Origin: a virus
IMG/VR virus record: IMGVR_UViG_3300005533_000009
Location: 17,269 to 81,268 of that record
Length of the DNA stretch: 64,000 nt
Strand: one strand, 5' to 3'
The position numbers and the translations under genes were made by a program. Each line of letters opens with the position of its first letter. Positions within the stretch are counted from its first letter, which is position 1. Positions 1 to 64,000 of this stretch are shown one piece after another. The notes below the pieces were generated by a model that was not told where the DNA came from, did not search any database, and saw nothing but the letters and a program-made list of their open reading frames with translations.

Positions 1-1
1 T

Positions 2-580
2 AGAGAGTGGGCTAACTTGCTAGCTAAAAGTTGTAAGTTGCCATTTTCTACTCCTGAGTATCCTACAGGCTATCCAGTAAAATTAAAAGCTATTTACTTC
101 TCTCACGAAAAGTTTAATAGACAGATGGATGGTTTTGGACATACTCCAGCCGATGAGTATTCTCGTTCACTTAGAGAAGTTGGATTACCTCCAGTTACTA
201 GAGGCACGCAAGATCGTATCGGATCAGCCTCATTGATGTATAACTTACTAAAGAACGGTGAGTTAGTAATCCTTGATACTTGCAAAGATATTATAACTGC
301 AATTCCTACATTAATGCGTGATCCTGATTTGATGGATGACGTTTTGAAGACCAGTGCTAAAGGCGACGACTGTTATGACGGTTTTAGGCTAGGTCTTTAT
401 GGAATGCTAGCGTCTAAACGACAACCAAGAGAAGAATTATTGATGGCACACGCTGAAACTCTTGATCCTCTGGCTAAACATTTTTATTTAATGAAATTAG
501 CAGCGGAACAAGCAAACAGAAGTACAGTGTTCACTCAGACAAAAGAGCCAGTGTGGGTAAGCAAGTTAAATAATAGTTAG
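2..580 (+). CDS. terL: Terminase large subunit, C-terminal part (5' truncated by window)
   Basis: The frame is open to the left window edge, so this is the 3' end of a longer gene; a TTG at 17 is internal. The visible 193 residues resemble the C-terminal nuclease half of phage terminase large subunits: an arginine-rich stretch, a 'GELVILDTCKDII' strand-helix, and near the end an acidic GDDCYDGFR segment like the metal-binding 'DD.xDaxRY' close of that domain. In the family the protein cuts and packages DNA through the portal, and the portal gene follows at 3059. The ATPase motifs lie outside the window, so the call rests on the C-terminal pattern and on gene order. Confidence 0.6.
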   Translation, partial: REWANLLAKSCKLPFSTPEYPTGYPVKLKAIYFSHEKFNRQMDGFGHTPADEYSRSLREVGLPPVTRGTQDRIGSASLMYNLLKNGELVILDTCKDIITAIPTLMRDPDLMDDVLKTSAKGDDCYDGFRLGLYGMLASKRQPREELLMAHAETLDPLAKHFYLMKLAAEQANRSTVFTQTKEPVWVSKLNNS

Positions 581-594
581 TAGTATGATTTTAT

Positions 595-673
595 CAAAAG
601 CCTAATTAACTTTTGATTGTTACACGGTGGGGAGTGCCGACACACTCCTCACTAACTTTTGTCGGAAAGAAAA
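595..673 (+). promoter_or_regulatory. Endonuclease leader A: hairpin plus SD-pairing pseudoknot
   Basis: Hairpin CAAAAG/CTTTTG (595-615) has loop CCTAATTAA. It is followed by GGGGAGTG/CACTCCTC around the six-base loop CCGACA (637-642). That loop is perfectly complementary to TGTCGG (660-665), whose last bases begin the SD GGAAAG of the next gene. Topology is that of an H-type pseudoknot covering the ribosome binding site. Eight similar leaders exist in this window. Confidence 0.75.
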
Positions 674-1183
674 ATGAATAAATTTTATTGTTATTTTTGG
701 CTACGTGAAGATGGTACCCCTTATTATGTGGGAAAGGGCACAAGACATCGAGCATACACAAAGTATTTTCATTGCTCTGATGTACCTAAAGACAAATCTA
801 GAATTATAATACAATATTATAATTCGGAAGAAGAGGCTTTAGAAGCAGAGGTATTCTTTATAGAATACTTTGGAAGATTAGATTTAAATACGGGTATATT
901 ACGAAATTTGACCAATGGAGGTGATAACCCTCCACGCTATAAAGGCAAGAATAAAAAAGCGCAATGTCATCCCGATAGAAAACATAAAGCCTTAGGATTA
1001 TGCCAACTCTGCTATAAAGACAAGTGGAGAAGAACAGCAGGAATACCTAAGAGAGAATTAAAAACACACTGCATTCATGGTCATCCTTTAGATGATCAAA
1101 ATACATACATATTAAATGGCGTAAGACGTTGTAAAAGATGTATGCATAGATACTATATCAACCGTAAGATGCGTGAGCAATAG
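674..1183 (+). CDS. GIY-YIG homing endonuclease with C-terminal zinc fingers
   Basis: The N-terminus carries the GIY-YIG core as 'FYCYFWLREDGTPYYVGKG', followed by the conserved Arg/His and Glu regions, so it should be a free-standing DNA endonuclease. Residues from about 95 hold two Cys/His clusters: CHPDRKHKALGLCQLC and an H-C-x3-GH-x5-N-x-Y-x8-C-x2-C finger. The second finger also occurs in endonuclease VII-like genes of this window. The ATG at 674 is preferred over an in-frame TTG at 659 because SD GGAAAG stands just upstream. The gene follows leader A and its 3' end overlaps the next gene by 11 nt. Typical of selfish genes inserted between phage genes. Confidence 0.9.
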   Translation: MNKFYCYFWLREDGTPYYVGKGTRHRAYTKYFHCSDVPKDKSRIIIQYYNSEEEALEAEVFFIEYFGRLDLNTGILRNLTNGGDNPPRYKGKNKKAQCHPDRKHKALGLCQLCYKDKWRRTAGIPKRELKTHCIHGHPLDDQNTYILNGVRRCKRCMHRYYINRKMREQ

Positions 1184-1664
1184 GACTCAGAAAAAGATGG
1201 GTAGACCAAAAGGTTTGAGAAAAAACAAAGAAACAGGCGAATGGTATATGAAAAATACCACTAAGAAGAAAGCCAAAAATAAAAAGGTTGAAAAATCAAA
1301 CCTTTTGGACTCATTTTCAGAAAAGCTTATAGATAGACTAGAAACAGACCTCGTAATGCTGCGCCAAGATTATGAAAGACGCTTGCAAGATAAGGACGTA
1401 GTTATAGCCAATCTAAGAGAAGAAAAGCAACAGCTAATATCTAAAGTTGCTCTCTATGAATTAACCATTTTACCCCGCGCATCCGTACAGGGTGCCGAGG
1501 TGGTAGCGTATCAGAAGCCTACAAAGCCTACCTTTTCAGCTAAAGATTTTCTATCCAATCCTCCTATCATGACTAGATGGCAGCAATTGAATCAACAGCA
1601 TGAAGAGCAGATGAAAGCAGAAGATGAAGCGGAAAAGGCTGCTAAACAAGATTCTCAAGGATAA
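1173..1664 (+). CDS. Basic/coiled-coil hypothetical protein between terminase and portal
   Basis: No family recognised. The first 45 residues are very Lys/Arg rich (MGRPKG, then KKKAKNKKVEK), followed by a predicted coiled coil (about 50-95, RLETDLVMLRQDYERRLQDK) and an acidic Gln/Glu tail. The GTG at 1173 overlaps the endonuclease stop; an ATG at 1197 is the alternative, and neither has a good SD, so coupling to the upstream gene is likely. Position and composition fit a DNA-binding or head-associated accessory protein, but that is inference. The heptamer GACTCAG (1184) sits just after the upstream stop. Confidence 0.65.
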   Translation: MSNRTQKKMGRPKGLRKNKETGEWYMKNTTKKKAKNKKVEKSNLLDSFSEKLIDRLETDLVMLRQDYERRLQDKDVVIANLREEKQQLISKVALYELTILPRASVQGAEVVAYQKPTKPTFSAKDFLSNPPIMTRWQQLNQQHEEQMKAEDEAEKAAKQDSQG

Positions 1665-1667
1665 ATT

Positions 1668-2141
1668 ATGGCATTTCAAACAGCAGACAAGCAGAAAACA
1701 TTTGGTTCACGTTTTCGTCAGAAAAAGTATGATCAGCACCACCCAGCCGAAGAAGAAGGTTCAATGAAGAAAATGGCTCCTGACCATGAAAAGCAGGAGT
1801 CTCCAGAATTTGAAGCGGGTGAACAAGAAGGTCAAGTTGAAGGTTCCGATGAGATGAATCAAAATGAGGCACCTCAGTCAGTAGTAGGAGCCCATGGTAA
1901 AGCAACCAGCGTTCATGTAGCCCATGATCACGGTGCAAACCAACATCACGTAACCTCAACTCATGCCGATGGTCACGTACATAAGAGTTCACATGCATCA
2001 TCTAAGGATGCTCATCAAGCCGCAGGTATGCTAGGTGGAGCAGAAGAAAACCCTGCTGAGCAAAATCCAGAAGACGCTATGCTAGGCGGCGAACCAGAAG
2101 GCCCAGAGTCTGATGGTTTTAGAATGCCTAGATTGGCTTAA
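1668..2141 (+). CDS. Acidic, histidine-rich hypothetical protein
   Basis: 157 residues, no family recognised. It is dominated by Glu, Gln and Gly, with a His cluster at about residues 70-115 (VHVAHDHGANQHHV, HADGHVHKSSHASS) and two 'AMLGG/GMLGG' repeats near the C-terminus. Low complexity suggests a disordered or metal-binding segment. It starts 4 nt after the previous stop and its stop overlaps the next ATG (TAATG), so it belongs to the terminase-portal operon. Confidence 0.6.
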   Translation: MAFQTADKQKTFGSRFRQKKYDQHHPAEEEGSMKKMAPDHEKQESPEFEAGEQEGQVEGSDEMNQNEAPQSVVGAHGKATSVHVAHDHGANQHHVTSTHADGHVHKSSHASSKDAHQAAGMLGGAEENPAEQNPEDAMLGGEPEGPESDGFRMPRLA

Positions 2142-2308
2142 TGCCATTTGCATCGAAGGCGCAGCAAAGATATCTCCACGCTCATCCTGAAAAGGTAGGT
2201 GGAGAGTCTGCTCTTAAAGAATGGGATAGTGCCACCGATTTTTCCCATCTTCCAGAGAGAAAAGATAAAAAGTTTAGCTACGCCAAGAAAAAGAAAAAGG
2301 AAGAATAG
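2141..2308 (+). CDS. Small phage protein (55 aa), 'KAQQRYLHA' type
   Basis: A 55-codon gene that starts on the TAATG overlap at 2141 and ends at TAG immediately before the next ATG. It begins MPFASKAQQRYLHAHPEKVG, has a central EWDSATDFSHLPERK and a Lys-rich tail. This resembles a common family of small phage proteins near portal and terminase genes (SKAQ..Y..A..PE..GG...EfD..TDf..LPe). Function unknown; the tight overlaps on both sides and the family look make it convincing despite its size. Confidence 0.7.
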   Translation: MPFASKAQQRYLHAHPEKVGGESALKEWDSATDFSHLPERKDKKFSYAKKKKKEE

Positions 2309-2515
2309 ATGGCTACTGGACTTGGACATAAGTGGGCACAAAAAGCAACAAAGAAGATGAAAGAAAAGGGAACGGAAGGTTCTCTTACTCGTGCTGCACA
2401 TTCAGCAGGGTACGATTCTCCTTTAGAGTATGCTCACCATATTAAGTCTCATAAAGACGAATATTCCGGTAAGATGCGTAAAAAGGCGAATTTCGCCGCG
2501 AACATTAACGCTTAA
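2309..2515 (+). CDS. Small basic phage protein (68 aa)
   Basis: Begins directly after the preceding TAG. It contains KKMKEKGTEGSLTRAA, a Tyr/His-rich centre and RKKANFAANI at the end. The 'KGTeGsftRaA...rKkA.FA.N' pattern recurs in small phage proteins of unknown role. Net positive charge suggests nucleic acid binding or a head-assembly accessory role (inference). Last gene before the endonuclease insertion with leader B. Confidence 0.65.
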   Translation: MATGLGHKWAQKATKKMKEKGTEGSLTRAAHSAGYDSPLEYAHHIKSHKDEYSGKMRKKANFAANINA

Positions 2516-2524
2516 AGTTTGCTG

Positions 2525-2591
2525 TCAGCCTAATTAACTGATGGCGGGGAGTGCTTACACACTCCCCAAACTCTATGTAAGGAGAGTTGTA
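2525..2591 (+). promoter_or_regulatory. Endonuclease leader B: hairpin plus SD-pairing pseudoknot
   Basis: Hairpin TCAG/CTGA has the same nine-base loop CCTAATTAA as leader A. It is followed by a perfect 8-bp stem GGGGAGTG/CACTCCCC around loop CTTACA. The loop is complementary to TGTAAG (2576-2581), which overlaps SD AAGGAG of the gene at 2592. Confidence 0.78.
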
Positions 2592-3044
2592 ATGGTTGTA
2601 GTAAAATGTAAGGGATGTGGTGTAAACATATACACATATCCCAGTGTAAACAGAGTTTATTGTAGTCGTGAATGTAAATCCCTAAATATTAATTGGGGAG
2701 GTGGTAGACCCATTGACCCAACGGCCAAAATTCACGATCCTAACTATCATACTTTTAGGCATTGGAAATTATCTTATAAATTATCTGAGGAAGATATTCT
2801 TAGAAAAATCCAAGAACAAAACGGCGTGTGTCCTATATGTAAACTTCCATTGGTTTTATTTTTGGATGGCAAAGTACAGATTTATATAGACCATGATCAT
2901 TCTTGTTGCCCTAAAAGTAAAACTTGTGGAAAATGTGTTAGAGGCATAATACACATAGGATGCAATATAGGTTTAGGAGCTTTTAAAGACAATGCTACTA
3001 TATGTAGAAACGCCGCAAAATACTTGGAAAATTTTAATAAATAA
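2592..3044 (+). CDS. Endonuclease VII-like HNH homing endonuclease
   Basis: Start ATG 2592 is chosen from SD AAGGAGAG; the frame is open further up but only through the leader. N-terminal Cys cluster CKGCGVNIYT...CSREC. The C-terminal half has the endonuclease VII (T4 gp49-like) pattern: CPICKLPL, then IDHDHSC with the catalytic His, then CGKCVRGIIHIGCNIGLG and an FKDN...AAKYL helix. The family resolves or nicks DNA and is frequent as free-standing mobile endonucleases. It separates the small operon genes from the portal gene. Confidence 0.88.
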   Translation: MVVVKCKGCGVNIYTYPSVNRVYCSRECKSLNINWGGGRPIDPTAKIHDPNYHTFRHWKLSYKLSEEDILRKIQEQNGVCPICKLPLVLFLDGKVQIYIDHDHSCCPKSKTCGKCVRGIIHIGCNIGLGAFKDNATICRNAAKYLENFNK

Positions 3045-3058
3045 TTTAAGGAAGGTAC

Positions 3059-5704
3059 ATGCCCGAAGAATTTAACACAGATGTGCCTTCCAATGCCACA
3101 GATGTTGCTTCTCCTATACAACCAGAAAAACCAGAAGACAGTCCTATTGGAGTTTATGCTTCATTTGACTATAGCCCTGAACCTTTCGCAGAGTTGTCAG
3201 AAGAAGCTAAGAATGCGTTGGTGCAGCTAGATAACGTCGCTACAAAGACAGACGTGGCTGCACGCAGACTTGAAGTAGAACAGGCATGGGAAGCTATACA
3301 TTTTGATCGTGGATACCAACACCTGTTCCGAGGGAAACAGGGAGGGTGGATATTACCGGGAAATAACACCGGATATGGTGCCCAACAACAGCTAGCGAAT
3401 AATGGTATTTATGAAACTAACGTTTACGGACCAAAGGGTGACATTATTGTTGCAGCTTTGTCGCGTGAAGTACCTAAGATAGAATTTTTCCCTGATAACC
3501 CTAATTATGGCCCAGATATCATTGCTGCTGAAGAAGCAGACAATTTTAAAATGATATGGGCAAGAAACAATAATCTACATCAGTTATTGGTAGATGTTTC
3601 TAGAATTTTTTGGAATGAAGACCGTGTATTGCTGTGGACTCGATATGAGTTGAACGGTCAAAAGTACGGGTTTGAAGATGATGATGCAAACGCACCTACA
3701 GTGCCTCAGGATCATCTCACTCCTCCGTCTGCTACACCTACTGGACAAGAAGAACTTGACGAGATTTTAAATCAAACTGAATCATTAGTACAACCAGATA
3801 TCAGTGTAGAAGAGAAGTTAGGGCAAGATGCAGATCAAGCATTAAAGCCTACTCCGGTAATTAACAAAAAACCGCTAGGACGAGAAGTAACGACTGCATA
3901 CGGCAAGTTGGATCATAAAGTCCCTATTGCTGTAGATAATCTATGTGATATGCAGTTTGTTCAGATTTTTGAAGATATTGACTTTGTAATTGCAAGAGCA
4001 AGATACCCTTGGATTGCAGATAAGATTAAGCCATCAGGTAAAAATCAATCTGAATCTGAATTAGATAGAATTGCGCGTGAAAACACTAGACAGGCTGTTT
4101 TAGGAGCCTATGTTACTGGTGATTCATTTGCGAGACATGTCACTGTTACTCATACTTGGTTCAGACCTTCTATGTTTAATGATGACAGCATTGAAGACCA
4201 TGTAAGAGCAGAATTGTTGGAGAATTTCCCAAATGGTTGCTTACTTGTTAAAGTAGGTTCTGAATATGCCTTTTCTAGAAACGAAAGCATGGACGACCAT
4301 ATAGCCATCGCTCATCCTTTCGCTGGCAAAGGCCAAAACAGAAGAGCCATGGGAACTGCTCTTATCTCTGTACAAAAGAGAATTAATGATTGGGTAGATT
4401 TGATGGATGATTTCTTCAAGCGTACAGTGCCTAAGAAATGGTATAACGCAGAAGCTTTCGATATGGAAGCTATGAAGAAGTCGCCTAATACGCCGGGAAC
4501 CTCTGGGCCATTTATGGTTCAGCCGGGACTAACATCTCGTGATCAATACATGTTTGTGGAAGAAACTCCACAACCACAAAATGCTCTTGGTGATTTTATT
4601 AAGTGGTTTATTACCTCTGTTTCAGAAGAAATTTCTGGAGCACTTCCTTCTTTGTTTGGTGCTGCTACTGGTGAAGAAACTGTAGGAAATGCAGTTATTC
4701 AGCGTGATCAGGCTCTACAGAGAGTAGGGTGCCCTTGGAATGCGGTTCAGGATTTGTTTGCAGAAGCTGCTAGACAAGCGGTTAAATGCGCGGCTGAATG
4801 CCGTGACGGTAAGAGTTTTTCTCAGTTGGTAACAACTGGCCCCGATGGGCAAAACAAAAACATTACTGTTAACACTGCCAACCTATCAAAAGGTAAGGTT
4901 CTGTGTTATGCCGAATCTAACCCTGCATTCCCTGAATCATGGCAGCAGAGAGAGCGCAAGCTTCTTGAAATGATAGATACAGCTATGCAACAGCCTGCAC
5001 TAGCTCAATGGTTATTCTCAACAGAGAACCTACCAGTATTGGCTGACGGTATCAGAATGAAAGACTTCAAGATACCGGGAGCAATTTCTGTTACTAAGCA
5101 GAAGAATGAATTTGAAATCCTTTTGCGTAGTGGACCTACAGATAACCCTCAAAAGTTAATGGCCCAGCAACAGATGGAACAAGCTCAACAAGGCTATCAG
5201 CAAGCACAACAAGCTGCGGCTGTGAGTGGTCAACCACTACCTCAAGAAATGCAAGCTGCTCCACAAGTGATGCAGCAATTGCAACAGGCTATTGAAGCTC
5301 TACCTCCTCAGGTAAGCACAGTGCCTATTGCACAAGATGAAAGTGAAAATCATGCGGTTGAAGCCGATGTATGCTTTAGCTGGATGAATAGTAATGAAGG
5401 TCAGAAGTTTAAATTTGGTACACCAGAACAGAAGGAAGCTTACGAAAACGTACACCTTCACTGGCAAGAGCATTTGGCTATGGCAAAGAAGATTGCCGCA
5501 GCTAACGCTAAACCAGAAACTAAACCACCTTCTGAAAGCATAAGCGCCCCAGTAGACAAGATGCCAACTAACGTGGCAATTCAATTGTTGAAGAAAATGA
5601 ATGTAGATGCTACTCCAGAAGATTTTGCTGAGCATCAAAAACAACAATTAAATGATAAAATTGCTGCTAAAAGCATTCCTGATGCTATGAGAGATAACGG
5701 GTAA
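3059..5704 (+). CDS. Portal protein
   Basis: An 881-residue protein directly after the terminase region and before the scaffold and capsid genes, the canonical portal position. The N-terminus is acidic. Residues 80-170 (RGYQHLFRGK, then DIIVAALSREVPKIEFFP) resemble the wing region of P22-type portals. A helical stem follows at about residues 490-560 (QNALGDFIKWFITSVSEEISGA). The C-terminal 200 residues are Gln/Ala rich with coiled coil. It would form the dodecameric ring through which DNA enters. SD AAGGT lies 5 nt before the ATG. Longer than many portals because of the Gln-rich tail. Confidence 0.75.
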   Translation: MPEEFNTDVPSNATDVASPIQPEKPEDSPIGVYASFDYSPEPFAELSEEAKNALVQLDNVATKTDVAARRLEVEQAWEAIHFDRGYQHLFRGKQGGWILPGNNTGYGAQQQLANNGIYETNVYGPKGDIIVAALSREVPKIEFFPDNPNYGPDIIAAEEADNFKMIWARNNNLHQLLVDVSRIFWNEDRVLLWTRYELNGQKYGFEDDDANAPTVPQDHLTPPSATPTGQEELDEILNQTESLVQPDISVEEKLGQDADQALKPTPVINKKPLGREVTTAYGKLDHKVPIAVDNLCDMQFVQIFEDIDFVIARARYPWIADKIKPSGKNQSESELDRIARENTRQAVLGAYVTGDSFARHVTVTHTWFRPSMFNDDSIEDHVRAELLENFPNGCLLVKVGSEYAFSRNESMDDHIAIAHPFAGKGQNRRAMGTALISVQKRINDWVDLMDDFFKRTVPKKWYNAEAFDMEAMKKSPNTPGTSGPFMVQPGLTSRDQYMFVEETPQPQNALGDFIKWFITSVSEEISGALPSLFGAATGEETVGNAVIQRDQALQRVGCPWNAVQDLFAEAARQAVKCAAECRDGKSFSQLVTTGPDGQNKNITVNTANLSKGKVLCYAESNPAFPESWQQRERKLLEMIDTAMQQPALAQWLFSTENLPVLADGIRMKDFKIPGAISVTKQKNEFEILLRSGPTDNPQKLMAQQQMEQAQQGYQQAQQAAAVSGQPLPQEMQAAPQVMQQLQQAIEALPPQVSTVPIAQDESENHAVEADVCFSWMNSNEGQKFKFGTPEQKEAYENVHLHWQEHLAMAKKIAAANAKPETKPPSESISAPVDKMPTNVAIQLLKKMNVDATPEDFAEHQKQQLNDKIAAKSIPDAMRDNG

Positions 5705-5711
5705 AATATTT

Positions 5712-5789
5712 CAAAGGGTTGCTCCTTTGAACAGGGAAGAGGGTTGCCTAGAACAATCCTCTTTCCGACTTTTCTAGGAAGTTATATAA
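5712..5789 (+). promoter_or_regulatory. Endonuclease leader C: hairpin plus SD-pairing pseudoknot
   Basis: Hairpin CAAAGG/CCTTTG (5712-5729) is followed by stem GAGGGTTG/CAATCCTC around loop CCTAGAA. The loop is complementary to TTCTAGG (5772-5778), which overlaps SD AGGAAG of the gene at 5790. Same architecture as leaders A and B with a different loop sequence. Confidence 0.75.
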
Positions 5790-6311
5790 ATGGATAAAAG
5801 AATAAAAGCAAAGAGTTTAGTAGGAAAAATATTTGGTAAACTAACGGTTGTATCTAGAGCACCAAATACTCCTAAAAGTCCACAGTGGAATTGTGTATGT
5901 ACCTGTGGAAATAAAGTAGTTGTACCAACACAAAGATTGATAAAAGGTACGTCTAAGAGTTGTGGATGTTTGAGAGAAGTAGATAATGCAGCTTTTACAT
6001 TACTCTTTCGTACTTATAAGTTAAATGCAAGAAAGAAAGACTTAGAATTTAAATTAACAGAAGAGCAATTTAGAAATATTACAAGCTCTAATTGTTATTA
6101 TACAGGAAGAAAGCCCACAAAAACTCTAACAACAGTTAGTGGAGATATTTACAAATATAATGGTATAGATCGTCTAGATAACACACAGGGATATGTTTTA
6201 CATAATTGTGTCCCATGTTGTACAGAGATTAACTATGCCAAACGCACTCTTCCTTTCAAGCAATTTATTGCTTTATGTGCAGAAGTTACAAAACAGCACA
6301 AGCAATTATAA
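5790..6311 (+). CDS. HNH homing endonuclease with N-terminal Cys-rich binding domain
   Basis: 173 residues. The N-terminal 65 carry 'GKIFGKLTVVSRA', CVCTCGNKVVVPT and KSCGC, a zinc-binding module that commonly precedes phage HNH nucleases. The C-terminal region has the HNH-type core GIDRLDNTQGYVLHNCVPCC with the N-x2-K-style close INYAK. Its role would be site-specific DNA cleavage for its own spread. It sits between portal and scaffold with its own leader and ends 22 nt before the scaffold start. Confidence 0.85.
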   Translation: MDKRIKAKSLVGKIFGKLTVVSRAPNTPKSPQWNCVCTCGNKVVVPTQRLIKGTSKSCGCLREVDNAAFTLLFRTYKLNARKKDLEFKLTEEQFRNITSSNCYYTGRKPTKTLTTVSGDIYKYNGIDRLDNTQGYVLHNCVPCCTEINYAKRTLPFKQFIALCAEVTKQHKQL

Positions 6312-6333
6312 AGACTCAAGGAGATTCCTTTAA

Positions 6334-7791
6334 ATGGCAGCAGATGTTTTAGATTTTGCTGGACTAGAAGATTCCGCTTCAAGCTCTACAACCGTAGACG
6401 CTAGCGTTGATACAACTTCTACTACGGATACAACTAACGATTCAGACAATGTAGATTCTAGTGTAGATAGTACAGATACTACTGCAACCGACTCAGATAA
6501 AACTACTACGGAAGGTTCTCCTAAGGGAGAAACTAAAGAAGCATCTTCTACAGAAACGGATGATGACTTACCGGGGAATGCTAAAACTCCCGCCGAAGTA
6601 CGTAAGGCATTGAAAGCTTTCCGTGACGCTAATCCAAAAGCAAACGCAGCTTTGGTAAAGCTTATCCATGGAAACTATGAGCGATGGGAAGCTGCTAAGC
6701 AGTACTTTCCAAGTGTTCAGGCCATGGAAGAAGCCAAAGCATTTATTGATTTGGTTGGTGGTCAAGAAGGTTATGATAAACTTCAGAATATTGTTAATAG
6801 TGTGACAGAAAGCGACCGTCTACTTTATGAAGGTGGTCAGAGTCATACTCAATTAATTAACAACATTTATGAAGACATGAAGAGTGAGGGTAAGACTGCT
6901 CAGTTTATTCAGCTAGCAAACCCTATTCTCGATAAGATTAAAGAAGTAGACCCAAAAGGTTATGTTCAAGCATTAACTCCTCACCAAGTATCATTTTTGG
7001 AGCAGGCAAACCTTCCCGGTGTATTGAAGGATTTGTCAGACGCTATTGCTAAAGGTGATGAAGGTTCAATTAAGACTGCAAAGGCTCTTGTTGAAGATAT
7101 TCAGGCGTGGTTTGGTGATCTAAAGAATTCTGTTCAAAAACAGAAAAGCACCCAGTCTGATCCTGAAAGATTGAAGCTTCTAGAAGAACGTGCTCAATTT
7201 GCAAAAGAAAAAGAAGAATTTACTAGTAAGCAAACCAAACAGTTTCAAGAAGCTGTTGGTAAGGAAGTAGATACTACCAGTGCGAAGGCTCTTGGATCAC
7301 ACCTAGGCAACCTTCGTAAGACTCCTTATTTCAAGGCGTTTAAGACTGAAAATCTTCGTCCTCTTGCTAACACTATTCTTTACAACTTGAGACAAGAGTT
7401 GGAAAAAGACAATGCTTACAGAACTCAGATGAAAGCATTGTGGGGAGAAAAGACTCCTAACAAGGAAAAGATTTTAAACTACCACCGTACAAAAGTTGAA
7501 AGTATCGCAGAACGTATTGTTCGTGAAACAGCTAACTCTATGTACCCAGATCATGCGAAGGGTGGTAGTGCAGCGGGACGTATTGCTGCAAAGAATGATA
7601 AGCAAGAAGCTCAAGCAGTTGTAGATAAGGCAGCGGCTTCTGCTGGACAACCACAATATGTGCCTGTAAAGCCTAAGAATCTCAACAGACAAATGGACCC
7701 TAAGGGATATCTGGAAATTGCTGGAAAAGGATATATCCCCAACGGTCGAGGCGGCTGGAAATTTATCACTTGGCGGAAGCCGATGGTGTAA
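6334..7791 (+). CDS. Scaffolding-type protein
   Basis: 485 residues between portal and capsid genes. Residues 1-80 are an acidic Ser/Thr/Asp-rich disordered stretch. The middle (about 95-330) is strongly helical with an EKEEFTSKQTKQFQEAV coiled coil, and the end is basic (MDPKGYLEIAGKG, GGWKFITWRK). Acidic N-terminus, helical core and basic C-terminus that contacts the coat are typical of phage scaffolds. No enzymatic motif. The SD AAGGA (6318-6322) can pair with TCCTT three bases later, so initiation may be partly masked. Position is the main evidence. Confidence 0.65.
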   Translation: MAADVLDFAGLEDSASSSTTVDASVDTTSTTDTTNDSDNVDSSVDSTDTTATDSDKTTTEGSPKGETKEASSTETDDDLPGNAKTPAEVRKALKAFRDANPKANAALVKLIHGNYERWEAAKQYFPSVQAMEEAKAFIDLVGGQEGYDKLQNIVNSVTESDRLLYEGGQSHTQLINNIYEDMKSEGKTAQFIQLANPILDKIKEVDPKGYVQALTPHQVSFLEQANLPGVLKDLSDAIAKGDEGSIKTAKALVEDIQAWFGDLKNSVQKQKSTQSDPERLKLLEERAQFAKEKEEFTSKQTKQFQEAVGKEVDTTSAKALGSHLGNLRKTPYFKAFKTENLRPLANTILYNLRQELEKDNAYRTQMKALWGEKTPNKEKILNYHRTKVESIAERIVRETANSMYPDHAKGGSAAGRIAAKNDKQEAQAVVDKAAASAGQPQYVPVKPKNLNRQMDPKGYLEIAGKGYIPNGRGGWKFITWRKPMV

Positions 7792-7795
7792 GATA

Positions 7796-7876
7796 TTTTC
7801 ACTCTTAGCGGGGTGAAATTAAGTAATAGGGGGTTAGCCTCGAACTAGCCCCCTATGAAACTCTTTCGAGGAGAGT
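7796..7876 (+). promoter_or_regulatory. Endonuclease leader D: hairpin plus SD-pairing pseudoknot
   Basis: Hairpin CACTC/GGGTG, extended by TTT/AAA, has loop TTAGCG. The main stem is ATAGGGGGTTAG/CTAGCCCCCTAT (12 pairs, one wobble) around loop CCTCGAA. The loop is complementary to TTCGAGG (7865-7871), which overlaps SD GAGGAG of the gene at 7877. Confidence 0.78.
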
Positions 7877-8383
7877 ATGCCTTACAAAGACTCAAATAAA
7901 AATAGAGAATGTAGATTAGCTTGGCAGAAAAGAAATAGGACAAAGGTAAACGCTTATAAAAGAAAGCGTAGAGCCGAAAATTCTGAAGTTAGAGCCAAGG
8001 AATCAAGTTATACAATAGAATACCAACGTAAAAAGTATAAAGAGAATTCAGAGTTTAGACTTAAAGAGTCTTTTAGACACCATAAAAAGCGTCAAGATGA
8101 AAAGGTAGAAGCTCTAGTTCAATATGGTAAAAATAAAAGCTTGCAGTGTTGCTGGGAAAACTGCAATGTAGACGATCCAGACATGCTGTCATTGGATCAC
8201 GTCAATAATGATGGAGCAATAGATAGAGAAATCAGAGGTACTGGAATTAATCTTTACAGAACACTAAAGAAAGAAGGTTATCCAGAAGGATTTCAAACTT
8301 TATGCTTCAATCACCAGATGAAGAAAGAAATGACGCGACTCAGAAACAAATACAAAGATAGCATTAAGGAGAGAATTTTATGA
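7877..8383 (+). CDS. HNH homing endonuclease
   Basis: 168 residues. A long Lys/Arg-rich helical N-terminus (AYKRKRRAENSEVRAKE) is the likely DNA-binding arm. The C-terminal core reads CCWENCNVDDPDMLSLDHVNNDG, GINLYRTLKKEGYPEGFQTLCFNHQMKK. The D-H-V-N and N-H pairs mark the HNH site, with Cys-x4-Cys as zinc ligands. It is a close relative of the gene at 37869. The stop overlaps the next ATG (ATGA), so expression of the next gene is probably coupled to it. Confidence 0.88.
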   Translation: MPYKDSNKNRECRLAWQKRNRTKVNAYKRKRRAENSEVRAKESSYTIEYQRKKYKENSEFRLKESFRHHKKRQDEKVEALVQYGKNKSLQCCWENCNVDDPDMLSLDHVNNDGAIDREIRGTGINLYRTLKKEGYPEGFQTLCFNHQMKKEMTRLRNKYKDSIKERIL

Positions 8384-8577
8384 GTGATCCAGTAACAAAT
8401 CGTGCAGGAAAGCCAGTTACCACTGGTGATCAAGTCACAGTAGTAGGAACCGTTGCTTCAGTACCAGGTAGCGGTCCCACTGGTTCTGTTGTAGTAACTC
8501 TTGCCACCACCGGAACTAACGTAACGGTTGAGGGACAAGATGTGTACAACACAACTAACAGCTTAGCTAACGGATAA
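8380..8577 (+). CDS. Small beta-rich protein, single copy of a phage domain
   Basis: 65 residues with the pattern GKPVTTGDQVTVVGTVASV...GSVVVTL...GTNVTVEGQDV. The same domain is present twice in the proteins at 46239 and 55409. Short alternating strands suggest an OB- or SH3-like barrel. Location just before capsid-associated genes hints at a capsid decoration role (inference). SD AAGGAG lies in the end of the upstream endonuclease gene. Confidence 0.6.
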   Translation: MSDPVTNRAGKPVTTGDQVTVVGTVASVPGSGPTGSVVVTLATTGTNVTVEGQDVYNTTNSLANG

Positions 8578-9254
8578 TGAAACCTTTTATTTCCATAATA
8601 AGTTGTTTAGATTATGCTAGAAATGGAATTAATCAAGCGGTACGAGACACTTTTCTTTCAAATATTTCTGATGTAGATTATAAATTTTTTTTAGGAGACG
8701 GTACTAAAGTACAGGAATCTGAAAAATTTAAATTTTCTTGGGAAAAGAGAGGCAGTAGGTACACAGATAAACCTACTGATGTAGAATATATATCTTACAC
8801 CCCCCAATTTGATGAGATTATTGTTCCAGTGCCGGATGATTATAAGCACATATCTTTTAAGACTAGAGAAAGTCATAGATGGGCCTTAAATCAAGGCTAT
8901 GATTTTCTCTTTCAATCTTATAGTGATGTGTTAATAGACGTAGAACGTTTATTACAGTCTGGATATGAATCTATGAAGTATTGTGGAGGAGAAAATGGTG
9001 GGGGATATTGGTTAAATAGAGATTCACTTGAAATAACTGCAAATTCAGAAGTTACATCGTGGAATGATGACGGTTGGGTAAGAGACATGTTGGGGAATCA
9101 TGGTATTGATTTAGTGGTTGATCCCAGATATGGAGCTTTTCCAACGTTACCTAAACCAAATAACAATGTGATCACATCGCATTTATGTATTAGTCCAGAA
9201 GTATATACGGCTGATAAGATGTTGACTAGCTATAAACAATCGAAGGAGATTTAA
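8577..9254 (+). CDS. GT31-like putative glycosyltransferase (degenerate acidic motif)
   Basis: 225 residues related in layout to the GT31-like genes at 19438, 25378 and 29631: an N-terminal 'ISIISCLDYARNGINQAVRDTF' strand plus R-x-T, a KFFLGDG strand, an internal 'RWALNQGYDFLFQSYSD' segment where the family has its DDD motif, then a Gly-rich GENGGGYWLNRDS acceptor loop. The acidic triad is reduced to SYSD-V, so catalysis is uncertain. It lies apart from the main glycosylation cassette. Starts on a TAATG overlap. Confidence 0.5.
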   Translation: MKPFISIISCLDYARNGINQAVRDTFLSNISDVDYKFFLGDGTKVQESEKFKFSWEKRGSRYTDKPTDVEYISYTPQFDEIIVPVPDDYKHISFKTRESHRWALNQGYDFLFQSYSDVLIDVERLLQSGYESMKYCGGENGGGYWLNRDSLEITANSEVTSWNDDGWVRDMLGNHGIDLVVDPRYGAFPTLPKPNNNVITSHLCISPEVYTADKMLTSYKQSKEI

Positions 9255-9255
9255 A

Positions 9256-9576
9256 TTGAAAACTATCACAAAAAGTTTTTCTCATTCATTTGGAGCAGGG
9301 CAGTCTGGTACAAGCGTATCTTTAGCAAGTTTTAATCTACCTACAGGAAATTATATTATTTCTGTGTTTTCTACAGGTGGAGGAAGTGATGCAAGCATCA
9401 GTCTTGATCAAGCGTCTACTTATTACCAATATTACCAAGGCAGTTTTCAACCATCAGTATTTGCTTTAGCAGAACCGGATAGTTCTGGAATTATAAGTTT
9501 TCATATCACAGCTTCTACTAACAATGCTAGCACTACTACCGGAGTTATTGTTATAGAACACGTCGATAATGTGTAA
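9256..9576 (+). CDS. Small beta-rich protein, possible capsid decoration
   Basis: 106 residues, TTG start with a strong SD AAGGAG 8 nt upstream. The sequence is Ser/Thr/Gly rich with alternating strands (GNYIISVFSTGGGSDASISL; GVIVIEHVDNV) and no cysteine. No family recognised. Immediately upstream of the capsid leader, so a head decoration or minor virion protein is possible; that is inference from position. Confidence 0.5.
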   Translation: MKTITKSFSHSFGAGQSGTSVSLASFNLPTGNYIISVFSTGGGSDASISLDQASTYYQYYQGSFQPSVFALAEPDSSGIISFHITASTNNASTTTGVIVIEHVDNV

Positions 9577-9864
9577 AAAGTTTTATGGAGCTACTAAGTG
9601 TGGCTCCTTATGCTGTAAAATCTGGTTCAATAGTAGAACGCCCTACGGGGAGAATGAAGGGTGCAAGTCCTTTCAATTTTACAGTATAAAGAACCATACT
9701 TTATAAGTTATAACCTATTCGAAGTACCTTGTGGTGGCGATAACACCTTAAATATGCTCAGGGAAAAGAGTAGAGGCAGTACATAGGTTCTCATTATGAC
9801 TCACATGGCATTGGTGAAGTGACAGAAACTTCATGGATGTACATTAATAATGGAAAAAAATTAA
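9577..9864 (+). other. Structured non-coding leader of the capsid gene
   Basis: 288 nt without a convincing reading frame. It contains an 8-bp hairpin GGAGCTAC/GTGGCTCC (9587-9607), a 72-nt cloverleaf-like fold (9613-9684), a long-range helix AACCTAT/ATAGGTT (9712-9718 with 9783-9789) enclosing GGTG/CACC, and hairpin TGAAGT/ACTTCA (9815-9833). The capsid ATG has only a weak SD (GGA). The segment is probably a regulatory or processed 5' leader; I do not recognise a known RNA family. Confidence 0.5.
9613..9684 (+). ncRNA. tRNA-like cloverleaf
   Basis: Closing helix CTGTAAAAT/ATTTTACAG (9 bp) encloses a D-arm-like GTTC-AATAGTA-GAAC, a stunted middle arm CCC-TAC-GGG, and a T-arm-like AAGGG-TGCAAGT-CCTTT. 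The last differs from a canonical T-loop by one base. There is no proper anticodon arm and no CCA, so it is not a normal tRNA. It may be a decayed tRNA or a tRNA mimic in the capsid leader. Confidence 0.35.
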
Positions 9865-10252
9865 ATGGCTGCATTACTAGAAGCGGCTGTGGAAGCTGTC
9901 GAACTTGATGCGTTTGCAAAAGAGATTCCCGACCTAGTTTTCCATGGCACTACTGCTTACACTCTTTTCAAGAATGAAGCAACTAAGATTCCTGTAAGCA
10001 ACCAGTCTAACGCAGGCGGCGTTCAGCGTCCATCATTCCGTGTTCCTTTCCGTGTACAAAGCGGTGCGGCAATTTCGCAGGGAACTGGTAACGCTGATTC
10101 AATGCTGCGTGGTTCTGGTTCACAGTGGGCATCATTTGCGCTTGCCCCTGTATATTTGTTCAACGTGTGTGAAATCTCATGGTTGGCACAGGCATCAACT
10201 GACAGCAAGCAAAAGGGCTTGTTCGCTGTTAATACTTTAGCAGCGGCTGCGT
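9865..10252 (+). CDS. Major capsid protein, exon 1
   Basis: First exon of a split capsid gene. The 129 codons start MAALLEAAVEAVELDAF and include an IPDLVFHGTTAYTLFK helix-strand. The apparent stop TAG directly after the exon belongs to intron 1. The 5' splice site is placed after T10252 because CTGCGT (10247-10252) pairs with GCGTAG in the intron (10264-10269) to form P1 with the required U-G pair. Joined to 11026-11914 and 12115-12199 it gives a 453-residue protein. Position after portal and scaffold and the C-terminal exon pattern support the capsid call. Confidence 0.7.
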
Positions 10253-11025
10253 AGTAATACATGGCGTAGAAATAATCTTGCTATATCGGGGAAAACCTGT
10301 TATCCTAAAGATGGAAATAGACAATCCCGAGGGAAGATAGAATGACAAAGCAAAGTAAGTTTTCATACCTTGCAGGTTTCATGGATGGCGAAGGAACATT
10401 CGCTATCGTCAAAACCTTCTCGGTTCAAAGAAAACCGGATGGAAGTAAGAAGCGTTACGTGGTATATAAACTGAATATCTCAGTAAGTAATACCAACAAA
10501 GAAGTCATGGAATGGATAGCCTTGAATTTTGGAGGCAAGCCACTGCCGGGAAGCAATGAAGGTCGAAAGCCTCATTATAAAACTCGGTATGCATGGCACG
10601 TAACACACAGAGACAAACAAAAGAGTTTTATTCTTGGTTTGTTACCTTACCTAGTTGCGAAAAAGGAACAAGCAAAAATAGCACTACAATTCATTGAGAC
10701 TTATTCGAATGAGATTGGGGTGCCGCTTGATTCTGCGGTGGTAGAGAAAAGAGACCAGTTGAGAAAGCAAATGCAAAAACTCAACGGTACACTACCTTCC
10801 GATTCTAAACCCGTAGAGACTACACGCAGGACTCCAAAGTGTACAAAATGTAATCATCTAGTTTCAGAGCATACTTCCACAGGATGTAATGTAAAAGTAT
10901 GTGATGCTGCTGGAGATTTAGATTTTTGTCCTTGTGGATGATGATATAGTCCGAACTGCATAGTGATATGCAGAGTGTGGCAGAAATGTCATACCTAGCT
11001 TTTAGCTAGTAACATATTTGTAAAG
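10253..11025 (+). ncRNA. Group I intron 1 in the capsid gene
   Basis: A core resembling phage T4 td-type introns is visible: CGGGGAAAACCTG (about 10288-10300), then TAGACAATCCCGAGG near 10318, and the 3' P7 strand ATATAGTCC (10943-10951). Hairpins CTGCATA/TATGCAG and CTAGCT/AGCTAG follow as P9-type helices. The P1 helix with exon 1 is six pairs. The 3' site is placed after G11025 because this keeps the frame and gives AAAASQEMKNS across the junction. The intron carries a LAGLIDADG gene. Exact 3' end is inferred. Confidence 0.8.
10342..10941 (+). CDS. LAGLIDADG homing endonuclease encoded in intron 1
   Basis: 199 residues with the single LAGLIDADG motif as YLAGFMDGEGTF at residues 9-20, a beta-rich saddle region, and a helical GLLPYLVAKKEQAKIAL segment typical of these nucleases. 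The last 40 residues add a Cys cluster (CTKCNHL...GCNVKVC...CPCG) that may aid DNA contact. One motif suggests a homodimer. SD GAGGGAAG lies inside the intron core, so ribosome binding may compete with intron folding, as known for T4 intron ORFs. The gene's end abuts the 3' P7 strand. Confidence 0.88.
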   Translation: MTKQSKFSYLAGFMDGEGTFAIVKTFSVQRKPDGSKKRYVVYKLNISVSNTNKEVMEWIALNFGGKPLPGSNEGRKPHYKTRYAWHVTHRDKQKSFILGLLPYLVAKKEQAKIALQFIETYSNEIGVPLDSAVVEKRDQLRKQMQKLNGTLPSDSKPVETTRRTPKCTKCNHLVSEHTSTGCNVKVCDAAGDLDFCPCG

Positions 11026-11914
11026 CACAAGAAATGAAGAATTCGCTAGACGCTGCTATGCAGGGTATTGAAGGTCTGATTAACTCAGACGGTTCTGGTG
11101 CAATTGACCAGATTCCTTCAACCGCAACTATCACTCTAAGTGGTGGTTCACCCGCAGCACAGACTGCTAGCATTGTTGGTATGAACGTGGCAGTTGCATT
11201 TTCAGATCAGCAAGTAGTTAAGTTCTACAGCACTGGTGGCGTACAGCGTACTGGTGGTGGTATCACTTCCGCAACGATTTCCTACGTTGACGGACCTAGC
11301 AACACTCTATATTTCAGCACTGCTCTGCCTTCAGACGTAGTGGTAACTGACTATGTAGTTGTTCAGGGTGCAACTTATGGAGCAGGTAACTCAATCCTTG
11401 GTATCAAGGCATGGGACGTTAACTCAAACACTGGTACTATTGCAGGTTTGAACCGTAACGCTTATCCCGGTCGTCTAAGCACTCCAACTATTAACCTAGC
11501 TGGTGCTGCATTGACTCCAAACATTGCCCAGAGAGCAGAAGTGCTCCTAGGTCGTGCATTGGGTCCAGACGCTGATAGCATCGAAAGTGGTATCTGGTAC
11601 GGTCCTCCTGAGCAGGCAATGGCTCAGAGCAATTTGTACTACAACGTACAAATCATCAATGCTCAAGAAGTAAAGGGCGACAAGACACTCGATATGTCTA
11701 AGAAGCACTTTGCTAATGAGTTTGGTGGCCGTAAGTATCACAAGAGTTGGACATTCTCACCAAACCGTATGGATTTGCTGGTAATGGACAACTGGTACAT
11801 GGGCGAACTTTCACCTCTTGAGCTTTATGACTTCGGGGGCGGGAATGTAGTTGCTCCAGTGCCTGATATCGGTAACAGTACCTCAAGCGGGTCATACCTT
11901 ACCTCACACATGTT
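11026..11914 (+). CDS. Major capsid protein, exon 2
   Basis: Central exon of the capsid gene. It includes an inserted beta-rich segment (about 11100-11420), a GIWYGPPEQAMAQ helix, a KSWTFSPNRMDLLVMDNWYMGELSP segment and a GSYLTSHM close, in the usual order of HK97-fold coat proteins. The frame runs on to a TAA at 11937-11939 only because it enters intron 2. The 5' splice site after T11914 is supported by P1: ACATGTT (exon) with GACATGT in the intron, U-G at the site. Confidence 0.7.
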
Positions 11915-12114
11915 GAACGTTACGTTAGGACATGTATAAATTTCTTCTGATTGACTCGAACCCTGAAATGGCAACGAGGCGGAACCCAATAGGGACCGTG
12001 AGAGACTAAGCGAAGAAACGTCTAAATGACGATGCAATAGTCCGATCACATGGGAATAAAACCATGTGAGTGCAACAGAAATGATTGCACCTCATACACT
12101 GAGTAACAACAATG
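11915..12114 (+). ncRNA. Group I intron 2 in the capsid gene (ORF-less, about 200 nt)
   Basis: Visible helices: P1 with exon 2; P3 TTTCTTC (about 11940) with GAAGAAA; P7 GACTA with TAGTC; P8 CGTC/GACG between them; P9-type hairpins CACATGG/CCATGTG and TGCAA/TTGCA. The 3' site is placed after G12114, the only in-frame choice with a preceding G that continues the protein sensibly. No open frame inside. Intron 1 and intron 2 differ in core sequence, so they are separate insertions rather than a duplication. Confidence 0.75.
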
Positions 12115-12199
12115 CGCGTATAATTGCTGCTTCAATTTGGCAAACGCTGCTCCAAGAGCAGGTCTGTATATCCAGAATGCAGCAGTTCCGACCATCTGA
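12115..12199 (+). CDS. Major capsid protein, exon 3 (C-terminus)
   Basis: 28 codons ending in TGA at 12197-12199. They read AYNCCFNLANAAPRAGLYIQ and a short tail ending NAAVPTI. The 'N..aNPRAG..i.N' style C-terminus is typical of phage coat proteins and would not exist as a gene by itself, which is strong evidence for splicing across intron 2. The three exons sum to 1362 nt, a multiple of three. Confidence 0.65.
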
Positions 12200-12234
12200 T
12201 TTTAAATAACTTAGATGTGTTTTTGATTGTGAAA

Positions 12235-12309
12235 CTTTGAGCCTCATGAACTCAAAGCGTGGAGGGGATAGCCTAATCTATCCCCTTCTCACTCTATTAG
12301 GAGAGAAAA
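12235..12309 (+). promoter_or_regulatory. Endonuclease leader E: hairpin plus SD-pairing pseudoknot
   Basis: Hairpin CTTTGAG/CTCAAAG (12235-12257) has loop CCTCATGAA. It is followed by a perfect stem GGGGATAG/CTATCCCC around loop CCTAAT. The loop is complementary to ATTAGG (12296-12301), which overlaps SD AGGAGAG of a TTG-initiated endonuclease gene. Confidence 0.78.
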
Positions 12310-12828
12310 TTGGTACAAAAAAGAAGAAGTACAAAACCTTATGAAGGCTACCCTTGGCATGAACAACATAAGGAAGAATTAAAAGAAAAAGCTCGTAAAT
12401 ATAGAGCGGAAAACCCAGAATACTTAAAGCGCAATGCTGAAAAAGCAAGACGTGATCGTTTAGAAAACCCAGAATTTTATCGTGCCAGAGAGTTTGCACG
12501 AGAAATGAAAAAATATGGTGTAACTGTAGAATGGTACAGAGATAAACTTATTGCTCAAAATGGACTTTGTGCTATTTGTCAGCATTTAAGTCATCATCAT
12601 GGTACTATTCAAAGATTACAGGTAGATCATAATCATCAGTGTTGTGATGTTAAAACCAAAAGTTGTGGAGAATGCGTGCGCGGTCTTTTATGCGCCGATT
12701 GTAATATTAATCTTAGCTATTTGGAAAAAATTTTGAAAGACATATACGGTCTGTATGAAGCCCGATGGGACTCATGGACCTCTAAGGCATTAAAATATTT
12801 GACTCAGTACGAACTTACTGCCAACTAA
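12310..12828 (+). CDS. Endonuclease VII-like homing endonuclease
   Basis: TTG start at 12310 with SD AGGAGAG 4-9 nt upstream. A Lys/Glu/Arg-rich helical N-terminus has repeated 'YRAENPEY'-like units. The C-terminal nuclease has CAICQHLSHHHG, VDHNHQC with the catalytic His, and CGECVRGLLCADCNINL, then a helical end. Same family as 2592, 30434, 31453 and 53940. It lies directly downstream of the twice-interrupted capsid gene. Confidence 0.86.
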   Translation: MVQKRRSTKPYEGYPWHEQHKEELKEKARKYRAENPEYLKRNAEKARRDRLENPEFYRAREFAREMKKYGVTVEWYRDKLIAQNGLCAICQHLSHHHGTIQRLQVDHNHQCCDVKTKSCGECVRGLLCADCNINLSYLEKILKDIYGLYEARWDSWTSKALKYLTQYELTAN

Positions 12829-12853
12829 CCACGGTAAAAAGTGTGGCAGGAAC

Positions 12854-12898
12854 CCTCTAATTCTGGCTATTTCACCGTGAATTTTAGCCAGTTAGAGG
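12854..12898 (+). promoter_or_regulatory. Strong hairpin masking the SD of gene 12904
   Basis: CCTCTAA-TT-CTGGCTA (12854-12869) pairs with TAGCCAG-TTAGAGG (12885-12898): 14 pairs broken only by a two-base bulge. The 3' arm contains the SD AGAGG, five nt before ATG 12904. No T-run follows, so it looks like a translation control hairpin rather than a terminator. Confidence 0.7.
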
Positions 12899-12903
12899 AA
12901 CAA

Positions 12904-13140
12904 ATGGAGACTCAGATGCAAAATAATCCAGCAGTAAATATCGGTAGTACATCCGATCCATGGGTATTTAATACCCCCCAGCCTTATACTTATTATTACA
13001 ATACTTATGCCCAAGCGAGAACAATTGGACAAGAAATTGTAGATGCGTATAAGGCCGGAATTTTAGACCGAGACGAAGCAAGAAAAGCTTTCAAAAGAAA
13101 TTATCCATACATATTAGTAGACGAGACTCAGGAGCAATAA
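12904..13140 (+). CDS. Small hypothetical structural-region protein
   Basis: 78 residues from ATG 12904 (METQMQNNPAVN). I prefer this start over an upstream GTG at 12841 because SD AGAGG precedes it and the intervening stretch forms a strong hairpin. There is a Tyr-rich centre (PYTYYYNTYAQA) and a helical end with DRDEARKAFKRNYPYIL. No family recognised. It ends directly before the co-chaperonin ATG, with SD CAGGAG for that gene inside its last codons. Confidence 0.55.
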   Translation: METQMQNNPAVNIGSTSDPWVFNTPQPYTYYYNTYAQARTIGQEIVDAYKAGILDRDEARKAFKRNYPYILVDETQEQ

Positions 13141-13764
13141 ATGGGATTAGGTGGTGGAGATAAGCTGGCGAAGGGCGCTAGAAGTGCTCAATTCGCTGGC
13201 GGTCATGCTACTGTAGACGACGAGATTATTATTAATCCGTCTATGGTTTCTCAGGAAAATCAAGAGGAACCGTCATTAACAGTAATTGACAAAAGACATA
13301 ATTACCTTGATTCATTCAAGGAAGTTAAAGTAGCAGAAAACACAGTTGTAAAAGAATTTCCAGATAAAGAATACGAAATAGGTAGACCTATTCTGGATCG
13401 CCTACTTGTTATGAGAGTGTCTATTGATCCTGATGAAGAACTGCTAGAAGATGGAAGCGTAAGAAATAAAAAGACAGGAATTATCACTTCATCGGCTTAT
13501 AGACAACATACTAATACTGGTATTGTTTTGGCTACTGGAGGCTCAGTAGTTATGGGTGGAGTAAAGTTTCCTACTAGTGACTTTGTTAAACCCGGAGATA
13601 GAATTTTTTATGGAGACTACAACTCAGAGTTGTTTCCTATTGATGAAGAGCGAGTAAAACAACTTTGTAGAGCTATTAAAGTAAACTACGAAAAAGTTGA
13701 AAACGGCATTCGTCTAATCAGGGTACAAGATGTGCGTATGGTTGAGAGTCCAAAGGAAAACTGA
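13141..13764 (+). CDS. GroES-like co-chaperonin
   Basis: 207 residues. After an N-terminal extension of about 80 residues comes a Cpn10-type domain: ILDRLLVMRVSIDPDEE, a disordered loop with KKTGIITSSAYRQHTNTG (mobile-loop position), GIVLATGGSVVMGG, VKPGDRIFYGDYNSELFPID. In the family the seven-membered lid binds GroEL. Phage versions (such as T4 gp31) replace GroES for coat protein folding. Position two genes after the capsid supports that use. Longer than host GroES (about 97 aa) because of both extensions. The stop overlaps the next ATG. Confidence 0.7.
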   Translation: MGLGGGDKLAKGARSAQFAGGHATVDDEIIINPSMVSQENQEEPSLTVIDKRHNYLDSFKEVKVAENTVVKEFPDKEYEIGRPILDRLLVMRVSIDPDEELLEDGSVRNKKTGIITSSAYRQHTNTGIVLATGGSVVMGGVKFPTSDFVKPGDRIFYGDYNSELFPIDEERVKQLCRAIKVNYEKVENGIRLIRVQDVRMVESPKEN

Positions 13765-14063
13765 TGTCAGAAATCATTAGACCAGATGATGTCATACAGC
13801 AAGCTCTTTCCCCTGATTGGTGGTCACAACCTGTAAGCCGTAGAGCTTTCCAAGCGCAATTACAAGCTATAAGTCAACATTTAGCTGATTTATACACGGC
13901 TGCTGATACGGCTGCTATATTGATTAATTTCATTATGGAAGAAAGACTTGCTAAGACAGAAGAAGAAAAAGCCGCTCTGCGTACCGAAGTGGATGAATAT
14001 GTAAAGAAAAAGAAGGCTCAGATAGAAGCATTAAAGAAGGCTCAGAGCAATTCAAATGAGTAA
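13764..14063 (+). CDS. Hypothetical protein with C-terminal coiled coil
   Basis: 99 residues, start on a TGATG overlap. The N-terminus has LSPDWWSQPVSRRAFQAQL; residues 55-99 are a charged helix (ERLAKTEEEKAALRTEVDEY, KKKKAQIEALKKAQ). No family recognised. Overlaps the next gene by 8 nt, so it is part of the head-connector operon. Confidence 0.6.
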   Translation: MSEIIRPDDVIQQALSPDWWSQPVSRRAFQAQLQAISQHLADLYTAADTAAILINFIMEERLAKTEEEKAALRTEVDEYVKKKKAQIEALKKAQSNSNE

Positions 14064-14826
14064 TCGTAAAGATACTTACCAACTTTATCAATGTCCCCAA
14101 GAATTTCAAGATAGGCTAAATGAAGTTGGTGGTTTTAACCGCTACGACATGCCCAATTTTATAGTACGTTGGGGTCAAGGCGGTGAAGACGAGTGCTTAT
14201 ATCGCGCAGGGGGACATTGGCACCCGGAGAATCAGCCCTCCTTTAAAGGTTATAGAGATTTACTTATTGGTCATGGTAGCCCTTGCTGGCTCCTGATGCA
14301 ATGGGAAGACGCTGTAGTTTATGGAACCCCCGAAAGCTACTATGTAGGAAACTACGATGACGAAACAGGATTACAAACCCTAGGTGAGTATCCTTATCAA
14401 GGTAAATACAAAGTGCTTTACCATTTACAGTGGAGAGATATGAAGAATGGTAATATGAAAACAGAGCCTATGCCTCTGAATTCTTACCTGATTCAAACTA
14501 TAGTTCCTATTATCATGATGGCAAAAGATATATCTGATGCTAAAAAAATGGAAGCTATAAAGCAGCAAAAAGAACAAGAAGATAAAGCTGACCTTCAAAT
14601 GATTGAAGACGTGATGAGAGACTCCTCTCTGTCGTTTAAAGGTCCAGTATCATATTCAAGACAAGGTTGCCGTACATCTATCATTGATAAAAAGGTAGAA
14701 GAAATGACTCATTACTGGAACAAAATGGTAACCAATGCAAAACAACTAGGTCGAGGACTCAGTGCTCATACAGTAGACAGTGAGATTGGCCGACAACAGT
14801 GGATGACTCAAGGAGATAAAACTTAA
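14056..14826 (+). CDS. Hypothetical virion-region protein (256 aa)
   Basis: No family recognised. An N-terminal domain rich in aromatic residues (FNRYDMPNFIVRWGQGG, GGHWHPENQPSF, SPCWLLMQWEDAV) is followed by a central helix with KMEAIKQQKEQEDKADLQ. It has eight-nt overlap with the upstream gene and a one-nt overlap with the next. The same neighbourhood in phages often carries connector and minor head proteins; no stronger claim is possible. Confidence 0.55.
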   Translation: MSNRKDTYQLYQCPQEFQDRLNEVGGFNRYDMPNFIVRWGQGGEDECLYRAGGHWHPENQPSFKGYRDLLIGHGSPCWLLMQWEDAVVYGTPESYYVGNYDDETGLQTLGEYPYQGKYKVLYHLQWRDMKNGNMKTEPMPLNSYLIQTIVPIIMMAKDISDAKKMEAIKQQKEQEDKADLQMIEDVMRDSSLSFKGPVSYSRQGCRTSIIDKKVEEMTHYWNKMVTNAKQLGRGLSAHTVDSEIGRQQWMTQGDKT

Positions 14827-15758
14827 TGGCTGATGTTAACGCCGGAATTACAACTCGCCCAGATTTGACTAGGGCGAAAAACGAAGCATTTAATCTTGGT
14901 TATGAGTTTAATGCGTTCGATTATTTGCTAGGAAGAGCGCCAGAATACTATGTATACCTATATAATGTCTCAGAAGAAGTATACAAGGTTTCTAGACCTC
15001 CTATTGCAAAAGAAATTATTTTAGTTGGAAGACCAAAGGGTAAGAAATTTCAAGTATGTGGTAGATTCCCACAGCCCATGGTTCTTCCTCGTACCAGCGT
15101 AGATCAGAGTGCTATGGGATTTGATACCTTAGATGCCCGTCGTTTTGCTATGGACGTTATCAACTCAGAAAACCTGACTCTAAACCAAGATGCAGTTATT
15201 GACGCAAGAAATTCTTTTAGTGTTGGTCATGATCTTGGTAAAAAGGGTGTATTCTGGAGTTTGAATGGTCCCGGCAACGTTGGTAAGCGTGGTCCTAATG
15301 GTGAAGAGCTATTAGCGGAACCCACCGAAAAAGAAATTAATCGTGCCTATGATCGTATGGAAGGTTATTATAAGTTCCTGATTGATCAAGCTGACACTGT
15401 ACAAGCATCTGCTCCTGCTAAGCTCGGGGAAATTCTATCCCCAGAGCATCACGCAGCATGTGAGTACTTTGGTGAAGAGCGTCAATGGCACGCTAAGAGA
15501 AGTCGTCCCGCAGATTGTCCTAATTGCGGTGCCCGTATTAAAGAGGGCATGGCTTACCATATTGATGCGTCCGGTGATCTATGTATCATTGATTGGGAAC
15601 GCACTGTGAAATCAGGTAAGCGCACTCGTGCTCAGGCATTTGAAGCAACGGGTGATCCAAAGTTCGCTCCTAAGGAAGCTACAGTAGCAGTTGCAGAGGT
15701 GCCTCAGACACCCGCAGCCCCTAAGGTTGTAAGACCTACTGGTATTCCGTCAGAGTAA
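14826..15758 (+). CDS. Hypothetical virion-region protein with zinc-ribbon motif
   Basis: 310 residues. The C-terminal third contains CEYFGEERQWHAKR and CPNCGARIKEGMAYH, a likely zinc ribbon, followed by an Ala/Pro/Val-rich tail. N-terminal parts (YEFNAFDYLLGRAPEYYVYLYN) are mixed alpha/beta. No family recognised. Last gene before a strong terminator, so it closes the head transcription unit. Confidence 0.55.
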   Translation: MADVNAGITTRPDLTRAKNEAFNLGYEFNAFDYLLGRAPEYYVYLYNVSEEVYKVSRPPIAKEIILVGRPKGKKFQVCGRFPQPMVLPRTSVDQSAMGFDTLDARRFAMDVINSENLTLNQDAVIDARNSFSVGHDLGKKGVFWSLNGPGNVGKRGPNGEELLAEPTEKEINRAYDRMEGYYKFLIDQADTVQASAPAKLGEILSPEHHAACEYFGEERQWHAKRSRPADCPNCGARIKEGMAYHIDASGDLCIIDWERTVKSGKRTRAQAFEATGDPKFAPKEATVAVAEVPQTPAAPKVVRPTGIPSE

Positions 15759-15843
15759 ACAAGCTTGGCATTTGAAAATCATAGCCAAGTAAGCGTTCTG
15801 AGTCCGTTGAACGGTTCTGATCGTAAGATGCCATGTAACATTT
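15759..15843 (+). other. Intergenic stretch with small hairpin
   Basis: Holds a CTTGGC/GCCAAG inverted repeat (about 15763-15791) and a TCCGTT/AACGGT inverted repeat. No promoter that I can call with confidence. Confidence 0.3.
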
Positions 15844-15899
15844 GCGCCACTCTGCCGAGGTTGTAATTACTTCCGGTAGGGTGGCGCTTTTCTATTTTA
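15844..15899 (+). terminator. Rho-independent terminator
   Basis: GCGCCACTCTGCCG pairs with CGGTAGGGTGGCGC over 14 positions with two wobbles, followed by TTTTCTATTTT. It separates the head genes from the connector and fibre genes at 15910. Confidence 0.75.
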
Positions 15900-15909
15900 T
15901 GGAGAGCGC

Positions 15910-16773
15910 ATGAGCAGCCCGACAATTAATATACCATCGAATACAGGGGATACTTCCCTTCTGACCATTATGAATCTCGTGCGTGCTTATGTAAACGACT
16001 CTCAAGCTGGAGCCACAAGCACACCGGGAGAAGGACAGGTATTTACTGATAATCCTGCTATTTCACCTTTTACACAACCATTTCTTAATGCATCCATCAG
16101 AGAGTTATACAGAGAGTTAAGAAACGTTGGACAGCCTACTTTACTTAAAGACAACGTGATCGTATCTGGTCTTACTCCACTTAACAGCTTGGAGAATGGA
16201 CTAGGTGGGCCTAACCCTGATGTGCAGACGTATTTAAGTTTTAACGGGTACTTTGACGGTTTGACTTTAAATTCAAACCTTAAATTACCTGCCGATATGA
16301 TTTACCCTGTAAGACTATGGGAAAGACAGACTGGTTCCAACGACATATTTGTACCCATGGAACAACCTCAGTTTGGTCTACCATCCTGCTATCAAGGTCC
16401 AAAGCTTTGTTACTGGGAATGGAGAAATGATAATATCTGGTTTGTAGGTGCTACACAAACTAATGACGTTAGAATGCGTTACTGGTGTACACTTGCTACC
16501 TTCTTTAGTCAAACCTTGGATTTTGCTTCTACTTACGTGCCTATCATTGATTGCACTGACGCAGTAGCTTTAAAGACCGCAGTAAAGTATGCGGTGATGT
16601 TGGGTAGTCCCGGTTTGAACGACCTTAAAGTGTTGGCTGCTGATGCTATGTTCCAATTGAAGAATGGAATCACTCGCAGACAACAAAGTATTGATTACGC
16701 TAGGCCTCCGTATGGAAGTTACAATGGTGGAGATTCTTATACGAACGGCACCTATAATTTATTCTGGCAATAG
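15910..16773 (+). CDS. Putative connector or tail protein (287 aa)
   Basis: No clear family. N-terminal helix SLLTIMNLVRAYVND, then a stretch NASIRELYRELRNVGQPTL. The second half is beta-rich with aromatic residues (CYWEWRNDNIWFVGA, VRMRYWCTLATFF), ending with a helix and NYRR-free Gly/Tyr tail. 'DCTDAVALKTAVKYAVMLG' resembles the C-terminal helices of head-to-tail joining proteins in short-tailed phages. SD GGAGAG lies 4-9 nt upstream. Inference from position and shape. Confidence 0.5.
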   Translation: MSSPTINIPSNTGDTSLLTIMNLVRAYVNDSQAGATSTPGEGQVFTDNPAISPFTQPFLNASIRELYRELRNVGQPTLLKDNVIVSGLTPLNSLENGLGGPNPDVQTYLSFNGYFDGLTLNSNLKLPADMIYPVRLWERQTGSNDIFVPMEQPQFGLPSCYQGPKLCYWEWRNDNIWFVGATQTNDVRMRYWCTLATFFSQTLDFASTYVPIIDCTDAVALKTAVKYAVMLGSPGLNDLKVLAADAMFQLKNGITRRQQSIDYARPPYGSYNGGDSYTNGTYNLFWQ

Positions 16774-16782
16774 GAGTTAGTG

Positions 16783-17514
16783 ATGGCAAACGTACCAACC
16801 TTTTTTAGAGATGACGGTTTTGTAAAAGGAACATTAGGACCAGCCGTACCGGGAGCGCAAGTTTTCGTAGTACAGCAGCCTGCAAATGTGCCTTCTAGCT
16901 TAACCGCAGCTAATCCTACTCCTACCCCACTCCAAAATATTTTTAGTGATCCAAACGGGTTAGTGCCTATAACCCAGCCTATTATAACTGATGGTTTTGG
17001 GCACTATGATTTTTATGTAACTCCCGGCACTTATACAGTGTGTGTTTATCTTAATGGTCTATTGAGTCAATCTTACCCAGATCAAACAATCGGTTTGGGT
17101 GGAGGGTTAGTTGCTGGTAATGGAATTACTATCAACGGTACTACCATCGCATTAAGCCCACGAGTTGCCGCTATTAACTACACCATAGACGGTGGAGGAT
17201 CAACCCCCGGCACTGGTGTTAAGGGCCAGTTAAGTATACCTTTTGCCTGTACGATTACAGGCTGGGTGATCACATCTGATGTATCAGGATCAGCCGTTGT
17301 AGATGTGTTGCGTTCAACATACGCGGGTTTTCCTACCACTGCTTCTATAGCGGGTACCGATAAACCAACTCTGTCTTCAGCGCAAAAGAATGAGAACTTA
17401 ACTTTAACACAGTGGACTACAGCTATTAATGCTGGGGATCAACTACAGTTTAATTTGAACTCAGTTGCTACGGTAACAAGAATCAACGTTACCTTAAATA
17501 TAACGGTGCCATAA
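16783..17514 (+). CDS. Fibre or appendage protein with beta-sandwich N-domain
   Basis: 243 residues from ATG 16783 (a GTG directly upstream is ignored because SD AGGAG is better spaced for the ATG). Residues 8-105 form a domain with GPAVPGAQVFVVQQPA, FSDPNGLVPITQPI, TDGFGHYDFYVTPGTYTV. This is a carboxypeptidase-regulatory-like beta sandwich common at the start of phage fibre proteins. The same domain begins the frameshifted gene at 18271. The second half is a different beta-rich domain. Probably a virion appendage. Confidence 0.6.
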   Translation: MANVPTFFRDDGFVKGTLGPAVPGAQVFVVQQPANVPSSLTAANPTPTPLQNIFSDPNGLVPITQPIITDGFGHYDFYVTPGTYTVCVYLNGLLSQSYPDQTIGLGGGLVAGNGITINGTTIALSPRVAAINYTIDGGGSTPGTGVKGQLSIPFACTITGWVITSDVSGSAVVDVLRSTYAGFPTTASIAGTDKPTLSSAQKNENLTLTQWTTAINAGDQLQFNLNSVATVTRINVTLNITVP

Positions 17515-18266
17515 TGAGCATTGCATTAGCACAATCGTTTCTTGGTGGGAATGGAAACACTACAAATACTACACCATTTACATTAAATACTAGTGCAACA
17601 TTTCCTAGTAATGTAGCAGCCGGAAGCCTTATATTAGTGCATGGAGCAGCGAACGTTACCGCATCTACTTTAGGTAACCGTGAAATTCCAACCATGCAAC
17701 CAGCGGTGCCGGGAGCGGCACAGTCGGATTGGGTACAGACTGCACAAACAGCCATAAATATAGCATCTCCAATTTCTGCGAGAGGAAATTATTTATATTA
17801 CTTACAAAACTGTCCCGCTATATCAGCAGGAAGTACAATATCTGTTCCATGGATTTTTGCTGGTTCTGGCGTAACTCACACCATAACTGCTGAATTTGCT
17901 GTGTACGTATTCACTGGTGTATTAACAGCCGGAAACAAATTTACTGTCCAAGAGACTAACCATAATAATACTGGTACAGCCAGCACACCAAGCACTGCTA
18001 ATCTTGTAATAGCTAACACTGATTTATGTGTATGTTCATTCGTTGGAGATTCGGGCAATCTTTCGGCTGGTACTGGTTATACTCCCGGCATTAATATGTC
18101 TGTGGCTACATTTGGATCGTTGCAGTATATTCTTAATCAAGCTTCAGGGTCTATTGCAACCGCATTTTCTGGTGGTACTGAAGCAAATTGGGCTGCATCT
18201 GCTGCTGCGTTTAAACCAGCACCTCCAGCAAAAGGATTTTCTTTCGGATCAATTTTAGGAGCTTAA
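17514..18266 (+). CDS. Beta-rich virion appendage protein (250 aa)
   Basis: Starts on a TAATG overlap. Ser/Thr/Gly/Ala-rich beta-strand sequence (FPSNVAAGSLILVHGAAN; GSGVTHTITAEFAVYVFTG) ends in a hydrophobic PPAKGFSFGSILGA. The layout resembles tail or capsid fibre domains, with no catalytic residues. Lies between two proteins that share a fibre N-domain, so likely part of the same appendage. Confidence 0.5.
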   Translation: MSIALAQSFLGGNGNTTNTTPFTLNTSATFPSNVAAGSLILVHGAANVTASTLGNREIPTMQPAVPGAAQSDWVQTAQTAINIASPISARGNYLYYLQNCPAISAGSTISVPWIFAGSGVTHTITAEFAVYVFTGVLTAGNKFTVQETNHNNTGTASTPSTANLVIANTDLCVCSFVGDSGNLSAGTGYTPGINMSVATFGSLQYILNQASGSIATAFSGGTEANWAASAAAFKPAPPAKGFSFGSILGA

Positions 18267-18270
18267 TCTT

Positions 18271-19438
18271 ATGGCTGTACCAACTTACTTTAGAATGGAT
18301 GGATGGGTTAAGTCAGTAACTGGTGCAGCCGTATCTGGAGCCCAGATATATGTGGCAACCCAGCCAGCAAACACTGCGTTCCTTCCCCCATCTCCGTTAG
18401 CCACCTATTTACAGTGATCCTAACGGTTTAGTTCCTATAACACAACCTATTCTTACGGATGGCTTTGGACATTATGATTTTTACGTACTTCCCGGCACAT
18501 ACACAGTTGTAGTAGGGTTGAATGGACAGGTATCTCAAGTATACCCCGATCAAAGTATAGGACAAGCTGGAGGAGGCACTAGCGGTACGGTTACCAGCGT
18601 AGGTTTAGTTGATAGCTCAGGATTTTTGACTATCACTGGATCACCAGTAACTTCAGCAGGTAATATAAGCATTGCATTTGCTACTGAGCCTGCTAATAAA
18701 GTGTTCTCTGGACCTTCCAGTGGGCCTGCTGCATCTCCTACCTTCCGTTCATTAGTATTGGCAGACCTTCCTAGCATAGGATTTTCAAACCTTACAGGAA
18801 ATATTTCTGTTAACCAGATGAACAGTGGTACTAGCGCATCTTCTTCAACTTTTTGGAGAGGTGACGGTACATGGGTAGCAGCCGGAACAGCTTTTTCGAC
18901 ATCTGGACAGGGTTGGTTCTTCCCTGATTTGGGAATTATAGGAGCAAACACTTCTTCTTCTGGACAATACACCCCAGCAAACAACGACAACGAAGTATTG
19001 GCATATCAGTTTGTATTGTTAGCTTCTTACACAATTAGAAAAATATCGGCTATACCTAATAGTGCTGGTGGTAATGGAAATGCTAGCTGCGCTATATATT
19101 CATTTGATGGAAACACAAAGTTAATAGATGCTGGAGCAAATGCATTCCCCGGCACACCGGGAGGATCAGTAGTAACTGTAAGTATTACACCTGTTACACT
19201 TAGCCCCGGTGTTTATTGGTTAGGATGCAGTTCCACAAATCACTTGATGACATCTGCTATGGGATTTACTTTGTCATCTGGTTCTGCTGGTTATTTTTCT
19301 ATTGTCAACGGAAGCCAAGTACGTACAGGTAAGGCTGCTAATAGCATGTCTGGTGGAGCTATGCCATCTACTCTTGGAGCAATTTCATCTATTTCTGATC
19401 CAGCCTCAGGGTTTGCAAGATTCTTGTTTGAATGTTAA
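18271..19438 (+). CDS. Fibre protein interrupted by a +1 frameshift
   Basis: Reading starts at ATG 18271 (MAVPTYFRMDGWVK) and meets TGA at 18415-18417. One base further on, the other frame continues with DPNGLVPITQPILTDGFGHYDFYV, exactly the rest of the domain seen in the gene at 16783, and runs to TAA 19436-19438. Joining the frames gives about 388 residues: the beta-sandwich domain; a 'TSVGL...GSPVTSAG...AN.VF.GPSSG..A.PTFR.LV' segment also found in the fibre at 48394; and a C-terminal beta domain. Either a programmed +1 shift at CAG-TGA or an indel. A separate product could begin at 18518. Confidence 0.6.
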
Positions 19439-20127
19439 TGACACACAAAATTTTAATAGCAATAGTTACTTGTAACGGTAGAGAAGATTGGGTAGAAGTA
19501 ATTAGAAATACATGGATGCCCTTGGTAAAAGGAGCCGATGTACGGTTCTTTAAAGGTACAGAAGATTTGCACACTACAGAAGATAACTTTAGTGTGCAAC
19601 TTAACTGTAGAGACGATTATCAAGGGCTTCCAAATAAAGTTCAAGAAATTGTCAAATGGGCATTAAATCATGAATATGATTATATGCTTAAGTGTGACGA
19701 TGACGTGGTTATAAACCCTTGTAAGATACTTCGCTCGGGGTTCGAACAATACGATTTTGTTGGACACGAATGTGCGCCTAATAATCAGACCCCATGGGGA
19801 TTCAATTATTGGCTGTCAAAAAAGGCTATGAAAATAGTGGCCGATGATATTCTCCCCAGCGATAATAACGATGAAGCTTGGGTATCCAGAGCGATGAATC
19901 GTAATGGTATACTACTAAAACACGATGACCGCTACATGCTGCATTACGGCAGAAACTTAGGAATAATGCCAGAGCGTAGATCGCTCAGAAAGCCTGTAGA
20001 AATGCCTAAGTATGAATCAGAAATATTTTCTTGGTGTATGCATAATCACAATGTAGACAGAAAGATACTGATTCAAGAGTTTATTAGGGTGTATGAACGA
20101 GAGGTTAAGACTCAGTGCCAAAGATAA
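19438..20127 (+). CDS. GT31-like glycosyltransferase
   Basis: 229 residues; start on a TAATG overlap (an ATG two codons earlier is possible). Family features of beta-1,3-galactosyltransferase-like GT31 enzymes: EVIRNTWMPLV, KFF-type strand DVRFFKGTED, DDYQGLPNKVQEIVKWAL, and the metal-binding YMLKCDDDVVIN, followed by an acceptor loop GFNYWLSKKAMK and NDEAW. It would transfer a sugar from a nucleotide donor in the cytoplasm. First gene of the glycosylation cassette. A GIY-YIG gene overlaps its end by 13 nt. Confidence 0.75.
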   Translation: MTHKILIAIVTCNGREDWVEVIRNTWMPLVKGADVRFFKGTEDLHTTEDNFSVQLNCRDDYQGLPNKVQEIVKWALNHEYDYMLKCDDDVVINPCKILRSGFEQYDFVGHECAPNNQTPWGFNYWLSKKAMKIVADDILPSDNNDEAWVSRAMNRNGILLKHDDRYMLHYGRNLGIMPERRSLRKPVEMPKYESEIFSWCMHNHNVDRKILIQEFIRVYEREVKTQCQR

Positions 20128-20654
20128 AAACATTTTATACTTATATGTGGCTTAGAGAAGACGGAACTCCTTACTATGTAGGTAAAGGCAGTTATAAAAA
20201 GAGAGCCTTTGAAAGACACAAGGTTGGCAATAGAATACAATATGCTCCTCCAAAAGATCGTGTTCTTATTCAAGAATTTCCTACCGAACCTGATGCTTTT
20301 GAAGCAGAAAAGTTTTTGATTTTTTACTATGGTAGAAAAGATTTAGGGACAGGAATTCTTAGAAATCAAACAGATGGAGGAGAAGGAAATACAGGTACTT
20401 CTGAAGGACATAGAAAACAGGCAGAAGCTTTAAGGGGCAGAATATTTTCGGAAGAACATAGACGTAAGATAAGTGAATCCAAAAAAGGTAATAAAGCTCG
20501 TTTAGGTATAAGAAGGACGCATTGCAAAAGAGGTCATGAATTAGTTGAAAGTAATGTTTACTTGACTCCCAAAGGCAATAGAGAATGCAAAGTTTGTAAG
20601 TCTTTTATAGCTAAGGAATATTATAAAAGGAAAAAGACAAATGCAGCATCCTAA
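20115..20654 (+). CDS. GIY-YIG homing endonuclease with C-terminal zinc finger
   Basis: GTG start at 20115 inside the end of the upstream transferase. Core 'FYTYMWLREDGTPYYVGKG' is nearly identical to the genes at 674 and 26000, followed by Arg (KKRAFERH) and Glu (FEAEKFLI) motifs. Middle NUMOD3-like SEEHRRKISESKKGNKAR. The C-terminal finger HCKRGHELVESNVY...CKVC is shared with endonuclease VII-like genes. It overlaps both neighbours (13 and 14 nt) and has no leader of its own, a seamless insertion. GACTCAG (20109) precedes the start. Confidence 0.88.
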   Translation: MPKIKTFYTYMWLREDGTPYYVGKGSYKKRAFERHKVGNRIQYAPPKDRVLIQEFPTEPDAFEAEKFLIFYYGRKDLGTGILRNQTDGGEGNTGTSEGHRKQAEALRGRIFSEEHRRKISESKKGNKARLGIRRTHCKRGHELVESNVYLTPKGNRECKVCKSFIAKEYYKRKKTNAAS

Positions 20655-21600
20655 ATGTTATACATCTAGTGCCATAGGTGATGCACCTGATTTAAATAAA
20701 AATTTTATGAAAAGAGAAGAATCTGTAAGTATATATTGGGATGACGCCATTTTAAATCCCGAATATAACGATGATTCTTATTTTAAAGTTGTGCATCAGT
20801 GTGAGCCGCCAGAAACCTTAAACATAATAGACAAGTTGATTGCTAATCACCGATTCTACGACCTTATAATGGCATGGGATGAACGAGTACTAAGAGAGTG
20901 CCCTAATGCTGTATTCCTTACTGAATCCGCATGTAGTTGGCTACCTCGCAAATGGGACACAGTTGATCCATTCGGTGTGATGAATTGGGACGGTATAAAG
21001 CATAAAAATCCCGTAGAAATGAACTATGTACCTTGTGACGTGACCAAGAAAGAGTTTGCGGTTTCATTTCTTACCAGTTCTAAAAACTTTTTTCCCGGCC
21101 ACAGACTTAGACAGGAAATCTATGAAGTATTGCCCGAATCTATTGGTGATCTTAGAGTATTTAAGCATCGCTCTCCTCCTATCATTCCTGATAAGAGGGC
21201 TGTTTTAGAACCATACATGTTCAGTATAGTACCGGAGAATTCAAGACACAATGGATATTACTCAGAAAAAATCATTGATTGCTTCATCGCCAAAACCGTC
21301 CCTATCTACTGGGGAGCCCCAGATATCGGAGTACATTTTGACGAAAATGGAATCATTACCTTCTCTACTACAGAAGGATTGCACAGGATACTATCCACGC
21401 TTACTAGAACATCATATGATTCATTACTATTGGCTATACAAAATAACTATGAACTTGCTTTAAAGGGCGTACACCAGTGGGACTTAATTGAGAACTACAT
21501 AACTGCTGGGATTGAAAAGAAACGAACACAAGGTTCTGCGAGGGTTGAGTCTGTGCCTGCCGAAAAGAGCTTGATATACAGACCATTAAGAAAACAATGA
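20641..21600 (+). CDS. GT10 alpha-1,3-fucosyltransferase-like enzyme
   Basis: 319 residues. The signature donor-binding region of the GT10 family is plain: FSIVPENSRHNGYYSEKIID, CFIAKTVPIYWGAPDI, then FDENGIITF. In the family, Glu of PENS and the SEKI Lys bind GDP-fucose. The N-terminal part (WDERVLRECPNAVFLTESACSW) would form the acceptor domain. GDP-fucose can be made by the enzymes at 23501 and 24462. Soluble, no membrane segment. Starts within the end of the GIY-YIG gene and overlaps the next gene by 4 nt. Confidence 0.82.
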   Translation: MQHPKCYTSSAIGDAPDLNKNFMKREESVSIYWDDAILNPEYNDDSYFKVVHQCEPPETLNIIDKLIANHRFYDLIMAWDERVLRECPNAVFLTESACSWLPRKWDTVDPFGVMNWDGIKHKNPVEMNYVPCDVTKKEFAVSFLTSSKNFFPGHRLRQEIYEVLPESIGDLRVFKHRSPPIIPDKRAVLEPYMFSIVPENSRHNGYYSEKIIDCFIAKTVPIYWGAPDIGVHFDENGIITFSTTEGLHRILSTLTRTSYDSLLLAIQNNYELALKGVHQWDLIENYITAGIEKKRTQGSARVESVPAEKSLIYRPLRKQ

Positions 21601-22343
21601 CTCCTAGAGACACTACTATTGTGGTACTCAGTAAATATCCTACAATACTAGAACAGTTTGTAAAATACAAAGACCTCTATGCTAAAGACACTCGCTGTGT
21701 GCTGGTAGTAGATGGTGGAAGCATATTAAAAGAACATATCCCCTATGATTGGCATGTAGTGTACGGCCCACAAAAGTTTAGCATGGCTGGAAACGCTACG
21801 ATGGGCTGGATGAATGTGCCCTACACCAATGACATATTGTATATGGGAGATGATGTACTGTTCCAGCAGCCTAACACAGTCGAAGAGCTAAGAAGGCTGG
21901 CATATTCTGATCCTAAGATAGGAATGCTTTCCCCAAGAATAATTGGAGGGGCAGACAATCCTTTACAAAAGCAAGAGTCTGATAAAGAACTAATTTACTC
22001 TAACCGATACCTCGCTTTAGTATGCACTTTCATAAAGCGTGAAGTGGTCGATAAGGTAGGGTATCTGGACGATAAGACATTTGTTGGATACGGCTGGGAA
22101 GATTGTGATTACTCTAGAAGAGTAGTTAATGCTGGTTACAAACTGGCCGTAGCGCCCCAACTGTATGTTCAACATGGAGTGTTTAGAGTTCAAAACCCAG
22201 AGACGGGTGAGGGAGTTACGGGTAGGGGAACTGAAACCTTTATGCGTAATGAGAATTGGGAATACGATAAGATTCAGGAACAAACCGACGTTAATAAATG
22301 GGCTTACGAACATAAGTGGAAAGATACTAAGCAGGAGTTTTAA
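21597..22343 (+). CDS. GT2-like glycosyltransferase
   Basis: 248 residues, ATGA overlap with the fucosyltransferase. N-terminal strand TTIVVLSKYP, CVLVVDGGS, then ILYMGDDVLFQQ as the DXD-type metal site. The C-terminal GYGWEDCDYSRRVVNAGYKLAVAP resembles the ED-containing motif of GT-A inverting GT2 enzymes. A tail ends in Glu/Lys/Trp-rich helices. Sugar unknown. Part of an unbroken run of transferases. Confidence 0.7.
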   Translation: MTPRDTTIVVLSKYPTILEQFVKYKDLYAKDTRCVLVVDGGSILKEHIPYDWHVVYGPQKFSMAGNATMGWMNVPYTNDILYMGDDVLFQQPNTVEELRRLAYSDPKIGMLSPRIIGGADNPLQKQESDKELIYSNRYLALVCTFIKREVVDKVGYLDDKTFVGYGWEDCDYSRRVVNAGYKLAVAPQLYVQHGVFRVQNPETGEGVTGRGTETFMRNENWEYDKIQEQTDVNKWAYEHKWKDTKQEF

Positions 22344-23002
22344 TGCGAGTGTTATCTGGTGTACTTATATTTGCAATACCTGATCTTACTAGAATTTGTT
22401 TAAGATCATTAATAAGTACACCAACGGATGTACTTGTGGTAGATAATTGCGCTCCTCAGGATGTAAAAGAGGAAGCTTACAGATACGGAGATAGAATCAA
22501 AGTCATAACTATGGCAGAGAATACGTACTGTAACGGTGGCTGGAATGAAATCATGCAGTACGGATTAGAGCATGACTATGATCTTATAGGTCTAGGCTCT
22601 TCAGATGTTGAACTTCATCCCGGTTGGTACAATCTGGTAATCAACAGGGCTACAGAGCATCCAGACGAAATTATTCTTCCGCGAGTAGGAGAACCTGTAA
22701 GTAACGCCGATATAAACAACGTTACTATAGCCTCTTCTACTCCGGGGTTTTTCACTTTCCTACCAAAACAGGCAGTAGCACAGGTTTACCCTATACCAAG
22801 AGGCTTAAGACATTGGTTTGGGGATGAATACATGTTTACCATACTAAGACAGATTGGATGGAAGACAGTTATTCTCAATGATTTTACAGCCTATCACCAA
22901 TGGTCTTCTAATACAGCCCAGAACCCAGAGGCTTATAGAGTGATAGAGCAGGATAAACTAGAATGGCAACGACTCAGAAATCAGCACTTATTACAAAGAT
23001 AG
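22343..23002 (+). CDS. GT2-like glycosyltransferase
   Basis: 219 residues, one-base overlap with the previous gene. It has a LSGVLIFAIPDLTRICLRSL start, TDVLVVDNCAP (nucleotide-binding Asp), MAENTYCNGGWNEIMQYGL, DLIGLGSSDVEL at the metal site and GLRHWFGDEYMF in the catalytic-base region. Matches the WcaA/RfbF-type GT2 pattern with Ser-Asp instead of two Asp. A LAGLIDADG gene overlaps its last 40 nt. Confidence 0.68.
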   Translation: MRVLSGVLIFAIPDLTRICLRSLISTPTDVLVVDNCAPQDVKEEAYRYGDRIKVITMAENTYCNGGWNEIMQYGLEHDYDLIGLGSSDVELHPGWYNLVINRATEHPDEIILPRVGEPVSNADINNVTIASSTPGFFTFLPKQAVAQVYPIPRGLRHWFGDEYMFTILRQIGWKTVILNDFTAYHQWSSNTAQNPEAYRVIEQDKLEWQRLRNQHLLQR

Positions 23003-23514
23003 ATAAAAAACCGGAAATACGTCAATTTACCACAGCAGAAGCAGCTTGGTTAGCAGCGGTTATTGATGGAGAAGGAAGCTTTGGATTGTATAACTACGGG
23101 AAAGAAGGACGTAGAGTGATGATCCAAATGGGGAATACTAATAAAAGTTTTGTAGAAGAAATGCGAAGAGTTATAGGATGTGGTTCTTCTATACGTAGGG
23201 TATCTTTTGGTAAAAGTCATATTGGAAGAAAACCTATGTATCATTATGTGTTGAAAGGCTCAGCAAGATGTTATTGGGTTTTATTTCAAATTGTTAGTTT
23301 TTTGATAATAAAAAAAGAAAAAGCCAAATCTATATTGAACGAGTTAGAAACAAAGCCATTTGGCCGATGGGCGAATGCAACGCCAGAAGCAAGGAAAAAA
23401 CAATCTGACAGACTTAAATTGCAGTGGAAAAATCCAGCTATTAGAGCAAGACGTATGGCTGGCATAAAAAAGTCCATTGCCAGAAAAAAGAAGGCTAAAA
23501 ATGGCAGAGCGTAA
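22963..23514 (+). CDS. LAGLIDADG homing endonuclease (free-standing)
   Basis: 183 residues. The motif reads [15 protein letters not shown] at about residues 29-43, followed by the beta saddle and a helical [20 protein letters not shown]. The basic C-terminus ([26 protein letters not shown]) resembles NUMOD-type tails. It overlaps the upstream transferase by 40 nt and the downstream gmd start by 14 nt. No leader. One motif suggests homodimer action. Confidence 0.87.
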
Positions 23515-24481
23515 AGTCGCCCTCGTTTCTGGAATCTCGGGCCAAGACGGATCATATTTGGCCGAATTACTTTTAGATAAAGGATATTCTGTACATGGAA
23601 TTCTCAGACGATCTAGTAGCTTCAATACTGGCAGAATCGACCATATATTCGACAGATTACACCTCGTTTATGGTGATCTTACCGACTCTGGATCAATTGC
23701 AGAGATTGTTTCCTCAATTCGACCAACAGAAATATACAATCTTGGTGCCCAATCTCATGTGCGCGTCAGTTTTGATGCACCCAGATACACAGCCGATGTG
23801 GATGCGATTGGAACCCTTAATTTATTGCAGGCTGTAAAGGCACATTCGCCCGAATCTAGAGTGTATCAGGCAAGTTCTAGTGAACTGTTTGGTATGCCGC
23901 TGGAAGTACCCCAAAGAGAAACAACCCCCTTTTACCCTCGTAGTCCTTACGGAGTGGCGAAGTTATTTGGTTATTGGACCGCAGTAAATTACAGAGAAAG
24001 TTACGGTATATTTGCCAGCAATGGCATATTGTTCAACCATGAATCGCCACGAAGAGGGGAAACCTTCGTATCCCGCAAGATCACTAAAGCTGTTGCTCGA
24101 ATCCACCACGGATATGAGCACAGATTGCTACTTGGCAACCTCGACGCAAAGAGGGATTGGGGATACGCTAAAGAATACGTTGAATGTATGTGGAAGATGT
24201 TACAACATGAGAAACCAGACGATTTCGTGGTGGCTACTGGAGAAACCCACACGGTTAGAGACTTTGTTACTGAAGCTTTCGAGTATGTTGGTTTGGATTG
24301 GAGTTCCTTTGTTGGGATTGATCCTAAATATTATCGTCCTGCCGAAGTGGATATACTACAAGGTGATGCTAGCAAAGCAAGAAATGCATTTGGATGGGAA
24401 CCAAGAGTAAAGTTTAAAGAACTTGTCCGTCTGATGGTAGATCACGATATAAGGGAAGAATATGGCAGGACTCAGAGATAA
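23501..24481 (+). CDS. gmd: GDP-mannose 4,6-dehydratase
   Basis: 326 residues from ATG 23501 ([11 protein letters not shown]); an in-frame upstream ATG lies inside the endonuclease gene. NAD(P) fold motif [14 protein letters not shown], the GMD-type LRRSSSFNT, and the catalytic triad region QASSSELFG followed by YGVAK (Tyr and Lys). It converts GDP-D-mannose to GDP-4-keto-6-deoxymannose, the branch point to GDP-fucose. Ends 20 nt inside the next gene, GDP-fucose synthase. Family length about 325-370, so full. Confidence 0.9.
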
Positions 24482-25409
24482 AAAAGTGCTTGTTACAGGT
24501 GGTTCAGGATTTCTAGGATCACATGTAGTGGAAGAGCTTTATAAAGCAGAATGCGGAGAAGTAATTCGTTCCAGTAGTCATTACTGTGATTTAGTAAAAC
24601 CTAAAGAAGTAGATTTGTACCTAGGATGGTTAAAGCCTGATGTAATCATACATCTTGCAGCTACTTGTGGTGGTATTGGAGCTAATCAAGCTGAACCCGG
24701 AAGATTCTTTTATGAGAATTTGATGATGGGCGTTAACTTGATGGAAACTTCACGCAAGCTGGGAATAAGTAAGTTTGTGCAGGTAGGAACGGTTTGCTCT
24801 TACCCTAAGTTTTGCCCTACACCTTTTAAAGAAGAGGACTTGTGGAATGGTTATCCCGAGGAAACGAATGCGCCCTACGGCATTGCGAAGAAAGCATTGC
24901 TTACCATGGCGCAAGCCTACCGTCAACAATACGGATTCAACGCCATCTACCTCATTCCGGTTAACCTATATGGGCCAAGAGATAATTTCGACCCACAAAC
25001 GTCTCACGTAATTCCGGCTATGATAAAGAAATGTGTTGATGCACGTAACGAAGGAAGAAACACAGTAGAAGTTTGGGGTACTGGTAAAGCTAGCCGAGAA
25101 TTTCTATATGTAAGAGATGCGGCGGTTGGTATAGTAAAAGCTACAGTGCAGTATGATAGACCAGAGCCTGTTAATCTTGGCACAGGAGAAATGACTCCTC
25201 TGAGCAATCTTTATCATATAATTGCTTCATTAGTAGGTTTTAACGGAACGTTTAATTATGTGGGTGGTCCTGATGGTCAACCGCAAAGACAATTAGACAC
25301 TTCAAAAGCTCTAAGAGAATTTGAGTTTGAAGCATTTACTCCTCTATGGAAGGGTTTGGACGAAACTATAAAGTGGTATGAAGATACTTATATCAATAAG
25401 CTCGTGTGA
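24462..25409 (+). CDS. fcl: GDP-L-fucose synthase
   Basis: 315 residues. Rossmann motif [16 protein letters not shown], the typical [10 protein letters not shown] segment, GTVCSYP with the catalytic Ser and Cys region, YGIAKK (Tyr, Lys), and [13 protein letters not shown] and HVIPAMIKK specific for this enzyme. It is a dual epimerase-reductase that uses NADPH to make GDP-L-fucose. Paired with gmd (20-nt overlap), it completes the pathway from GDP-mannose and supplies the fucosyltransferase at 20641. Confidence 0.9.
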
Positions 25410-26010
25410 AATATTTGAAAAATCAGGACTAAATGATCCTTTGCGAGAAACTTGGTTACCTGATGCAGTTAAACTGGGCATGGATTATAAGTTCTTTCAT
25501 GGAGCAGGCTCTACAGAAAAAGAAGATGTAGTTGTTCTGCCAGTAGATGATTCTTTAGGTGGATTGACCGAGAAGGCCAAAGCAAAGGCGAAATGGATGG
25601 TGGATAATGGCTATGATTATGCTTTTTCATGTTTCCCCGATACTTACGCTTGTGCTATTCGCCTCTATAATAGCGATTACGCTAAGTATGACTACTACGG
25701 TCGCATACATCAGCACGTTGGCGGTCCTCCGTATTGCCAAGGCGGTCCCGGTTATTTTCTCAGTCGTAAAGCGTGCGAAAGAATTTATCAAAATCCGACT
25801 AGCTACTTAAATGATGACTGTTGGATTGGTGACGTTTTAAATGTACCAGATATAAAAAGAGGACACTCAGACGACTTCACATATGTCGGTCCCGGCCCTC
25901 TAGTTGGGAACACTTCTATTACAAATCATCTTTCTACTCAGCCGGGAGGATTTACTCCCGAGGGGATGAGGGCAGAGCACCAAAGATGGCTAGGATCGTA
26001 TGATTATTGA
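25378..26010 (+). CDS. GT31-like putative glycosyltransferase (altered acidic motif)
   Basis: 210 residues; overlaps fcl by 32 nt. Opening strand [19 protein letters not shown] and LRETWLPDAV match the GT31-like genes nearby, with DYKFFHGAGS as the second strand. Where relatives have CDDD this protein has AFSCFPDTYA, so the metal site is altered. The Gly-rich acceptor loop GGPPYCQGGPGYFLSRKAC and LNDDCWIGDVLN are kept. It could be a retaining or inactive variant. Closest in this window to the gene at 8577. Confidence 0.55.
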   Translation: MKILISISSCEIFEKSGLNDPLRETWLPDAVKLGMDYKFFHGAGSTEKEDVVVLPVDDSLGGLTEKAKAKAKWMVDNGYDYAFSCFPDTYACAIRLYNSDYAKYDYYGRIHQHVGGPPYCQGGPGYFLSRKACERIYQNPTSYLNDDCWIGDVLNVPDIKRGHSDDFTYVGPGPLVGNTSITNHLSTQPGGFTPEGMRAEHQRWLGSYDY

Positions 26011-26545
26011 TGCTTTTTACACATATTTGTGGCTGAGAGAAGATGGTACTCCTTACTACGTAGGAAAAGGTAAGGGAAATAGGGCATACTGGCGCAGACC
26101 TTCAGAAAAACTACAGCCTCCCACCAAAGACCGTATCATTGTGCAGGAATGGCCTTCCGAAGAAGACGCATTTGCTGCCGAAAAGTTTTTGATTGAGTAC
26201 TATGGAAGAAAAGACCAGAAACTAGGGTTATTGGTAAATTTCACTGACGGTGGAGACGGAGCTTCCGGTGCAGTTCGCACAGAAGAATTTAAAAAGAAAT
26301 TAAGAGAAGCCAACGTAGGAAAACAGATACCTGAAGAAGCAAAAGAGAAAATGCGTCAGGCCAAGATTGGTATTAAACACACCGAAACTTGGAAAGAAAA
26401 CCACCGTAAGATGATGATGGGTAGAAAACACTCTTCAGAGACTAGAAAAAAGATGTCCCAATGGCAAATTGGCAAAAAGCTTAGCGAAGAAACTAAGCAG
26501 AAAATAAGAGAGGCTGCATTACGCAGATTTAATAATGGTAATTGA
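26000..26545 (+). CDS. GIY-YIG homing endonuclease with NUMOD3 repeats
   Basis: 181 residues. Core FYTYLWLREDGTPYYVGKG, then RAYWRRPSEKL and FAAEKFLIEYYGRKD. The C-terminal 90 residues contain repeated 'HTETWKENHRKMMMGRKHSSETRKKM'-like NUMOD3 units for DNA binding. It overlaps both neighbours by 11 nt. Its first codons (MIIDAF) nearly match those of the downstream gene at 26535 (MVIDAF), which suggests that the insertion duplicated that start. Confidence 0.88.
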   Translation: MIIDAFYTYLWLREDGTPYYVGKGKGNRAYWRRPSEKLQPPTKDRIIVQEWPSEEDAFAAEKFLIEYYGRKDQKLGLLVNFTDGGDGASGAVRTEEFKKKLREANVGKQIPEEAKEKMRQAKIGIKHTETWKENHRKMMMGRKHSSETRKKMSQWQIGKKLSEETKQKIREAALRRFNNGN

Positions 26546-27440
26546 TGCCTTTCCTTTTTGTGACGAACTTGATATGTTAGAGCTTCGTTTGGGGCAGATG
26601 GATGAAGTTGTAGATCATTTTGTAATGATTGAAGTAGAACGAACCTATAAAGGTGATCCTAAGCCCCTTTATTACACTCAGAATAAAGAACGATTTGCTA
26701 AATGGAACCATAAGATTCATTGCATCACCCCTTATTTAGGAATGGCAGGGTCTTGGGAATTCGAGGTTATACAACGAAATGCACTCTTGGACACAATCAA
26801 AGCCCTTACCCCAGCCCTCGGGGACACCATTACGTTTTCAGATTGCGATGAGATACCCAACCCAGACGTGGTTAGAGTTCATACACCCATATTGGGTCTT
26901 AGAAACCTCAGACAGTATACATACTGGTATAACTATAACCGACTCTTCAACTATGGCGGCAGGGCTTGGTCAAGAGCTAGAATAGGCACTATAAAGGAAA
27001 TGTATGAACGAGGGCCAATGCACTTCAGGGGTGGTCCGCAAGATGACTTGGACCCAAACTTCCCTTCAATTGATAATGGAGGATGGCATGGTACGTACTT
27101 TGGTTCTTCCATTGAGCGAATCAGAAGAAAAGTACATTCGTTCTCTCATGACGACCTTGTACCCTTCATTGACTCAAGAACAGACAAACAGATAGCAGAG
27201 GATATTCACAATGGGATTTGTATTTATCATTTGCAGGGAGTTCCACAAGCTGAAGTGGTGGATACAAATGATCCTGTTCGTGTTCCTCCGTATTTTAGAC
27301 AGAATCTATCTCGTTTCGAGCTATTCACAGATAATTTTTTTGTTAATAAGTATCGTCATTTATTTGATAATCCAGAAACAGGAAAAATCACTTCAGTTAC
27401 AGAACCAGTAAAACCAAGACACTTTAGACCATTAGGATAA
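26535..27440 (+). CDS. GT17-like glycosyltransferase
   Basis: 301 residues. The N-terminus DAFPFCDELDMLELRLGQM, VDHFVMIEVERTYKGDPKPLYY matches family GT17 (beta-1,4-mannosyl-glycoprotein N-acetylglucosaminyltransferase-like). SDCDEIPNPDVV supplies the metal-binding acids and HFRGG...GGWHGTYFGS the acceptor side. The bacterial and phage members are thought to act on surface glycans; donor unknown here. Starts in the GIY-YIG gene and ends 8 nt before the next start. Confidence 0.75.
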   Translation: MVIDAFPFCDELDMLELRLGQMDEVVDHFVMIEVERTYKGDPKPLYYTQNKERFAKWNHKIHCITPYLGMAGSWEFEVIQRNALLDTIKALTPALGDTITFSDCDEIPNPDVVRVHTPILGLRNLRQYTYWYNYNRLFNYGGRAWSRARIGTIKEMYERGPMHFRGGPQDDLDPNFPSIDNGGWHGTYFGSSIERIRRKVHSFSHDDLVPFIDSRTDKQIAEDIHNGICIYHLQGVPQAEVVDTNDPVRVPPYFRQNLSRFELFTDNFFVNKYRHLFDNPETGKITSVTEPVKPRHFRPLG

Positions 27441-27448
27441 CGACTCAG

Positions 27449-28771
27449 ATGTATGATGCTCAGAGAATCAATTTAATAAACTCCTTATCGGAAGACCTTT
27501 CGCCTTACGTTCCGTTTACCAAAGAATTTATACCGGGACAAACCCAAGTATTGTACTCTGGGCCTTATTGGAATCAAAAAGAATTCCAGATGGCTATGCA
27601 AGCCCTGTTGATGGGTAAATGGATAACCTCTGGAGAATATGTAGCTCGATTCCAAAACGTATTTGCTCAGTATTTTGGAGTTAAATACGCTCACATGGTT
27701 AATTCAGGAAGTTCTGCTAACCTCGTAATGATTGCAGCCCTGAAGAAGCATTTCAACTGGCAAGATGGAGATGAGGTCATTGTTTCTCCGGTAGGGTTCC
27801 CTACAACGATTGCTCCTTTGATGCAGCATGGGCTGAAGCCTGTATTTGCTGATATCGAGTTAAACACTCTCAACTTCAACTTAGATCAAGTAGAAGCCAA
27901 GATAACACCCAAAACAAAAGCCATTATAGTCTCCCCTGTATTGGGTAATCCGCCCGATATGGATAGACTAAAGAGTATGGCAGAATACCATGGCATAAAG
28001 CTAATTGGAGATAATTGTGACAGTATCGGAACCAGATGGAATACACAGCATATTAACAAATACTATTTTTGCTGGTCATCATCTTTCTATCCCGCCCACC
28101 ACATATCAACTGGAGAAGGTGGAATGGTCTGCTGTGACGATAAAAGGTTCATTGATGAAGTCAGAAGTATTTCATGGTGGGGACGTGATTGCTACTGCGT
28201 GGGTGCCGCTAACCTGTTATCCTGTGGAACCTGCGGAAAACGATTTGATAAATGGCTAGAGAATGAAGACGCTGTTATCGACCATAAGTACGTATTTACC
28301 AACGTTGGTTATAATTTAAAGCCTCTGGATTTGCAGGGGGCCATCGGTCTAGCTCAGATGGAAAAAATGCCAGATATTGAGCGTAGACGTAGAGAGTATA
28401 AGACTAAGATTTCACAATTTTTTGCTGCTGATTTACCTGTTTCTACTTATGTTCGCATGGTAGAGACGTTACCACAAGCCGATCCTTGCTGGTTTGGTGT
28501 GCCTATATATTGCCACGAACAAGTAAGAAAAGAACGCTTTGTTGCTTTCCTAGAGGAAAACAAGATTCAGACCAGAAGTTATTTTGCTGGAAACATCTTA
28601 AAGCATCCGGCGTATAAACATCTAGACGACGCTGCTAAATATCCCAATGCGAATTTGGCGCTTACCAACGTGCTATTCATTGGGTGTGCTCCCCACTATA
28701 CTCCAGAAATCATCAAGTATATCGGAGAGAAAGTTAAGATGTGGGCAGAGTTGGAGGCTAAACGTGGATGA
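27449..28771 (+). CDS. RfbH-like sugar 3-dehydrase (DegT/DnrJ family)
   Basis: 440 residues, DegT/DnrJ/EryC1 fold: NSGSSANLVMIAAL, VIVSPVGFPTTIAP, LIGDNCDSIGT. At the cofactor position it reads SFYPAHHISTGEGG, with His where aminotransferases carry the PLP lysine. That is the hallmark of CDP-4-keto-6-deoxyglucose 3-dehydrase and ColD. A WGRDCYC...CGTCGKRF Cys cluster matches the [2Fe-2S] site of the RfbH type. It would remove the 3-hydroxyl of a 4-keto-6-deoxy sugar. The usual reductase partner is not seen in this window. The next gene is an SDR reductase, as in abequose or paratose loci. Confidence 0.82.
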   Translation: MYDAQRINLINSLSEDLSPYVPFTKEFIPGQTQVLYSGPYWNQKEFQMAMQALLMGKWITSGEYVARFQNVFAQYFGVKYAHMVNSGSSANLVMIAALKKHFNWQDGDEVIVSPVGFPTTIAPLMQHGLKPVFADIELNTLNFNLDQVEAKITPKTKAIIVSPVLGNPPDMDRLKSMAEYHGIKLIGDNCDSIGTRWNTQHINKYYFCWSSSFYPAHHISTGEGGMVCCDDKRFIDEVRSISWWGRDCYCVGAANLLSCGTCGKRFDKWLENEDAVIDHKYVFTNVGYNLKPLDLQGAIGLAQMEKMPDIERRRREYKTKISQFFAADLPVSTYVRMVETLPQADPCWFGVPIYCHEQVRKERFVAFLEENKIQTRSYFAGNILKHPAYKHLDDAAKYPNANLALTNVLFIGCAPHYTPEIIKYIGEKVKMWAELEAKRG

Positions 28772-29628
28772 CAAATCTAACAGTACTTGGTGGAAGAGGG
28801 TTTGTAGGTAGTACATATGTAAAAAAGTACTATGATCAAGCCGTTGGAAACATAGTAAGTATAAACGAACGAAATGATTTGAACGTGTACAGCAAGGACG
28901 TGTTGTATTTCATTAGCACTGTTCATAACTACAACGTTTTTGATAATCCAACATTAGACATAGAAACAAACCTTATAATACTTGTAAAAGTGCTGGAGAA
29001 CTGGAGAAAGCACCCAGATTCAAAAGATGGTGTGTTTAACTTTATAAGTTCATGGTTTGTATATGGTAAGCAAGAACATCCCCATGGAGTGAAAGAGGAC
29101 GCAATTTGCGACCCCAAAGGTTTTTACTCTATAACCAAGCGTTGTGCTGAACAACTCCTAATATCTTACTGCTCTACTCACAATCTTAAGTACAGAATAT
29201 TGAGATTAGGTAATGTGATTGGTGAGGGAGACAAAAAAGTTTCGGCTAGAAAGAACGCTCTTCAATACATGGTTAATCATATATTAGAAGGTAAGCCTGT
29301 CGAAGTGTATGGAGACGGTCACTTTCATCGAGACTTTATACACGTAGAAGACTGCGTAACCGCGATAGATTTAGTGATAAATAAAGGGAATGTAAACAGT
29401 ATTTATAACATAGGAAATGGCAAGATGTGGGATTTTATTACCATACTTTCCTACGTTAAAATCATGTCAAATTCTGGCAGTAAGATAGAGCACGTAGAAC
29501 CAAAAGAATTTCATAAGGCTGTACAGATACCAAGCTTTTACATGGATGTGTCTAAGCTAAAAGCACTAGGTTTTGAACCAAAGTACAAGTATGCCAAACT
29601 GTACGCCACTTTACTCAGAGAGGATTAG
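28768..29628 (+). CDS. SDR sugar reductase/epimerase (abequose/paratose synthase-like)
   Basis: 286 residues, ATGA overlap with the dehydrase gene. Rossmann motif VLGGRGFVGSTYV, SSWFVYGKQ, catalytic YSITKRCAEQ (Tyr and Lys), RLGNVIGEGD and the C-terminal HFHRDFIHVEDC. Extended SDR with a GxxGxxG start. Next to an RfbH-like enzyme this suggests reduction of the 4-keto group to give a 3,6-dideoxyhexose. Substrate is inferred from context only. Confidence 0.75.
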   Translation: MTNLTVLGGRGFVGSTYVKKYYDQAVGNIVSINERNDLNVYSKDVLYFISTVHNYNVFDNPTLDIETNLIILVKVLENWRKHPDSKDGVFNFISSWFVYGKQEHPHGVKEDAICDPKGFYSITKRCAEQLLISYCSTHNLKYRILRLGNVIGEGDKKVSARKNALQYMVNHILEGKPVEVYGDGHFHRDFIHVEDCVTAIDLVINKGNVNSIYNIGNGKMWDFITILSYVKIMSNSGSKIEHVEPKEFHKAVQIPSFYMDVSKLKALGFEPKYKYAKLYATLLRED

Positions 29629-29630
29629 CG

Positions 29631-30368
29631 TTGCGTACTTTGATAGCAGTAGTGTCTGCTCGTCATCGCAGTGAATGGAGAAAAGCTATAAGAGAAACTT
29701 GGTTGCCATTAGTACCGATAACCAAGGCTGAAGTTAAGTTCTTTGTAGGCTCTGGGGATTCTCCCATAGAACCTGATGTTGTAGAACTTGATTGTGATGA
29801 TTCTTACCAAGGGCTTCCAGAGAAGATACGGGAGATAACCCGATGGGCGCTTAAGAATCAGTTTGACTATATGCTCAAATGTGATGATGACGTTATATTA
29901 AGGCCGGAAGGCATTCTTTACAGTGGTTACGAAAACCACCTTTACTCAGGCAAGACTAACAGATATCCCACCACAGAACAGCCCTTTCCTGTAACCGTGG
30001 GATTCAACTATTGGCTACACAAAGATGCCATGAAGTTAGTGTCTGAGCATGAATTACCTCCCGAGTTAGGGCCGGGAGTGAAAGACAACGATGATGAGAA
30101 GTGGGTAGCAGGAATAATGCACGACCATGGCATTAAGCTACATCACGACCATCGTTATGAGATTTATGGTGGGGAATTACCTGAAAAGGAACCCACTATA
30201 TTGTACCGTCCTTTACGTCCACCGAAAGTCAATTCTGAACAAAATCGGGAAGCGTTTAGCTGGACAATTTTTTTGGAAGCAAACAGCGGTAATGGAATAC
30301 CTTTAGATATAAAGATAAAAGAATTCTACAAGGTGTTTAATAAACTTTATAATAATCCCCAAGCTTAG
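29631..30368 (+). CDS. GT31-like glycosyltransferase
   Basis: 245 residues, TTG start 2 nt after the previous stop. Clear paralogue of the gene at 19438: WRKAIRETWLPLV, VKFFVGSGD, DDSYQGLPEKIREITRWAL, YMLKCDDDVILR (intact DDD), GFNYWLHKDAMKL, NDDEKWVAGI, and LYRPLRPP near the end. Probably active. Last gene of the glycosylation cassette, followed by leader F and an endonuclease. Confidence 0.75.
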   Translation: MRTLIAVVSARHRSEWRKAIRETWLPLVPITKAEVKFFVGSGDSPIEPDVVELDCDDSYQGLPEKIREITRWALKNQFDYMLKCDDDVILRPEGILYSGYENHLYSGKTNRYPTTEQPFPVTVGFNYWLHKDAMKLVSEHELPPELGPGVKDNDDEKWVAGIMHDHGIKLHHDHRYEIYGGELPEKEPTILYRPLRPPKVNSEQNREAFSWTIFLEANSGNGIPLDIKIKEFYKVFNKLYNNPQA

Positions 30369-30433
30369 CGGCTTGGTGTTAGGGAGAGGTAGTGCTGACA
30401 CATTATCTCTCCCGCCTTTGTCAGAAGGAACAT
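30359..30433 (+). promoter_or_regulatory. Endonuclease leader F: hairpin plus SD-pairing pseudoknot
   Basis: Hairpin CCAAGC/GCTTGG has loop TTAGCG; its 5' arm overlaps the end of the transferase gene. Main stem GGGAGAGGTAGTG/CATTATCTCTCCC (13 pairs, two wobbles) surrounds loop CTGACA. The loop is complementary to TGTCAG (30419-30424), adjoining SD AGAAGGAA of the gene at 30434. Confidence 0.77.
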
Positions 30434-30910
30434 ATGAATCAAAATTACAATAAAACCCATTGTATTAGAAAGCATGAATTTACTGAAGAGAATACTTACG
30501 TATTTCCCAACGGTAAGCGTGCATGTAAAACTTGTAGGTTACTGTGGTATAAAAAGCACAGAGACGGTAACAAGGAAAAGCGTGCTATAAGCAAAAAGAA
30601 ATGGGATAATAACAATAAAACCCACACAAGAGAGTATCAACGAACAATAGAAAGAAAAAGAGTAGGTTGGACTAAAGAACTGTGGGATAGCACATTAAAA
30701 GAACAGAAAAGACGATGTGCTATTTGTAAACAATATCTAGAGTTGGAAGGTAAGGGTAAGAGAAGCGCAACAGCGGATCATATCCATGTCAATCCTCCGA
30801 TTCCTAGAGGTATTTTGTGTAGCCATTGTAATATGGGGTTGGGACTGTTTAAAGACAATCCCGCCATTTTAATAGAGGCAGCAAAATACGTCGAAAGACA
30901 CAAACCGTAA
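30434..30910 (+). CDS. Endonuclease VII-like homing endonuclease with N-terminal zinc finger
   Basis: 158 residues from ATG 30434, chosen by SD AAGGAA. The N-terminal finger HCIRKHEFTEENTY...CKTC is the same module that closes GIY-YIG proteins here. Basic linker helix, then nuclease core: CAICKQYL, ADHIHVNPP with catalytic His, RGILCSHCNMGLGLFKDNPAILIEAAKYV. Sits between the glycosylation cassette and a structural gene. Confidence 0.87.
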   Translation: MNQNYNKTHCIRKHEFTEENTYVFPNGKRACKTCRLLWYKKHRDGNKEKRAISKKKWDNNNKTHTREYQRTIERKRVGWTKELWDSTLKEQKRRCAICKQYLELEGKGKRSATADHIHVNPPIPRGILCSHCNMGLGLFKDNPAILIEAAKYVERHKP

Positions 30911-30959
30911 TTTAATTTACAGTATCCGGGGCAACATCTAGCCGGGGAAAGGAAAAACA

Positions 30960-31358
30960 ATGGCTTCAAATTTACCTTCAGTTACGTTTGCTGATTTATT
31001 TCCAACAGGCGTATCCATGGACTCTAAGACCATTACCATGTGGCAACAGCTACAAATTGGTGCTGGAGTTTATGCAGTAGGTGGAATTCCTGCTGGAGTA
31101 CAGAATTTGGCTGGACTTAAGACAATTGATTTCAGCACCTTCCTACAATCAACTGTAGTTAGCGAACTGACTGTACCTGCAACTGGAAGTACATATATTT
31201 ATCGTTATGTACCTTCCACTGATAAATTGCAGATTTTCCAGCAAACACTGTCAAATGGATCACAAACAGCATTTACGGAACTAACCGCATCTGCCGTGAT
31301 TCCATCCGGTGTTCTGAACGACACAATAGTCGGTGAGTTTATCTTCAACAGATTGTAA
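30960..31358 (+). CDS. Small structural-type protein (132 aa)
   Basis: Ser/Thr/Gly/Leu-rich with alternating strands (STYIYRYVPSTDKLQIFQQ; NDTIVGEFIFNRL). No family recognised. SD GGAAAGG lies 6 nt upstream. Flanked on both sides by endonuclease genes with leaders F and G, so it is an islanded member of the structural block. Virion role inferred from position. Confidence 0.5.
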   Translation: MASNLPSVTFADLFPTGVSMDSKTITMWQQLQIGAGVYAVGGIPAGVQNLAGLKTIDFSTFLQSTVVSELTVPATGSTYIYRYVPSTDKLQIFQQTLSNGSQTAFTELTASAVIPSGVLNDTIVGEFIFNRL

Positions 31359-31375
31359 GTTATAGAAAACAAAGA

Positions 31376-31452
31376 ACTTAGGAGTAATTACCCTGAGTAG
31401 AGTTGGGCGGTACTCATAATGCCGCCCTTCTCGCCTTTATGAGAGGAATTTT
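31376..31452 (+). promoter_or_regulatory. Endonuclease leader G: hairpin plus SD-pairing pseudoknot
   Basis: Hairpin ACTTAGG/CCTGAGT (31376-31398). Main stem GGGCGGTA/TGCCGCCC surrounds loop CTCATAA. The loop is complementary to TTATGAG (31437-31443), overlapping SD GAGAGGAA of the gene at 31453. The linker TTCTCGCCTT is nearly the same as in leader H. Confidence 0.77.
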
Positions 31453-31938
31453 ATGGGAAGAACAAGACAAACACATTGCAAGAGAGGGCATGAATTTACG
31501 GAAGAGAATACTTATGTAGCTCCTCCTAATAAACAGCATCCCTATGGATTAAAGCAATGTAGAATATGTCGTACATTAAGAAATCAGAAACGAAGAGAAG
31601 ACCCTGTTGAGCGTGCTAAGATTAATGCTCGTAGCATTCAGTGGGCTTTAGATAATCCTGAAATAGTAAGAAAGCGCAGTAGAGAACATACGTGGAAAGA
31701 ATCAGGTTGGTTACCTGAGATGATTGAAGACAAGTTAAAAGAGCAAGATAATAAATGCGCTATCTGTCTTAAGAAGTTTACTGAAGAAGATGGTCCTCAT
31801 GCCGACCATGCTCATACTACACCTCCTAAACCAAGAGGTTTATTATGTGGAAAATGCAATAGAGGTATAGGCATGTTTAACGACAACCCTTTGCTTTTGC
31901 AATGGGCATCTCAATACATCTTGAAATACTCAAGCTAG
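31453..31938 (+). CDS. Endonuclease VII-like homing endonuclease with N-terminal zinc finger
   Basis: 161 residues. N-terminal finger HCKRGHEFTEENTY...QCRIC, then a basic helical linker (RKRSREHTWKESGW). Nuclease core CAICLKKFTEEDGPHADHAHTTPP, RGLLCGKCNRGIGMFNDNP and a terminal helix. Closely related to the gene at 30434, only 0.5 kb away. Two members of one family flank a single small structural gene. Confidence 0.88.
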   Translation: MGRTRQTHCKRGHEFTEENTYVAPPNKQHPYGLKQCRICRTLRNQKRREDPVERAKINARSIQWALDNPEIVRKRSREHTWKESGWLPEMIEDKLKEQDNKCAICLKKFTEEDGPHADHAHTTPPKPRGLLCGKCNRGIGMFNDNPLLLQWASQYILKYSS

Positions 31939-31970
31939 AAGGTTTCGTCACCGAAGTCGTGACCTTCTTT
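31938..31970 (+). terminator. Hairpin before the large tail gene
   Basis: GAAGG...GTCAC/GTGAC...CTTC inverted repeat starts at the endonuclease stop and is followed by a short T-run (CTTTATAAATAT). Weak terminator or RNA-stability hairpin. Confidence 0.4.
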
Positions 31971-31989
31971 ATAAATATAGGAGGTTACT

Positions 31990-34900
31990 TTGGGCCACAA
32001 CTTACAACAACTAGGTACTGCCGCTCTAGATATGATGGGCGGAATGATTACCTTAGCTAAACCAGAAGATTTGCCAGAAGGTGCATCTCCCCGTTGTCAA
32101 GACGTAGATTTTGACATCGGTTCAGTTCACACACGTCCCGGCTTGCTGTCTGTTTATACTTACGCTACAACTTTTAACATTACTTCTGTAGTAATCACCT
32201 ATGGTACGGCCACTGTTACTTATACAAATTCAGCCGGAACTCAACCTGTAGTAAACGAGCAGTTGCTCCTACAGGGATTTACAGGTGCATTGATTTTTTT
32301 GAACGGCCAAACAGTTGTAGTAGAATCAGTAACCGCAACGTCATTTACATTTGCAATTACTAGTCAAGATGTTTCTTTAACTGTAGTATCGGGTGCAACC
32401 GCTATCTCACTGACTGGTCAGTTTGCTGGTCCTAACGTACCAACTTTAGCAACAGATATTTCCGGTGGGTCTGCTCCTTGGGTATCTCCTAATAGCATTC
32501 TGGGAAATACAAGCTATGCATCATCAGCTACAGGCAGTACCGTAACGGCTCCCGGCGTTCCCGGTGCAGCCGCTAACGTAGATTCGGTTAGACCTTGGAC
32601 AAGCCCTTCTAACGTGTTTTCTACCTCTTTATTTGCCACAGTGTCATTATCCGCTGGGCAAACGTCTACAGCCATCCTAGCCAACGGAGTAGGGTATGCA
32701 ATACCTTCTAATGCCTCCGTAAAGGGCATTTCCTTGGCTTTTAAGGCATCAACGACAGGGGTAGCTGGTTCTGGCTCGATTAATATTCAATTAGCCCAGA
32801 ACGGCTCTCCTATAGGCACTGCGATCAACGTACCAATAAGCAACACTCCTAATACCTATACCCAAGGGTCTTCAGCTTATCAATGGGGTACAAATTTAAC
32901 CCCGGATATAGTTAATGGCACTGCTTTTGGTATTTTATTGGATGCTCAGCAGGGTACCGGATCAGGGGCGTTCTCAGTAAATAGCTTAACTGTTACTGTG
33001 TATTATACCACTGCATCATCATCTGATGCATTGCAGGCACAACAATTTGTATTCGTAATCCCTTCAACCTCTGGTATTTCAGGTTTTGGAGTAAGCTTTC
33101 AAGCATATTCAACGACAAATACCTCAGTTACTGTTCAGATGTTAAAGGGTGGATTGCCCGTAGGTACTGCAAAGACGCAAGTTTTAACTACAGTCCCTAC
33201 CATCTATTCTCTTGGTGCTTCCAACGATTTATGGGGTAATACATGGCTATTCTCAGACGTAAACTCTAATCAGTTTGGTATACAAATCACAGCTTCAGGC
33301 ACAGGTACAACGTTTATAAATGACGTTGACATGCTAGTTTATATTACTCCTGCTCTAGTGAATTTTAATTGGATTAAAACCTACGAGCAAGATGATGGTG
33401 ATATAAACACATTGGCCTTAGATGCTTCAGGAATTATTTGGATAGAAGATGTAATCAACAATGAAGGTGCGTTGTCAGTAGCTTTAACAGGCATTCTACC
33501 TAATTCATATGCAAAAAGCAGTACGATGTTTGATAGAGAGTATATTTGCTTTTCTAATGAATTTATAGGAAGTGATAGACCTAGAGTGTTTGATGGTACT
33601 AGTTTCTTACCACTATCAATGTATGCTCCCGGTGGTCAGTTAAGTGTTCAAGCTTCATCATCTGGAACTACTTCTAACCTTAACTTAACATCCTATGCTG
33701 TAACTGGTGGAGTAGCCACTTTCCAGTACACAGGTACTGAACCTGTAGCTGGTACGGTATATGTTCTAACCAACATTATACCTTCCGCAGCAGGAAGTAC
33801 TACAGACACATTAATTAATAATAAGCCTTTCATCATTTTGAGTAGTGGGTTATCTCCTACTCAATTTGAAATTTCTGTACCAAGTCATGCTAATTTAGGC
33901 TCAACTCCTTTGGTAAGCACTGCGACCGCAGTACTTGCTCAGAATTTTTCTATTAGCAGCATTATACAGTCCTACAGATTCGTATCCCCTCCACCACCGC
34001 CAACTAACGCTGGAAGTGGAAGCTACGGTACTCCGGGTACAGCAGAAGGGCCAAATCCTAAAGGTAAATGGCAGCAGTTGTTACAGAGCGCAGGACCGGG
34101 AAGTTCTCAGCCGGGAAGCGTTGTAACAGTGTATTATGCCAATGCATCCGTTGGTGGAGTTGGTATTCCCGGCGATGATAACCTAGTTGAACAATTTAAT
34201 CAAGGAATTCCTACATACGTCTATATCACTGGTACAGGCACCTATAATGGTACTTGGCAGGTAACTAGCGTAGGTATTGGCATTCCTCCCGGTGGTGCTG
34301 GCGAAAGATACTTCTTTACATTCAACTTCACTAGCTCTACACACTTTGTTACAAATTCAACGACTGGCATGACTTATCAAAGATCATTGGCAGTTGTGAA
34401 TACAACCACAGGTATTGCTGATCTACAAGCTGGATCACAAGTAACCATCACAGGGGAAACTCCTGCTGGATGGAATGCTACTTGGACAGTGGTACAGCCA
34501 TTGAATAGCGGTAGTTTGAACATTACTAACGCTGCTGTAAGTGGTGACGGAAGCACTATTACATTCCAGTATAACGTGGCAACTGGTGTAGCACCTAAGG
34601 CAAGCGAAATTGTAAAGGTAACTAACGTACTTGTAAACTCTGGAACAGAACTAAATGGCACTTATGTCATTCAGACATCCACGAATACAAGTCCCGGTAG
34701 TTTTACAGTTATTGCTCCTGCTGGTGCAACGGCTGGTGAGAGTGTAACACAAACAAACGCTCAAGCCGTTGTATACGGTACACAGTTTTTGATTGATCCC
34801 GGCTCAACAACAGTGGGAACTACTACCAATCCTATTTATGGCAGTGGAACTACTGGTACTCTTAACGTTATCGGTGCAACTCCTAGTGGGGGCACACAGA

Positions 34901-37065
34901 TATCAGCAGGTACTAGACAGGCTGTTTGCTTCTTTATAACTGATACCGGATATAACACCGCTCCTAATGTACCAGTAACTTTTGACGTAGCTTCGGGAAG
35001 TAACTCGATTGTAGTTAGCAATCTTCCTATAGGACCGCCTAACGTAATTGCCAGAGGTATCGCCATTACAGAGGCAGGGCAAAACGGTGTTCCGGGTGCT
35101 AATTTTTATGTAATTGAAAACGATGTAACTTCTACGATTGGTAATTCGGTGGTTACATTGGCAACATCCACAATTGTACGAGACAACACTACTCAAAGCG
35201 CAACCTTCTCATTCACTGATGCTGTTCTTCTTGAATCGAGAGAGATTGACATACAGGGTGACAACTTATTCAACTTGATTGAACTGGGAAGTTCAGCATG
35301 GTGTGTACCATATAAGAGCAGAATGTTCTACGGTATGCAATTGAATAAAGTACAGGGGTTCACAGCTATGGCATTTGATAGCTACGTAACTCCCGGTCAA
35401 CCTGCTGGTTGGAGTTCTCCCGGCATTGGTGGAACCCTAGTAACAAGTACTGTTACAGGTTTTGCTTATTCTATTAGTAACACTACAGGATCAACCATAG
35501 CTACGGCTGGATTAATTCAGCAGGGGGCTTATCAAGACTATTACGGAGTGCCGATTATAGAGCAGAATACTCTGTATTCAGTGCGAGTAGCGGCTAGAGC
35601 ACCATCAGGAAGTGCGATTGGGACTCTAGTTATAGACTTGTTTGATGGCTCAACGGTGTATGGTTCGTTCACTGTACCATTTTCACAAATGTCAACAATT
35701 ACGCAGGTATTCTCTGGTAGCTTGTTGACCAATCCATTTACTAGTGCGGTTAACCAAGGGGGTGCTCAAAGCACTTCTGGGTCTGTGCCAACAACCCTTG
35801 TTCTAAGAGTATATGCACAGAATCTGGGTAACGGAGCAAACGTAGAAATAGATAGAGTGGAAGTTTATCCGACCGAAACTCCATTTATTGAAGCTCAGGT
35901 TTATGGTTCTTATATTAACCTGCCCGAGTCTATAGACGCAAGTTCTAACGGAGGTATCATTGATACTTCGACCGAAAACAAGCAGCCTGTAACTGGGGCG
36001 TTTGTTATGCATGATCTGTTGTTCTTACTCAAGACTAAGAGCATGTATTCAGTGGAAGACAATGTAAACTCTGAACCCGGAGGTTGGGGATTAAAAGAAG
36101 TAAGTAATAGAGTGGGTTCTATTGGAATTCACGCTTATGATGTTGGTGAAGAGTGGGCGGTTATGGCTTGCCGAGAAGGTATCTTCGGATTCAATGGTGG
36201 ACAACCACAAAAGATGATGCAAGAAATCTGGCAAGTTTGGGAAGCTATTAATTGGGATGCTGGACATACTATCGTGTTAAGAAATGATATTATTAACAAG
36301 CGTATTCTATGTGCTATCCCTCTACCTACCGGAACCAACCCAACTACAGGTGTTAAAACTAAGTCAGTAGCTTGGTTACCTAATGCTACATATAATCCTA
36401 CACCAACCACACCAAACGTTATGCTGTGCTTAAACTATCAAGGTCTAGGCACATTCGAAGAGTTGGTAAGTGGAGCAGAAATGCACACTACCATGTTTGG
36501 TACGCTGGCTGCTGTAGATATGCGTAGAAAATGGACAATTTGGCAAATTCCATCACCTTATATGGACTTTGTAACAAGAAAGAATGGAATCGACGCACCG
36601 TTGTTTATTTGCAATGGTATTGATTCTTCTAAGGTTTATGAGCTAAGTACAGATCAACTCAGTGACGATGGAGTTGCAATCAATAGCTCATACACAACAT
36701 ACGGGTTCGTTAATGCTGAAAAAGCAGCTACAGTACCTATATTTGGATATCATACAAAGAGATACACTATTTTGCAGATTCTGGCTAGTGGAGCAGGAAC
36801 GGCTCAATTGCGTATTCTTCCAAATACGTTGGATGCTCGTTATCCATACACTGTACCTGTTGGTATCACACTAACTAGCCCAGAGCAAGATGATTTCTTT
36901 AGACCTATTAACGTAAAAGGAAACCGTGTATTCGTAGAGACATCTACTAATGCGGTCGGCGCTTGGTTTAGCCAAAGCAAAATAATGTTAACTGGTAAAG
37001 CAGATCATTGGTCAAGTCTCAACCCTACGGGTGGTGGGAACATTGGCATTACATCGTCTTCATAA
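31990..37065 (+). CDS. Very large tail protein (1691 aa)
   Basis: TTG start with SD AGGAGG 8 nt upstream. The N-terminus (ITLAKPEDLPEGASPRCQDV, then GSVHTRPGLLSVY) matches the opening of P22 gp10-like or stabilisation-type tail proteins, which begin with 'lP.gasp..nvd...g.l..RpG'. The C-terminal 350 residues (LLFLLKTKSMYSVEDN; VSNRVGSIGIHAYDV; EIWQVWEAINWDAGH) also fit that family. The middle 1000 residues are Thr/Ser/Gly-rich beta modules. At least three repeats (about 62-130, 564-640, 843-915) share 'V.YgtaTvtYT....P.v...v.v...........NG..vv'. Likely a tail hub enlarged by inserted Ig-like modules. Confidence 0.6.
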   Translation: MGHNLQQLGTAALDMMGGMITLAKPEDLPEGASPRCQDVDFDIGSVHTRPGLLSVYTYATTFNITSVVITYGTATVTYTNSAGTQPVVNEQLLLQGFTGALIFLNGQTVVVESVTATSFTFAITSQDVSLTVVSGATAISLTGQFAGPNVPTLATDISGGSAPWVSPNSILGNTSYASSATGSTVTAPGVPGAAANVDSVRPWTSPSNVFSTSLFATVSLSAGQTSTAILANGVGYAIPSNASVKGISLAFKASTTGVAGSGSINIQLAQNGSPIGTAINVPISNTPNTYTQGSSAYQWGTNLTPDIVNGTAFGILLDAQQGTGSGAFSVNSLTVTVYYTTASSSDALQAQQFVFVIPSTSGISGFGVSFQAYSTTNTSVTVQMLKGGLPVGTAKTQVLTTVPTIYSLGASNDLWGNTWLFSDVNSNQFGIQITASGTGTTFINDVDMLVYITPALVNFNWIKTYEQDDGDINTLALDASGIIWIEDVINNEGALSVALTGILPNSYAKSSTMFDREYICFSNEFIGSDRPRVFDGTSFLPLSMYAPGGQLSVQASSSGTTSNLNLTSYAVTGGVATFQYTGTEPVAGTVYVLTNIIPSAAGSTTDTLINNKPFIILSSGLSPTQFEISVPSHANLGSTPLVSTATAVLAQNFSISSIIQSYRFVSPPPPPTNAGSGSYGTPGTAEGPNPKGKWQQLLQSAGPGSSQPGSVVTVYYANASVGGVGIPGDDNLVEQFNQGIPTYVYITGTGTYNGTWQVTSVGIGIPPGGAGERYFFTFNFTSSTHFVTNSTTGMTYQRSLAVVNTTTGIADLQAGSQVTITGETPAGWNATWTVVQPLNSGSLNITNAAVSGDGSTITFQYNVATGVAPKASEIVKVTNVLVNSGTELNGTYVIQTSTNTSPGSFTVIAPAGATAGESVTQTNAQAVVYGTQFLIDPGSTTVGTTTNPIYGSGTTGTLNVIGATPSGGTQISAGTRQAVCFFITDTGYNTAPNVPVTFDVASGSNSIVVSNLPIGPPNVIARGIAITEAGQNGVPGANFYVIENDVTSTIGNSVVTLATSTIVRDNTTQSATFSFTDAVLLESREIDIQGDNLFNLIELGSSAWCVPYKSRMFYGMQLNKVQGFTAMAFDSYVTPGQPAGWSSPGIGGTLVTSTVTGFAYSISNTTGSTIATAGLIQQGAYQDYYGVPIIEQNTLYSVRVAARAPSGSAIGTLVIDLFDGSTVYGSFTVPFSQMSTITQVFSGSLLTNPFTSAVNQGGAQSTSGSVPTTLVLRVYAQNLGNGANVEIDRVEVYPTETPFIEAQVYGSYINLPESIDASSNGGIIDTSTENKQPVTGAFVMHDLLFLLKTKSMYSVEDNVNSEPGGWGLKEVSNRVGSIGIHAYDVGEEWAVMACREGIFGFNGGQPQKMMQEIWQVWEAINWDAGHTIVLRNDIINKRILCAIPLPTGTNPTTGVKTKSVAWLPNATYNPTPTTPNVMLCLNYQGLGTFEELVSGAEMHTTMFGTLAAVDMRRKWTIWQIPSPYMDFVTRKNGIDAPLFICNGIDSSKVYELSTDQLSDDGVAINSSYTTYGFVNAEKAATVPIFGYHTKRYTILQILASGAGTAQLRILPNTLDARYPYTVPVGITLTSPEQDDFFRPINVKGNRVFVETSTNAVGAWFSQSKIMLTGKADHWSSLNPTGGGNIGITSSS

Positions 37066-37072
37066 ACCCCAA

Positions 37073-37116
37073 AGGAAGGGAGCCTAAAAAGCTCCCTTTC
37101 TATTTTAGGAGAGTAT
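37073..37116 (+). promoter_or_regulatory. Leader I: terminator-like stem with possible SD-pairing loop
   Basis: GGAAGGGAGC/GCTCCCTTTC stem whose loop CCTAAAAA is complementary to TTTTAGG (37103-37109), overlapping SD AGGAGAG. Same architecture as the endonuclease leaders but in front of a structural gene and without the first hairpin. The TTTCTATTTT run also allows a terminator reading. Confidence 0.55.
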
Positions 37117-37755
37117 ATGGCTCAGCAGCACACAAATTTTGAAGCAGGTTCAGAACTTACATACCTATCTCAAAAAGACGCTTATTTAGGAAAGTTCTTG
37201 CGTAGATTAGTAGACGCTATGAATACATCGGCTCAAAATGCGGGAGTTTCGGCTGTTGGTAAGTTTCCTACCCCTCCTCCAGTAGATACAATAGATGTAC
37301 AAGGAACTTTCAGTTCCAACTCGAACACAATTACAACACCTTCAGAAATACTGCACTGGACGTTGACTCATAATCAGCAGATTCACAAGGGTATAAAATA
37401 TTTTACTGAAGTAGATACTGATCCAAGTTTCAGTAACCCTCATGTTATAGATCATGGGACTTCAAGATCAGGATTTTTAACACTGCCTACCATGGATAAT
37501 GATGGTGCAACACAGAATTATTACATGAGAAGTTATGCACAATATCCCGGCAGTGATCCTTCAGAAAAGACAATTTTAGGTGGTACTAACAATCCTACTG
37601 CCATCGTTATGACAGGTACAAGCAAAACTTCCCTGTTAACTTCTAAGGGCAGCGGTACTGCAAAAGCAGATGGTCAGCAAGGTGGTCAAGGTTTAGGTAA
37701 AGTTCTTACTCGTCCTGCAACGGGGCCGAAAAGATCGGTGGTACAGCATTCATGA
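37117..37755 (+). CDS. Structural-region protein (212 aa)
   Basis: No family recognised. The N-terminal helix DAYLGKFLRRLVDAMNTSAQ is followed by a beta region (ILHWTLTHNQQIHKGIKYFTEV...YMRSYAQYP) that resembles a fibronectin-III-like domain, and a Gly/Gln/Lys-rich disordered C-terminus. Probably a tail component, given the large tail gene upstream. Confidence 0.5.
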   Translation: MAQQHTNFEAGSELTYLSQKDAYLGKFLRRLVDAMNTSAQNAGVSAVGKFPTPPPVDTIDVQGTFSSNSNTITTPSEILHWTLTHNQQIHKGIKYFTEVDTDPSFSNPHVIDHGTSRSGFLTLPTMDNDGATQNYYMRSYAQYPGSDPSEKTILGGTNNPTAIVMTGTSKTSLLTSKGSGTAKADGQQGGQGLGKVLTRPATGPKRSVVQHS

Positions 37756-37788
37756 GTGCGTTAGTGCGAGACTATAACCACAAATATT

Positions 37789-37868
37789 CTAAGGCTTAGC
37801 GGCTTTAGATTAGAGGGGGAGGAATGCCATCTACATTCCTCTTTCTCGCCTTTAGATGGAAGGAAAAT
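37789..37868 (+). promoter_or_regulatory. Endonuclease leader H: hairpin plus SD-pairing pseudoknot
   Basis: Hairpin CTAAGGC/GCTTTAG has loop TTAGCG (as in leaders D and F). Main stem GAGGAATG/CATTCCTC surrounds loop CCATCTA. The loop is complementary to TAGATGG (37853-37859), overlapping SD GGAAGG of the gene at 37869. Linker TTTCTCGCCTT is shared with leader G. Confidence 0.78.
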
Positions 37869-38315
37869 ATGAATAAAACAGAGTACATGAAAAAATGGCG
37901 CAAAGAGAATCCAGATTATTTTAAAAATCTTATGAGACGATGGAGAAAAAAGCATCCCATCAAAAATCGTAGAATTTGGAAAAAATCTGCGAAAAAGCAT
38001 AGAAAAAAGCGCCTAATAGCTGCTAAAGAGCGTAGAAAATTAATAAAACATAAAGTATTAAAACATTACGGCAAACATGGAAAATTAATGTGTAAGTGGA
38101 GAGGGTGTTGTATTTCAGATATTGATATGCTTTCTATAGATCATATAAATGACGATGGAGCAAAACATAGAAAGTCTAAATACAAAAGAAGAGATTGGGG
38201 CGGTATAAATTTATATGAGACTCTCGTTAAGAAAGATTTTCCAGAAGGTTATCAAACTTTATGTATGAATCATCAGTTCAAAAAGCAAGCACTAAAAAAT
38301 CTCAAGGAACAATAA
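37869..38315 (+). CDS. HNH homing endonuclease
   Basis: 148 residues from ATG 37869 (SD GGAAGG). A very basic N-terminus (RRWRKKHPIKNRRIWKKSAKK) is followed by the core CKWRGCCISDIDMLSIDHINDDG, GGINLYETLVKKDFPEGYQTLCMNHQFKK. Paralogue of the gene at 7877, with the same H-I-N and N-H residues and Cys spacing. Its 3' end is overlapped by the only ATG-initiated start available to the next gene. Confidence 0.87.
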   Translation: MNKTEYMKKWRKENPDYFKNLMRRWRKKHPIKNRRIWKKSAKKHRKKRLIAAKERRKLIKHKVLKHYGKHGKLMCKWRGCCISDIDMLSIDHINDDGAKHRKSKYKRRDWGGINLYETLVKKDFPEGYQTLCMNHQFKKQALKNLKEQ

Positions 38316-38716
38316 TTAGAGATTACGTTCATGAAACTGATTTTGAAGCAGTAAAGAAAATCCATGATAGCACTGAGATAGACTATCAAATGCCCGACCT
38401 ATCCTCTAAACTTTGGTTGGTTACAAAAGTATTAGAAGTTGATGGAATAGTAAGAACTGCGTTAGGTACTTATATACAAGTAGAATTATACTTGTGGATG
38501 GACAAATCAGATTGGGCCAGCCCTGAAGAAAAGCACCTAGCAATTAAGTTGATTGAAGAAGAAACATTAAACGAAGCGTGGCTTAGAGGGGTAGATCAAG
38601 CCGTATTGTGGTTACCTCCCGGTATGGAACGCTTTGGAAAAAGATTAGAAACAGATTTTGGATTTACACCAGATAGGGATGGGTGGAAGTCGTACTCAAG
38701 ACCCACAAAAATATGA
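38261..38716 (+). CDS. GNAT-like acetyltransferase-type phage protein
   Basis: The recognisable protein begins around IIRDYVHETDFEAVKKIHD (38315 onward) and contains a GNAT-like strand-helix order (TALGTYIQVELYLWM, WLRGVDQAVLWLPPGMERF, LETDFGFTPD). The first 18 residues from ATG 38261 lie inside the endonuclease gene in another frame and look unlike a natural N-terminus. The native start may have been ATA or ATT after SD AAGGAA at about 38306, or may have been lost when the endonuclease inserted. Role in the virion region unknown. Confidence 0.5.
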   Translation: MYESSVQKASTKKSQGTIIRDYVHETDFEAVKKIHDSTEIDYQMPDLSSKLWLVTKVLEVDGIVRTALGTYIQVELYLWMDKSDWASPEEKHLAIKLIEEETLNEAWLRGVDQAVLWLPPGMERFGKRLETDFGFTPDRDGWKSYSRPTKI

Positions 38717-38727
38717 GAGGGAACGAA

Positions 38728-39372
38728 ATGAAAGTAATTACTAAAGCAGTATTTCAAATGACCGAGAACATTGGCGAATATGTTCCCTTATATGAGGAAA
38801 GCTATTCTTACAAGGGAGAAGTAGCTCTATGTGATCGTGCCGCCCAATCTGCGGCTAAGCAAGCTGCTCGAACAGCCAGCGGGGTTGCTGGACAGGATGA
38901 GTCTTTGGCTCAATCACAAGAAGCCCAGTTGGACCCCTTCTTTAGACGTGAGATGGGAGCAGAGCATTACTTTGATCCCAATCAAGTAAACGAAATGCTA
39001 ACTGCTTCACAAGCTGGTACCGGGGCTGCTCAAGGGGCTGAACAAGCTGCTTTGAATAGAAATGCGGCTTCTACCAACAATGCCACTGCTCTAACGAAGA
39101 ATTTAGATGAAATAGCCAGAGATAGAATGAAAGCTAATGCTGGCGCGGCTGAAGGTATTGCTGCACAAGATGTTCTTGGAGCAAAGCAGCTTAATCAGGC
39201 TGGAGCACAAGGCGAAGCTGGTCTGTTTCAAACTGATACCGATGCGGCTCTTAAGGCAATGGGTATCAATACTAACGACATTAATACCCAGCTTGAAGCT
39301 GGCAAGAGTGGTTGGTTGCAGAACACTTTGAATACTGTAAAAACTCTAAGTGGTATGGGAAGACCTAGTTAA
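38728..39372 (+). CDS. Virion-associated protein (214 aa)
   Basis: Start ATG 38728 is chosen by SD GAGGGA; two ATG codons upstream in frame are poorer. It begins MKVITKAVFQMTENIGEYVP, YEESYSYKGEVALC, an opening common to small phage proteins placed before internal virion genes. The rest is Ala/Gln/Asn-rich helix (QSAAKQAARTASGVAGQDES). Possibly an ejected or tail-inner protein; inference. Confidence 0.55.
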   Translation: MKVITKAVFQMTENIGEYVPLYEESYSYKGEVALCDRAAQSAAKQAARTASGVAGQDESLAQSQEAQLDPFFRREMGAEHYFDPNQVNEMLTASQAGTGAAQGAEQAALNRNAASTNNATALTKNLDEIARDRMKANAGAAEGIAAQDVLGAKQLNQAGAQGEAGLFQTDTDAALKAMGINTNDINTQLEAGKSGWLQNTLNTVKTLSGMGRPS

Positions 39373-39383
39373 TTGGAGGAAGA

Positions 39384-42188
39384 ATGCTTTTAAGAAATAA
39401 GATGAAGAGATTACCTGTGTATGATCAGGGTGGTCCTGTTGATCCACAGTATGATTCTCCTCCTGACCCTAATGCAATAGGACAGTATGCTGATCCATCG
39501 GCTGCGAATGCAGTAGCTTCTGCACCTCCAGATCAACAGCCTGAATTGTCTACATGGGGTAACATACAGAATGGTTTAGGTCAAGCTCAGAATATGATGG
39601 GTAGAGTGCTAGGTAAATCACAATCAGGAGAGATTCCTGAAGCTCAAACTCGCATGTATCCTGTAGAAGGTCTTAGTGCAAAAGTATTTGATGATGGTGG
39701 GGTAGTTCAAAAGGATAAAAATACAGACGAAAATTCTATGGGTAATGCTCAATGGTTAGCATACCGTATGAATCCGCTATATCCAGATAGACATCTTGAA
39801 CCCTTTTTACCACCTGATCCAGAAATGCATACTGCGCCTACTGCCGCGCACGCCCAAGATGTAGCGTCACAGTATGGAGATATGGGAACGGTAGCAAGTA
39901 CTGTAGGTCAGCGACCAAGAACCCAAAAAATGAACAGAGATACTGTCCCTATATACGATGACGGTGGGCCTATAAAGAACGATCCTAATGATGGACATCA
40001 TCAATTAGCCATAGTAGAAGACGGAGAAAGAGTATTAACTCCTGAACAAAATCAGCAATATGAGCAAGAACACGCTGCTGTATTTCCTACTATAGGGGCT
40101 GAGAAGCACTTAACACAAACTAATCCTCCAACTGAAGTACAAAATTCAGATGAGCCTCTTCCTGCCGATGTACCAAGAGGTGCTAGAATGAATATTAATC
40201 CTTATGCTGAAGGTACAGCCAAAGGAACAGTTGGTACAGCACCTGATGCTAAAGTAGAGCCTCCTCAAATGAGAACGATGAGTAATACATCCGTTCCACA
40301 AAATAAGATGGCTCCTGTAGAGGGCGCTATGGCTGGTGAAGGTCAACCCGGAGGGGCACCTCCCGGTGGAGAAGGTGGTGGTGGAGCGGGAGAATCAACT
40401 CTTAACCCACTACATACAGCTTCTTCAAGCAATCCACTTCCACATGAAAGAGAATGGCTGGAAGGTGAACGCTCACGCTTGAAGCAAAAGATGATGGACG
40501 CTGCTGAAGGTGTACATAACGGCGGTAAGTTTGATCACGTTGCTTACGGTGAAGCTAAAATGGCTTTGGCCGATTTGAACAGAATGCACCCATGGGGACA
40601 GCCTGAAAATCATCCCGGTATACTGGGAAAGATTGGTCATGGTTTAGGCGTAGCTGGTAACATCGCGGCTGATGCTTTGGTTCCCGGTGTTGCACCGTTT
40701 ATTCCCGGTTCTCGTGCCAACCTAGAACGTCAAGCTGCTCAAGGAGCAGAGGAAGTAGGTATGGGACAAGAAGCCGCTAAGGGTCAAGCTGAGATTCAAT
40801 TGAAGCAAGCTCAAGCGAGAGCTTATGGTTTGCCTAAGTTGGTTCCCGGTCCAGATAGCAGTAGATTGGACCCTGAAACAGGCACTAGACAGAAGCAGTA
40901 TAAGTATCCTGATGGTAGACTTGTTTGGGTTACTGAGGGTGAACTTCCTCCTCTAGAAGAAGAGGCATTTCCTCAGGGAGTTTCACAAGAAGCTCCTCCA
41001 GTAAGAACAAATGAACCTAATCCAGTGGTTAATGGTCAGGTTTCACAAACTCCTACTACTCAAGCACCACCTCAAGAACAGGTACTACCACAGCAAGGAT
41101 TACCACAGCAACCACAAAAACCTGCGGCTCCTCCTGTAGCACCTAAACCTGCTGCTCCTGTTAAAACACCTAGATATGTTTATGGCAGTGGTAAACCTGA
41201 AACTACTACTCCTTCTCCTGAAGACATAGCGATTACAAAATCTGCTATTCAGGATGCTCCGTTTTTACCTGCTCAAGTTAAGGATGATTTCTTAAAGGTA
41301 TTAGACAACAATCCTTCTCAAGCTACTCTAAACAGACTGCATGAACATATTAACAAATTAGAAAGTGAAAGCAGAGCCAAAAGCCAAGAGGATTTCCAGC
41401 ACGAGATGGAAAAAACTCGTATGGAAATAGCTAAGATGATGGCTGATGCACATTTGTTAGAGATGCAACAGAAAGCTGCTTTAACTCAACAAACTGCTCG
41501 TACTACCGCAGACCAAGCTCGTCTCCAAGACTATTCTCAGCAAGAATATGATACATACATGAGAAATTGGCAACGTAGCACGACTCCGGGGCAATATGCT
41601 AAAGATGTGGCCTTGATTACAGATCAAGTTAACGCTGAAAAATCTAATCCCGGCCATTTATTTTCATATATAGCACCACTACTTTCAACTACCCCTGCGG
41701 GGGCAGCTACAGTAGTGGGAGCGGAAGCTTTGGCTGGTGCTTTAGCTGGGCCTGTTAGCGGGGCTCTGGATACTCTTAAGAAGAGAGGTCTTTCAGACCA
41801 AGCGTATCGTGCAATGCAAGCTTATTACAACGCATTGCCGGGACGTATGGCATATGAAATGAGTTCAGCAGGTGTTAAAGCTGGAGCTATGCGTTCTCAG
41901 CTATTGATATCTAAGGTACTAAATACGGTTCCACCTCCAAATACACCTCCTGCACAATGGAGCAATGCATTTGGACAGTATTACAAACCTATGCATACTT
42001 TTATTGAACGTATGGTTAGTGGTATGCCTGTAGGAAAAGACTATACCCCTCAGACAAGAGAGGATGTATATGGCCCTCCTTCAGAAGGGCATTATAACCA
42101 CATTGCTAGAAATAAAACTACTAAAGAGCCTGCATATTCATACGACGGTAAAACATGGTATGATGCAAAAGGTAATAAATTACAGTAA
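39384..42188 (+). CDS. Putative internal virion protein (934 aa)
   Basis: SD GGAGGAAG, ATG 39384. Pro/Gln/Ala/Glu-rich. Three copies of a short motif VYDQGGPV, VFDDGGVV and IYDDGGPI occur in the first 200 residues, then AIVEDGERVLTPEQNQQYEQ, a segment seen in phage virion proteins. The centre is a low-complexity Pro/Gln stretch (about 545-600), followed by a long helical region and a C-terminus with a hydrophobic AAAGATVV-like segment (APLLSTTPAGAATVVGAEAL). The size and composition fit proteins ejected with DNA by short-tailed phages. Enzyme domain not seen. Confidence 0.5.
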   Translation: MLLRNKMKRLPVYDQGGPVDPQYDSPPDPNAIGQYADPSAANAVASAPPDQQPELSTWGNIQNGLGQAQNMMGRVLGKSQSGEIPEAQTRMYPVEGLSAKVFDDGGVVQKDKNTDENSMGNAQWLAYRMNPLYPDRHLEPFLPPDPEMHTAPTAAHAQDVASQYGDMGTVASTVGQRPRTQKMNRDTVPIYDDGGPIKNDPNDGHHQLAIVEDGERVLTPEQNQQYEQEHAAVFPTIGAEKHLTQTNPPTEVQNSDEPLPADVPRGARMNINPYAEGTAKGTVGTAPDAKVEPPQMRTMSNTSVPQNKMAPVEGAMAGEGQPGGAPPGGEGGGGAGESTLNPLHTASSSNPLPHEREWLEGERSRLKQKMMDAAEGVHNGGKFDHVAYGEAKMALADLNRMHPWGQPENHPGILGKIGHGLGVAGNIAADALVPGVAPFIPGSRANLERQAAQGAEEVGMGQEAAKGQAEIQLKQAQARAYGLPKLVPGPDSSRLDPETGTRQKQYKYPDGRLVWVTEGELPPLEEEAFPQGVSQEAPPVRTNEPNPVVNGQVSQTPTTQAPPQEQVLPQQGLPQQPQKPAAPPVAPKPAAPVKTPRYVYGSGKPETTTPSPEDIAITKSAIQDAPFLPAQVKDDFLKVLDNNPSQATLNRLHEHINKLESESRAKSQEDFQHEMEKTRMEIAKMMADAHLLEMQQKAALTQQTARTTADQARLQDYSQQEYDTYMRNWQRSTTPGQYAKDVALITDQVNAEKSNPGHLFSYIAPLLSTTPAGAATVVGAEALAGALAGPVSGALDTLKKRGLSDQAYRAMQAYYNALPGRMAYEMSSAGVKAGAMRSQLLISKVLNTVPPPNTPPAQWSNAFGQYYKPMHTFIERMVSGMPVGKDYTPQTREDVYGPPSEGHYNHIARNKTTKEPAYSYDGKTWYDAKGNKLQ

Positions 42189-42200
42189 GGAGAACATAGG

Positions 42201-45200
42201 ATGGCTGATGATCAGCAAATAAGATTGCCTCAAGGATACGAAGATGCTGTTCCTTTTGATCAACAATCTCAGCAAGAAGCACAACGTTCTCAGGAACAAC
42301 ATCAAAAAGAGGTAGAAATGGGACAAACCCCATTGTCTTTACCTCAAGGATATGAAGATGCTGTTCCAGCAGAGGGTGCTAATGCATATACATCTCAAAG
42401 CCATCCTAATATCTCTGGGGAGGCAGGAGTTGCAGCAGATACATATGTACAACCTGCTATGCATGAAATGCGTGCGGCTGAAAAGCCTTCTACCATGCAA
42501 CGTTTTTGGCAAGCGGCGAAACACCCTATTGATTATTTAGGGGATGTTGAATCCGATGTACAAGAGGGTGGAGGACGCACTATAGTAGGACGTACTTTAG
42601 GAGCTATGCAAGGAAGAGGAGATAAAGGATACGATGTAGGACAAAGATTTGATCCTTCTATCGAAAGCTTTATGGCCGCTCCTATACAAGGACCACCAAA
42701 GTTAGCTCGTGGAGCTATGAGAATGTACAAAGCGGATACTCCTAAAGAGGCTGCTAGTGCATTTACAGAAACAGCTACTGGAGCATTACAAACGCTTCCA
42801 TTAGTAGCCCCAGAAGCTATCGCTGCTGAAACACTTATTCCTAGAGCAATAGCAGGAGAAGCAGCAGGAAGAGCTACATCTGGAGCTTTGAATAAATTAG
42901 GTGTGGCTCCCGAATATTCAGAAGCTGCTGGAACTGCTACTGGACTAGCTGCGGCTGGTGGGCCTGAACTGAAAGAGAGATTTACCGGAACAGGGCATGA
43001 CCCAGCCTTTGCACATTTACAGAAGGATTTAGATATCAAGCTTGCCGCTGCTAATGAAGCTGCTCAGAAAATGAAAGCTTATGAAGCTGGCGCAGAGCAA
43101 GGTGTTCCTATTCCTGACAAAGTAGTAAAAGATTTTCAAAAAGCACGTTATGAAGCGGAATTGGCACAAAGACACCATGACGCTTATCTACAACGTGCTC
43201 ACGAGCAACAGAGAGCCGCTAGACAGCAGTTTAGAGAGAATGTAGCATCTAAGACTCAAAGTGCTTTACATAAAGTGACAGGTACTGAACCAGCACCGAT
43301 TAATCAGCCTATTAATTTAGAGCCTGAGATTATTAATCCCGATGGTTCTGTGGCTACACCTCCTGCACAAGAGCCTCAAGCTCCATTGGCATTGCCTGCT
43401 GCTCCTGAAGCTACTGGTCCTGCGAATGTTAAAACTCCGGGGCAAGTACCACCAGAAGTAACTAGACCTGAACTGGTACAGAATAGACAGCAAGGTTTCG
43501 AAAACTTGCCACAGCCTAACACTATGCGTAGTGGACCTGTCCCATTGGCTAACGAACAAGGTGTAATGGGGCGTAGAATGGGACTTCCGGCAAAGCCTGA
43601 AGAGCCTATCGCTCCAGTACAAGCTGAACCACCTTCTCCTACAGATGTTAGAGCCTTAAGAACTAAAATGGTTCCGGCTAAGGAGATGGCTGGATTTTAT
43701 GCTCAACCTAAGGAAGCTGGTGCGGAAGTGCCTGCTATACCTAGACGTGAAGCAAGCACTGGATCACAAGTTGATCGTATTGCTGATCTAACTCGTCAAG
43801 GTCTGGGCGGTCAAGAACTGAAGCCTAACGTTCCTCTAAAAGAACAGACAGAACAAAAGCTATCGTCTCGCCCTGATAAGGCTGCTCTTCAAAAAGCTGG
43901 TGCTAGCGAAGAAGCGATGAACAAAATCCTAGCCATTAAGAATCCTGAACTATCTTACCTAGCTATGCAGTTGGGTGAAGATATGGGTACTAACGTGGTA
44001 GGACGTTCTAAGGGTGGAGTAGCGGCTGGTACACACGTTCCTAGAGAACAGATACTAGAAAAGCTATTGCAGAAGCACTCTCCTGATGATCTTGCTCATA
44101 TGATTGATGAGGGCAAACACTTACCTCCTGTAGGTGGTGGTTCTCAGGCCGCTACTGAGGAGTCAGATCAGTATGCTGGTACGGCTCTATCTAAGGAAGC
44201 TGTAGGAAAAGAGAACGACTGGTACAAGATGGCTAAGGAAGAACTTGGTCCTGATGCTGGAGTTTCTCAAGTATTACAGCGTGCTCAAGAAATTAAAGAA
44301 CAAGCTGCTAAACTTCCTCCCGTAAGTGGTGGATCACAAGCGGCTGATGTAGAAGAAAAGATAGACCCAGCCACTGAAAGACGTGCTGCTAAGAAACAGT
44401 TAGCTGAGCACAATGAAGAAGGTGGCTCAACCTTTGATCGTTTTGGCAAAAGCCTAAAGGGAACGGATGGTTATGCCGTAGGTGTATACCCAGAAAGAAC
44501 TCAGAAGATCGAAGGTAGAAACCTATCAGAAAAAGACATACGTGATTTCAAGAGTAAGAACTCTGATGTTCTTTCTCAACCAGATCACGCCGTTGGAACT
44601 TGGACCGACGAAGATGGTACTCATTGGCTTGATATAACTAAAGTTATACCAGAACGTGAAGATGCTATTAAAGCCGGAAAAGAAGCTAATCAAAACTCTA
44701 TTTATAATTTACAAAGTGGAGAATTAATTAAAACTGGTGGTACAGGAAGTGCTTTCCATCCTTTAGCACAAGAACATCTTCCAACGGTAAGTGGTAGTTC
44801 TCCAGAAACAGAAGAATTGGTAGGACCAATTACAAAAAAGTTGATTGAAAGATATGGGACTACTAAAGAACCTTTGGGTTCTGCTCAATTTATTACTGCT
44901 GATGGTAAACGAGTGCCTGTACAAGATCATGACAGAGCAGTAGCATCAGTTTTAAATAAAAAGAAAATTGATCCTAATGATAGGGTAGACTATATCAACA
45001 ACGAACAGGCTGTTAGAGTACGTTTTCGTTCAGGGCCACAAGGTAAAGAAGTAGTATTTTCTGTTCCTAAAAATGTAAGTCCAGAACAAATAAATCAGAT
45101 GGAAAACACTGTAGCGGCACTAGGTAAATTTGGTAATATGCATATGGAGCAAGCTGATGCCAAAGGTAATTATGTTACTAAGGTAAATGCTACTCCAGAG

Positions 45201-45278
45201 ATGGTTGAAAAATCTATAAAGGAAGTGAACAAACCCTCTCAACCTTGGTCCCCTATGGTACGAGCTTTTCATCAGTAA
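42201..45278 (+). CDS. Putative internal virion / polyvalent-type protein (1025 aa)
   Basis: Two copies of LPQGYEDAVP open the protein (about residues 9-18 and 49-58). An Ala-rich hydrophobic stretch follows (AETLIPRAIAGEAAGRATSG), then a charged coiled coil (VVKDFQKARYEAELAQRHHD), a Pro-rich linker and C-terminal domains. One, with FGKSLKGTDGYAVGVYPERT, DFKSKNSDVLSQPDHAVGTW and WLDITKVIPERE, resembles modules of phage polyvalent proteins that are injected into the host. Likely ejected with the genome; inference from composition and pairing with the gene at 39384. Confidence 0.5.
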   Translation: MADDQQIRLPQGYEDAVPFDQQSQQEAQRSQEQHQKEVEMGQTPLSLPQGYEDAVPAEGANAYTSQSHPNISGEAGVAADTYVQPAMHEMRAAEKPSTMQRFWQAAKHPIDYLGDVESDVQEGGGRTIVGRTLGAMQGRGDKGYDVGQRFDPSIESFMAAPIQGPPKLARGAMRMYKADTPKEAASAFTETATGALQTLPLVAPEAIAAETLIPRAIAGEAAGRATSGALNKLGVAPEYSEAAGTATGLAAAGGPELKERFTGTGHDPAFAHLQKDLDIKLAAANEAAQKMKAYEAGAEQGVPIPDKVVKDFQKARYEAELAQRHHDAYLQRAHEQQRAARQQFRENVASKTQSALHKVTGTEPAPINQPINLEPEIINPDGSVATPPAQEPQAPLALPAAPEATGPANVKTPGQVPPEVTRPELVQNRQQGFENLPQPNTMRSGPVPLANEQGVMGRRMGLPAKPEEPIAPVQAEPPSPTDVRALRTKMVPAKEMAGFYAQPKEAGAEVPAIPRREASTGSQVDRIADLTRQGLGGQELKPNVPLKEQTEQKLSSRPDKAALQKAGASEEAMNKILAIKNPELSYLAMQLGEDMGTNVVGRSKGGVAAGTHVPREQILEKLLQKHSPDDLAHMIDEGKHLPPVGGGSQAATEESDQYAGTALSKEAVGKENDWYKMAKEELGPDAGVSQVLQRAQEIKEQAAKLPPVSGGSQAADVEEKIDPATERRAAKKQLAEHNEEGGSTFDRFGKSLKGTDGYAVGVYPERTQKIEGRNLSEKDIRDFKSKNSDVLSQPDHAVGTWTDEDGTHWLDITKVIPEREDAIKAGKEANQNSIYNLQSGELIKTGGTGSAFHPLAQEHLPTVSGSSPETEELVGPITKKLIERYGTTKEPLGSAQFITADGKRVPVQDHDRAVASVLNKKKIDPNDRVDYINNEQAVRVRFRSGPQGKEVVFSVPKNVSPEQINQMENTVAALGKFGNMHMEQADAKGNYVTKVNATPEMVEKSIKEVNKPSQPWSPMVRAFHQ

Positions 45279-45290
45279 TAAAAAATTTGT

Positions 45291-45312
45291 GGGGGAGCCT
45301 AAAAACTCCCCT
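45291..45312 (+). terminator. Hairpin between 42201 and 45328 genes
   Basis: GGGGAG/CTCCCC around CCTAAAAA. The stem and loop look like leader I, but the downstream SD segment (CATAAGGAA) is not complementary to the loop, so no pseudoknot forms. Possible weak terminator or decayed leader. Confidence 0.4.
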
Positions 45313-45327
45313 ACATAAGGAATTTCT

Positions 45328-46239
45328 ATGGTAAATAAAAAGATACCAGAATTAGCACAAGAAAGTCATGTGATGAAAGATGCACATGAGGTCGAAAAAG
45401 TAAAAGAAGACTGGAAACTCGTTACCATAGATGGCACTCATATGTCTGGGTTTGTTAACAATGGTGAGAACCAGATGCCTAGACAGTGCCATAACTGTAT
45501 TTGGTACAAAGATGATAAGTGTCACCATCCAGTTGTAATGGTAGACGAAGAAGTGCCGGGAGATTATGGTAAACCTAAATCAGTGGCCGATGATTCATGC
45601 TGCGGGTTTTTCCGTTCTCCAAAAAGAGATTTATTGTATATCCTACGCCATGGGGAAGACGAATATGACGACCTTATTGGCGGTTGGGAAGATGCCGATA
45701 TAGACGAAGCGGGTATAAAGGATGCTAAGGAAGCTGCTGCATTCCTGAAGAATAAAGGAATACGCCATATCTACTGCTCAGATATGAAGCGTTGCATGGA
45801 GACTTCCAAAATAGTTGCTAAAGAGCTTAATTTAGACCCCTATTGCATTGTGACCGATGTGCGCCTGCGTACTTGGAACAAAGGCATCTATAATGGACAA
45901 GAGAAGACTGAGCAGAACAAAGAAGATTTACAGTACTACAGAGAGAATCCACATAAGATCATCCCAAACGGTGAAAGCCACTATCAATTCGAAGATAGAA
46001 GTGATGAAGCCATGGCTTATTATATACACAAAGCCAGAAGCTGCGGGATTATCTTGATTGTTACACACAACTCATTAGTAAAGCAAGCACAGAGATTTGT
46101 GAAAGAATCTAGAACAGGCAAAGAGGTAAACAGTGCTAATGGTCCTATGGATTCTGTTATGCCGGGAGGAATTTTGAAGTTACATTCTGACTGGGATAAG
46201 CTTGCGTTTGATATAGTTCTAAAAGAGGGTAAGAAATAA
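45328..46239 (+). CDS. Histidine phosphatase fused to an N-terminal Cys/His domain
   Basis: 303 residues. The C-terminal two thirds are a histidine phosphatase (phosphoglycerate mutase-like) domain: LLYILRHGEDEYDD (catalytic RHG), IYCSDMKRCMETSKIV (second Arg), and IILIVTHNSLV (second His). The N-terminal 100 residues carry CHNCIWYKDDKCHHP and DDSCCGFF, a likely metal site related to short cysteine modules in phage structural regions. The substrate cannot be told; nucleotide or phospho-sugar are options. The stop overlaps the next ATG. Confidence 0.75.
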   Translation: MVNKKIPELAQESHVMKDAHEVEKVKEDWKLVTIDGTHMSGFVNNGENQMPRQCHNCIWYKDDKCHHPVVMVDEEVPGDYGKPKSVADDSCCGFFRSPKRDLLYILRHGEDEYDDLIGGWEDADIDEAGIKDAKEAAAFLKNKGIRHIYCSDMKRCMETSKIVAKELNLDPYCIVTDVRLRTWNKGIYNGQEKTEQNKEDLQYYRENPHKIIPNGESHYQFEDRSDEAMAYYIHKARSCGIILIVTHNSLVKQAQRFVKESRTGKEVNSANGPMDSVMPGGILKLHSDWDKLAFDIVLKEGKK

Positions 46240-46595
46240 TGGCTACAGGAATTAGCTTTGATGGAAAGGTTGTTGCAGTCAATGATCAGGTATCTGTGAT
46301 GGGTAAAGTTGCTTCTCACTCAGGTACAGGTTCTACTGCTTCTTTAACCGTAACTACTCTATTTGGTGATTCTATCACCGTACCTGCTAACAATGCTTAC
46401 GCTCCTCAAACTGATGGAGCTTTAATCAGCATTGATGGCAAAGGGTTTTCTGACACAGATAAGGTCACCGTTCCGGGGGTAGTAACAGCCGTAGGTTCCG
46501 GTACAGGCCAAAATGCCCAGTTAACCGTAAAATTACAAGGTGGCACATCTGTCACTGTAACTGCTGGTGCTTGCAGAAGCACTAGCCAATCATAA
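46239..46595 (+). CDS. Beta-rich protein with two copies of a phage domain
   Basis: 118 residues in two tandem units: GKVVAVNDQVSVMGKVASHS...SLTVTTLFGDSITV and GKGFSDTDKVTVPGVVTAVG...QLTVKLQGGTSVTV. Each resembles the single-domain protein at 8380 and the two-domain protein at 55409. Small barrel-like fold expected. Virion decoration is a guess; starts on an ATAATGG overlap. Confidence 0.6.
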   Translation: MATGISFDGKVVAVNDQVSVMGKVASHSGTGSTASLTVTTLFGDSITVPANNAYAPQTDGALISIDGKGFSDTDKVTVPGVVTAVGSGTGQNAQLTVKLQGGTSVTVTAGACRSTSQS

Positions 46596-46606
46596 TCGCA
46601 ATTATC

Positions 46607-47080
46607 GTGAAGAAGCACAAAAACGTAAAAGAATACCTTAAGCAGTATTATATTGATCATCCAGAAAAATTCAATAACAAAAAAACCAAGGAAAGAATTG
46701 CTCTCTGGAAAAAGAATAATAAAGCTAGGGTAAAAGAAATACAAAGAAAGTGGAGAAAGAAGAACCCACATTTAAAAAGAGCCTATGATATAGTTCACAG
46801 TTCTAAAAGAAGAGCTATGAAAAGAAACACAGGTTCTTTTACCCATACAGAATGGATTAATCTTTGTAAACAGTATGGTAACAAATGTTTGTGCTGTAAT
46901 AAAAAGAAACCATTGACAGCAGACCATGTTATACCGCTTATATTAGGTGGTAAAAACACTATAGAAAATATACAGCCCTTGTGTGGACCTTGTAATTCAA
47001 AGAAACACACAAAAACCGTAGATTTTAGAAATATCCGCAAAGTCGTGAAAGTCCCACTAGAATGTGGGGGAGGGAATTAA
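46607..47080 (+). CDS. HNH homing endonuclease
   Basis: 157 residues with GTG start. Basic N-terminus (YLKQYYIDHPEKFNNKK; KRAYDIVHSSKRRAMKR) and a classical HNH core: CLCCNKKKPLTADHVIPLILGGKNTIENIQPLCGPCNSKK. The catalytic H and the N-C-C zinc pairs are all present. Unlike most others here it has no pseudoknot leader and squeezes between two structural genes with 11 and 3 nt gaps. Confidence 0.88.
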   Translation: MKKHKNVKEYLKQYYIDHPEKFNNKKTKERIALWKKNNKARVKEIQRKWRKKNPHLKRAYDIVHSSKRRAMKRNTGSFTHTEWINLCKQYGNKCLCCNKKKPLTADHVIPLILGGKNTIENIQPLCGPCNSKKHTKTVDFRNIRKVVKVPLECGGGN

Positions 47081-47083
47081 TTA

Positions 47084-47818
47084 ATGCCTTATTATGTAAC
47101 ATCACCGTTTAAGCCACCAGTACAACTGTTAGTGGCAGGAACCCCATCTTATTTGCTGGGTTCATGGAATGATCGCACGCCCCCTACGCTTGGTTATGTG
47201 TTAACCAATGCAGGCGCAACCACAACCGCAACACTAGTTTTTAGAATCGTAGAAGGCAATGCTCCAGCAGTAGGAGATTTGATTACTGTAAGAGGTTGTG
47301 CTAACAGCAACAATTTTAACGTTACGAACGTGGCTATCGCAACGGTTTCTACTACAGATGAAGGCATTTGTACAGTTACTTATACCATTTCTTCTACCAC
47401 ACAAGCTACTACAAGAGACGGTGGACAGGTTATAATTCCACGTCCTGAAGTGGGAGAAGCAACAGTCGCAGGAGCTTCAGCGCCCGTTGCTGCTATCTTT
47501 AATAGTGGAAACGTAGACCAAGGAAAAGTAATCAGTGCTACTGTAAGTTTCCCAACTGTAGGTGGAGACTCCGCTGCTACTGTTAAGATTCAGGGTGCTG
47601 ATCTTGATTTGGATTCTGAATATCAAGACATTGATACTGTGGCTACATTAGCCGCTGGTAGCCTTGGAACTACAGGACACTGGGTATCTGGTCAAAATAC
47701 TACTGCCGCAGCTTCTACTCCCGGTGGTGTAAACCAGACCAACTACAGATTCTATAGATTCAATATATCTGGTGTATCAGGTACTGCATCTAAGATCGTA
47801 GCTAAAATCGAATTGTAA
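47084..47818 (+). CDS. Beta-rich structural protein (244 aa)
   Basis: Thr/Val/Ala-rich strands. Residues 40-110 (TLVFRIVEGNAPAVGDLITVRG...NVTNVAIATV) resemble the modules inside the large tail protein at 31990. C-terminal NYRFYRFNISGVSGTASKIV is typical of fibre or tail proteins. No enzymatic motif. Followed by a terminator. Confidence 0.5.
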   Translation: MPYYVTSPFKPPVQLLVAGTPSYLLGSWNDRTPPTLGYVLTNAGATTTATLVFRIVEGNAPAVGDLITVRGCANSNNFNVTNVAIATVSTTDEGICTVTYTISSTTQATTRDGGQVIIPRPEVGEATVAGASAPVAAIFNSGNVDQGKVISATVSFPTVGGDSAATVKIQGADLDLDSEYQDIDTVATLAAGSLGTTGHWVSGQNTTAAASTPGGVNQTNYRFYRFNISGVSGTASKIVAKIEL

Positions 47819-47824
47819 TAACAT

Positions 47825-47851
47825 GGGGAGCTTCGGCTCCCCTTTATTTTT
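47825..47851 (+). terminator. Rho-independent terminator
   Basis: GGGGAG-CTTCGG-CTCCCC with the stable UUCG-type loop, followed by TTTATTTTT. It ends the transcription unit of the gene at 47084. Confidence 0.8.
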
Positions 47852-47866
47852 GGACTCAAGGAATAT

Positions 47867-48385
47867 ATGGCAGATTACTCAAAGATTCAGGAACAGATTG
47901 AAGCGGTAAAGCAAGCTCAAGTTAAAGCCGAATTAGAAATGATTGCGGCATCCAATGCCCGTCTAGAAGCCGCTCGTTTAGAAAATGAGCGTAGACGCAA
48001 GGAAGCTCAAGACGCTTATGAAGCTAGGGTAGAAGAAAGACGTAAACTAAAACAGCAAGCTGAAGAAAAAGCCTTAGAGATGGAACGTGCTGAACAAGCT
48101 CGTCTACGTGCGGAAGAGAATAAACAGAATCTAGCTCTAGAACAAAAGCAAAGAGAAGAAGAAGAAGCTAGAGTACTACAAGAGAAATTAAACGAGCTTC
48201 AGCACAATCATGAAAGAGCACTAAAGGCACTACAAGATAGCCTTATGATGCAGTTGACTCATGAACAAGAACAAGATGTAACCAGTGATACAAACAAGGT
48301 TTTAGATGGGACTGCCCCTAAGGTAGTAATTACAGATGGCAGCAAGAACCCTCTTTTCCGTTTTGTACAAGATGATAATAAATAG
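47867..48385 (+). CDS. Coiled-coil protein (172 aa)
   Basis: Almost entirely a charged Glu/Ala/Arg/Gln helix from residue 5 to about 145 (NARLEAARLENERRRKEAQD; EEARVLQEKLNELQHNHERA), then a short Thr/Asp tail. No family recognised. A rod-like virion or chaperone role is conceivable, just before the fibre gene. SD AAGGAA lies 6 nt upstream. Confidence 0.6.
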   Translation: MADYSKIQEQIEAVKQAQVKAELEMIAASNARLEAARLENERRRKEAQDAYEARVEERRKLKQQAEEKALEMERAEQARLRAEENKQNLALEQKQREEEEARVLQEKLNELQHNHERALKALQDSLMMQLTHEQEQDVTSDTNKVLDGTAPKVVITDGSKNPLFRFVQDDNK

Positions 48386-48393
48386 GAGATAGC

Positions 48394-50952
48394 ATGGCAC
48401 AAGGATATGATGGACTACCCAATTATTACGGCCAATCAAGTGATCCAATAACGCCGAATCTTGGTCTGTCCTTGAAGGGCATGGACCCCATAGTAGCTGA
48501 AAACTTTGTGCTAGTTGATGCAGCCGTTGGTGGTGGTGGGTCAACCGTAAAAATTAACAGTGTAACTGTTAATAACCCTAATTTTAATAATACTACGCCT
48601 GCTGCACCTGTATCTGGAACTAACGTTGTATGGCAAGTAGATGGCTCTGGTAATGTGTCTGCAAATGTACAGGGTTTATTCTTTGTAGATGGCATTAGTA
48701 CTGCATGGGGGTCACAGAATCTTCAGTCTGGTTCTGGTATAAGCCTTGTTGATGCGGGTTCAGGGAATATTACTATTAACGCCTCAGGAACTCCCGGTGG
48801 TGGTAATACTGATATTCAATTTAATCAAGCCGGAGTTTTTGGTGGTGATCCTAATTTTACTTGGGATTATACAAACAAATTGCTAACAATTAATTCCCAG
48901 AGTTTAGCCGCTTTTATAAACGCTAAGAGCGGAAATACACCTCCCGGTACTAACTTCTTTGGCATGTCATTGAATGCCGGAAGTAACAATTCTACGGGCT
49001 CTTTGATTTTAGGTGTATCTAGAACTTTAATTGTTAATGCAGTGGCTGATTCTGGTGCGGGTGGTTCCAGTTCGTTTTCAGAGCTTACCGCAGCTAATGT
49101 TAATATAACTGTTGGAACTCAAGGGACGGTTACTACTGCACAAGGTATATTAATATTACCTAACATACAAGGGACAGTTACCACTCTTTATGGTATAAAA
49201 ATAGGTGATTGTTCCAATGGTTCTTATGGAACTAGTCGTTCTATTTTGACGGGTGCGGGTATTGTTGAGTTTACTGACAAGTTTTTATTGTCTGGTACCC
49301 AAATTGATGCTACCGATTTTACTAAACAGTTAGCTTATAATTTAGCAAATATTTCTACAGGTACAACCCGTACACTAAATATTCCCAATGCTGATAGCTC
49401 AACCGCAGTGAATACCACTGCTACGGCTGGACAAGCTTTAGCAAGTTTTGATATAACAACTGGTCAATTTACAAAGATAGCAGTAGGCACTGGTTCAGTT
49501 ACTTCCGTTGCTCTTACTATGCCTGCCATATTTTCGGTTGGTGGTTCACCTATAACTACTTCTGGAACTTTAGCAGTTACTTTAGCAACTGAAACGGCTA
49601 ACACAGTGTTCGCTGGTCCTACTTCTGGTGGTGCGGCTGCTCCAACATTTAGAGCCTTAGTAGCCTCTGACATCCCGAATTCAACGATCACACCGATCTG
49701 GAATAATTTACAGAATGCGACAGGTGCATTAACACTAGCAAACGCTGGAAACGCTACAACATTTAACCAGACTTCCGCAGTTAACTGGACGTGGGCTAAC
49801 ACCACAGCGGCGACAAGCAGCGTCAACCAGTCCTCACCAATTCTGAACCTCAATGGAACATACTGGACAGGTGCTGCTTCAGCAACCGATTCGTGGACTA
49901 TTCAAGATTCAGTGGCGAACGGTACCAACGGTACTAGCACATTGTTATTTAGTCACTCTGGTTCTACTGGCAATGCGACTTTAGCCGTACCTGCTGGTGG
50001 TGGAGTAAACAGCGGTGGGATTACGTTTGGTGCAGCAGGCAACGGTGGTGGCATAACTGGTAACGGTTCGAACGTTGCTATGTATTGTGCGGCTTCTGGT
50101 GGTTCTTTCCGTATGAGTTTTGCCGGAACTGAACAGGCAAGATTGACAGGGAACAACCCCGGCATCAACCTCAACACTATTCAGAATAGCGCCCCTGTAA
50201 TTTTGGCTACAGGTCAATATTTAACCAACACGTCTGGGGCTGCAATTCAGTTTAGTTCTACTGGTATGAATAACTCCGGGGTTGCCGGGGGTGCAGGGAC
50301 CATGGTAGGTATGTCGGGCACTTTTACATGGGCACCGACTAGCGGCACAACCAAATTTATTGGGTTCAACCTCAACCCTACCATTAACCAGACTGGTACC
50401 AATACTGGAGACTATACTGCACTTCAGGTAAACGTAGTTGAAACTGCGCTTACTGGCACCAACAAACTTTTGCTTGATCTTCAAGCTGGTGCTTCGGGCG
50501 GAACTAGTGAGTTTGCAATCAACAATACAGGTGTAGTGACTAAGTACGCGGCTACAACAACTGTTGGTCAAGGTATCGCCTCACAAATAGCTAATGTAGA
50601 CTTAACTGCTCAAAGCGCAGCTATTACTGCTACTAACTTAACTGCTTCTGCTCCTCGTACAGGCATGTATCGCATTGTGTGGTCAGCAACAATTACCACT
50701 GCTGGTACTACTTCTACTTTGGGAGGAGCTAATGGCTTTCAAGTTCTATATACTTCACCTACTGATTCTGTAGTTAAAACCACGGTACCGGGGAACAGCG
50801 TAACATCTGCGGCTAATACCACAGGCACTGCTGTTGGTGGAGAAATTATAGTTTATGCCAAAACAGGTACTGCTATTCAGTATCAATATGGATACACTTC
50901 TAGCGGAACTGCTATGGTTTATGAATTGCATATTAGATTGGAGGCTCTATAA
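48394..50952 (+). CDS. Tail fibre protein (852 aa)
   Basis: SD AGGAGA, ATG 48394. Long Thr/Ser/Asn/Gly-rich beta protein. A segment around residues 368-430 (GSVTSVALTMPAIFSVGGSP, then AGPTSGGAAAPTFRALVASD) is a motif found in many phage fibres and bacterial adhesins. It also occurs in the frameshifted fibre gene at 18271. The C-terminal 150 residues (TGMYRIVWSATITTAGTTST; GEIIVYAKTGTAIQYQYGY) look like a receptor-binding beta head. Probable receptor-binding fibre. Confidence 0.65.
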   Translation: MAQGYDGLPNYYGQSSDPITPNLGLSLKGMDPIVAENFVLVDAAVGGGGSTVKINSVTVNNPNFNNTTPAAPVSGTNVVWQVDGSGNVSANVQGLFFVDGISTAWGSQNLQSGSGISLVDAGSGNITINASGTPGGGNTDIQFNQAGVFGGDPNFTWDYTNKLLTINSQSLAAFINAKSGNTPPGTNFFGMSLNAGSNNSTGSLILGVSRTLIVNAVADSGAGGSSSFSELTAANVNITVGTQGTVTTAQGILILPNIQGTVTTLYGIKIGDCSNGSYGTSRSILTGAGIVEFTDKFLLSGTQIDATDFTKQLAYNLANISTGTTRTLNIPNADSSTAVNTTATAGQALASFDITTGQFTKIAVGTGSVTSVALTMPAIFSVGGSPITTSGTLAVTLATETANTVFAGPTSGGAAAPTFRALVASDIPNSTITPIWNNLQNATGALTLANAGNATTFNQTSAVNWTWANTTAATSSVNQSSPILNLNGTYWTGAASATDSWTIQDSVANGTNGTSTLLFSHSGSTGNATLAVPAGGGVNSGGITFGAAGNGGGITGNGSNVAMYCAASGGSFRMSFAGTEQARLTGNNPGINLNTIQNSAPVILATGQYLTNTSGAAIQFSSTGMNNSGVAGGAGTMVGMSGTFTWAPTSGTTKFIGFNLNPTINQTGTNTGDYTALQVNVVETALTGTNKLLLDLQAGASGGTSEFAINNTGVVTKYAATTTVGQGIASQIANVDLTAQSAAITATNLTASAPRTGMYRIVWSATITTAGTTSTLGGANGFQVLYTSPTDSVVKTTVPGNSVTSAANTTGTAVGGEIIVYAKTGTAIQYQYGYTSSGTAMVYELHIRLEAL

Positions 50953-51575
50953 TGCCTTGTAATGGTGATTCAACCGTATTCCCTTCATCTACTACTCCAA
51001 CATTTACTGGCCCTGCTAGTGCTCAACGTTTTAAGGCAACACAAGGAACAACATTATCTACAGGGGATTTTGCCCTTAGTGCAGGTTGGGGCACTTCCCC
51101 TGTATTAACTGTTGTTCGAGGCACAGATCAAGCCGCATCAATTACTATTCAAGCTAAAGCTACGGTAGGAGCTAATCCTACCGTGACTTTAACTTTTAAA
51201 GATGGTACATGGACTAACCCTCCAATAGTAGTGTGTGGAAGAACGGAATTAACTGCTGCAACTGCGGCCCCTGCTGCGGCTGTGTCAAACGAATGGGTGC
51301 CAACAACTATATCGGCTACACAAATAGTATTTACTTTCAACGGGACTCCCGTTGCAACCTCAACTTATGGACCTACTGTAACTTTGACAGTGAACTTAAC
51401 CACTGGTGCATGGACTGCTACAAATAGTTTGACTAATACTGTACAATCTGGAACCATCGGGGCGGGTGCATTAGCAAGCTTTAATTCACAAATAAAATCT
51501 GATAGAAACCTTGTAGAAACCTTTGCGGCTGGTTCTGGAAATCTCCTCCCCGGTACTCAGGTCGCTTGGACATAA
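50952..51575 (+). CDS. Fibre-associated beta-rich protein (207 aa)
   Basis: Starts on an overlap with the fibre stop (TAATG). 'RFKATQGTTLSTGDFALSAG' then VTLTFKDGTWTNPPIVVCGR resembles C-terminal head domains of phage fibres. Probably forms part of, or a partner for, the fibre. No family certain. Confidence 0.5.
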   Translation: MPCNGDSTVFPSSTTPTFTGPASAQRFKATQGTTLSTGDFALSAGWGTSPVLTVVRGTDQAASITIQAKATVGANPTVTLTFKDGTWTNPPIVVCGRTELTAATAAPAAAVSNEWVPTTISATQIVFTFNGTPVATSTYGPTVTLTVNLTTGAWTATNSLTNTVQSGTIGAGALASFNSQIKSDRNLVETFAAGSGNLLPGTQVAWT

Positions 51576-51595
51576 AATTTTAGGAGAAGAAAAAC

Positions 51596-51886
51596 ATGTT
51601 ATTACCACCACCTTTTGTCTCCCCGAGTGACGTATGGAATAAGCTAGTGATTACGGGGAGTGTGGCGGCAATTACTTGGCTGATTATGTGGCCTTTTAGA
51701 GCATTAAGAAAAAAGTGGAATGATGCTTCCACAAGGCTTGAGATTATAGAGCGTGAACTGGTTCAGCAAAGAACTAATCACTTAACACACATTGAGACAA
51801 ACACCAAAAACACGGTAGATGTGCTTAATAAACTACATGACACTCAAACCGAAATGAATGGGTATTTAAAGGGCATCTCAAAATAG
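51596..51886 (+). CDS. Single-pass membrane protein with coiled coil (lysis candidate)
   Basis: 96 residues. One transmembrane segment (VITGSVAAITWLIMWPF, about 18-34) followed by a charged Arg/Lys stop and a coiled coil (RLEIIERELVQQRTNHLTHI). Two more small membrane proteins follow. This resembles holin/antiholin or i-spanin layouts, but I cannot assign which. SD AGGAGAAG upstream. Confidence 0.55.
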   Translation: MLLPPPFVSPSDVWNKLVITGSVAAITWLIMWPFRALRKKWNDASTRLEIIERELVQQRTNHLTHIETNTKNTVDVLNKLHDTQTEMNGYLKGISK

Positions 51887-51894
51887 GAAGTAAA

Positions 51895-52203
51895 ATGAAT
51901 TACTTTGATGGATTTGTTCAATTTCTAAAAGCAGCCTTCTCTGACAATGGAACACCTTCGTCAAGTAGAGTGATATCAGGGTGGCTGTGTATTTCCTCTA
52001 TGGCGTTAATTTGGTTTATAGTTCGTCATATGGTGTATATGACTGCTGATAAATTAGCTATAGTTGTAGGGGCGCTCCCATACATAATCGCTGCTTTGGC
52101 AGGGTTCACTGTAGCACCATATGGTATAAACACACTTTCTAATGTGTTTGATCGCACAAAGAAAATAGATCAACAGAATACTACAAATATTAACGTGGGG
52201 TAA
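51895..52203 (+). CDS. Two-pass membrane protein (holin candidate)
   Basis: 102 residues with two hydrophobic helices (VISGWLCISSMALIWFIV about 24-41; LAIVVGALPYIIAALAGFTV about 53-72) and a polar C-terminus. Size and topology suit a class II holin. Between two other small membrane proteins. Function inferred. Confidence 0.55.
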   Translation: MNYFDGFVQFLKAAFSDNGTPSSSRVISGWLCISSMALIWFIVRHMVYMTADKLAIVVGALPYIIAALAGFTVAPYGINTLSNVFDRTKKIDQQNTTNINVG

Positions 52204-52532
52204 TGACTATGGTTTTGTGGCTAATTTATATAGCTTTGACAGCACTAGCAATTTTCGCTGAATATTTGGATATCAAGCAATCGGAAATTGATTTTAAGGC
52301 GGGAGCAGTGGAGAGTGATGCTGAACCACCAAATGTCAGACCTTCGGCACTTGATTTAATTCGCAAGGATTTACCTTGGTACATCATCTCCGCAGCATCA
52401 GTAGCAGGAGCTATATTATTAAAGAATCACTATATAGTCTTCGGTGGGTATACTTGTGGAGCCATAGTTGCAGCAAAGCATTACAAGGGCTATAAGGTCG
52501 GTGTAAACTGGCTAAAAGCCAACAAAAAATAA
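52203..52532 (+). CDS. Two-pass membrane protein
   Basis: 109 residues, TAATG overlap. An N-terminal hydrophobic helix (VLWLIYIALTALAIFAEYL), a soluble Asp/Glu-rich middle and a second pair of weakly hydrophobic segments (WYIISAASVAGAILL; GGYTCGAIVAAK). Third gene of a probable lysis cluster. No family recognised. Confidence 0.5.
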   Translation: MTMVLWLIYIALTALAIFAEYLDIKQSEIDFKAGAVESDAEPPNVRPSALDLIRKDLPWYIISAASVAGAILLKNHYIVFGGYTCGAIVAAKHYKGYKVGVNWLKANKK

Positions 52533-52535
52533 TAC

Positions 52536-52563
52536 TTGACTTTTCAGTTTATAGGTGTAAACT
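52536..52563 (+). promoter_or_regulatory. Possible sigma70-type promoter
   Basis: TTGACT (52536-52541), 16-nt spacer, TAAACT (52558-52563). The -35 is 5/6 to consensus, the -10 4/6. Transcripts would begin near 52570, at the hairpin that follows, and run into the metallophosphoesterase gene. Confidence 0.45.
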
Positions 52564-52569
52564 ATAAAT

Positions 52570-52597
52570 ACACCCCATTTCGGGGTGTTTTCTTTTT
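52570..52597 (+). terminator. Rho-independent terminator
   Basis: ACACCCC-ATTTC-GGGGTGT followed by TTTTCTTTTT. It would end the lysis-gene transcript. Because a promoter ends just upstream, it may also form the 5' hairpin of the next mRNA. Confidence 0.8.
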
Positions 52598-52609
52598 GAA
52601 AGGTAATTA

Positions 52610-53950
52610 ATGTCCGTAAAGATAACTTTGTCTGGACATGAGCTTTCGCTGTTGGATAAAGCAAGAGCTTATGTAAAGACTGCGTTAGAGGCTGGTCGTG
52701 GTTTCCCTACAAGAGATGAACTGAGAAATCATTTAAGTTGCGGTGCTCAAAACGCTCGAAATTTACAATTGTATTTGATGGACTTTTTTGAAGCCCCAGA
52801 AGAAAGACCAAAAACTAAAGAACAAGAGACACAATCGTTCAAAGGTGATTTCTGGGACATAACCATCCCTGCCACTGATATCCACACTGAACAGCAGTTG
52901 ATTGATTACATGCAGATTGACCTTGAAAAATGGGAAATCATTGAATGTACTTTCAACAAGTGGAGCATGGGCACTGAGGGTGGTGGTCAACAAGCCTTAT
53001 TTCAAGTAAAGGCACGCTGCAAACTGAAGCGTCCTGTGTTGGCTGTAAAAGATGAAATTGAAGCATTAAAACAACAGGCAAAGCAAACTGTTCAAATCGA
53101 CGTACCAAAGATTATTTATCCTGCACACAATTCCGGCTTGATGCTGGAACTGTCCCTGTACGATCTACACTTTGGAAAACAGTCTTGGCCTGCCGAAACA
53201 CTGGATAGACCATATGATGTAAAGATCGCAGAAGCCATGACCGATAGGGCTGTGGATGTGATCCTTGGTAGAGCCAATGGTTTCAGATATGAACGTATTC
53301 TTTTCGTAGTTGGTAATGACGTTCTGCATAGCAATGATTTGGAAAATAGAACCGCTAATGGTACAGTGGTAGATAGTGATGGAAGATTCCAAAAAGCCTA
53401 CATTACTGCCCGTCGTGCCATGGTGCGAATCATCGAAAAGCTGAAAACGTTAGCCCCTGTAGAGGTGCTGATCGTTCCCGGCAACCACGACCGTTTTTCA
53501 AGTTTTACACTTGGCGATTCGTTAGAATGCTATTTTCACAATGACCCAAACGTAAACATAGATAATGCTCCCTCTTTGAGAAAATATTTTCAATGGGGTG
53601 AAGTAGGACTTATGTTCACTCATGGCGATGAAGGAAAAAGAGCGGATTATCCTCTCCTGTTTGCCACAGAAAATTCTCGATTATTTGGAAACACTAAATA
53701 TAGGGAGATTCATACTGGACATCATCACACCACTAAAACGGAAGAATACCACGGTGTACGAGTTCGCACCATAAGCTCTTTAAGTACACCCGACGCTTGG
53801 CACGCACAAAAAGGTTTTAAAGGAGCATTAAGAACAGCAGAAGCGTTTGTATGGTCAAAAGACGAGGGGCTTATAGCGCAACTCACCTACAACGATGATG
53901 CACACTCTCCGATAGTAACCAAAAGGGAAGTAATAGAAGATGCCAGCTAA
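52610..53950 (+). CDS. Calcineurin-like metallophosphoesterase
   Basis: 446 residues. The N-terminal 50 look like a winged-helix or HTH segment (FPTRDELRNHLSCGAQNARN). The phosphoesterase motifs follow: LYDLHFGK (D-x-H), VVGNDVLHSND (GND, normally GD..D), VPGNHDR, FTHGDEG and HTGHHHT. It binds two metals and cleaves phosphodiesters or monoesters. Phage relatives often sit near DNA metabolism genes. SD AAGG lies 7 nt upstream. An endonuclease gene overlaps its stop by 11 nt. Confidence 0.82.
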   Translation: MSVKITLSGHELSLLDKARAYVKTALEAGRGFPTRDELRNHLSCGAQNARNLQLYLMDFFEAPEERPKTKEQETQSFKGDFWDITIPATDIHTEQQLIDYMQIDLEKWEIIECTFNKWSMGTEGGGQQALFQVKARCKLKRPVLAVKDEIEALKQQAKQTVQIDVPKIIYPAHNSGLMLELSLYDLHFGKQSWPAETLDRPYDVKIAEAMTDRAVDVILGRANGFRYERILFVVGNDVLHSNDLENRTANGTVVDSDGRFQKAYITARRAMVRIIEKLKTLAPVEVLIVPGNHDRFSSFTLGDSLECYFHNDPNVNIDNAPSLRKYFQWGEVGLMFTHGDEGKRADYPLLFATENSRLFGNTKYREIHTGHHHTTKTEEYHGVRVRTISSLSTPDAWHAQKGFKGALRTAEAFVWSKDEGLIAQLTYNDDAHSPIVTKREVIEDAS

Positions 53951-54407
53951 AGGACAGTATAAAGAATACTGTAAAAGAGGTCATAAAAGGACTCCCGAAA
54001 ATTTATACAGCGATAGAAGTTGTAGACAATGTAGTAGGGAGTCCTCAAAAAATAAAATAAAAGCTATTCTTCGTTGGGAGAAAACGAATCCTGAAGAACA
54101 TGCTAAGAAAATGCGGGAATGGACTAAAACAGAGTCAGGTAGACGCAGCGTTCGTAATACAAAACTAAAGAAAAATTATGGTATAACGCTGGAACAATAC
54201 GAAGCTATGCTAAAGGCGCAAGACAATAAATGTGCAATATGTGGTTTATTTTTAATAAAACCTCACATAGACCATAATCATACTGCGCCTAAGCAAGTAC
54301 GAGGTATTCTCTGTGATTTGTGCAATCCCGGTTTAGGATATTTCCAAGATAATCCTGAACTTTTAATAAAAGCTGCAAAATACTTAAAAAAGTGGAGCAG
54401 TAAATGA
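53940..54407 (+). CDS. Endonuclease VII-like homing endonuclease with N-terminal zinc finger
   Basis: 155 residues. N-terminal finger YCKRGHKRTPENLY...CRQC, basic linker, then CAICGLFLIKPHIDHNHTAPK, RGILCDLCNPGLGYFQDNPELLIKAAKYL. No pseudoknot leader: its start overlaps the upstream phosphoesterase and its stop overlaps the next ATG (ATGA). It is the seamless type of insertion. Confidence 0.88.
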   Translation: MPAKGQYKEYCKRGHKRTPENLYSDRSCRQCSRESSKNKIKAILRWEKTNPEEHAKKMREWTKTESGRRSVRNTKLKKNYGITLEQYEAMLKAQDNKCAICGLFLIKPHIDHNHTAPKQVRGILCDLCNPGLGYFQDNPELLIKAAKYLKKWSSK

Positions 54408-54631
54408 CTCAGATAAATTACGAAATTCGCCGCTATGCCGATGGCTCATTTGGCCTCGGAGAAAACATTATCCCCGGTGTCACGTTGTTCCGCGCCGGAA
54501 ACTATGGTTTAGATAAAGAAGGACTAGATCAAGCCATTAAACGTACAAAGCAGGGAGGTAGCAATGGGGAATCAGGCCACAAACCTAATTCAAAGCATCA
54601 CAAATCCCACAAAAAACACTCCCGAAGTTAA
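54404..54631 (+). CDS. Small basic hypothetical protein (75 aa)
   Basis: Starts at the ATGA overlap; MTQINYEIRRYADGSFGLGEN and IPGVTLFRAGNYGLDKEGLD, then a Gly/Ser/His/Lys-rich tail (HHKSHKKHSRS). The tail overlaps the first 68 nt of the next gene in a different frame, which may explain its odd composition. No family recognised. Confidence 0.55.
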   Translation: MTQINYEIRRYADGSFGLGENIIPGVTLFRAGNYGLDKEGLDQAIKRTKQGGSNGESGHKPNSKHHKSHKKHSRS

Positions 54632-55292
54632 AGCTTATGTTATAGGCTTTGGTCATAGAGCACGCTCAGGTAAAGACACGGCTGCTGCCTTTATTGTGCA
54701 GGAGCGTGGTGAAGAGTACGGTGTAAAATCATACTCATTTGCGCGTGCTCTGAAAGAGGAAGTAACGGCTGCTGCATTAAATGCTGGCGGCATGAGAAAC
54801 CTCTGGAACCCTTCGATGTGGTTTTATCAGGAGAACGGCAATCTTATTCAACTGCCCGACTGGGTAGTATTTGAAGAAGATGCTCCTGTGGATGATCTTT
54901 GTCCACTGGGTAAACAACGTACTCTACTACAGTGGTGGGGTACTGAATTTCGTAGAAGTGTAAACACTAACTACTGGGTTGATCGCCTAGCTGAAACTAT
55001 TGCTAAAGAAAACCCTAGAGTAGCTCTCATCACCGACATGCGATTTCCAAACGAAATGGACTTCGTAAAGCAGTGTGGTGGAGATATGGTAAGAGTTGAC
55101 CGCCCTAGTCTTCCCCCTTTAAACGGTGCGGCTGGTGCCCATCCCTCAGAACTAGCGTTAGCTAATGTGCCTGATTGGGAATGGACAGCAATTCTTAAAA
55201 ACGACGGGACTCTAGAAGAGTTCAAAGTCAAAACTTTAAAGTTATTTGATACCCTGTTCAGCTTGCAAGGAGCAGGAGCTATCTTTACATAA
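54564..55292 (+). CDS. Deoxynucleoside monophosphate kinase-like protein
   Basis: 242 residues; SD GGGAGG lies 6 nt before the ATG. P-loop region IGFGHRARSGKDTAAAF at about residues 28-44, then SFARALKEEV and LLQWWGTEFRR, VALITDMRFPNE, a layout shared with T4 gp1-type dNMP kinases. It would phosphorylate dNMPs from degraded host DNA toward dNTPs. It overlaps the preceding small gene, and a terminator follows. Confidence 0.78.
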   Translation: MGNQATNLIQSITNPTKNTPEVKAYVIGFGHRARSGKDTAAAFIVQERGEEYGVKSYSFARALKEEVTAAALNAGGMRNLWNPSMWFYQENGNLIQLPDWVVFEEDAPVDDLCPLGKQRTLLQWWGTEFRRSVNTNYWVDRLAETIAKENPRVALITDMRFPNEMDFVKQCGGDMVRVDRPSLPPLNGAAGAHPSELALANVPDWEWTAILKNDGTLEEFKVKTLKLFDTLFSLQGAGAIFT

Positions 55293-55299
55293 AAGTTTG

Positions 55300-55388
55300 T
55301 GGCGTTCTTGGGGGTAGTTCCTAAATTATTATTCGACCGCCACCTTACCCTCGTACAGTCCAAGAAAACTACGAGGGTTTTTTATTTT
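55300..55388 (+). terminator. Two hairpins with terminator
   Basis: GTGGCG (55300) pairs with CGCCAC near 55343. It is followed by CCCTCGTA/TACGAGGG (55348-55377) and TTTTTTATTTTC. The second hairpin is a good rho-independent terminator after the kinase gene. Confidence 0.75.
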
Positions 55389-55408
55389 CAATTTTAGGAG
55401 CATTTCTT

Positions 55409-55777
55409 ATGGCAAATCCAACCGCAACATCTCACACAGGTAAACCTGTAACTTTAGGGGATGAATGCACTATTCTCGGGACCATTACCAGTTCTTCTGG
55501 TAATAACCTAACTGTAAAAACTAATTCTTCAGGAACATCTATAACCGTTCCTTTTAAAGGATCGGCAAACGCCTCTCATAATGTGAATGGCCCTAGTCTA
55601 TCAGGCGCTGGAAAAACATTTTCTGGATTCACTAATGGTGAGCAAGTAGTTGTAAAAGGAAGAACGTCATCTGTGGGTACGGGAGGATTTACCGCTTCTA
55701 TTAACGTTCTACTTGCTGATGGTACAACCACGGTAACAGTAAAATCCGGGGATGTACACACTGTACAAAATGCTTAA
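55409..55777 (+). CDS. Beta-rich protein with two copies of a phage domain
   Basis: 122 residues: GKPVTLGDECTILGTITSS...NLTVKTNSSGTSITV, then GKTFSGFTNGEQVVVKGRTSSVG...TASINVLLADGTTTVTVKSGDV. Same domain as 8380 (one copy) and 46239 (two copies). Own SD TAGGAG and its own upstream terminator suggest separate transcription. Role unknown; possibly virion surface. Confidence 0.6.
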   Translation: MANPTATSHTGKPVTLGDECTILGTITSSSGNNLTVKTNSSGTSITVPFKGSANASHNVNGPSLSGAGKTFSGFTNGEQVVVKGRTSSVGTGGFTASINVLLADGTTTVTVKSGDVHTVQNA

Positions 55778-55782
55778 TATTT

Positions 55783-55833
55783 TGTGGAGCAGGGGATAAG
55801 CAGTATAGCTTTTCCACATTAATAATGCCCTGT
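55783..55833 (+). promoter_or_regulatory. H-type pseudoknot in the leader of the protease gene
   Basis: TGTGGA (55783) pairs with TCCACA (55813), and GCAGGG (55789) pairs with CCCTGT around 55828, in the interleaved order a-b-a'-b'. It lies 15 nt before ATG 55848. Unlike the endonuclease leaders it does not cover a visible SD. Confidence 0.5.
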
Positions 55834-55847
55834 TTTAAAAGATTTGT

Positions 55848-56540
55848 ATGAGAAATTTTGTATTTGCTCTGCTGTTACTGTTCTCCCCTGCTTCTGACTC
55901 ATCTCGCCATGTGCGAGAAGAATATGTCAATGCTTATAACGCCACTTTTGATATCACCCAAGTAAATAAGAAAGAATCCTCTGATTGTACAAGTACGGCC
56001 ATTGGCCCTCAAGCTTTATTAACCGCTACCCATTGTGAACTTCCCAGCAATGACCTCGTAGTTGTCGATAGGCCAGCGGTTATCGTAGACCGTATACGAG
56101 ACAACAATGATCACACTATTTATCTTGTAGATTTTCCCGATGGTAAAGATGGATTCCCCGTTGTTGCCAAAATAGATCAAAATAAAATCTTAAGAACTGA
56201 AGAAGCTTTTATCTTTGGTAGTCCCGGCTCATTTTCCTATGTATTTAGAAAAGGAGTTTTCTCTGGGATTACACATGTTCCTATGGAAGGTGTTATGATG
56301 CTCTTTGATATGCAGACGTACAATGGGGATTCAGGATCAGGAATATTTAGAGATGATGATGGTACGTTAGTGGGAGTAGTGAGTGCTGCCATTGGTGAAG
56401 CCGAAGATAACGCTCGTATTCAATTCATGGTCGCATATCCGATGCATTTTATGCCGGAAGATTTAAAGAGGGCTCAGGAATATAGACATGTCTACACCAC
56501 CAGTAACACCCCAGCAGGAAATGAACCTGCTGGTAAGTGA
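55848..56540 (+). CDS. Secreted trypsin-like serine protease
   Basis: 230 residues. The N-terminal MRNFVFALLLLFSPASD is a signal-peptide-like segment. Catalytic triad of the trypsin/V8 fold: His in LLTATHC, Asp in TIYLVDF, Ser in YNGDSGSGIF, with a VVSAAIG strand after it. It should act in the periplasm or outside the inner membrane. Weak SD. Overlaps the next gene by 53 nt. An exported trypsin-like protease is unusual for a phage and may relate to lysis, envelope damage or virion maturation. Confidence 0.78.
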   Translation: MRNFVFALLLLFSPASDSSRHVREEYVNAYNATFDITQVNKKESSDCTSTAIGPQALLTATHCELPSNDLVVVDRPAVIVDRIRDNNDHTIYLVDFPDGKDGFPVVAKIDQNKILRTEEAFIFGSPGSFSYVFRKGVFSGITHVPMEGVMMLFDMQTYNGDSGSGIFRDDDGTLVGVVSAAIGEAEDNARIQFMVAYPMHFMPEDLKRAQEYRHVYTTSNTPAGNEPAGK

Positions 56541-57237
56541 CATTCACGAAAGTTTTTCCCAATTAGCACACAAGCAGGTTACACTATCCTACGGTCTTAT
56601 AATCACATTGGTTTTATTTATGGGATTAACCGGGGTAGGAGGCTACCTCGCTGTAAAGCATTTCGACCAGCAAGAAGCTCGGGCTGAAGCCAGAGAAGCG
56701 CAGTATCGTAGTGACCTATCAAAGACTGAAGCTCAATGGACACAAGACAGGCAGGCTCTACAGGCATCTAATGACCGTATAGCTCAACTGGAAGCCCAGA
56801 TAGCCCATAGAGCCTCTACACCCCCTCCAAAGGCCATTACAGACGGTTTAAAACCCGACGCTACAGCGGAACAGGCTGCTTTGGCCCTTAAAACGGCTTA
56901 TAGCGCGTTTCCCGATTTTGGGGAGCCTGTGGCTACCCCTGAGGGTAAAGTCCTCACCACGGTCACGGAAACGCAAATACTGACCAGTTCTAAGCTATTA
57001 TTAGATCGTACTCAGGCCGACCTAAAAGACCGTACTGAGGAGGTTGACCTGCTAAAAACCAATAACTCCTTATTAAACAACAACTTCCAGCAATGTCAAG
57101 GGTTGTTAACTGAAGCTAATAAGAACATTGCGGACTATAAGGCTCTGGCTAAGAAGTCTAAGTTCAGAAAATTCCTTGATGGAGCAGAGAAAGTTGGGTT
57201 AGTATTACTTGGGGGAATTGTAGGCCATGCAATCTAA
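56488..57237 (+). CDS. Single-pass membrane protein with coiled coil (spanin-like layout)
   Basis: 249 residues. Cytoplasmic N-terminus of about 33 residues, a transmembrane helix (LIITLVLFMGLTGVGGYLAV), a long coiled coil (AREAQYRSDLSKTEAQWTQD), a Pro-rich spacer, a globular segment, a second coil and a hydrophobic tail (VGLVLLGGIVGHAI). The layout recalls i-spanins or Rz-like proteins but is longer. Function unproven. Confidence 0.55.
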   Translation: MSTPPVTPQQEMNLLVSDIHESFSQLAHKQVTLSYGLIITLVLFMGLTGVGGYLAVKHFDQQEARAEAREAQYRSDLSKTEAQWTQDRQALQASNDRIAQLEAQIAHRASTPPPKAITDGLKPDATAEQAALALKTAYSAFPDFGEPVATPEGKVLTTVTETQILTSSKLLLDRTQADLKDRTEEVDLLKTNNSLLNNNFQQCQGLLTEANKNIADYKALAKKSKFRKFLDGAEKVGLVLLGGIVGHAI

Positions 57238-57412
57238 TCCGATGGATGTAATTAATCACCGGGAGAGAGCCATTTTCCATGGAGCTTTAGCTACTGTTTC
57301 ATGGTTAGAATTTGGTACTTCAGAAAGTAAGACACGAAAGTTTTTAAGCGCGGTATGTGGTCTATGGCATATGTGGGCCGTATGGCAACATGTGACAGAG
57401 AAAAAAGAATAA
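57227..57412 (+). CDS. Small hypothetical protein (61 aa)
   Basis: Overlaps the previous gene by 11 nt. FHGALATVSWLEFGTSESKT and a Trp-rich LWHMWAVWQHVTEKKE end. No family recognised; the Trp/His-rich amphipathic end may be membrane-associated. Last plus-strand gene before the convergent terminator. Confidence 0.5.
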   Translation: MQSNPMDVINHRERAIFHGALATVSWLEFGTSESKTRKFLSAVCGLWHMWAVWQHVTEKKE

Positions 57413-57422
57413 ACAAAGAAAA

Positions 57423-57469
57423 GCCCCAGCCTCTACTTATCAGGTAGAAAGCTGGGGCATTTTTTTTTT
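57423..57469. terminator. Convergent-unit terminator
   Basis: GCCCCAGC/GCTGGGGC with an internal CTAC/GTAG, followed by a run of T on the plus strand and preceded by an A-rich stretch, so it can work for plus transcripts and partly for minus. It separates plus-strand genes from the minus-strand operon. Confidence 0.85.
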
Positions 57470-57471
57470 GA

Positions 57472-57966
57472 TTATAGAGTGTTATTACGAGTAATAGACA
57501 ACTCACCCGAATCAATTACATATGAACATACGTTTCGGGACACTCGCCCACTAACACGATGGCAAGCAATATGCTGACTCCAAGTAAACGACGCAGTAAA
57601 CTCGATGCCACCTTCATCCGTACCTGAAAAGGTAACAGTTTGGCTATTATCTGCATTGGTCACAGGAGCACTAGTATTGAAGCACTGGTTATCGGGACCA
57701 AGGGAAGTGTTCTGTACAAAGATAAAACCCAATCCAGTAGGAGTGGATGTAGAAACACCACAGGCTACCTTGTAATAAGGGTTGTTGGAAAGCTCCAACC
57801 ACGGAATAGCTGCTTGATCGGTGAGAGGAATGTTAAACACTCGATACGGAGTGGCAACAACACCACCCCCACCGGGAAGCACGTTATAGGTTGTAATCTG
57901 TTGAGCATACGAGGGCAGACAACAAGCCACCGCAAGGACTGCAAGAGTAATAAGCTTTTTAATCAT
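57472..57966 (-). CDS. Secreted hypothetical protein
   Basis: 164 residues. The N-terminus MIKKLITLAVLAVACCLPSYA followed by Q is a clear signal peptide with an Ala-x-Ala-type cleavage end. The mature part is beta-rich with five or so Cys residues (VACGVSTS, NQCFNTSA, HIACHRVSG, NVCSYV), suggesting periplasmic disulphides. No family recognised. Last gene of the minus-strand operon. Confidence 0.6.
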   Translation of the reverse strand: MIKKLITLAVLAVACCLPSYAQQITTYNVLPGGGGVVATPYRVFNIPLTDQAAIPWLELSNNPYYKVACGVSTSTPTGLGFIFVQNTSLGPDNQCFNTSAPVTNADNSQTVTFSGTDEGGIEFTASFTWSQHIACHRVSGRVSRNVCSYVIDSGELSITRNNTL

Positions 57967-57992
57967 TTAGGTTTTCTTTCTCCCTAGGGGAT

Positions 57993-58385
57993 TTAATTAA
58001 CTACTTTACGTCCATGGGTTAGTGTAATGGTTCTGTCTTCCTTTGGTGAGTATTCCTGCCAAGTTTTAGCCCACGGTCCTCGAATCGAAATGGCCCATGC
58101 ATCAGTAATTGGTATGATCTTATGCATCAAACCACGAGGAGTGTATTTTATATTTCCAGCATCCCATCGCTTGCACAATTCACACCATACTCCACCATGT
58201 ACATGTTCAGTTACGGAACCCTTTAACCACAGGGTTACCGCATTAAAGGCATGACTATGGAAAGCTTCTCTAGTTCCACCGAAATGTAGAAGCACGATAG
58301 AGAACAGAGATTTAATCTCAATCAGGAAATATCCTGTGACTGGTGATTCAGGTCCACCGTCTTTAGCTTTGGATAAAAACTTCAT
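57993..58385 (-). CDS. Cupin-fold protein
   Basis: 130 residues. Cupin-type metal motifs: FHSHAFNAVTLWLKGSVTEH and later YTPRGLMHKIIPI, with GPWAKTWQEYSP after it. It could be a small dioxygenase-like or sugar-binding protein. One-nt overlap with the upstream gene at 58385. Reaction unknown. Confidence 0.6.
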   Translation of the reverse strand: MKFLSKAKDGGPESPVTGYFLIEIKSLFSIVLLHFGGTREAFHSHAFNAVTLWLKGSVTEHVHGGVWCELCKRWDAGNIKYTPRGLMHKIIPITDAWAISIRGPWAKTWQEYSPKEDRTITLTHGRKVVN

Positions 58386-58861
58386 TAACCCACCTTTGAC
58401 AATAAGATCATCTCAGTTAGTTTAATCGCATCATTTACATTCGTCACTCTGAAGTGTGTCGTGTTGTCTACCATGGGATGTGAATGCACATTACCTTCTT
58501 CCATAATAAGAATAGCAGGTACACGAGCCGCGTCTGCCCATCCCAGTTCAATCATAGTTCCGATAGACACTTTCTTAGCACCAAGAAGATTAAAGATTAC
58601 AAGGTCTGAGCCCATGCAATCATATCGGTCACGAGTAGTAATACCTTTGCCACTTGACAGAGGAAACTCATCATATGATCCTTCCAAATTTCCTTTATCA
58701 GCTAGATAATCTTTACCTCGTAACGGGGAATATGCTTTAATCGCTGGGTGTATTGCCTGCCTAAAATCCTCTCTCCAATTTTGCCCCTCATCAAACGTCA
58801 ACCCACTAATGGGTCCAGCCAAATATACTTTAAACTCTTTCAAGCTTTTCCACCTTTTCAA
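58385..58861 (-). CDS. Nucleoside 2-deoxyribosyltransferase-like protein
   Basis: 158 residues. VYLAGPISGLTFDEGQNWRE opens the fold, and RDRYDCMGSDLVIFNLLGAK plus IGTMIELGWADAARVPAILI cover the substrate and catalytic Glu region. Family members exchange bases between deoxyribosides or hydrolyse nucleotides. With dNMP kinase and HD hydrolase elsewhere it fits nucleotide scavenging or base modification. Start ATG 58861 overlaps the next gene upstream by 32 nt. Confidence 0.72.
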   Translation of the reverse strand: MKRWKSLKEFKVYLAGPISGLTFDEGQNWREDFRQAIHPAIKAYSPLRGKDYLADKGNLEGSYDEFPLSSGKGITTRDRYDCMGSDLVIFNLLGAKKVSIGTMIELGWADAARVPAILIMEEGNVHSHPMVDNTTHFRVTNVNDAIKLTEMILLSKVG

Positions 58862-59216
58862 TCTGTGATGTAGTAAATACCGCAGGAATTTCTCTTTCTA
58901 GGGTAGGTGAATATCTCATATGTCCCTCAAGGCTAAATTCCATGAACATACCGTTACCAATATACCCTAGCTTTAGCATAGAACCACCAAAAGTAGAACC
59001 ATGTATATGTGCTTCTACAGGAGCAGGAGCACCAACCCTAGGGTTTGTACTTTGTAAAAAGAACTTGTCGGATTCATCCTTATGGATTTGATAGCGGGAA
59101 TTACGTGTTTGTACTAGTATGGTTTCTCCCGGCAAGATGTTTTCCAAATAGATGCCGCCTAGCACTTCTGATCGAGCAATATTGTCGTTGATTGAATCAC
59201 TTAGATTTGGATGCAT
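58830..59216 (-). CDS. Hypothetical protein (128 aa)
   Basis: Mixed alpha/beta with YLENILPGETILVQTRNSRY and PAPVEAHIHGSTFGGSMLKL. It resembles small phage proteins of unknown function placed among metabolic genes. Its stop overlaps the following deoxyribosyltransferase-like gene, and its start overlaps the gene at 59197-59427 by 20 nt. Confidence 0.6.
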   Translation of the reverse strand: MHPNLSDSINDNIARSEVLGGIYLENILPGETILVQTRNSRYQIHKDESDKFFLQSTNPRVGAPAPVEAHIHGSTFGGSMLKLGYIGNGMFMEFSLEGHMRYSPTLEREIPAVFTTSQIEKVEKLERV

Positions 59217-59427
59217 ACTTGTCCTTTATCAAAGGGAACACTACATTATCAAAAATACGTCCAGTCTTTTGATGCTTATCATTAGTTTGGGTACCATATG
59301 CAGCATCCAAATCTTCAATGATTTTTATCGCTGCTTTTTTAAAAGCAACTCTATCTTCTTCAAATTGAGCATACTGTTTTGCATTTAGTTTACTTGGATT
59401 ATTATCTACAATCTTTCGCTTAACCAT
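59197..59427 (-). CDS. Small hypothetical protein (76 aa)
   Basis: Start at 59427 (MVKRKIVDNNPSK) is preferred because SD TAGGAG precedes it; the frame is open further. Helical with NAKQYAQFEEDRVAFKKAAI and IFDNVVFPLIKDKY. No family recognised. Overlaps both neighbours, in line with the compact minus operon. Confidence 0.6.
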   Translation of the reverse strand: MVKRKIVDNNPSKLNAKQYAQFEEDRVAFKKAAIKIIEDLDAAYGTQTNDKHQKTGRIFDNVVFPLIKDKYASKSK

Positions 59428-59651
59428 ACTCCTACCTGCCCTCCTAAAATTCCACCTAACATATATCCTATCATAGCTGTTGTAGAATGTGGGTTCTCTG
59501 CTATATGTTTGACAATCAGAAATCCTACAGCGCATATAAGAGCATCACTGATACCAACCCACAAGTATTTCTTAGAAGCCACTGCCGCCATATTGATCGT
59601 AATGATGAGGTATTGTGCAAACTGTATGGCGAAAAATATTAAGAAGATCAT
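59406..59651 (-). CDS. Small integral membrane protein (81 aa)
   Basis: Two or three hydrophobic helices: MIFLIFFAIQFAQYLIITI, VGISDALICAVGFLIVKHI, and a Gly-rich IGYMLGGILGGQVGVWL. This pattern resembles small phage membrane proteins related to the N-terminal part of DUF2179-type proteins. Function unknown. Confidence 0.6.
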   Translation of the reverse strand: MIFLIFFAIQFAQYLIITINMAAVASKKYLWVGISDALICAVGFLIVKHIAENPHSTTAMIGYMLGGILGGQVGVWLSERL

Positions 59652-59658
59652 TTACCAC

Positions 59659-59847
59659 CTACCACCCATCATGTCCTCCTTGCACTTCAATTAAGGCTAT
59701 CAAGGTTATGATCAATACGGCAGCTATTCCAAACGACATCAGTTCAAACCATAGTATGTGAATTTCGTGATAGCACGCAATCCCATTTAATATTACCAAA
59801 CCAATACTTACAATCCAAAGCCATAATTTAGCGAGTGTTTTGCTCAT
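59659..59847 (-). CDS. Small two-pass membrane protein
   Basis: 62 residues from ATG 59847 (SD AAGG six nt before; a further ATG lies at 59853). Hydrophobic helices LWLWIVSIGLVILNGIACY and FGIAAVLIITLIALI. No family recognised. Overlaps the 3' end of the upstream gene (59828-60088). Confidence 0.55.
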   Translation of the reverse strand: MSKTLAKLWLWIVSIGLVILNGIACYHEIHILWFELMSFGIAAVLIITLIALIEVQGGHDGW

Positions 59848-60088
59848 CGTCATCCTTGTTTAGCTTGTTTATCTCTTTACCGTAGGTAGAAATATTGAAA
59901 TCCTTTGCCATATGGTGCTCTAGGTGCCTAATGCATATCTCTAGCTCTTCTGCCATCTTCTCTTCCAGCACTGTATGGTAGATATCAGGACGGGTTAACA
60001 GTGCTAGACCATCTGACCAAAGTTCATGCAACTCTGCCAGATGGTCTACCCGTCTACCTACATGATCCATATCCATCATTTCTTTCAT
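59828..60088 (-). CDS. Small hypothetical protein (86 aa)
   Basis: Acidic and helical: HVGRRVDHLAELHELWSDGL, EEKMAEELEICIRHLEHHMA, and a Lys/Asp-rich end. No family recognised. Overlaps the upstream gene by 4 nt (ATGA) and the downstream membrane protein. Confidence 0.55.
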   Translation of the reverse strand: MKEMMDMDHVGRRVDHLAELHELWSDGLALLTRPDIYHTVLEEKMAEELEICIRHLEHHMAKDFNISTYGKEINKLNKDDDEQNTR

Positions 60089-60480
60089 GCAGACTCTTCT
60101 GCCACTACTTGAAGCTGCGAATCAGGGGAATTGTAATATGCTTCTCGTGCTGGTTTTGGGACAATAATGCAGCCATCACTGGCTGACAATGGCTTACCAT
60201 CTAGTCTATCTCCATGCATGAAGAAACCTGAACGTCCAAACATTTCATTGTTTGAGTCAGGAATCAATGGGATTGCAAAAGCACCTAAATGACTTCCTTC
60301 TACTGCTGTACCATGAGTATATAAGCCCACAGGGAGAGGGCCGATACTCTGTTTGCTCTGAAGATCAGGATTATTTACTCCATCTAGCCTGAGGCCATGG
60401 TCCCCACCAGCATATCCCTTCGCAATCTTTTTGCCATCCGGGTCATAAAAATTACCTGTTCTCTGTACATACTTCCACAT
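60085..60480 (-). CDS. L,D-transpeptidase-like (DUF2778/Tlde1-type) domain protein
   Basis: 131 residues. Layout of DUF2778 proteins: GGDHGLRLDGVNNPDLQS, IGPLPVGLYTHG, AFAIPLIPD, then FFMHGDRLDGKPLSASDGCIIV with the catalytic His and Cys (HG...SDGCI). In Tlde1 effectors this fold cleaves or exchanges D-amino acids in peptidoglycan cross-links. No signal peptide seen, so access to the periplasm would need a holin. It could act in lysis or wall modification. Confidence 0.62.
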   Translation of the reverse strand: MWKYVQRTGNFYDPDGKKIAKGYAGGDHGLRLDGVNNPDLQSKQSIGPLPVGLYTHGTAVEGSHLGAFAIPLIPDSNNEMFGRSGFFMHGDRLDGKPLSASDGCIIVPKPAREAYYNSPDSQLQVVAEESA

Positions 60481-60636
60481 TTATTCAAACTCCACTTCGT
60501 ATCCGGCTTTTTTAAATTCTTCTGCTCGTTTATCGGCAGATTTTTTATCAAGATTGTCGGATATAACGGTTCTATTGCCATCCGGGTATTCATTTAGAAT
60601 TTTATATGACAGCTTGATTATTACTTTGTGTTTCAT
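60481..60636 (-). CDS. Very small gene (51 aa)
   Basis: Minus-strand ATG at 60636, TAA at 60481-60483 directly before the next ATG (TAAATG). It reads MKHKVIIKLSYKILNEYPDG...AEEFKKAGYEVEFE. Beta strand plus helix plus strand, like small phage proteins of unknown function. Its start overlaps the 3' end of the gene above it by 35 nt. Below common size cut-offs but well placed. Confidence 0.55.
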   Translation of the reverse strand: MKHKVIIKLSYKILNEYPDGNRTVISDNLDKKSADKRAEEFKKAGYEVEFE

Positions 60637-60961
60637 GCGCTTGTACCGTTACCTTACAAGGTTTTTTGCAGTTGTCACATCTCCAATGTCCCAGCCCGTT
60701 AACTTGGGTAAAATCGGTCTGCTCGTTGTCATCATTACGCTTTGCTTTTAGTGCTGAGCCTACTCTTGGCTTTTTTGTTGACGTGCCGCAACATTTGCTG
60801 ATGTATGCCTTGACGGGAGGCAAGCTCGGCTTCGAAAAGCTTTTTCCTTTTTTCTTTCTGTTCTTTCGTTTCTTGCCCGAGTGCCCACCAGACGAGCCAT
60901 GCCCAGTACTGTTCTTGCCCTGCTGCGGTTGTGAGGTCGTAGGTTTCAATTGAGTATTCAT
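60602..60961 (-). CDS. Zinc-ribbon protein overlapping another frame
   Basis: Open from ATG 60961. The first 45 residues are Lys/Gly/Ser-rich and coincide with the gene at 60735-60965 in another frame. The C-terminal part looks like a real protein: ISKCCGTSTKKPRVG and WRCDNCKKPC as a zinc ribbon. A shorter product from a TTG near 60825 (MPPVKAYISKCC) is possible. The two ATGs are only four nt apart and share one SD (GAAGGT). Confidence 0.45.
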   Translation of the reverse strand: MNTQLKPTTSQPQQGKNSTGHGSSGGHSGKKRKNRKKKGKSFSKPSLPPVKAYISKCCGTSTKKPRVGSALKAKRNDDNEQTDFTQVNGLGHWRCDNCKKPCKVTVQAHETQSNNQAVI

Positions 60962-60965
60962 TCAT
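60735..60965 (-). CDS. Small helical protein (76 aa)
   Basis: ATG 60965 with SD GAAGG. MNEYSIETYDLTTAAGQEQY, WLVWWALGQETKEQKEKRKK, then a basic end. Natural-looking helical sequence with no family known. Overlaps the 60602-60961 frame for 227 nt; both may be real. Confidence 0.5.
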   Translation of the reverse strand: MNEYSIETYDLTTAAGQEQYWAWLVWWALGQETKEQKEKRKKLFEAELASRQGIHQQMLRHVNKKAKSRLSTKSKA

Positions 60966-60972
60966 TTTACCT

Positions 60973-61527
60973 TCATCTCTTCTTTTTAGTTAGTTGTTTG
61001 AACCGCTTTATGTATTCTTTTTCAGCCTGTGCTGTAGACCAGCAATATAGCTTAATGTCAGTGATAGGAAAGTCATCAGCCCATCCACCAACGTTTCTCA
61101 TAAGCTTTCTAGCTTCCAGCCCCAGCATAATGTTATCTACCGCTTTTATAGCTGATTTGTCTACAGGTATAACATTGAATTTAGAATAAATTGCGTTTGT
61201 AATTTTGTTCTCTAGTTCAATATATGGCTCTTTGATTAAAGTAAAATGTTTTGCTGGCCGATTAAGATCAGATAAGTATGCCTCTGAAGCGTCATGTAGC
61301 AACCCCTCTAAGGCATACTCCTTTGAGCATAGATGACTTACATGTATACAATGCTCTGCAATTGAATAGAAGGTTTTAACGTGACCTGTAAAACGGCATT
61401 GCATCGCCAATGAATGAGCTATATCCTTAATGTCGATTTCTTCCGGCTTGGGGTTAAGGATATGAAACTTGTGGCCTCTAAATGTTTCTACCCAAGGGTC
61501 TTTGCCACCGTTATAGTCTACGTTCAT
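60973..61527 (-). CDS. HD-domain phosphohydrolase
   Basis: 184 residues. HD motifs of the YfbR/5'-nucleotidase-like group: RFTGHVKTFYSIAEHCIHVS (first His), GLLHDASEAYLSDLNRPAK (HD pair), and a later conserved Asp in IKAVDNIML. It probably removes phosphate from dNMPs or hydrolyses modified nucleotides. Starts on a TAATG overlap with the DHH gene. Confidence 0.8.
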   Translation of the reverse strand: MNVDYNGGKDPWVETFRGHKFHILNPKPEEIDIKDIAHSLAMQCRFTGHVKTFYSIAEHCIHVSHLCSKEYALEGLLHDASEAYLSDLNRPAKHFTLIKEPYIELENKITNAIYSKFNVIPVDKSAIKAVDNIMLGLEARKLMRNVGGWADDFPITDIKLYCWSTAQAEKEYIKRFKQLTKKKR

Positions 61528-62390
61528 TACCTTCCTATAATACTATCTATTAGCTTTCTTCCTTCTTTAATTGGTAATTCTGCACCTGCGGCATGTTTAT
61601 GTCCTCCACCACCAAGAGTTTTGGCGATGGTTGAGACATCTACATCACTGCCCTGTTTTGATCTAAAGCTAAACTGAATAATTCCATCATTACGTTCAAA
61701 CCATGACATGCCGACATCATATTGGTCTGATAGAACGTTGCCCACCTCTGAGCAGTTAGGATAAGGAGCATTAACAATACCTACAGTAAACATTCGGTTC
61801 ATTTCCGGCATTCCTAACGAACCTTTTGAGTGATTAGCTACAATTTTCTCTACGTAATGTTTAACGTGAGAAAGAGCACCTTCACCTCTACGAGCGGCCT
61901 CTTCCCAATCCAACGCATTAAGCTGATCCCATGCATAAAAGATTTGAGGCAGAGTCATAAGGTACGCATTGACTTCTCGTGACTTAGGAAGAGCATGTCT
62001 CCAAAGATCACGATCCTCAACATAATTAACGAACCATGTTCTAGGAAGAACCCCATACAATTCATCATACGTGATAGTAGCCCCACTGCGGTTCATATCA
62101 AACACAATGGTTGAATGTGGATACTGCTCCTGCAATCCTTCTAGTTCTTTCTGTGCAGTTTGATGATGATCGTAAATAGTAACTGTGGGAATCTTATCCA
62201 GAATCTCAATCATCTGGGGACGCTTAAATGAGAAATCTACCATCAACAGGACTTCATGCCCTACCATGGCTTCCCAAGGAACAGGTTCCCCGTAGGCCAT
62301 GCCATGTAGCACAGCCTCAGGGAACTGTTTCTTTACCAAGTAAGCAGCACACCATCCATCAGGACACCCTTTATGGAAAATAACTAGCAT
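61527..62390 (-). CDS. DHH-family phosphoesterase
   Basis: 287 residues. FHKGCPDGWCAAYLV (first Asp), LLMVDFSF, TIYDHHQTAQ (DHH), FDMNRSGATITYDEL, and the C-terminal DHHA1-type GGGGHKHAAGAELP. RecJ/NrnA-like relatives degrade nano-RNA, pAp or single-stranded DNA ends. Between RecA and the HD hydrolase it suggests nucleic acid turnover. A LAGLIDADG gene abuts its start by a 7-nt overlap. Confidence 0.85.
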   Translation of the reverse strand: MLVIFHKGCPDGWCAAYLVKKQFPEAVLHGMAYGEPVPWEAMVGHEVLLMVDFSFKRPQMIEILDKIPTVTIYDHHQTAQKELEGLQEQYPHSTIVFDMNRSGATITYDELYGVLPRTWFVNYVEDRDLWRHALPKSREVNAYLMTLPQIFYAWDQLNALDWEEAARRGEGALSHVKHYVEKIVANHSKGSLGMPEMNRMFTVGIVNAPYPNCSEVGNVLSDQYDVGMSWFERNDGIIQFSFRSKQGSDVDVSTIAKTLGGGGHKHAAGAELPIKEGRKLIDSIIGR

Positions 62391-62902
62391 TGTTTTAAAG
62401 ACCTCATTTTTATGTACATTGAACGTTGACTGTACATATGTTTTAAAGAAGGTTTAGTACTGTGTTTATTCATAGCGTTTTGAAATTTCAACAATAGTTT
62501 ACCTTGTTTCTTCTTAAGTTTTAAATAGGGCAGTAATTGGACTATCAACAATGCAGCCTGCTTAGACCACACAGCCCATGTCCATGCATTTTTGTGGTTC
62601 TTTTTATGAACAGGCTTAAAACATACACTTCCTAATTTTACTGTCTTGTGAATCCATCTTATAGTAGATTCGGAAGTCATATGTACGTTTATCGTTCCTC
62701 TGTATGCATATGGGTGCTTTTTATAGTCTTTTTGTTTTTGCCTATTAATACTTATACAACCCTCTCCGTCAACAATACCCGCTAAGTAAGCTAAATCCAC
62801 AGGGTTTAATTTGGATAGATGACCTTCCTGTGCTTTCTTTTGTATATTCCTTAGCTTTTTTCTAGCAGCACGTTCTTCAATTTCCTTCTTACTTCTTGAC
62901 AT
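62384..62902 (-). CDS. LAGLIDADG homing endonuclease (free-standing)
   Basis: 172 residues. The motif is LAYLAGIVDGEGCISI (about 38-53), followed by the beta saddle (AYRGTINVHMTSESTIRWI) and LLIVQLLPYLKLKKKQGKLL helix. Very basic. It is inserted between recA (3-nt gap) and the DHH gene (7-nt overlap) without a leader. One motif, so a homodimer is likely. Confidence 0.86.
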   Translation of the reverse strand: MSRSKKEIEERAARKKLRNIQKKAQEGHLSKLNPVDLAYLAGIVDGEGCISINRQKQKDYKKHPYAYRGTINVHMTSESTIRWIHKTVKLGSVCFKPVHKKNHKNAWTWAVWSKQAALLIVQLLPYLKLKKKQGKLLLKFQNAMNKHSTKPSLKHMYSQRSMYIKMRSLKQC

Positions 62903-62905
62903 AAA

Positions 62906-64000
62906 TCATACGGTAGTTTTTGGCAAGGAATCACCAGCTTTAATAAACGCTGCAATCTTGCCTTTCACTTTCTCTAAAGTTTTTGGACTATTAAGTAGTA
63001 CTTCTTTTAGTTCTTCTTTCCCATGGGCAAGCTTTTCTCCGTCCAGAGAATACCAGCCGTTAGCAGTAACATCCAGAATACCCATATTGGCAGCGAATTC
63101 AATGGTATTACCTTCTTTGTCAAATCCGTCTTCATAGATAAGATCAAGCTCTGTTTCTCTGAATGGTACTCCAACTTTATTTTTTACTGCCTTCACTCTA
63201 ATGCGATGACCGATGATGTTCTTATCTGTCTCTTTACCTGAGAGAGTAATAGCATCACGTCTACGCACATCCAGACGTACAGAAGAATAGAACTTTAATG
63301 CTCTACCACCGGGGGTAGTTTCAGGGTTACCATACATCACACCAATTTTCTCACGAATCTGGTTGATAAAAATGATGGTCACCTGATTGGTGAATGCTAT
63401 GCTAGACAGCTTACGCATAGCTTGCGACATCATACGTGCCTGAAGACCTACGTGCGTATCTCCCATCTCACCTTCAAGCTCAGCTTTAGGTGTAAGGGCC
63501 GCAGCAGAATCCACCACAATTAAGCTTACTGCGCCGGATTTGATAAGGGCTTCTACGATTGATAATGCCTGCTCTCCATAATCCGGCTGATTAACTACCA
63601 ATTTGTCTACATCAACCCCAAGCTTCGTAGCATACTTTGGATCAAAGGTGTGCTCAGCATCAACAAAAGCTGCGATTCCACCTTGTCTTTGCTCTTCAGC
63701 AACAACATGTAGAGTAAATGTAGTCTTACCAGCAGATTCAGGACCAAAAATTTCAACTATTCTTCCCCTTGGTATACCTCCGCATTGCATTACTTCATAG
63801 TCAAAGGTGGGGAGCCCGACGTTAATGCTGGGTATAGCTACTATTTTCTTATCGTCTAAACGCTGTAGTGTATTTTCTGTCTTAAACTGCTTGTCTAGTT
63901 TGGCTGACAAGGCGAAAAGCGTCTCGAATTTCTCAAGATCAGTCTGAGGCTTTTTAACTACCTCTACTTGCTTTTCTTCTTTCTCTTTCTTTTTTCCGAA
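62906..64000 (-). CDS. recA: RecA recombinase (5' truncated by window)
   Basis: The frame is open to the right edge, so the start lies outside; a TTG at 63910 is internal because the upstream codons (EKFETLFALSAK) continue sensibly and a KPQTDLEK stretch precedes them. RecA core: IVEIFGPESAGKTTFTLHV (Walker A), SLIVVDSAAALTPKAELEGE (Walker B), FINQIREKIGVMYGNPETTPGG (DNA-binding loop L1 and beyond), ALKFYSSVRLDVRR. Promotes strand exchange and repair of phage DNA. The C-terminal domain is intact; the protein extends at least 30 residues before the usual start region, with a Lys/Glu-rich stretch. Confidence 0.9.
   Translation of the reverse strand, partial: FGKKKEKEEKQVEVVKKPQTDLEKFETLFALSAKLDKQFKTENTLQRLDDKKIVAIPSINVGLPTFDYEVMQCGGIPRGRIVEIFGPESAGKTTFTLHVVAEEQRQGGIAAFVDAEHTFDPKYATKLGVDVDKLVVNQPDYGEQALSIVEALIKSGAVSLIVVDSAAALTPKAELEGEMGDTHVGLQARMMSQAMRKLSSIAFTNQVTIIFINQIREKIGVMYGNPETTPGGRALKFYSSVRLDVRRRDAITLSGKETDKNIIGHRIRVKAVKNKVGVPFRETELDLIYEDGFDKEGNTIEFAANMGILDVTANGWYSLDGEKLAHGKEELKEVLLNSPKTLEKVKGKIAAFIKAGDSLPKTTV

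Follow-up and report, generated by a model that had tools for sequence, protein, structure and literature searches.

The interval 9865-12199 of the window (the whole stretch of viral DNA analysed, 64,000 nucleotides) raises two connected questions: whether it holds a single major capsid gene divided by group I introns, and where those introns begin and end. On the evidence below it is very probably one HK97-fold major capsid gene, its coding sequence interrupted by two group I introns at 10230-11020 and 11915-12114.

The capsid gene and its product

The original prediction of one gene in three coding segments, with two intervening sequences and in-frame joining, is borne out by the joined translation. 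Exon 1 (9865-10229, comprising codons 1-121 and two bases of codon 122) and exon 2 (11021-11914) were delimited by alignment with intron-free relatives and by spliced alignment, and exon 3 (12115-12199), which includes the stop codon (..FAYNCCFNLANAAPRAGLYIQNAAVPTI*), by alignment with the intron-free relatives; all three lie on the + strand. The intron-free relatives are L002-L006 and L034 from IMG/VR, and the counterpart of exon 3 in them reads FAYNTCFNLAN(S/A)APRAGLY(I/V)QNAAVPT(I/V); the APRAG-type C-terminus expected of exon 3 is present in it. The corrected exons encode a protein of 447 residues rather than the 453 codons first proposed. This joined protein aligns end to end, through both joins, with the intron-free relatives (86-91% identity for the near ones), the predicted spliced joins being GTTCGCTGT/TAAAGCAC and CACATGTT/CGCGTATA. 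On the unspliced mRNA, translation ends at codon 130 (TAG, 10252-10254).

The capsid protein sequence has no match in Pfam, PHROGs, PDB or deposited phages, and it is therefore identified by its fold, the order of the genes and its conservation. An AF2 model of the protein of the intron-free relative L034, built from a 44-row alignment of intron-free relatives (pLDDT 76.4, pTM 0.76), matches the HK97 fold, which is marked by an N-arm, E-loop, spine helix and P and A domains. Only capsid and HK97-fold entries are found among the 50 best matches of this model in the PDB; it matches 7f38_A with an E value of 1.3e-10 and HK97 itself (1ohg) with an E value of 5e-7, and a comparison with BFVD also returned major capsid proteins. 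An earlier AF2 model from 19 sequences reached a pLDDT of 45.6, and its fold matches were not used. The gene upstream of the capsid gene encodes 881 residues and is weakly portal-like. The structure model lends support to the major capsid identity originally assigned, and the designation of the window gene as encoding an HK97-fold major capsid protein holds as a structural prediction.

Exon borders and the two predicted ribozymes

Intron 1 occupies 10230-11020 on the + strand (791 nt), at a site common to 17 related loci. At this point the intron-free relatives read ..GLFAVKAQEMKN.., within the longer stretch ..GLFAVKAQEMKNSLD.., and splicing of 10229 to 11021 reproduces both exactly. An aligner run without a pairing term places the window junctions at these same positions and assigns the equivalent site, nt 365 of the coding sequence, to 18 loci, a set that includes two near-identical contigs. 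The 5' exon strand of P1, TCGCTGT (10223-10229), pairs with the internal guide sequence GCAGCGG (10240-10246), with a U.G pair at the splice site, and directly upstream of the guide CTTTA (10235-10239) forms P10 with the start of the 3' exon, TAAAG (11021-11025). This combination of a 7 bp P1 and a 5 bp P10 is equalled by 3 of 2000 shuffles, and it agrees independently with the borders given by a spliced aligner that ignores RNA pairing. In both introns the exon ends in T and the intron in G (10229 and 11020; 11914 and 12114); since the aligner demanded these letters at the borders they serve as a consistency check, the boundaries being fixed by the intron-free relatives.

From its sequence, intron 1 is classed as a LAGLIDADG-bearing intron with a family C core, and thus differs from intron 2, which belongs to family A. 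Its P3 pairs TCTTGC (10276-10281) with GCAGGA (10826-10831), and the P4-P5 region spans 10287-10330, with CGGGG (10287-10291) facing CCCGA (10326-10330). Among homologues at the same site P3 covaries and P4 changes from CGGGG/CCCGA to CGGTG/ACCGA, both judged by eye. P7 (10816-10952) joins GAGACTA (10816-10822) to TAGTCC (10947-10952), enclosing P3' and P8, and is followed by a P9 hairpin, CTGCATAGTGATATGCAG (10956-10973), identified from the Rfam alignment; all these elements lie on the + strand. A TAGTCC strand in P7 and P9-type hairpins had been predicted for both introns, and both features are found in each. The Rfam group I family (RF00028, Intron_gpI) matches intron 1 over 10718-10973 with 37.3 bits (E 3.9e-7) against a gathering score of 50, and related introns of the same gene score 58-78 bits, above that cut-off, the ORF-less intron at nt 304 of L043 reaching 63 bits. 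The covariance model of family A gives a weak match (31.5 bits) to the 3' half of intron 1. The description of the two introns as unrelated is therefore apt in so far as they fall into different families, A and C, but is tempered by this weak match.

Within intron 1 an ORF of 199 codons (10342-10941, + strand) encodes a predicted LAGLIDADG homing endonuclease, the domain scoring above its cut-off (PF00961, 28.6 bits against 23.1) and the ORF also matching phrog_5046 (E 5e-22). The 3' part of the ORF overlaps the ribozyme core (P7 and P3'), and the stretch lying over P7/P3' retains the residues VETT(R)xTP in homologues, as would be expected if the ribozyme constrains the overlapping reading frame.

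Intron 2 (11915-12114, + strand) is 200 nt long and has no ORF. Its borders and its P1, in which ACATGTT (11908-11914) pairs with the guide GACATGT (11929-11935) through a terminal U.G, stand as originally drawn, in agreement with spliced alignment. P1 is 7 bp long and P10, weaker than most, is 5 bp long and offset three bases from P1; the two together are equalled by 1 of 2000 shuffles. On the same strand, P3 pairs TTTCTTC (11941-11947) with GAAGAAA (12012-12018) and encloses P4, P5, P6 and the 5' strand of P7. The P7 pseudoknot joins 12002-12008 to 12038-12043 and covaries in 29 sequences, P8 forms a hairpin at 12019-12031, and the consensus structure places P9, P9.1 and P9.2 at 12046-12069, 12070-12090 and 12091-12103.

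The consensus for family A (29 members; P3-P8, P9, P9.1 and P9.2) has 96% of its cells paired, and slid controls are 32-38% paired. Compensatory changes, in which both sides have altered, are present in 34 of the 48 pairs, a result that none of 500 shuffles matched, and are distributed over P3, P4, P5, P6, P7, P8 and P9. Five of the seven pairs of P3 are altered on both sides among relatives. P7 is 100% paired in the 29 sequences, with three pairs showing compensatory changes, and part of it covaries together with a bulged base (GAGACTA/TAGTCC, ACGACTA/TAGTCT, GATCA/TGATC). The covariance model R1 matches intron 2 with 178 bits (E 6e-39 in 540 kb), a rough E value from a model whose training set includes the window copy and whose training members match by construction. 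At the Rfam gathering threshold there is no match in the window, and intron 2 is not listed even where intron 1 scores 37.3 bits. The covarying cores, together with P1/P10 pairings beyond those of shuffles, support the earlier view that both intervening sequences are group I introns.

In the mechanism that we propose, the guide of each intron would pair with the end of the 5' exon (P1, with its U.G) and with the start of the 3' exon (P10), and the P3-P9 core would then excise the intron with guanosine and ligate the exons to give the 447-residue capsid protein. Standard group I splicing of this kind in the cell would restore the capsid reading frame. Intron 1 is most likely mobile, its LAGLIDADG endonuclease being expected to spread it by homing; intron 2 is a small family A intron lacking an endonuclease.

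Two other readings of the locus carry far less weight. Retention of the junctions first proposed, with intron 1 at 10253-11025 and a protein of 453 residues, is almost certainly incorrect: it is in frame, its exon ends in T, its intron ends in G and a 6 bp P1 can be drawn for it, but it lacks a P10, 89 of 2000 shuffles equal it, and the homologous site in 17 other loci is 10229/10230, so that the first junctions were misplaced by 23 nt at the 5' end and 5 nt at the 3' end. The helix invoked as its P1, CTGCGT/GCGTAG, is a decoy inside the intron, the true P1 being TCGCTGT/GCAGCGG. Alignment with intron-less coat proteins, which had been suggested as a check, runs through the corrected joins throughout; the first join as proposed, however, yields ..GLFAVNTLAAAASQEMKN.. 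(in the longer stretch ..GLFAVNTLAAAASQEMKNSLD..), whose additional residues occur in no intron-free relative. It is also very improbable that the capsid gene is simply broken, with the insertions as non-splicing remnants and the fragments as a pseudogene or as separate proteins. Frame damage and a fused intron in one relative, L042, would fit such decay, but the exons conserve the protein, as illustrated by the relatives that carry mini-introns (below), whose N-terminal exons differ synonymously at 192 codons and nonsynonymously at 8. Moreover, the guides fit both exons, the ribozyme helices covary and a tailed phage requires a capsid protein. Interruption of an intact capsid gene by two group I introns thus remains the reading that we adopt.

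Intron sites and putative mini-introns in related capsid genes

Spliced alignments across about 60 related contigs reveal about 23 insertion sites in the capsid gene, at nt 21, 33, 48, 66, 104, 117, 304, 365, 444, 985, 992, 1062, 1137, 1188, 1254, 1259, 1264, 1273, 1277, 1287, 1299, 1312 and 1331, eight of which are packed into 60 nt at the 3' end (1254-1312). These counts hinge on a T before and a G at the end of each intron, and the contigs are metagenomic; for family B introns, whose P1 helices are short, the junctions were taken from the protein alignment. Left out of the counts were inserts of 25 and 29 nt in L042 (treated as frame errors), a 353-nt insertion at nt 59 of L046, whose contig begins inside an intron, and a 34-nt call at nt 304 of L078, whose contig stops inside an intron. 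The largest number of interruptions in one gene is seven (L037). Endonuclease ORFs occur at nt 304, 365 and 444 (LAGLIDADG), nt 66 (GIY-YIG) and nt 1137 (HNH/Endonuclease VII-like), types assigned by motif, with HMM support for the LAGLIDADG of the window. The introns at nt 365, 304 and 1137 are ORF-less and about 200 nt long in some relatives and ORF-bearing and 680-980 nt long in others, a mixture expected from gain or loss of endonuclease genes or from intron replacement. Judged from these alignments, the capsid gene is a long-term intron hotspot in this clade, where two introns are a moderate number.

Several individual loci deserve mention. In L042 (7140-7430) a fused intron takes its 5' part from an intron of nt 1254 and its 3' part from one of nt 1299; the exon between them is absent, as if two family A introns of one gene had recombined. 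L036 (6568-6957) has two family A introns, at nt 1259 and 1277, separated by an exon of about 18 nt, and its contig stops inside the second. The family A intron at nt 1264 of L039 (6961-7609) measures 649 nt with no ORF longer than 31 aa, and may contain a decayed endonuclease gene. In L290 (1790-2427), whose capsid gene is only distantly related, nt 304 again holds an intron, its P1 being 7 bp long, so that this site is in use across the wider family.

Family A introns (about 200 nt) are found at a dozen sites, only in the capsid gene. Over the whole contigs of the window and 20 relatives, all strong R1 matches (>100 bits) lie in that gene; introns of family B type are also present outside it. 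For 20 of the 29 family A introns the nearest relative occupies another site, and the likeness across sites is, for example, 95% between L016 at nt 1254 and L007 at nt 1264. The guides differ between sites, each fitting its own, so that, as far as sequence can tell, the guide fits the site and the core is common to several sites. Such cross-site likeness would follow equally from introns moving to ectopic sites and from recombination that exchanges cores.

The capsid genes of nine relatives, the window not among them, also contain frame-breaking inserts of 34-49 nt, which we call mini-introns. They lie at nt 48 (L019:225-264, L020:473-513, L032:89-128 and L037:1228-1268), nt 48/49 (L024:4691-4729), nt 66 (L041:3800-3848, L043:4728-4766 and L113:4967-5000) and nt 21 (L050:4955-5000), and correspond to roughly six independent sequences, since the nt 48 group is one lineage. 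The same aligner called none in the intron-free relatives. All contain a P1 (5-9 bp, with a U.G pair), a P10 (5-8 bp) within one base of it, a short linker and a terminal G, and for each of the nine no shuffle out of 5000 equals its P1 and P10 score. They offer no room for a P3-P8 core of their own, and R1 matches are confined to the adjoining full introns. In 9/9 cases the next interruption downstream is a full family A intron 18-83 nt away; conversely, wherever the upstream part is covered, the family A introns at nt 66, 104 or 117 are all accompanied by a mini-insert. The N-terminal exons keep the protein, as noted above, and the inserts must therefore be removed; since other relatives have full introns at these sites, core deletion is the simplest origin. 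On balance, we favour the view that mini-introns are guide-only and core-less, and that the core of the next downstream full family A intron removes them, one ribozyme thus serving two guides and two introns. By analogy, the neighbouring core most likely docks the P1/P10 of the mini-intron.

Both the likeness of cores and the mini-introns allow other explanations. Homologous recombination of cores, and not intron jumping, might have made introns at neighbouring sites alike, and this is quite possible, if a little short of probable. The cores of the introns at nt 1254 and 1277 of L033 are 94% identical within one gene, and the fused intron of L042 resembles the outcome of recombination between two such introns; core recombination does not, however, account for the initial arrival of family A at a dozen sites in a single gene and at none in other genes. 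For the mini-introns, ribosomal bypassing as in T4 gene 60, instead of RNA splicing, is unlikely. Their length (34-49 nt), an early stop codon and an internal hairpin are similar, but the take-off and landing codons are unmatched in all nine (for example GCT against AAG, or CCT against CTG or TAG), and bypassing leaves the perfect P1 with its U.G, the P10, the terminal G and the full introns at the same sites in other phages without explanation. Removal by a neighbouring core, which we favour, would provide an example from nature of a group I ribozyme that works on an intron other than itself.

Relation to known systems and the surroundings of the gene

Group I introns are known in phage capsid genes, as in LittleE and Tuc2009 (PMC3706429). 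For LittleE, a Cluster J mycobacteriophage, splicing of the capsid intron was established by RT-PCR and protein sequencing, and this group I-type intron of the major capsid gene, about 820 bp long, resembles those of the window in the exon-end U and the intron-end G and, like intron 1, has a LAGLIDADG-like gene inside; it is, however, a single intron with the endonuclease on the opposite strand, in an unrelated phage (PMC3706429). The MCP gene of the crAss-like Zeta group (OLRF01000054), also from an uncultivated phage, is described with group I-type introns in five fragments with four interruptions (PMC7886860). Those are gut phages with another MCP, whose insertions were recognised by endonuclease domains, and the portion of that account drawn on here presents no site map across relatives and no core-less introns (PMC7886860). 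With up to four introns known in one capsid gene, and two being moderate for the clade, the present pair is less uncommon than was first suggested. Two or three group I introns per gene are likewise described for Twort and Bastillevirinae (PMC11878797, citing Landthaler and Shub 1999), in that account in polymerase, terminase and other genes and at fewer sites, and dense introns are reported for Jug phages (PMC12363816). In nuclear rDNA, as in the clade of the window, many sites within one set of genes are occupied by related group I introns, for which spread by reverse splicing has been proposed (PMC1299323). Those are eukaryotic rRNA genes as that source treats them, whereas here a phage protein gene is involved and guides are retargeted over 5-23 nt. 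What is new is the extent: about 23 sites, several intron families, three kinds of endonuclease domain, up to seven interruptions and a family (A) confined to this gene yet present at a dozen of its sites, which make this capsid gene a dense natural record of intron spread, guide retargeting and loss of parts.

A search of the open-access literature for a natural core-less group I intron returned engineered systems only, which does not prove its absence. The reduced group III introns of Euglena are a comparable case, of which mini-introns would be the group I counterpart. If the proposal is true, it would bear directly on the route by which reduced introns become dependent on catalytic machinery that they share, and mini-introns would be the natural counterpart of laboratory spliceozymes. 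In trans-excision ribozymes and group I spliceozymes, as proposed for the mini-introns, a group I core excises a core-less intron via P1 and P10/P9-type pairings (PMC4094466). Spliceozymes are Tetrahymena-derived laboratory constructs acting in trans (PMC4094466), unlike mini-introns, which are natural, contain the guide themselves and presumably rely on the core of the intron that follows in their own transcript.

Further observations concern the surroundings of the capsid gene. The leader upstream (window 9577-9866, 290 nt) folds better than any of 200 shuffles, at a z of -3.9, and its predicted fold includes a cloverleaf-like stem near 9608-9688; it matched no Rfam family, and a tRNA search of it found none. 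A stretch of 24-25 nt near 9733-9756 is found again ahead of the capsid genes of L040 and L012-L014. Genes of endonuclease type lie around the capsid gene at 5790-6311, 7877-8383 and 12310-12828 of the window, the first and last matching HNH/Endonuclease VII families and the middle one looking alike with no match. By eye, ORFs at 22963-23514 and 26000-26545 resemble free-standing LAGLIDADG and GIY-YIG endonucleases, and these candidates appear to sit among a long run of sugar-nucleotide/glycosyltransferase-like genes.
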